A stretch of 8,410 bases of DNA from Candidatus Fermentibacterales bacterium (GTDB lineage: Bacteria > Fermentibacterota > Fermentibacteria > Fermentibacterales > JAFGKQ01): assembly GCA_016928495.1 (NCBI GenBank), contig JAFGKQ010000001.1, forward strand, positions 1 to 8,410, written 5' to 3'. A program made the position numbers and the translations under genes. Below are positions 1-8,410 of this stretch, one piece after another. Numbering within the stretch: the stretch's first letter is position 1; each line of letters starts with the position of its first letter. The notes below the pieces were generated by a model that did not search any database, had not been told where the DNA came from, and saw nothing but the letters and a program-made list of their open reading frames with translations.

Positions 1-174
1 CACCAGATCTACGGCATGATGCAGGCCGGCCACAAGTTCGGCATGCAGACCATGAACCAGGCGCTGTACAATCTCTATCTCAGGCGGGACATCTCCAGGG
101 ACGCCGCGTTGGAGAGGTCCAGTGATCCGACCGAGATAGAGCAGATGATAGCAACGGGACGAGAAGTACTTTAG
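1..174 (+). CDS. pilT: Type IV pilus retraction ATPase PilT, C-terminal end (5' truncated by window edge)
   Basis: The window opens inside a reading frame of 57 codons that ends at TAG 172-174. The peptide contains GHKFGMQTMNQAL followed by a short helix and a run of ERSSDPTEIEQM. This matches the C-terminal signature of PilT family ATPases (typically GQKFGMQTMNQSL, then a region like ALARSSDPEEL). PilT is a hexameric cytoplasmic ATPase that powers pilus retraction and twitching motility. The Walker motifs lie outside the window, so only the C-terminus supports the call; the related PilU is a less likely alternative. The stop is 9 nt before the pilC start, and its last bases form part of the pilC Shine-Dalgarno (TAGGAGG), so the two genes are almost certainly cotranscribed. 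Confidence 0.9.
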   Translation, partial: HQIYGMMQAGHKFGMQTMNQALYNLYLRRDISRDAALERSSDPTEIEQMIATGREVL

Positions 175-183
175 GAGGCAAGC

Positions 184-1389
184 ATGGCCGAGTTCCAGTG
201 GCGGGGAACCAATAAGCAGGGCAGGGACCTTGGCGGGACCATCAAGGCCAAGGACCGCAGGGAGGCCGAGAGCCTGCTCGAGCGCAGGGGGGTCACGTTA
301 ACCAAGGTCTCGCGCAAGGGCTTCAGCCTCAACCTCCAGCTCACGACCGGCATCAACGACAAGAGCCTGAGCGCCTTCACAAGGCAGTTCGCCACCATGA
401 TCAACGCTGGTCTGCCCCTGGTCGGCTGCCTTCAGATCCTCAGCAGGCAGCAGGAGAACCAGTACTTCGCCAACGTCATCTCGGAGATAACGGCGGACGT
501 CGAGAAGGGAGGCACCCTCGCCGATGCCATGGGCAAGCACTCCAAGGTCTTCAGCGACCTCTACGTCAACATGGTCTCGGCAGGCGAGCAGGGAGGCATC
601 CTCGACACCATTCTCAACAGGCTCGCCGTTCACCTGGAGAAGAACGCTTCCCTGAAATCCAAGATCAAGACGGCCATGATGTACCCTGCCGTGGTCCTCA
701 TAGTGGTCGTCCTGGTGGTCTCCGCGCTGCTGCTGTTCGTCGTCCCGATCTTCCAGCAGATGTTCAGCGATCTGGGCGGGGACCTGCCGGGCCCGACGAA
801 GTTCGTGATAGGCCTGTCCGAGTTCTTCGGCAAGAACGTTCTGCTGATCATAGCCGGGGTGGTGGGCCTCATAGTGCTGTTCAGGGTCTACTACCGGACC
901 GACGGCGGTCAGAAGGTCATAGACACCATCAAGCTCAGGATACCCATCGTGGGCCCCCTGCTCAGGAAGCTGGCGATCGCCCGCTTCACCAGGACCCTGG
1001 GCACGCTGATCTCCAGCGGTGTCGCGATCCTGGACGGGCTCTCCATCACATCGAAGACCTCCGGCAACCGCGTCGTCGCAGACGCCATCCTGAAGGCCAG
1101 GACCAGCATCTCGGGAGGAGAGAACATATCGGCGCCCCTGGCCGATTCCGGCGTGTTCCCCCTGATGGTCACCCAGATGATCGCGGTAGGCGAGGAGACG
1201 GGCGGCCTGGACGACATGCTCCAGAAAGTCGCCGACTTCTACGAGGAGGAGGTTGACACCGCGGTGTCCGGCCTCACGTCCACGCTGGAGCCCATTCTGA
1301 TCATCGTCCTGGGCCTGGTGGTCGGTGGAATGGTCATAGCCATGTACCTGCCGATATTCGACCTGATCGGAGCGGTGGGCGGGAGCTAG
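184..1389 (+). CDS. pilC: Type IV pilus inner-membrane platform protein PilC
   Basis: This is a 401-residue protein of the PilC/GspF family, the usual length. PilC is the polytopic inner-membrane platform that couples the cytoplasmic ATPases PilB and PilT to pilin assembly and disassembly. The N-terminus (about 1-45) has the family pattern F-W-G-x-G followed by a basic helix ending in LLERRGV. Two T2SSF repeats follow at about 63-186 and 266-389, each with the signature G(E)-x-G-G-x-L-D (AGEQGGILDTIL at 133-144; VGEETGGLDDML at 335-346). Hydrophobic segments lie at about 169-190, 217-236 and 369-391. The start is ATG 184 with a strong GGAGG Shine-Dalgarno at 174-178. The pilT-pilC-pilS-pilR order matches known pil clusters. 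No truncation or missing motif is visible. Confidence 0.97.
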   Translation: MAEFQWRGTNKQGRDLGGTIKAKDRREAESLLERRGVTLTKVSRKGFSLNLQLTTGINDKSLSAFTRQFATMINAGLPLVGCLQILSRQQENQYFANVISEITADVEKGGTLADAMGKHSKVFSDLYVNMVSAGEQGGILDTILNRLAVHLEKNASLKSKIKTAMMYPAVVLIVVVLVVSALLLFVVPIFQQMFSDLGGDLPGPTKFVIGLSEFFGKNVLLIIAGVVGLIVLFRVYYRTDGGQKVIDTIKLRIPIVGPLLRKLAIARFTRTLGTLISSGVAILDGLSITSKTSGNRVVADAILKARTSISGGENISAPLADSGVFPLMVTQMIAVGEETGGLDDMLQKVADFYEEEVDTAVSGLTSTLEPILIIVLGLVVGGMVIAMYLPIFDLIGAVGGS

Positions 1390-1413
1390 CCTGCAACGGA
1401 GGACCGCCACGAA

Positions 1414-1440
1414 GGGCTTCGAAGCGGGAGCCGGAAGCCC
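1414..1440 (+). repeat. Inverted repeat in the pilC-pilS gap
   Basis: GGGCTTC (1414-1420) pairs with GAAGCCC (1434-1440) across a 13-nt loop. The left arm also overlaps a perfect 10-bp palindrome, GCTTCGAAGC (1416-1425). The element fills much of the 67-nt gap between pilC and pilS. No T-tract follows, so it is not a standard intrinsic terminator. It could act as an RNA stability or processing hairpin that tunes pilS relative to pilC, or be chance in GC-rich DNA. Confidence 0.3.
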
Positions 1441-1456
1441 GGACAGACATCACAGG

Positions 1457-3097
1457 ATGAGCCTGAGGCGCCTCACCTACCTGCACGTGGGGCGCCTCAT
1501 CATCATCGGCTCCCTCTGCGTCGCCGGCATGTTCGTCCTCGGCACCGAGAACGTGCTGGTCACGTACGCCATAGTGGGCCTGGTCGCGGTCCTCTATACC
1601 CCCTTCTCGCTGCTGTGGATGAACAGGCGCCCGGACTCCCGCGCGCCCGTCTGGACCATCCTGCTGCTGGACTCCCTTCTCCTGGGGGTCATCGTGCACC
1701 TGGCCGGAGGCGTTGACGGGCCCATGGCAGTGAGCATGGCCCTGCCCCCCCTGGCCGCGGGCCTGCTCCTCGGACAGCGCGGCGGGCTGGGCGTGGCCCT
1801 GGAGTGCATCGTGATCCTGACCGGCTCCGCCTGGCTCGAGGTCAACGGCATACAGGTCCGTTTCGGCAGCCCTCTGATGGCGGCGCTGCGCAACAAGGGA
1901 GAGGTGCTCCTGACCATCCGCTACGCAGGGCTGCGCACCTTCGTGCATGCCTGTCTCCTGACATCGGCCGGTCTCATCTCCGGCTACCTCTCCGAGACGC
2001 TCCGCAAGCAGGCCGGAAGGCTCCAGGTAGTGCTGGACGCCCTGAGGGAGAGCCAGGCGACCGCCGACGAGATACTTAACAGCATGACCGACGGAGTGGT
2101 GGTCGTGGACACAGCCGGAAGGCCCATCCGTGTGAACCCGGCGGCAAGGCTGTGCCTCGGCCTGACCGGTGAGGACTGGAAGGCAGGACTGAGAACCTCC
2201 CCCGTACAAGGCCTTCTCACGGACTTCCTGGAGAAGGGCTCGGGTCCCGAGCAATCGGACCTGTCCGTTGGGGGACGGGTACTGGAGTGCAGGGTCTCGG
2301 GCTTCAGGAACGAGCAGGGGGACTTCTCCGGTGCCGTTGCCGTCTTTTCCGACGTAACGGAGGTCCGGAGCCTGAGAGCGGATCTCGAGGAGAAGGAGAA
2401 GATGGCGGTTCTCGGGAGGCTCTCCGCCACCATGGCCCACGAGATACGCAACCCCCTCGCCTCGATCAGCGGCTCCATACAGCTCCTGCGGTCGAAGCCC
2501 CTGGAGGCGGGAGGAGAGGAGCGCCTGATGAGCCTGATCGTCCGCGAGTCCGGCAGGGTCTCCGAGATACTGGAGGGATACCTGGAGCTGGCAAGACCGG
2601 CGAGGGCGTTCAGCAGGGAGCGGATAGACCTGGTAGCCCTGCTGGAGGAGGCCCTCGATCTCGCCAGGCGCAGCATGGACGACGGCGGCGTAGAGCTGGT
2701 GCTCGAGGCCGGGGCCAGGCCCGTCATGGAGGGAAGCAGGGCCAGGCTGACCCAGGTCTTCGGCAACCTCATCCGGAACGCGATAGAGGCGACCGAGCAG
2801 AGGCCCGACGGGAGGGTTGTCGTCAGGGTGGGCACGGAGCAATATCCGGGCTCGGGCTGCGACGCAGTGGTGAGGGTCGTGGACAACGGTTGCGGAATAG
2901 ACCCGGAGAGGCTCGAGACCATCATGGACCCCTTCATCTCGAGCAAGGACTCGGGCACCGGGCTAGGCCTCTACATCGCGAGAAGGGCGGCCGAGGACCA
3001 TGGCGGAGCGATCTCTTTCGAGAGCAGCCCCGGACGCGGCACCACCGTGACGGTGAGGCTCCCGCTGAGCCATGCGTCGAAGGATACCGCAACCTGA
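1457..3097 (+). CDS. pilS: Membrane sensor histidine kinase PilS
   Basis: This 546-residue two-component sensor kinase is the expected partner of the PilR gene that follows. The N-terminal ~180 residues hold about six hydrophobic segments (near 11-29, 32-52, 66-86, 93-106, 110-126 and 160-178), as in PilS of Pseudomonas. A PAS-like domain spans about 200-300 (SMTDGVVVVDTAGRPIRVN near its start). The kinase core is complete: H-box AHEIRNPLASISGS with phosphoacceptor His328, N-box NLIRNAIEAT (437-446), G1 box DNGCGI (476-481), F-box DPFISSK (491-497) and G2 box GTGLGLYIARR (500-510). PilS phosphorylates PilR to control pilin transcription. ATG 1457 has only a weak, very close purine run (CAGG). 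It is chosen because the product then begins with the R-x-L-x-Y-L-x-x-x-R-L pattern typical of PilS. The gene ends 13 nt before pilR. Confidence 0.94.
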   Translation: MSLRRLTYLHVGRLIIIGSLCVAGMFVLGTENVLVTYAIVGLVAVLYTPFSLLWMNRRPDSRAPVWTILLLDSLLLGVIVHLAGGVDGPMAVSMALPPLAAGLLLGQRGGLGVALECIVILTGSAWLEVNGIQVRFGSPLMAALRNKGEVLLTIRYAGLRTFVHACLLTSAGLISGYLSETLRKQAGRLQVVLDALRESQATADEILNSMTDGVVVVDTAGRPIRVNPAARLCLGLTGEDWKAGLRTSPVQGLLTDFLEKGSGPEQSDLSVGGRVLECRVSGFRNEQGDFSGAVAVFSDVTEVRSLRADLEEKEKMAVLGRLSATMAHEIRNPLASISGSIQLLRSKPLEAGGEERLMSLIVRESGRVSEILEGYLELARPARAFSRERIDLVALLEEALDLARRSMDDGGVELVLEAGARPVMEGSRARLTQVFGNLIRNAIEATEQRPDGRVVVRVGTEQYPGSGCDAVVRVVDNGCGIDPERLETIMDPFISSKDSGTGLGLYIARRAAEDHGGAISFESSPGRGTTVTVRLPLSHASKDTAT

Positions 3098-3110
3098 GGA
3101 TCGGAGCCGG

Positions 3111-4577
3111 ATGAAGACCGCGAGGGCGACGGTACTGGTCGTCGACGACGAGCCCAGCATGGTCGAGTGGCTATCGGTGCTTCTCGACCAGGAGGGCTAC
3201 GAGGTCATCACGGCCACCGAAGCCAACCGCGCCATCAAGCTGGGCGAGCAGGCAAGCCCCGATATTCTCCTGGTGGACATCAAGATGCCCGGCAAGTCGG
3301 GCCTCGAGGTCTTCAGCACACTGAAGTCGCGCAACCGTGACCTGATAGGCATCGTGATGACGGCATTCTCGAGCGTGGACACCGCCGTGAAGGCCATCAG
3401 GCAGGGGGCAAGGGACTACCTGATCAAGCCCTTCGACATAGACCAGCTTACCCTGGCGCTGAACAGGGCTCTGGGCGAGCGGGAGATGCAGAAGGAGAAC
3501 CTGATCCTGCGCAGGCAGGTCAGGAAAAGCTTCGACTTCAGGGAGATAACGGGGCGGTCCAAGTCCCTGATGGACCTGCTGGACAAGGTCAGGAGGGTGG
3601 CCACGACCGACAGCACTGTCCTGATCACGGGCGAGAGCGGAACCGGCAAAGAGTTGATAGCAAAGGCTATACACTACAACAGCCATCGGGCCGACGGCCC
3701 GCTGCTCAGTGTGAACTGCGGCGGCTTCTCCCGCAACCTCCTCGAGAGCGAGCTCTTCGGACACGTGAAGGGCTCCTTTACCGGCGCCCACAGGGACAAG
3801 GAAGGGCTGCTCGTGGCCGCTTCTGGCGGCACGTTCTTCATGGACGAGATAAGCGAGCTGGACAGGGACCTCCAGGTCAAGCTGCTCAGGGCCCTTCAGG
3901 AGAGGATCGTGCTTCCGGTCGGAGGGACCGAGACCATCCCCTTCGACGTCCGACTCGTGGCGGCGACCAACGTGGACCTCGAGAAGAGGGTGGAAGATGG
4001 GAGCTTCCGCTCGGACCTCTACTACAGGCTCAACGTCATCCCCCTCAGGGTGCCTCCGTTACGGGAGAGAAGGGACGATATCCCGCTCCTGCTGCGGCGC
4101 TTCCTGCGCGAGAGCTCGGAGGCGCTCGGAATGGAGGAGCCCAGCATAACCGAGGAGGCCATGGAGGCCATCACGGCCTACGACTGGCCCGGCAACGTGC
4201 GCGAGCTCGAGAACCTGCTCGAGCGCCTATGCGTGATGAGCCGAGGAGAGCCCATCAGCCTGGACCTGCTCCCGGACCAGTTCGGGAGAGCTGGAGGCGC
4301 GGAGACCGCTGCGGCGCCTGCCATCGAGATCCCGCCTGCAGGGGAGGATGCCGCCGGGAGCGGAGGCAGTCCCGCCACCCTCAAGGACGTCGAGAAGGCC
4401 TACACCTACTACGTGCTCGAGCACAGGGCGGGAGGTCAGAAGAAGCTGGCCGCCGAGCTGCTCGGCATCAACGAGAGCACGTTGCACCGCAGGCTCCAGC
4501 GCTACGAGGAGGAGGAAGAGGAGCCCCGCCGCGGGGAGAGCAGCACCTCCGGGTCTTCCGGCGAAGTCGGCAGCTAG
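3111..4577 (+). CDS. pilR: Sigma-54-dependent response regulator PilR (NtrC family)
   Basis: This 488-residue protein activates RpoN-dependent transcription, classically of the pilin gene. The receiver domain (about 6-120) has the acidic pair D12/D13, phosphoacceptor D56 (in LLVDIKMPGKSG), T84 and K106. The AAA+ domain (about 146-385) has Walker A GESGTGKE (174-181), the sigma-54 contact loop GSFTGA (221-226, usually GAFTGA), Walker B with D245/E246, and the WPGNVRELENL segment. A Fis-type helix-turn-helix follows at about 446-465 (LAAELLGINESTLHRRLQRY), then a 23-residue tail of glutamates, serines and glycines. An in-frame ATG at 3072 would overlap pilS by 26 nt. ATG 3111 is preferred because the receiver then starts at the usual distance and GGAG lies at 3103-3106. 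The gene sits downstream of pilS and upstream of a pilin with a matching sigma-54 promoter. Confidence 0.96.
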   Translation: MKTARATVLVVDDEPSMVEWLSVLLDQEGYEVITATEANRAIKLGEQASPDILLVDIKMPGKSGLEVFSTLKSRNRDLIGIVMTAFSSVDTAVKAIRQGARDYLIKPFDIDQLTLALNRALGEREMQKENLILRRQVRKSFDFREITGRSKSLMDLLDKVRRVATTDSTVLITGESGTGKELIAKAIHYNSHRADGPLLSVNCGGFSRNLLESELFGHVKGSFTGAHRDKEGLLVAASGGTFFMDEISELDRDLQVKLLRALQERIVLPVGGTETIPFDVRLVAATNVDLEKRVEDGSFRSDLYYRLNVIPLRVPPLRERRDDIPLLLRRFLRESSEALGMEEPSITEEAMEAITAYDWPGNVRELENLLERLCVMSRGEPISLDLLPDQFGRAGGAETAAAPAIEIPPAGEDAAGSGGSPATLKDVEKAYTYYVLEHRAGGQKKLAAELLGINESTLHRRLQRYEEEEEEPRRGESSTSGSSGEVGS

Positions 4578-4580
4578 GCA

Positions 4581-6005
4581 ATGGCCGCCTCCTCCATGGC
4601 CCTTGCCTCACGCTGGCTGTGGCTGCCCGTCTTCCTGGCCGCCGCGCTCGCGCTGGGGCAGGAGGGCATCCCCGTCGAGGACGGGGGGGAGATAGAAACC
4701 GTCTCGGCGCTTGGCGGGGTGAACCATCCTCCCGGAATGCCGCTGCTCTCCCTGCTCGGCAGGACGTTCTGGCTGATGTCCCCGGAGTGGGGCCTGCGTC
4801 TGCTGTTCGCGCTGCTGGCATCCATCTCCGTCCTTCTGCTCACCGAGCGGGCCGGCGTGAGCGGCAGGCTGCTCGGGCTGCTGGTTCTCGCGCTCCCCGC
4901 GTTCGGCGAGAGGCTGCTCGCCTGGGACGCCTACGGTCCTCTCTTCCTGCTGGCCGCCCTGTCGCTCCTCGTGGTCCGCAGCGGGACAACCGGCAGGAGC
5001 GCCATTCTCACGGGCTACATCGCCGGTCTCGGCTGCGCCCTGCACCTGCAGGGGCTCATGCTGCTCCTGCCGGCGCTGCTGTGCGCAAGGGGAAAGGCCG
5101 CAAGACTTGCACAGGCTGTGCTCGGCTTCGGCCTCGCCCTCTCTCTCTACCTGTTGCTCCCGATCTCCTCCTCGGCGGGCCTGGTGGTCGACTGGGGCTC
5201 CTGCGGGAGCCTCTCCGCCCTGCTCAGACAGGTGACGGCAGCGGGCTACCGTGAGGTCTACGAGGGCATCGGCAGGCTCTCGACCGATACCCTCGCTCTG
5301 CACCTCGGGACGATCTGGAGGCTTCTGTGGCCCGGCTTGCTGCTTCCTGTGCTCGCGCTCCTCCTGCTGTCCCTGCGCCCGGCAAGGGGCTTTCTCGCTC
5401 CGGTCCTTCGTCCTCCGGAGGCCACCTCCCCCTTCGGGCGGCGGGATCGCAGGGCCGCCGCGCCCGTACTCGGCCTTCTGCTCGCGTCGCTCGTGCTGCT
5501 CGACCTGGTCTTCGTACTGCTGGTGAACCCGATGGCCGCGGGGACCTCGCAGACCGGCGCGATTACGCTTCTGGTGCTCATCGTGCTGGGTATCGAGGGA
5601 TTAAGGAGGTTGCGGCATGCTGCCGCCGCCGTGGTGCTGGGTTTCGCACTGGTCCTGGGGCTCCCGTTCCGGAGCGGGCTGCCCGATCAGGAGGCAGCTA
5701 TCTCGAACGTGCTCGCGGGGTCTCCCATGCGGACTGCCCTCGTGCTGGAGAGCAACGACCTGCTCTACGGCTGCTGGAGCGCCTGCTACGCGAGGGACGC
5801 CAGGCCCGACGTTGTCCTGATGTCCACCCAGAACTTCTCGGGCTGGTTCGAGGACATGGTGAGCCACTTCCATCCCGGCTTCGATCTCTCGGCCTCGGTC
5901 TTGGATGTCGGCGGATACGACCTCCCCAGGGATGTCGTTGCGGGCAGGCTGATCCAGGCGGCCATCGAGGCCAATCCGGGCTACACCTTCCTCTCCGACA
6001 GGTAG
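4581..6005 (+). CDS. DUF2723-type GT-C membrane glycosyltransferase (candidate protein O-glycosyltransferase)
   Basis: This is a 474-residue, very hydrophobic protein with roughly ten membrane segments. Near the N-terminus it has DGGEIETVSALGGVNHPPGM (34-53), matching the DUF2723 signature in which an acidic D-x-GE motif precedes GVxHPPGxPLxxLLGR. A later periplasmic motif, VDWGSCGSLSALLRQVT (203-219), matches the family's LDWGxPxTLxxFLxxVT. The C-terminal part (about 384-474) is soluble-looking, with ESNDLLYG and ARPDVVLM resembling the family's second conserved region. DUF2723 corresponds to GT-C enzymes of CAZy family GT117; human TMEM260, a family member, is a protein O-mannosyltransferase. 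The start is 3 nt after the pilR stop and has almost no Shine-Dalgarno, so translation is probably coupled to pilR. It is shorter than many family members, which often exceed 600 residues, and ends abruptly after FLSDR. The substrate is unknown; pilin modification is inferred from location only. Confidence 0.8.
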   Translation: MAASSMALASRWLWLPVFLAAALALGQEGIPVEDGGEIETVSALGGVNHPPGMPLLSLLGRTFWLMSPEWGLRLLFALLASISVLLLTERAGVSGRLLGLLVLALPAFGERLLAWDAYGPLFLLAALSLLVVRSGTTGRSAILTGYIAGLGCALHLQGLMLLLPALLCARGKAARLAQAVLGFGLALSLYLLLPISSSAGLVVDWGSCGSLSALLRQVTAAGYREVYEGIGRLSTDTLALHLGTIWRLLWPGLLLPVLALLLLSLRPARGFLAPVLRPPEATSPFGRRDRRAAAPVLGLLLASLVLLDLVFVLLVNPMAAGTSQTGAITLLVLIVLGIEGLRRLRHAAAAVVLGFALVLGLPFRSGLPDQEAAISNVLAGSPMRTALVLESNDLLYGCWSACYARDARPDVVLMSTQNFSGWFEDMVSHFHPGFDLSASVLDVGGYDLPRDVVAGRLIQAAIEANPGYTFLSDR

Positions 6006-6008
6006 CCC

Positions 6009-6024
6009 TGGAAAGGTCCTTGCT
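6009..6024 (+). promoter_or_regulatory. Possible sigma-54 promoter for the pilin-like gene
   Basis: TGGAAAGGTCCTTGCT has the invariant GG and GC separated by exactly 10 nt, plus TTGCT at the -12 element. Against TGGCACG-N4-TTGCW it mismatches only at the fourth and sixth bases. It begins 3 nt after the stop of the DUF2723 gene. The predicted start would be near 6035, 28 nt before the downstream ATG. It is a weaker match than the element before the pilin, but well placed to put this gene under the same PilR/RpoN control. Confidence 0.45.
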
Positions 6025-6062
6025 TCGGTCTTCCTCAGGGCAAGGCTGAAGGAGAGGACAGG

Positions 6063-6467
6063 ATGAGCGGAGAGGGACTCGGGAGCGGTGGCGGTCGAGT
6101 GGGGCTCTTCCCGTACCTGATCGTCTGCCTGGCGCTCGTGGGAGCGCTGGACCAGGTGCTCGCAAGGGGGGCAGGGGGCGGAGATGCCGCCCTCATCGAG
6201 GAGATCGAGGCCTGCCGTGAGAACATGCTGACTCTCGCCGAGGCGGAGGAGACGCACTATGCCGATCACGGGTCCTGCACGGAGATGATCGGCAACCTCT
6301 GCGACTACTTCGAGCCCGCCTGGCGGCTGTGCTGCCCGGAGGACGGCTGCGGCCCCTATAGGCTGATCGTGTGGCCGCTGCCCGGCAGGCAGCACTGCAT
6401 GGTCCGCTGCCCCGGAGCCTTCCAGTCGGTCCACGGTTCGATAGTGGACGGCATCCCGAGCTGGTAG
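6063..6467 (+). CDS. Cysteine-rich pilin-like protein lacking a type III (prepilin) signal
   Basis: This is a 134-residue protein clearly related to the pilin encoded just downstream. Residues 51-134 align with pilin 40-122 at about 37 identical positions (hand alignment). Shared features include NMxTLAxAE, CPxDGxGPYxL, CPGA, HGSI and a C-terminal SW. The three pilin cysteines are matched by C51, C91 and C116. There are nine cysteines in total; all but C22 lie after the hydrophobic segment. The N-terminus differs: a glycine-rich leader, then a hydrophobic helix at about 14-33 that begins GLFPYL instead of GFTLIE, so Glu5 is absent and Pro occupies position 3. It might instead be a Sec signal (VLA before residue 35 fits a signal peptidase I site) or a membrane anchor. 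ATG 6063 has a good AAGGAGAGG Shine-Dalgarno at 6049-6057. Its role is unknown; a minor pilin, pilin-interacting or pilus-regulating protein is possible. Confidence 0.85.
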   Translation: MSGEGLGSGGGRVGLFPYLIVCLALVGALDQVLARGAGGGDAALIEEIEACRENMLTLAEAEETHYADHGSCTEMIGNLCDYFEPAWRLCCPEDGCGPYRLIVWPLPGRQHCMVRCPGAFQSVHGSIVDGIPSW

Positions 6468-6477
6468 CAGGCCCCGA

Positions 6478-6495
6478 GCGTCAGGATCCTGACGC
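6478..6495. promoter_or_regulatory. Perfect 18-bp palindrome, candidate activator site upstream of the pilin promoter
   Basis: GCGTCAGGATCCTGACGC is its own reverse complement over all 18 bases. A third copy of the half-site TCCTGAC lies at 6506-6512 in the same orientation as the right arm. The centre is about 185 bp upstream of the predicted pilin transcription start, inside the usual range for NtrC-family enhancer sites. It begins 11 nt after the stop of the pilin-like gene. It could also fold as a 7-bp hairpin with a GATC loop, but no T-run follows, so it is a poor intrinsic terminator. It does not resemble the TGTC-type sites described for Pseudomonas PilR, so assignment to PilR is speculative. 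Confidence 0.5.
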
Positions 6496-6644
6496 CGCCA
6501 CAGCCTCCTGACTTGCAGAAAGCTGGTTCACCGTTGCGCGATGCAAGCTCCCGCGCTATGTTCGGGTTCCGGGCGGAAGCCGCCGTGGGGCCAGAGCACG
6601 CAAGCCCTGCACCTGCAGCCATCTTGCCCTGAACCCGGCGCTTC

Positions 6645-6660
6645 TGGCACGATTCTTGCA
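6645..6660 (+). promoter_or_regulatory. Sigma-54 (RpoN) promoter of the pilin gene
   Basis: TGGCACGATTCTTGCA matches the -24/-12 consensus TGGCACG-N4-TTGCA at every conserved base, with GG (6646-6647) and GC (6658-6659) 10 nt apart. The predicted transcription start is near 6671, giving a leader of about 32 nt to ATG 6703 or 68 nt to ATG 6739. The 271-nt stretch from 6468 to 6738 holds this promoter, the 18-bp palindrome upstream and two Shine-Dalgarno sites. I see no convincing gene in it. Confidence 0.9.
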
Positions 6661-6691
6661 TCATTAGTGAGTGCGAGTCAGAGTGACTTGA

Positions 6692-6731
6692 GAGAGGAAG
6701 CCATGAGCCCGTTTGATCGAACGGAAAGGAG
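6692..6731 (+). promoter_or_regulatory. Two alternative ribosome binding sites for the pilin
   Basis: GAGAGGAAG (6692-6700) precedes the in-frame ATG at 6703, and AAAGGAG (6725-6731) precedes ATG 6739. Each has a workable spacing (about 5 and 7 nt from the core). The second gives a 4-residue leader (MKKG), the first a 16-residue leader ending in the same MKKG. Both would mature at the same Gly-Phe bond. Confidence 0.55.
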
Positions 6732-6738
6732 AAAGAGG

Positions 6739-7107
6739 ATGAAGAAGGGCTTCACCCTGATCGAGCTGATGATCGTGGTGGTCATCATCGGCATCCTTGC
6801 CGCTATCGCGATCCCCAAGTTCACGAGCGTCAAGGAGCAGGCCGAGATGGTCAGCTGCCAGAGCAACATGAGGACCCTGGCGACCGCCGAGAGCATGTAC
6901 TACGGCGTGTATGACAGGTTCACCGCCACCATCGCTGAACTGAACGAGATGCAGGACAACGCGAGCCTGCTCGTCTGCCCCAGCGATGGTGCCGGCCCCT
7001 ACACCCTCGCTGTTGTTCTTCTTCCTCCTGACTACACCATCACCTGCCCAGGCGCTATGGTTGCCGACCACGGTTCCATCATCGGCGGAATCACGAGCTG
7101 GCAGTAG
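6739..7107 (+). CDS. pilA: Type IV major pilin (PilA-type prepilin)
   Basis: This is a 122-residue prepilin (118 mature) that polymerises into the pilus fibre. The short basic leader MKKG precedes the prepilin peptidase site G4|F5, followed by FTLIELMIVVVIIGILAAIA, which includes the required Glu5 of the mature protein and a textbook alpha-1 membrane helix with Pro22. The globular part has three cysteines (C40, C80, C103) and the motif CPSDGAGPYTLAV, similar to the CP-x-x-G-x-Y element common in pilins and pseudopilins. It ends in SWQ. ATG 6739 is chosen for its strong AAAGGAG site and canonical short leader; an upstream in-frame ATG at 6703 is also viable. A near-perfect sigma-54 promoter lies upstream and a strong terminator follows, so it is probably transcribed mainly as a single-gene unit. 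The symbol reflects position and type, since pseudopilins can look alike. Confidence 0.93.
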   Translation: MKKGFTLIELMIVVVIIGILAAIAIPKFTSVKEQAEMVSCQSNMRTLATAESMYYGVYDRFTATIAELNEMQDNASLLVCPSDGAGPYTLAVVLLPPDYTITCPGAMVADHGSIIGGITSWQ

Positions 7108-7135
7108 CGTAGAAGCTCGATCGGGAGCTAAGGAA

Positions 7136-7169
7136 GGCGGCGGGCCATCCGGCCCGCCGCCCCTCTTTT
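7136..7169 (+). terminator. Rho-independent terminator after the pilin gene
   Basis: GGCGGCGGGCC (7136-7146) pairs perfectly over 11 bp with GGCCCGCCGCC (7151-7161) across the 4-nt loop ATCC. CCTCTTTT follows directly. It lies 28 nt after the pilin stop and separates the pilin unit from the next gene. Confidence 0.93.
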
Positions 7170-7233
7170 GCTTCCAGGGCTCTCTTCCTTCCCATGCAGC
7201 GCCCGGATGTGTTAGGTTCTCCCCGAACACGCA

Positions 7234-8410
7234 ATGACCACAGCAGAGCCCTCCTCCACCACCGCGCGCTCTCCGTCGCCCGGGCGCAGGGGCGACCGCG
7301 AGCTTCTGCTCGTGGTTCTGTTCTCGGTCCTGGCTCTCAGCGTGCTTCATCCCTACCCCTACGACAACGTACAGACCCGTTGGGCGCTAACGCGGCGTCT
7401 GGTCGAGCACGGCAGCATCGACATAACCCCCTGGTCCCATCTCACGTGCGATGTTGCCTTCTACGAGGGTCGCTACTACTGCGACAAGGCGGTGATGACC
7501 TCGCTTCTGGCGGCCCTGCCGCACGCCCCGCTCTACTGGATCTCGCGGGCCGCGGGATGGGACGGAGCAGGAGGCTTCCAGGCCTTCGCCAGGTTCCTGT
7601 CGGAGAGGGTCGTGTGCACGGGAAGCCTGGTGCTGCTGCTTCTGCTCCTTGCCCGGCTCGCGAGATCGAGAGGGGAGCCTGCCCTGATCCCCCTCCTGGC
7701 AGTGGGGCTGGGCAGCGTCCTGCTGCCCTACTCGACCCTTCTCTACGGCCATGTCCCTGCGGCCGCCGCGATCTTCGCCAGCTTCTTCTTCCAGAGCAGG
7801 GGAAGGTACGGCCTTGCTGACCTGTTCGGGGCCCTGGCCTCGGCCATCGAGTTCCCCGTGCTGCTGCCGTTCGCGGTCCTGCTGCTCTACAGGCCGCGAA
7901 GCTCCTGGGGTCTGCGCCCACTGGCAAGACTGGCCGGCATCACGCTGGCCTGTTTCCTTCCCCAGATCCTCCATAACTGGATCGCCTTCGGCAGCCCCTT
8001 CCGGATGGGCTACTCGCTCGAGGCCTCGGAGGCCTTCGGCAGGATCCACGAGGGCCTGTTCGGCTTCACCCTCCCGAAGCTCTCGACCGCGTACACGCAG
8101 CTCCTATCTGCCGAGCGGGGCCTGCTGTTCTACATGCCATGGGCCCTGCCAGGCTTCCTGGGCTTCTTCGCGGGCCGGGGCTTCCGGCGGGTCCTGAGAA
8201 CCGATCCCAGGCCCCTGCTCGTTGTCCTCTTCCTGCTTCTCTTCAGCTCCACATTTGCCCGGACGGGAGGCTGGGCCTACGGACCGAGGTACCTCATCCC
8301 GGTGGTGCCCTTCCTGGCCTCCGGCCTCGGCCGCTTCGGGGAGTTGTCCCCGGTTCGCAGGGGCCTCGTCATGTGGCTGCTGCTGCCTGCGGTCCTGCTG
8401 ACTCTGCTCG
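7234..8410 (+). CDS. GT-C-like multi-spanning membrane protein, probable glycosyltransferase (3' truncated by window edge)
   Basis: A frame open from ATG 7234 to the window edge gives 392 codons without a stop. After a ~22-residue polar N-terminus there is a first membrane helix (about 23-39). A loop follows with YDN (43-45), ITPW and YEGRYYCDK (77-85), then many further hydrophobic helices. Later motifs include HNWIAFGSPFRMGY (247-260), ERGLLFYMPWALPG (294-307) and GGWAYGPRYLIPVVPFLA (345-362). Together these match a family of bacterial GT-C-fold (GT39/PMT-like) membrane proteins whose members show a loop with an Asp, a downstream GYxxE-type segment and a final GGWSYGPRYLLPxLPF helix. Such enzymes usually transfer sugars from polyprenyl-phosphate donors on the periplasmic side. 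C72 and C83 could form a disulfide in the first loop. An in-frame TAG at 7213-7215 rules out a much earlier start. No clear Shine-Dalgarno is seen. It lies after the pilin terminator, so it is probably a separate unit. The substrate is unknown. Confidence 0.78.
   Translation, partial: MTTAEPSSTTARSPSPGRRGDRELLLVVLFSVLALSVLHPYPYDNVQTRWALTRRLVEHGSIDITPWSHLTCDVAFYEGRYYCDKAVMTSLLAALPHAPLYWISRAAGWDGAGGFQAFARFLSERVVCTGSLVLLLLLLARLARSRGEPALIPLLAVGLGSVLLPYSTLLYGHVPAAAAIFASFFFQSRGRYGLADLFGALASAIEFPVLLPFAVLLLYRPRSSWGLRPLARLAGITLACFLPQILHNWIAFGSPFRMGYSLEASEAFGRIHEGLFGFTLPKLSTAYTQLLSAERGLLFYMPWALPGFLGFFAGRGFRRVLRTDPRPLLVVLFLLLFSSTFARTGGWAYGPRYLIPVVPFLASGLGRFGELSPVRRGLVMWLLLPAVLLTLL

Follow-up and report, generated by a model that had tools for sequence, protein, structure and literature searches.

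A pilin-type head with a non-prepilin N-terminus in the pilin slot of a Fermentibacterota pil operon

Gene organization and promoters of the locus

The window analyzed here is one complete contig of 8,410 bp from a metagenome-assembled genome. The genome is the sole representative of its family in our comparison set, the named relatives in the order being Candidatus Aegiribacteria. The genes are arranged in the order pilC, pilS, pilR, a gene for a multi-TM TMEM260-like protein, the open reading frame at 6063–6467 (hereafter the ORF), a pilin gene, and a gene for a putative glycosyltransferase. The ORF adjoins the pilin gene, as stated in the initial annotation. The features considered in this study are as follows.

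184–1389, forward strand: pilC (platform protein), assigned from its conserved place in the pil operon and from gene order
1457–3097, forward strand: pilS-like sensor kinase
3072–4577, forward strand: pilR-like sigma54 activator
4581–6005, forward strand: multi-TM TMEM260-like protein, a possible pilin glycosyltransferase; precedes the pilin slot in relatives
6009–6024, forward strand: sigma54-type −24/−12 site of the ORF, TGGAAAGGTCCTTGCT, beginning 54 bp before the ORF start
6049–6054, forward strand: ribosome binding site of the ORF, AAGGAG, 8 nt ahead of the ATG
6063–6467, forward strand: the ORF (134 residues), whose product joins a pilin head to a non-prepilin N-terminus
6063–6209, forward strand: replaced N-terminus of the ORF protein
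6207–6464, forward strand: pilin-type globular head of the ORF protein, with 8 cysteines
6645–6660, forward strand: perfect sigma54 −24/−12 site of the pilin gene, TGGCACGATTCTTGCA
6739–7107, forward strand: neighboring pilin, complete with MKKGFTLIE... and a head
7234–8409, forward strand: LA3751/3752-type putative glycosyltransferase (sub-threshold family match), extending past the contig end

The TMEM260-like gene is carried by 18 relatives, and the contig continues past it in 16. The next gene in all 16 of these unbroken relatives codes for a GFTLIE prepilin, sometimes with a second or third prepilin after it, and the ORF therefore occupies the pilin slot. This slot is flanked by two multi-TM putative glycosyltransferases (4581–6005 and 7234–8409), as are the pilins in relatives, which suggests pilin glycosylation.

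Sigma54 sites with no more than two mismatches occur just twice in the 8,410 bp, one before the ORF, with two mismatches, and one before the pilin gene, which is perfect. When scored with a matrix trained solely on the sigma54 sites of the relatives' pilin genes, the ORF site at 6009–6024 ranks second best in the window (P = 0.00085 for the 110-bp upstream region). We surveyed the promoters of 121 distinct head proteins, collected in the order and from a handful of sources outside it; of the 46 prepilin genes among them, 42 have a sigma54-type site, and each of these sites scores at least 13. Among the heads carried on other N-termini (re-anchored heads), the ORF site has the highest score, and the ORF is the only one to combine both invariant dinucleotides (GG-N10-GC) with a comparable score within 110 bp. 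These motif statistics support the view that the ORF keeps a pilin-type promoter; PilR with sigma54 is a known activator of pilA (PMC6058289). With its place in the pilin slot and a sigma54-type site like those of prepilin genes, the ORF looks like a former pilin gene that lost the prepilin N-terminus and retained pilin-type control. A perfect 16-bp palindrome (CGTCAGGATCCTGACG) is located at 6479–6494, about 150 bp 5′ of the −24 element of the pilin gene, a plausible position for a PilR-type enhancer site; no such palindrome (GTCAGGATCCTGAC) was found upstream of the ORF or of the relatives' pilin genes.

Head, N-terminus, and predicted fold of the ORF protein

The head of the ORF protein shares 37 identities with that of the adjacent pilin over 85 aligned residues (44% identity; z = 30.6 against 2,000 shuffles; E = 3e-16 in a whole-genome search), confirming the approximately 37 identities estimated at the outset. 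Of all the heads collected, that of the adjacent pilin also gives the best pairwise local score (166, as compared with 121 for the runner-up). The Gly14–Cys51, Cys51–Cys91, and Cys91–Cys116 spacings of 37, 40, and 25 residues, as compared with 36 (Gly4–Cys40), 40, and 23 in the pilin, all proved exact on recount, the spacing from the leader glycine being weak evidence with six glycines among the first 14 residues to choose from. In addition to three cysteines common to the pilin, the head contains five extra ones (Cys72, Cys80, Cys90, Cys96, and Cys112). Although the fourfold sites have diverged from those of the pilin (3 of 22 equal) and third positions are saturated, 44% of the residues are identical and all conserved head residues are kept, which argues that selection has preserved the head of the ORF protein. 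The ribosome binding site and a GC3 of 0.87, similar to that of the neighboring genes (0.85–0.89), are added to this pattern of substitution, and the gene looks alive. A pseudogene is not favored, as the codon usage and the fourfold-site data speak against it. No family in Pfam, NCBIfam, or PHROGs corresponds to the head, and neither the head profile nor the ORF protein retrieved more than chance matches from the PDB sequences. An orthologue of the exact ORF protein was found neither in a scan of named genomes with the protein nor in the other genomes of the order that were searched.

The N-terminal 49 residues exhibit no detectable similarity to the N-terminus of the pilin (z = 1.0, P = 0.17), and are composed of a Gly-rich leader (residues 1–14), a hydrophobic segment (residues 15–33) with a mean Kyte–Doolittle value of 2.03 (3.10 in the pilin), and a Gly-rich linker. 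The adjacent pilin matches both PF07963 (N_methyl) and TIGR02532, neither of which matches the ORF protein at an E-value of 1 or better. Of the elements of a class III signal, Gly14 is present, whereas Glu5 and similarity to the pilin helix are absent. The non-prepilin N-terminus initially noticed is borne out by these results. Furthermore, a hidden prepilin start or a frameshift was sought and rejected, because the other two frames upstream of the ORF contain no prepilin. A lipoprotein was likewise rejected, since there is no lipobox; the sole candidate, Cys22, lies within the hydrophobic core and is preceded by LIV, as compared with VMGC, FSGC, and APGC in the single-head lipoproteins of the order. 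The protein has one hydrophobic segment, not the three transmembrane helices characteristic of TfpY/FimB. Sec cleavage is possible, by the −3/−1 rule, after a VLA motif ending at residue 34.

An AlphaFold2 model of the ORF protein, built from 12 sequences drawn from the window proteins and from the heads of named relatives, has a mean pLDDT of 80 and consists of a long helix (residues 16–69) and a C-terminal β-sheet. Foldseek searches against the PDB and viral models gave no E-value below 1e-3, and the match to pilins rests on realignment of the Foldseek candidates with VIA-align. All of the top 16 rows were pilins or pseudopilins, with PulG in first place (Z-score, 8.8; root-mean-squared deviation, 2.6 over 83 residues); the Z-score was 7.3 for Clostridium difficile PilA1 and 2.9 for the first non-pilin. 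Although VIA-align scores are inflated by long helices, the structural match does extend over the head, and the kinship with the pilin is supported separately by sequence. As modeled, the head is a pilin/pseudopilin fold, in line with the pilin-fold domain first proposed.

Re-anchored pilin heads across the order

The head model matches all 42 genomes of the order, and elsewhere matches weakly or rarely (22 of 343). Single-head lipoproteins constitute one clade (100/100 support) present in all three families, including the genome of the ORF (contig C214). The gene on this contig (L062:2005–2385) is located directly downstream of one for a gingipain-type Peptidase C25 protein that carries a Por-secretion-type tail (L062:2397–3443). 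Lipoproteins with two or three tandem heads also occur in the order; a profile scan with the tandem-head alignment gave matches on three Ca. Aegiribacteria contigs. Tandem-head lipoproteins lie at L085:5320–6258, L086:423–1361, and L087:3369–4352 (Ca. Aegiribacteria) and at many other loci. The tandem units, for which no Pfam family was found, each carry CPxC...CP...HG motifs, and could represent a metal-binding (C3H) variant of the pilin head. In the model of a triple-head lipoprotein, built from 3 sequences with a moderate mean pLDDT of 66, a pilin-like helix-plus-sheet unit is repeated three times. Among solved structures, this model is matched best by pseudopilins and pilins (Z-scores of about 10 for PulG and EpsG). 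Several tandem-head copies are apparently broken by a lost start, an internal TAA, or a split frame (L078:9223–10362, G009:C108:97995–98246, and L066:10096–10758), and the tandem-head family thus also turns over. In other proteins, the head follows an apparently ordinary Sec signal (L153, MIFGLLLCMVGVAYA...) or is the terminal part of a longer protein (L094 and L095). Outside the order, two genomes of another family code for pilin-head proteins (L091 and L092) having a pilin-like membrane helix without Glu5 (KGVTLLVALIIILMAG...). None of the examined re-anchored heads other than the ORF is in the pilin slot or has a convincing pilin-type promoter. With regard to the question, raised in the initial annotation, of whether a pilin is invariably the neighbor of such homologues, the ORF itself is in the pilin slot, but the other re-anchored heads examined are mostly away from the pil operon.

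In both head trees, the ORF head falls outside the clade of single-head lipoproteins, but its inclusion is not rejected by an AU test (p = 0.38), and its position is not firm given the few columns (85-residue heads) and the long ORF branch. Both a sister relationship to the adjacent pilin and one to the single-head lipoproteins are compatible with the AU tests on these heads. The third pilin of the slot in one relative (G005, L065:9320–9685) is a degenerate prepilin (GFTPIEPVVAVEV...) that has lost its sigma54 site, and may be an intermediate between a pilin and a re-anchored head.

That lipoproteins across the order carry one to three pilin heads points to work of these heads outside fibers, and this re-use is more surprising than the ORF itself. 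A literature search gave nothing on lipoproteins with pilin heads or on the pili of Fermentibacterota. A broader view, which we regard as doubtful, is that in Fermentibacterota the pilin head would be a general extracytoplasmic module, borne by inner-membrane or secreted carriers and by lipid-anchored single, double, or triple ones, that does not assemble and binds pili or pilin ligands in trans for assembly control, surface tethering of pili, or recognition.

Proposed function and comparison with known systems

Pilin biology couples the head to the N-terminal assembling helix. At this locus the two are separated within one operon, with the promoter apparently kept and an intact pilin adjacent. 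We tentatively propose, with a probability of roughly 0.45, that the ORF encodes a pilin paralogue in the pilin slot, controlled by PilR/sigma54, that does not assemble, is anchored in the membrane or released, and acts in trans on the pilin; its function, membrane topology, pilin binding, and chaperone role are what we infer from the findings above. According to this proposal, the ORF would be switched on together with the pilin gene by PilR/sigma54, and its product, having lost the class III N-terminus, would not be built into the fiber core in the normal way. The protein would be either anchored in the inner membrane via one short segment or freed by signal peptidase I, so as to display its pilin head in the periplasm, where the head may meet the pilin or minor pilins through head–head contacts. 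It might then aid subunit folding, stability, or hand-over to the assembly platform, as reported for Geobacter PilA-C/Spc. Because the ORF product would be made together with the pilin and has the same type of head, binding to the pilin or minor pilins is most plausible. Against the proposed action in trans, the adjacent pilin already has a head, and should not require a second one supplied in trans, unlike PilA-N. Also speaking against the proposal are the two mismatches in the sigma54 site, the loose placement of the head in the trees, the failure to find an orthologue of the exact protein, and the origin of the locus in a metagenomic contig of 8.4 kb. Among the roles initially suggested, that of a chaperone-like or secreted protein stands as one candidate.

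A secreted or periplasmic protein whose pilin head has its own job, in adhesion, matrix formation, or cell–cell recognition, with no part in pilus assembly, appears unlikely to be the better description, although lipid-anchored heads, both single and tandem, are widespread in the order at sites outside the pil operon, and the L153 head of a relative follows a seemingly ordinary Sec signal. The five extra cysteines also suggest a stable stand-alone domain; however, the ORF alone has the pilin slot and the pilin-type promoter.

The N-terminal region might instead belong to a minor, tip-type pilin with a diverged leader, cleaved at Gly14 and lacking Glu5 (GspK/PilK type), present in few copies in the fiber. 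This would be in keeping with a glycine and a nearby arginine ahead of a hydrophobic stretch, with the similar glycine-to-cysteine spacing, with known tip-capping subunits without Glu5 (PMC10191384), and with the Glu5-lacking pilin membrane helices of L091 and L092 outside the order (KGVTLLVAL...). The ORF protein, however, has neither a match to N_methyl or TIGR02532 nor similarity to the pilin helix; its hydrophobic part is short, has a lower hydrophobicity, and contains Pro at +3 and Asp at +16; a GAGGG linker stands in place of the continuous helix of pilins; and the several glycines could produce the spacing by chance. We consider a tip pilin rather improbable on this evidence.

A decaying pilin duplicate that is not fully dead yet and has no present function is much harder to reconcile with the open frame, the good ribosome binding site, the operon-like codon usage, the retention of all conserved head residues despite saturated fourfold sites, and the kept promoter, and thus seems very unlikely, even though decay is seen among the tandem pilins of relatives (in G005 the third copy, GFTPIEPVVAVEV, has lost its sigma54 site) and the ORF branch in the tree is long. 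Least probable is the decoy or sensor input for PilS suggested initially, for which speak the pilS gene in the same operon and the apparent co-regulation of both genes, since PilS uses transmembrane segments to bind PilA directly (PMC6058289), an interaction termed "intramembrane" in the title of the primary paper (ref. 22 of PMC6058289), and this segment is not pilin-like in the ORF protein.

The proposed trans-acting pilin paralogue is best compared with Geobacter PilA-C/Spc (GSU1497), a precedent overlooked when the initial annotation found that no named family fits. PilA-C/Spc is a pilin head that has a gene to itself beside pilA and bears a signal peptide; it is needed for PilA stability (PMC5174107, PMC6201914), has been called an inner-membrane pilin chaperone (PMC8844916), and is proposed to descend from a duplicated full-length pilin (PMC5174107, PMC6201914, PMC8844916). 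Like it, the ORF product is a separate head protein without a prepilin leader, encoded by a gene adjoining that of the pilin. The ORF is apparently a second, independent case. On the other hand, the partner pilin here is complete with a head, whereas that of Geobacter is headless (61 residues), and the ORF lies upstream of the pilin gene with its own sigma54-type site, whereas PilA-C is encoded downstream, GSU1497 being likened here by description. As its partner pilin has its own head, the ORF protein cannot be explained simply as the other part of a pilin split in two, and we know of no earlier case of a head-only protein whose partner pilin still has its own head.

The ORF resembles type IVa major pilins and GspG pseudopilins in its predicted head fold, operon place, and pilin-type promoter, but differs from them in the absence of a class III signal, Glu5, and a pilin-like α1-N. 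The absence of Glu5 is shared with the tip pilins of the GspK/PilK type, low-copy partners of major pilins, which keep a class III signal and a pilin membrane helix; the ORF protein does not score so. TfpY/FimB is an accessory protein linked to the major pilin and proposed to help assembly without entering the fiber (PMC11841053). The ORF product is, by our proposal, a similar accessory-type partner, although TfpY/FimB has three transmembrane helices and another fold and is not derived from a pilin. Among the re-anchored heads, the tandem-head lipoproteins of the order resemble C. difficile PilJ, in which more than one pilin-type domain is contained in one protein and whose structure (PDB ID: 4ixj) is among the solved matches of the triple-head model; PilJ, however, is a prepilin, whereas the tandem heads are anchored as lipoproteins.
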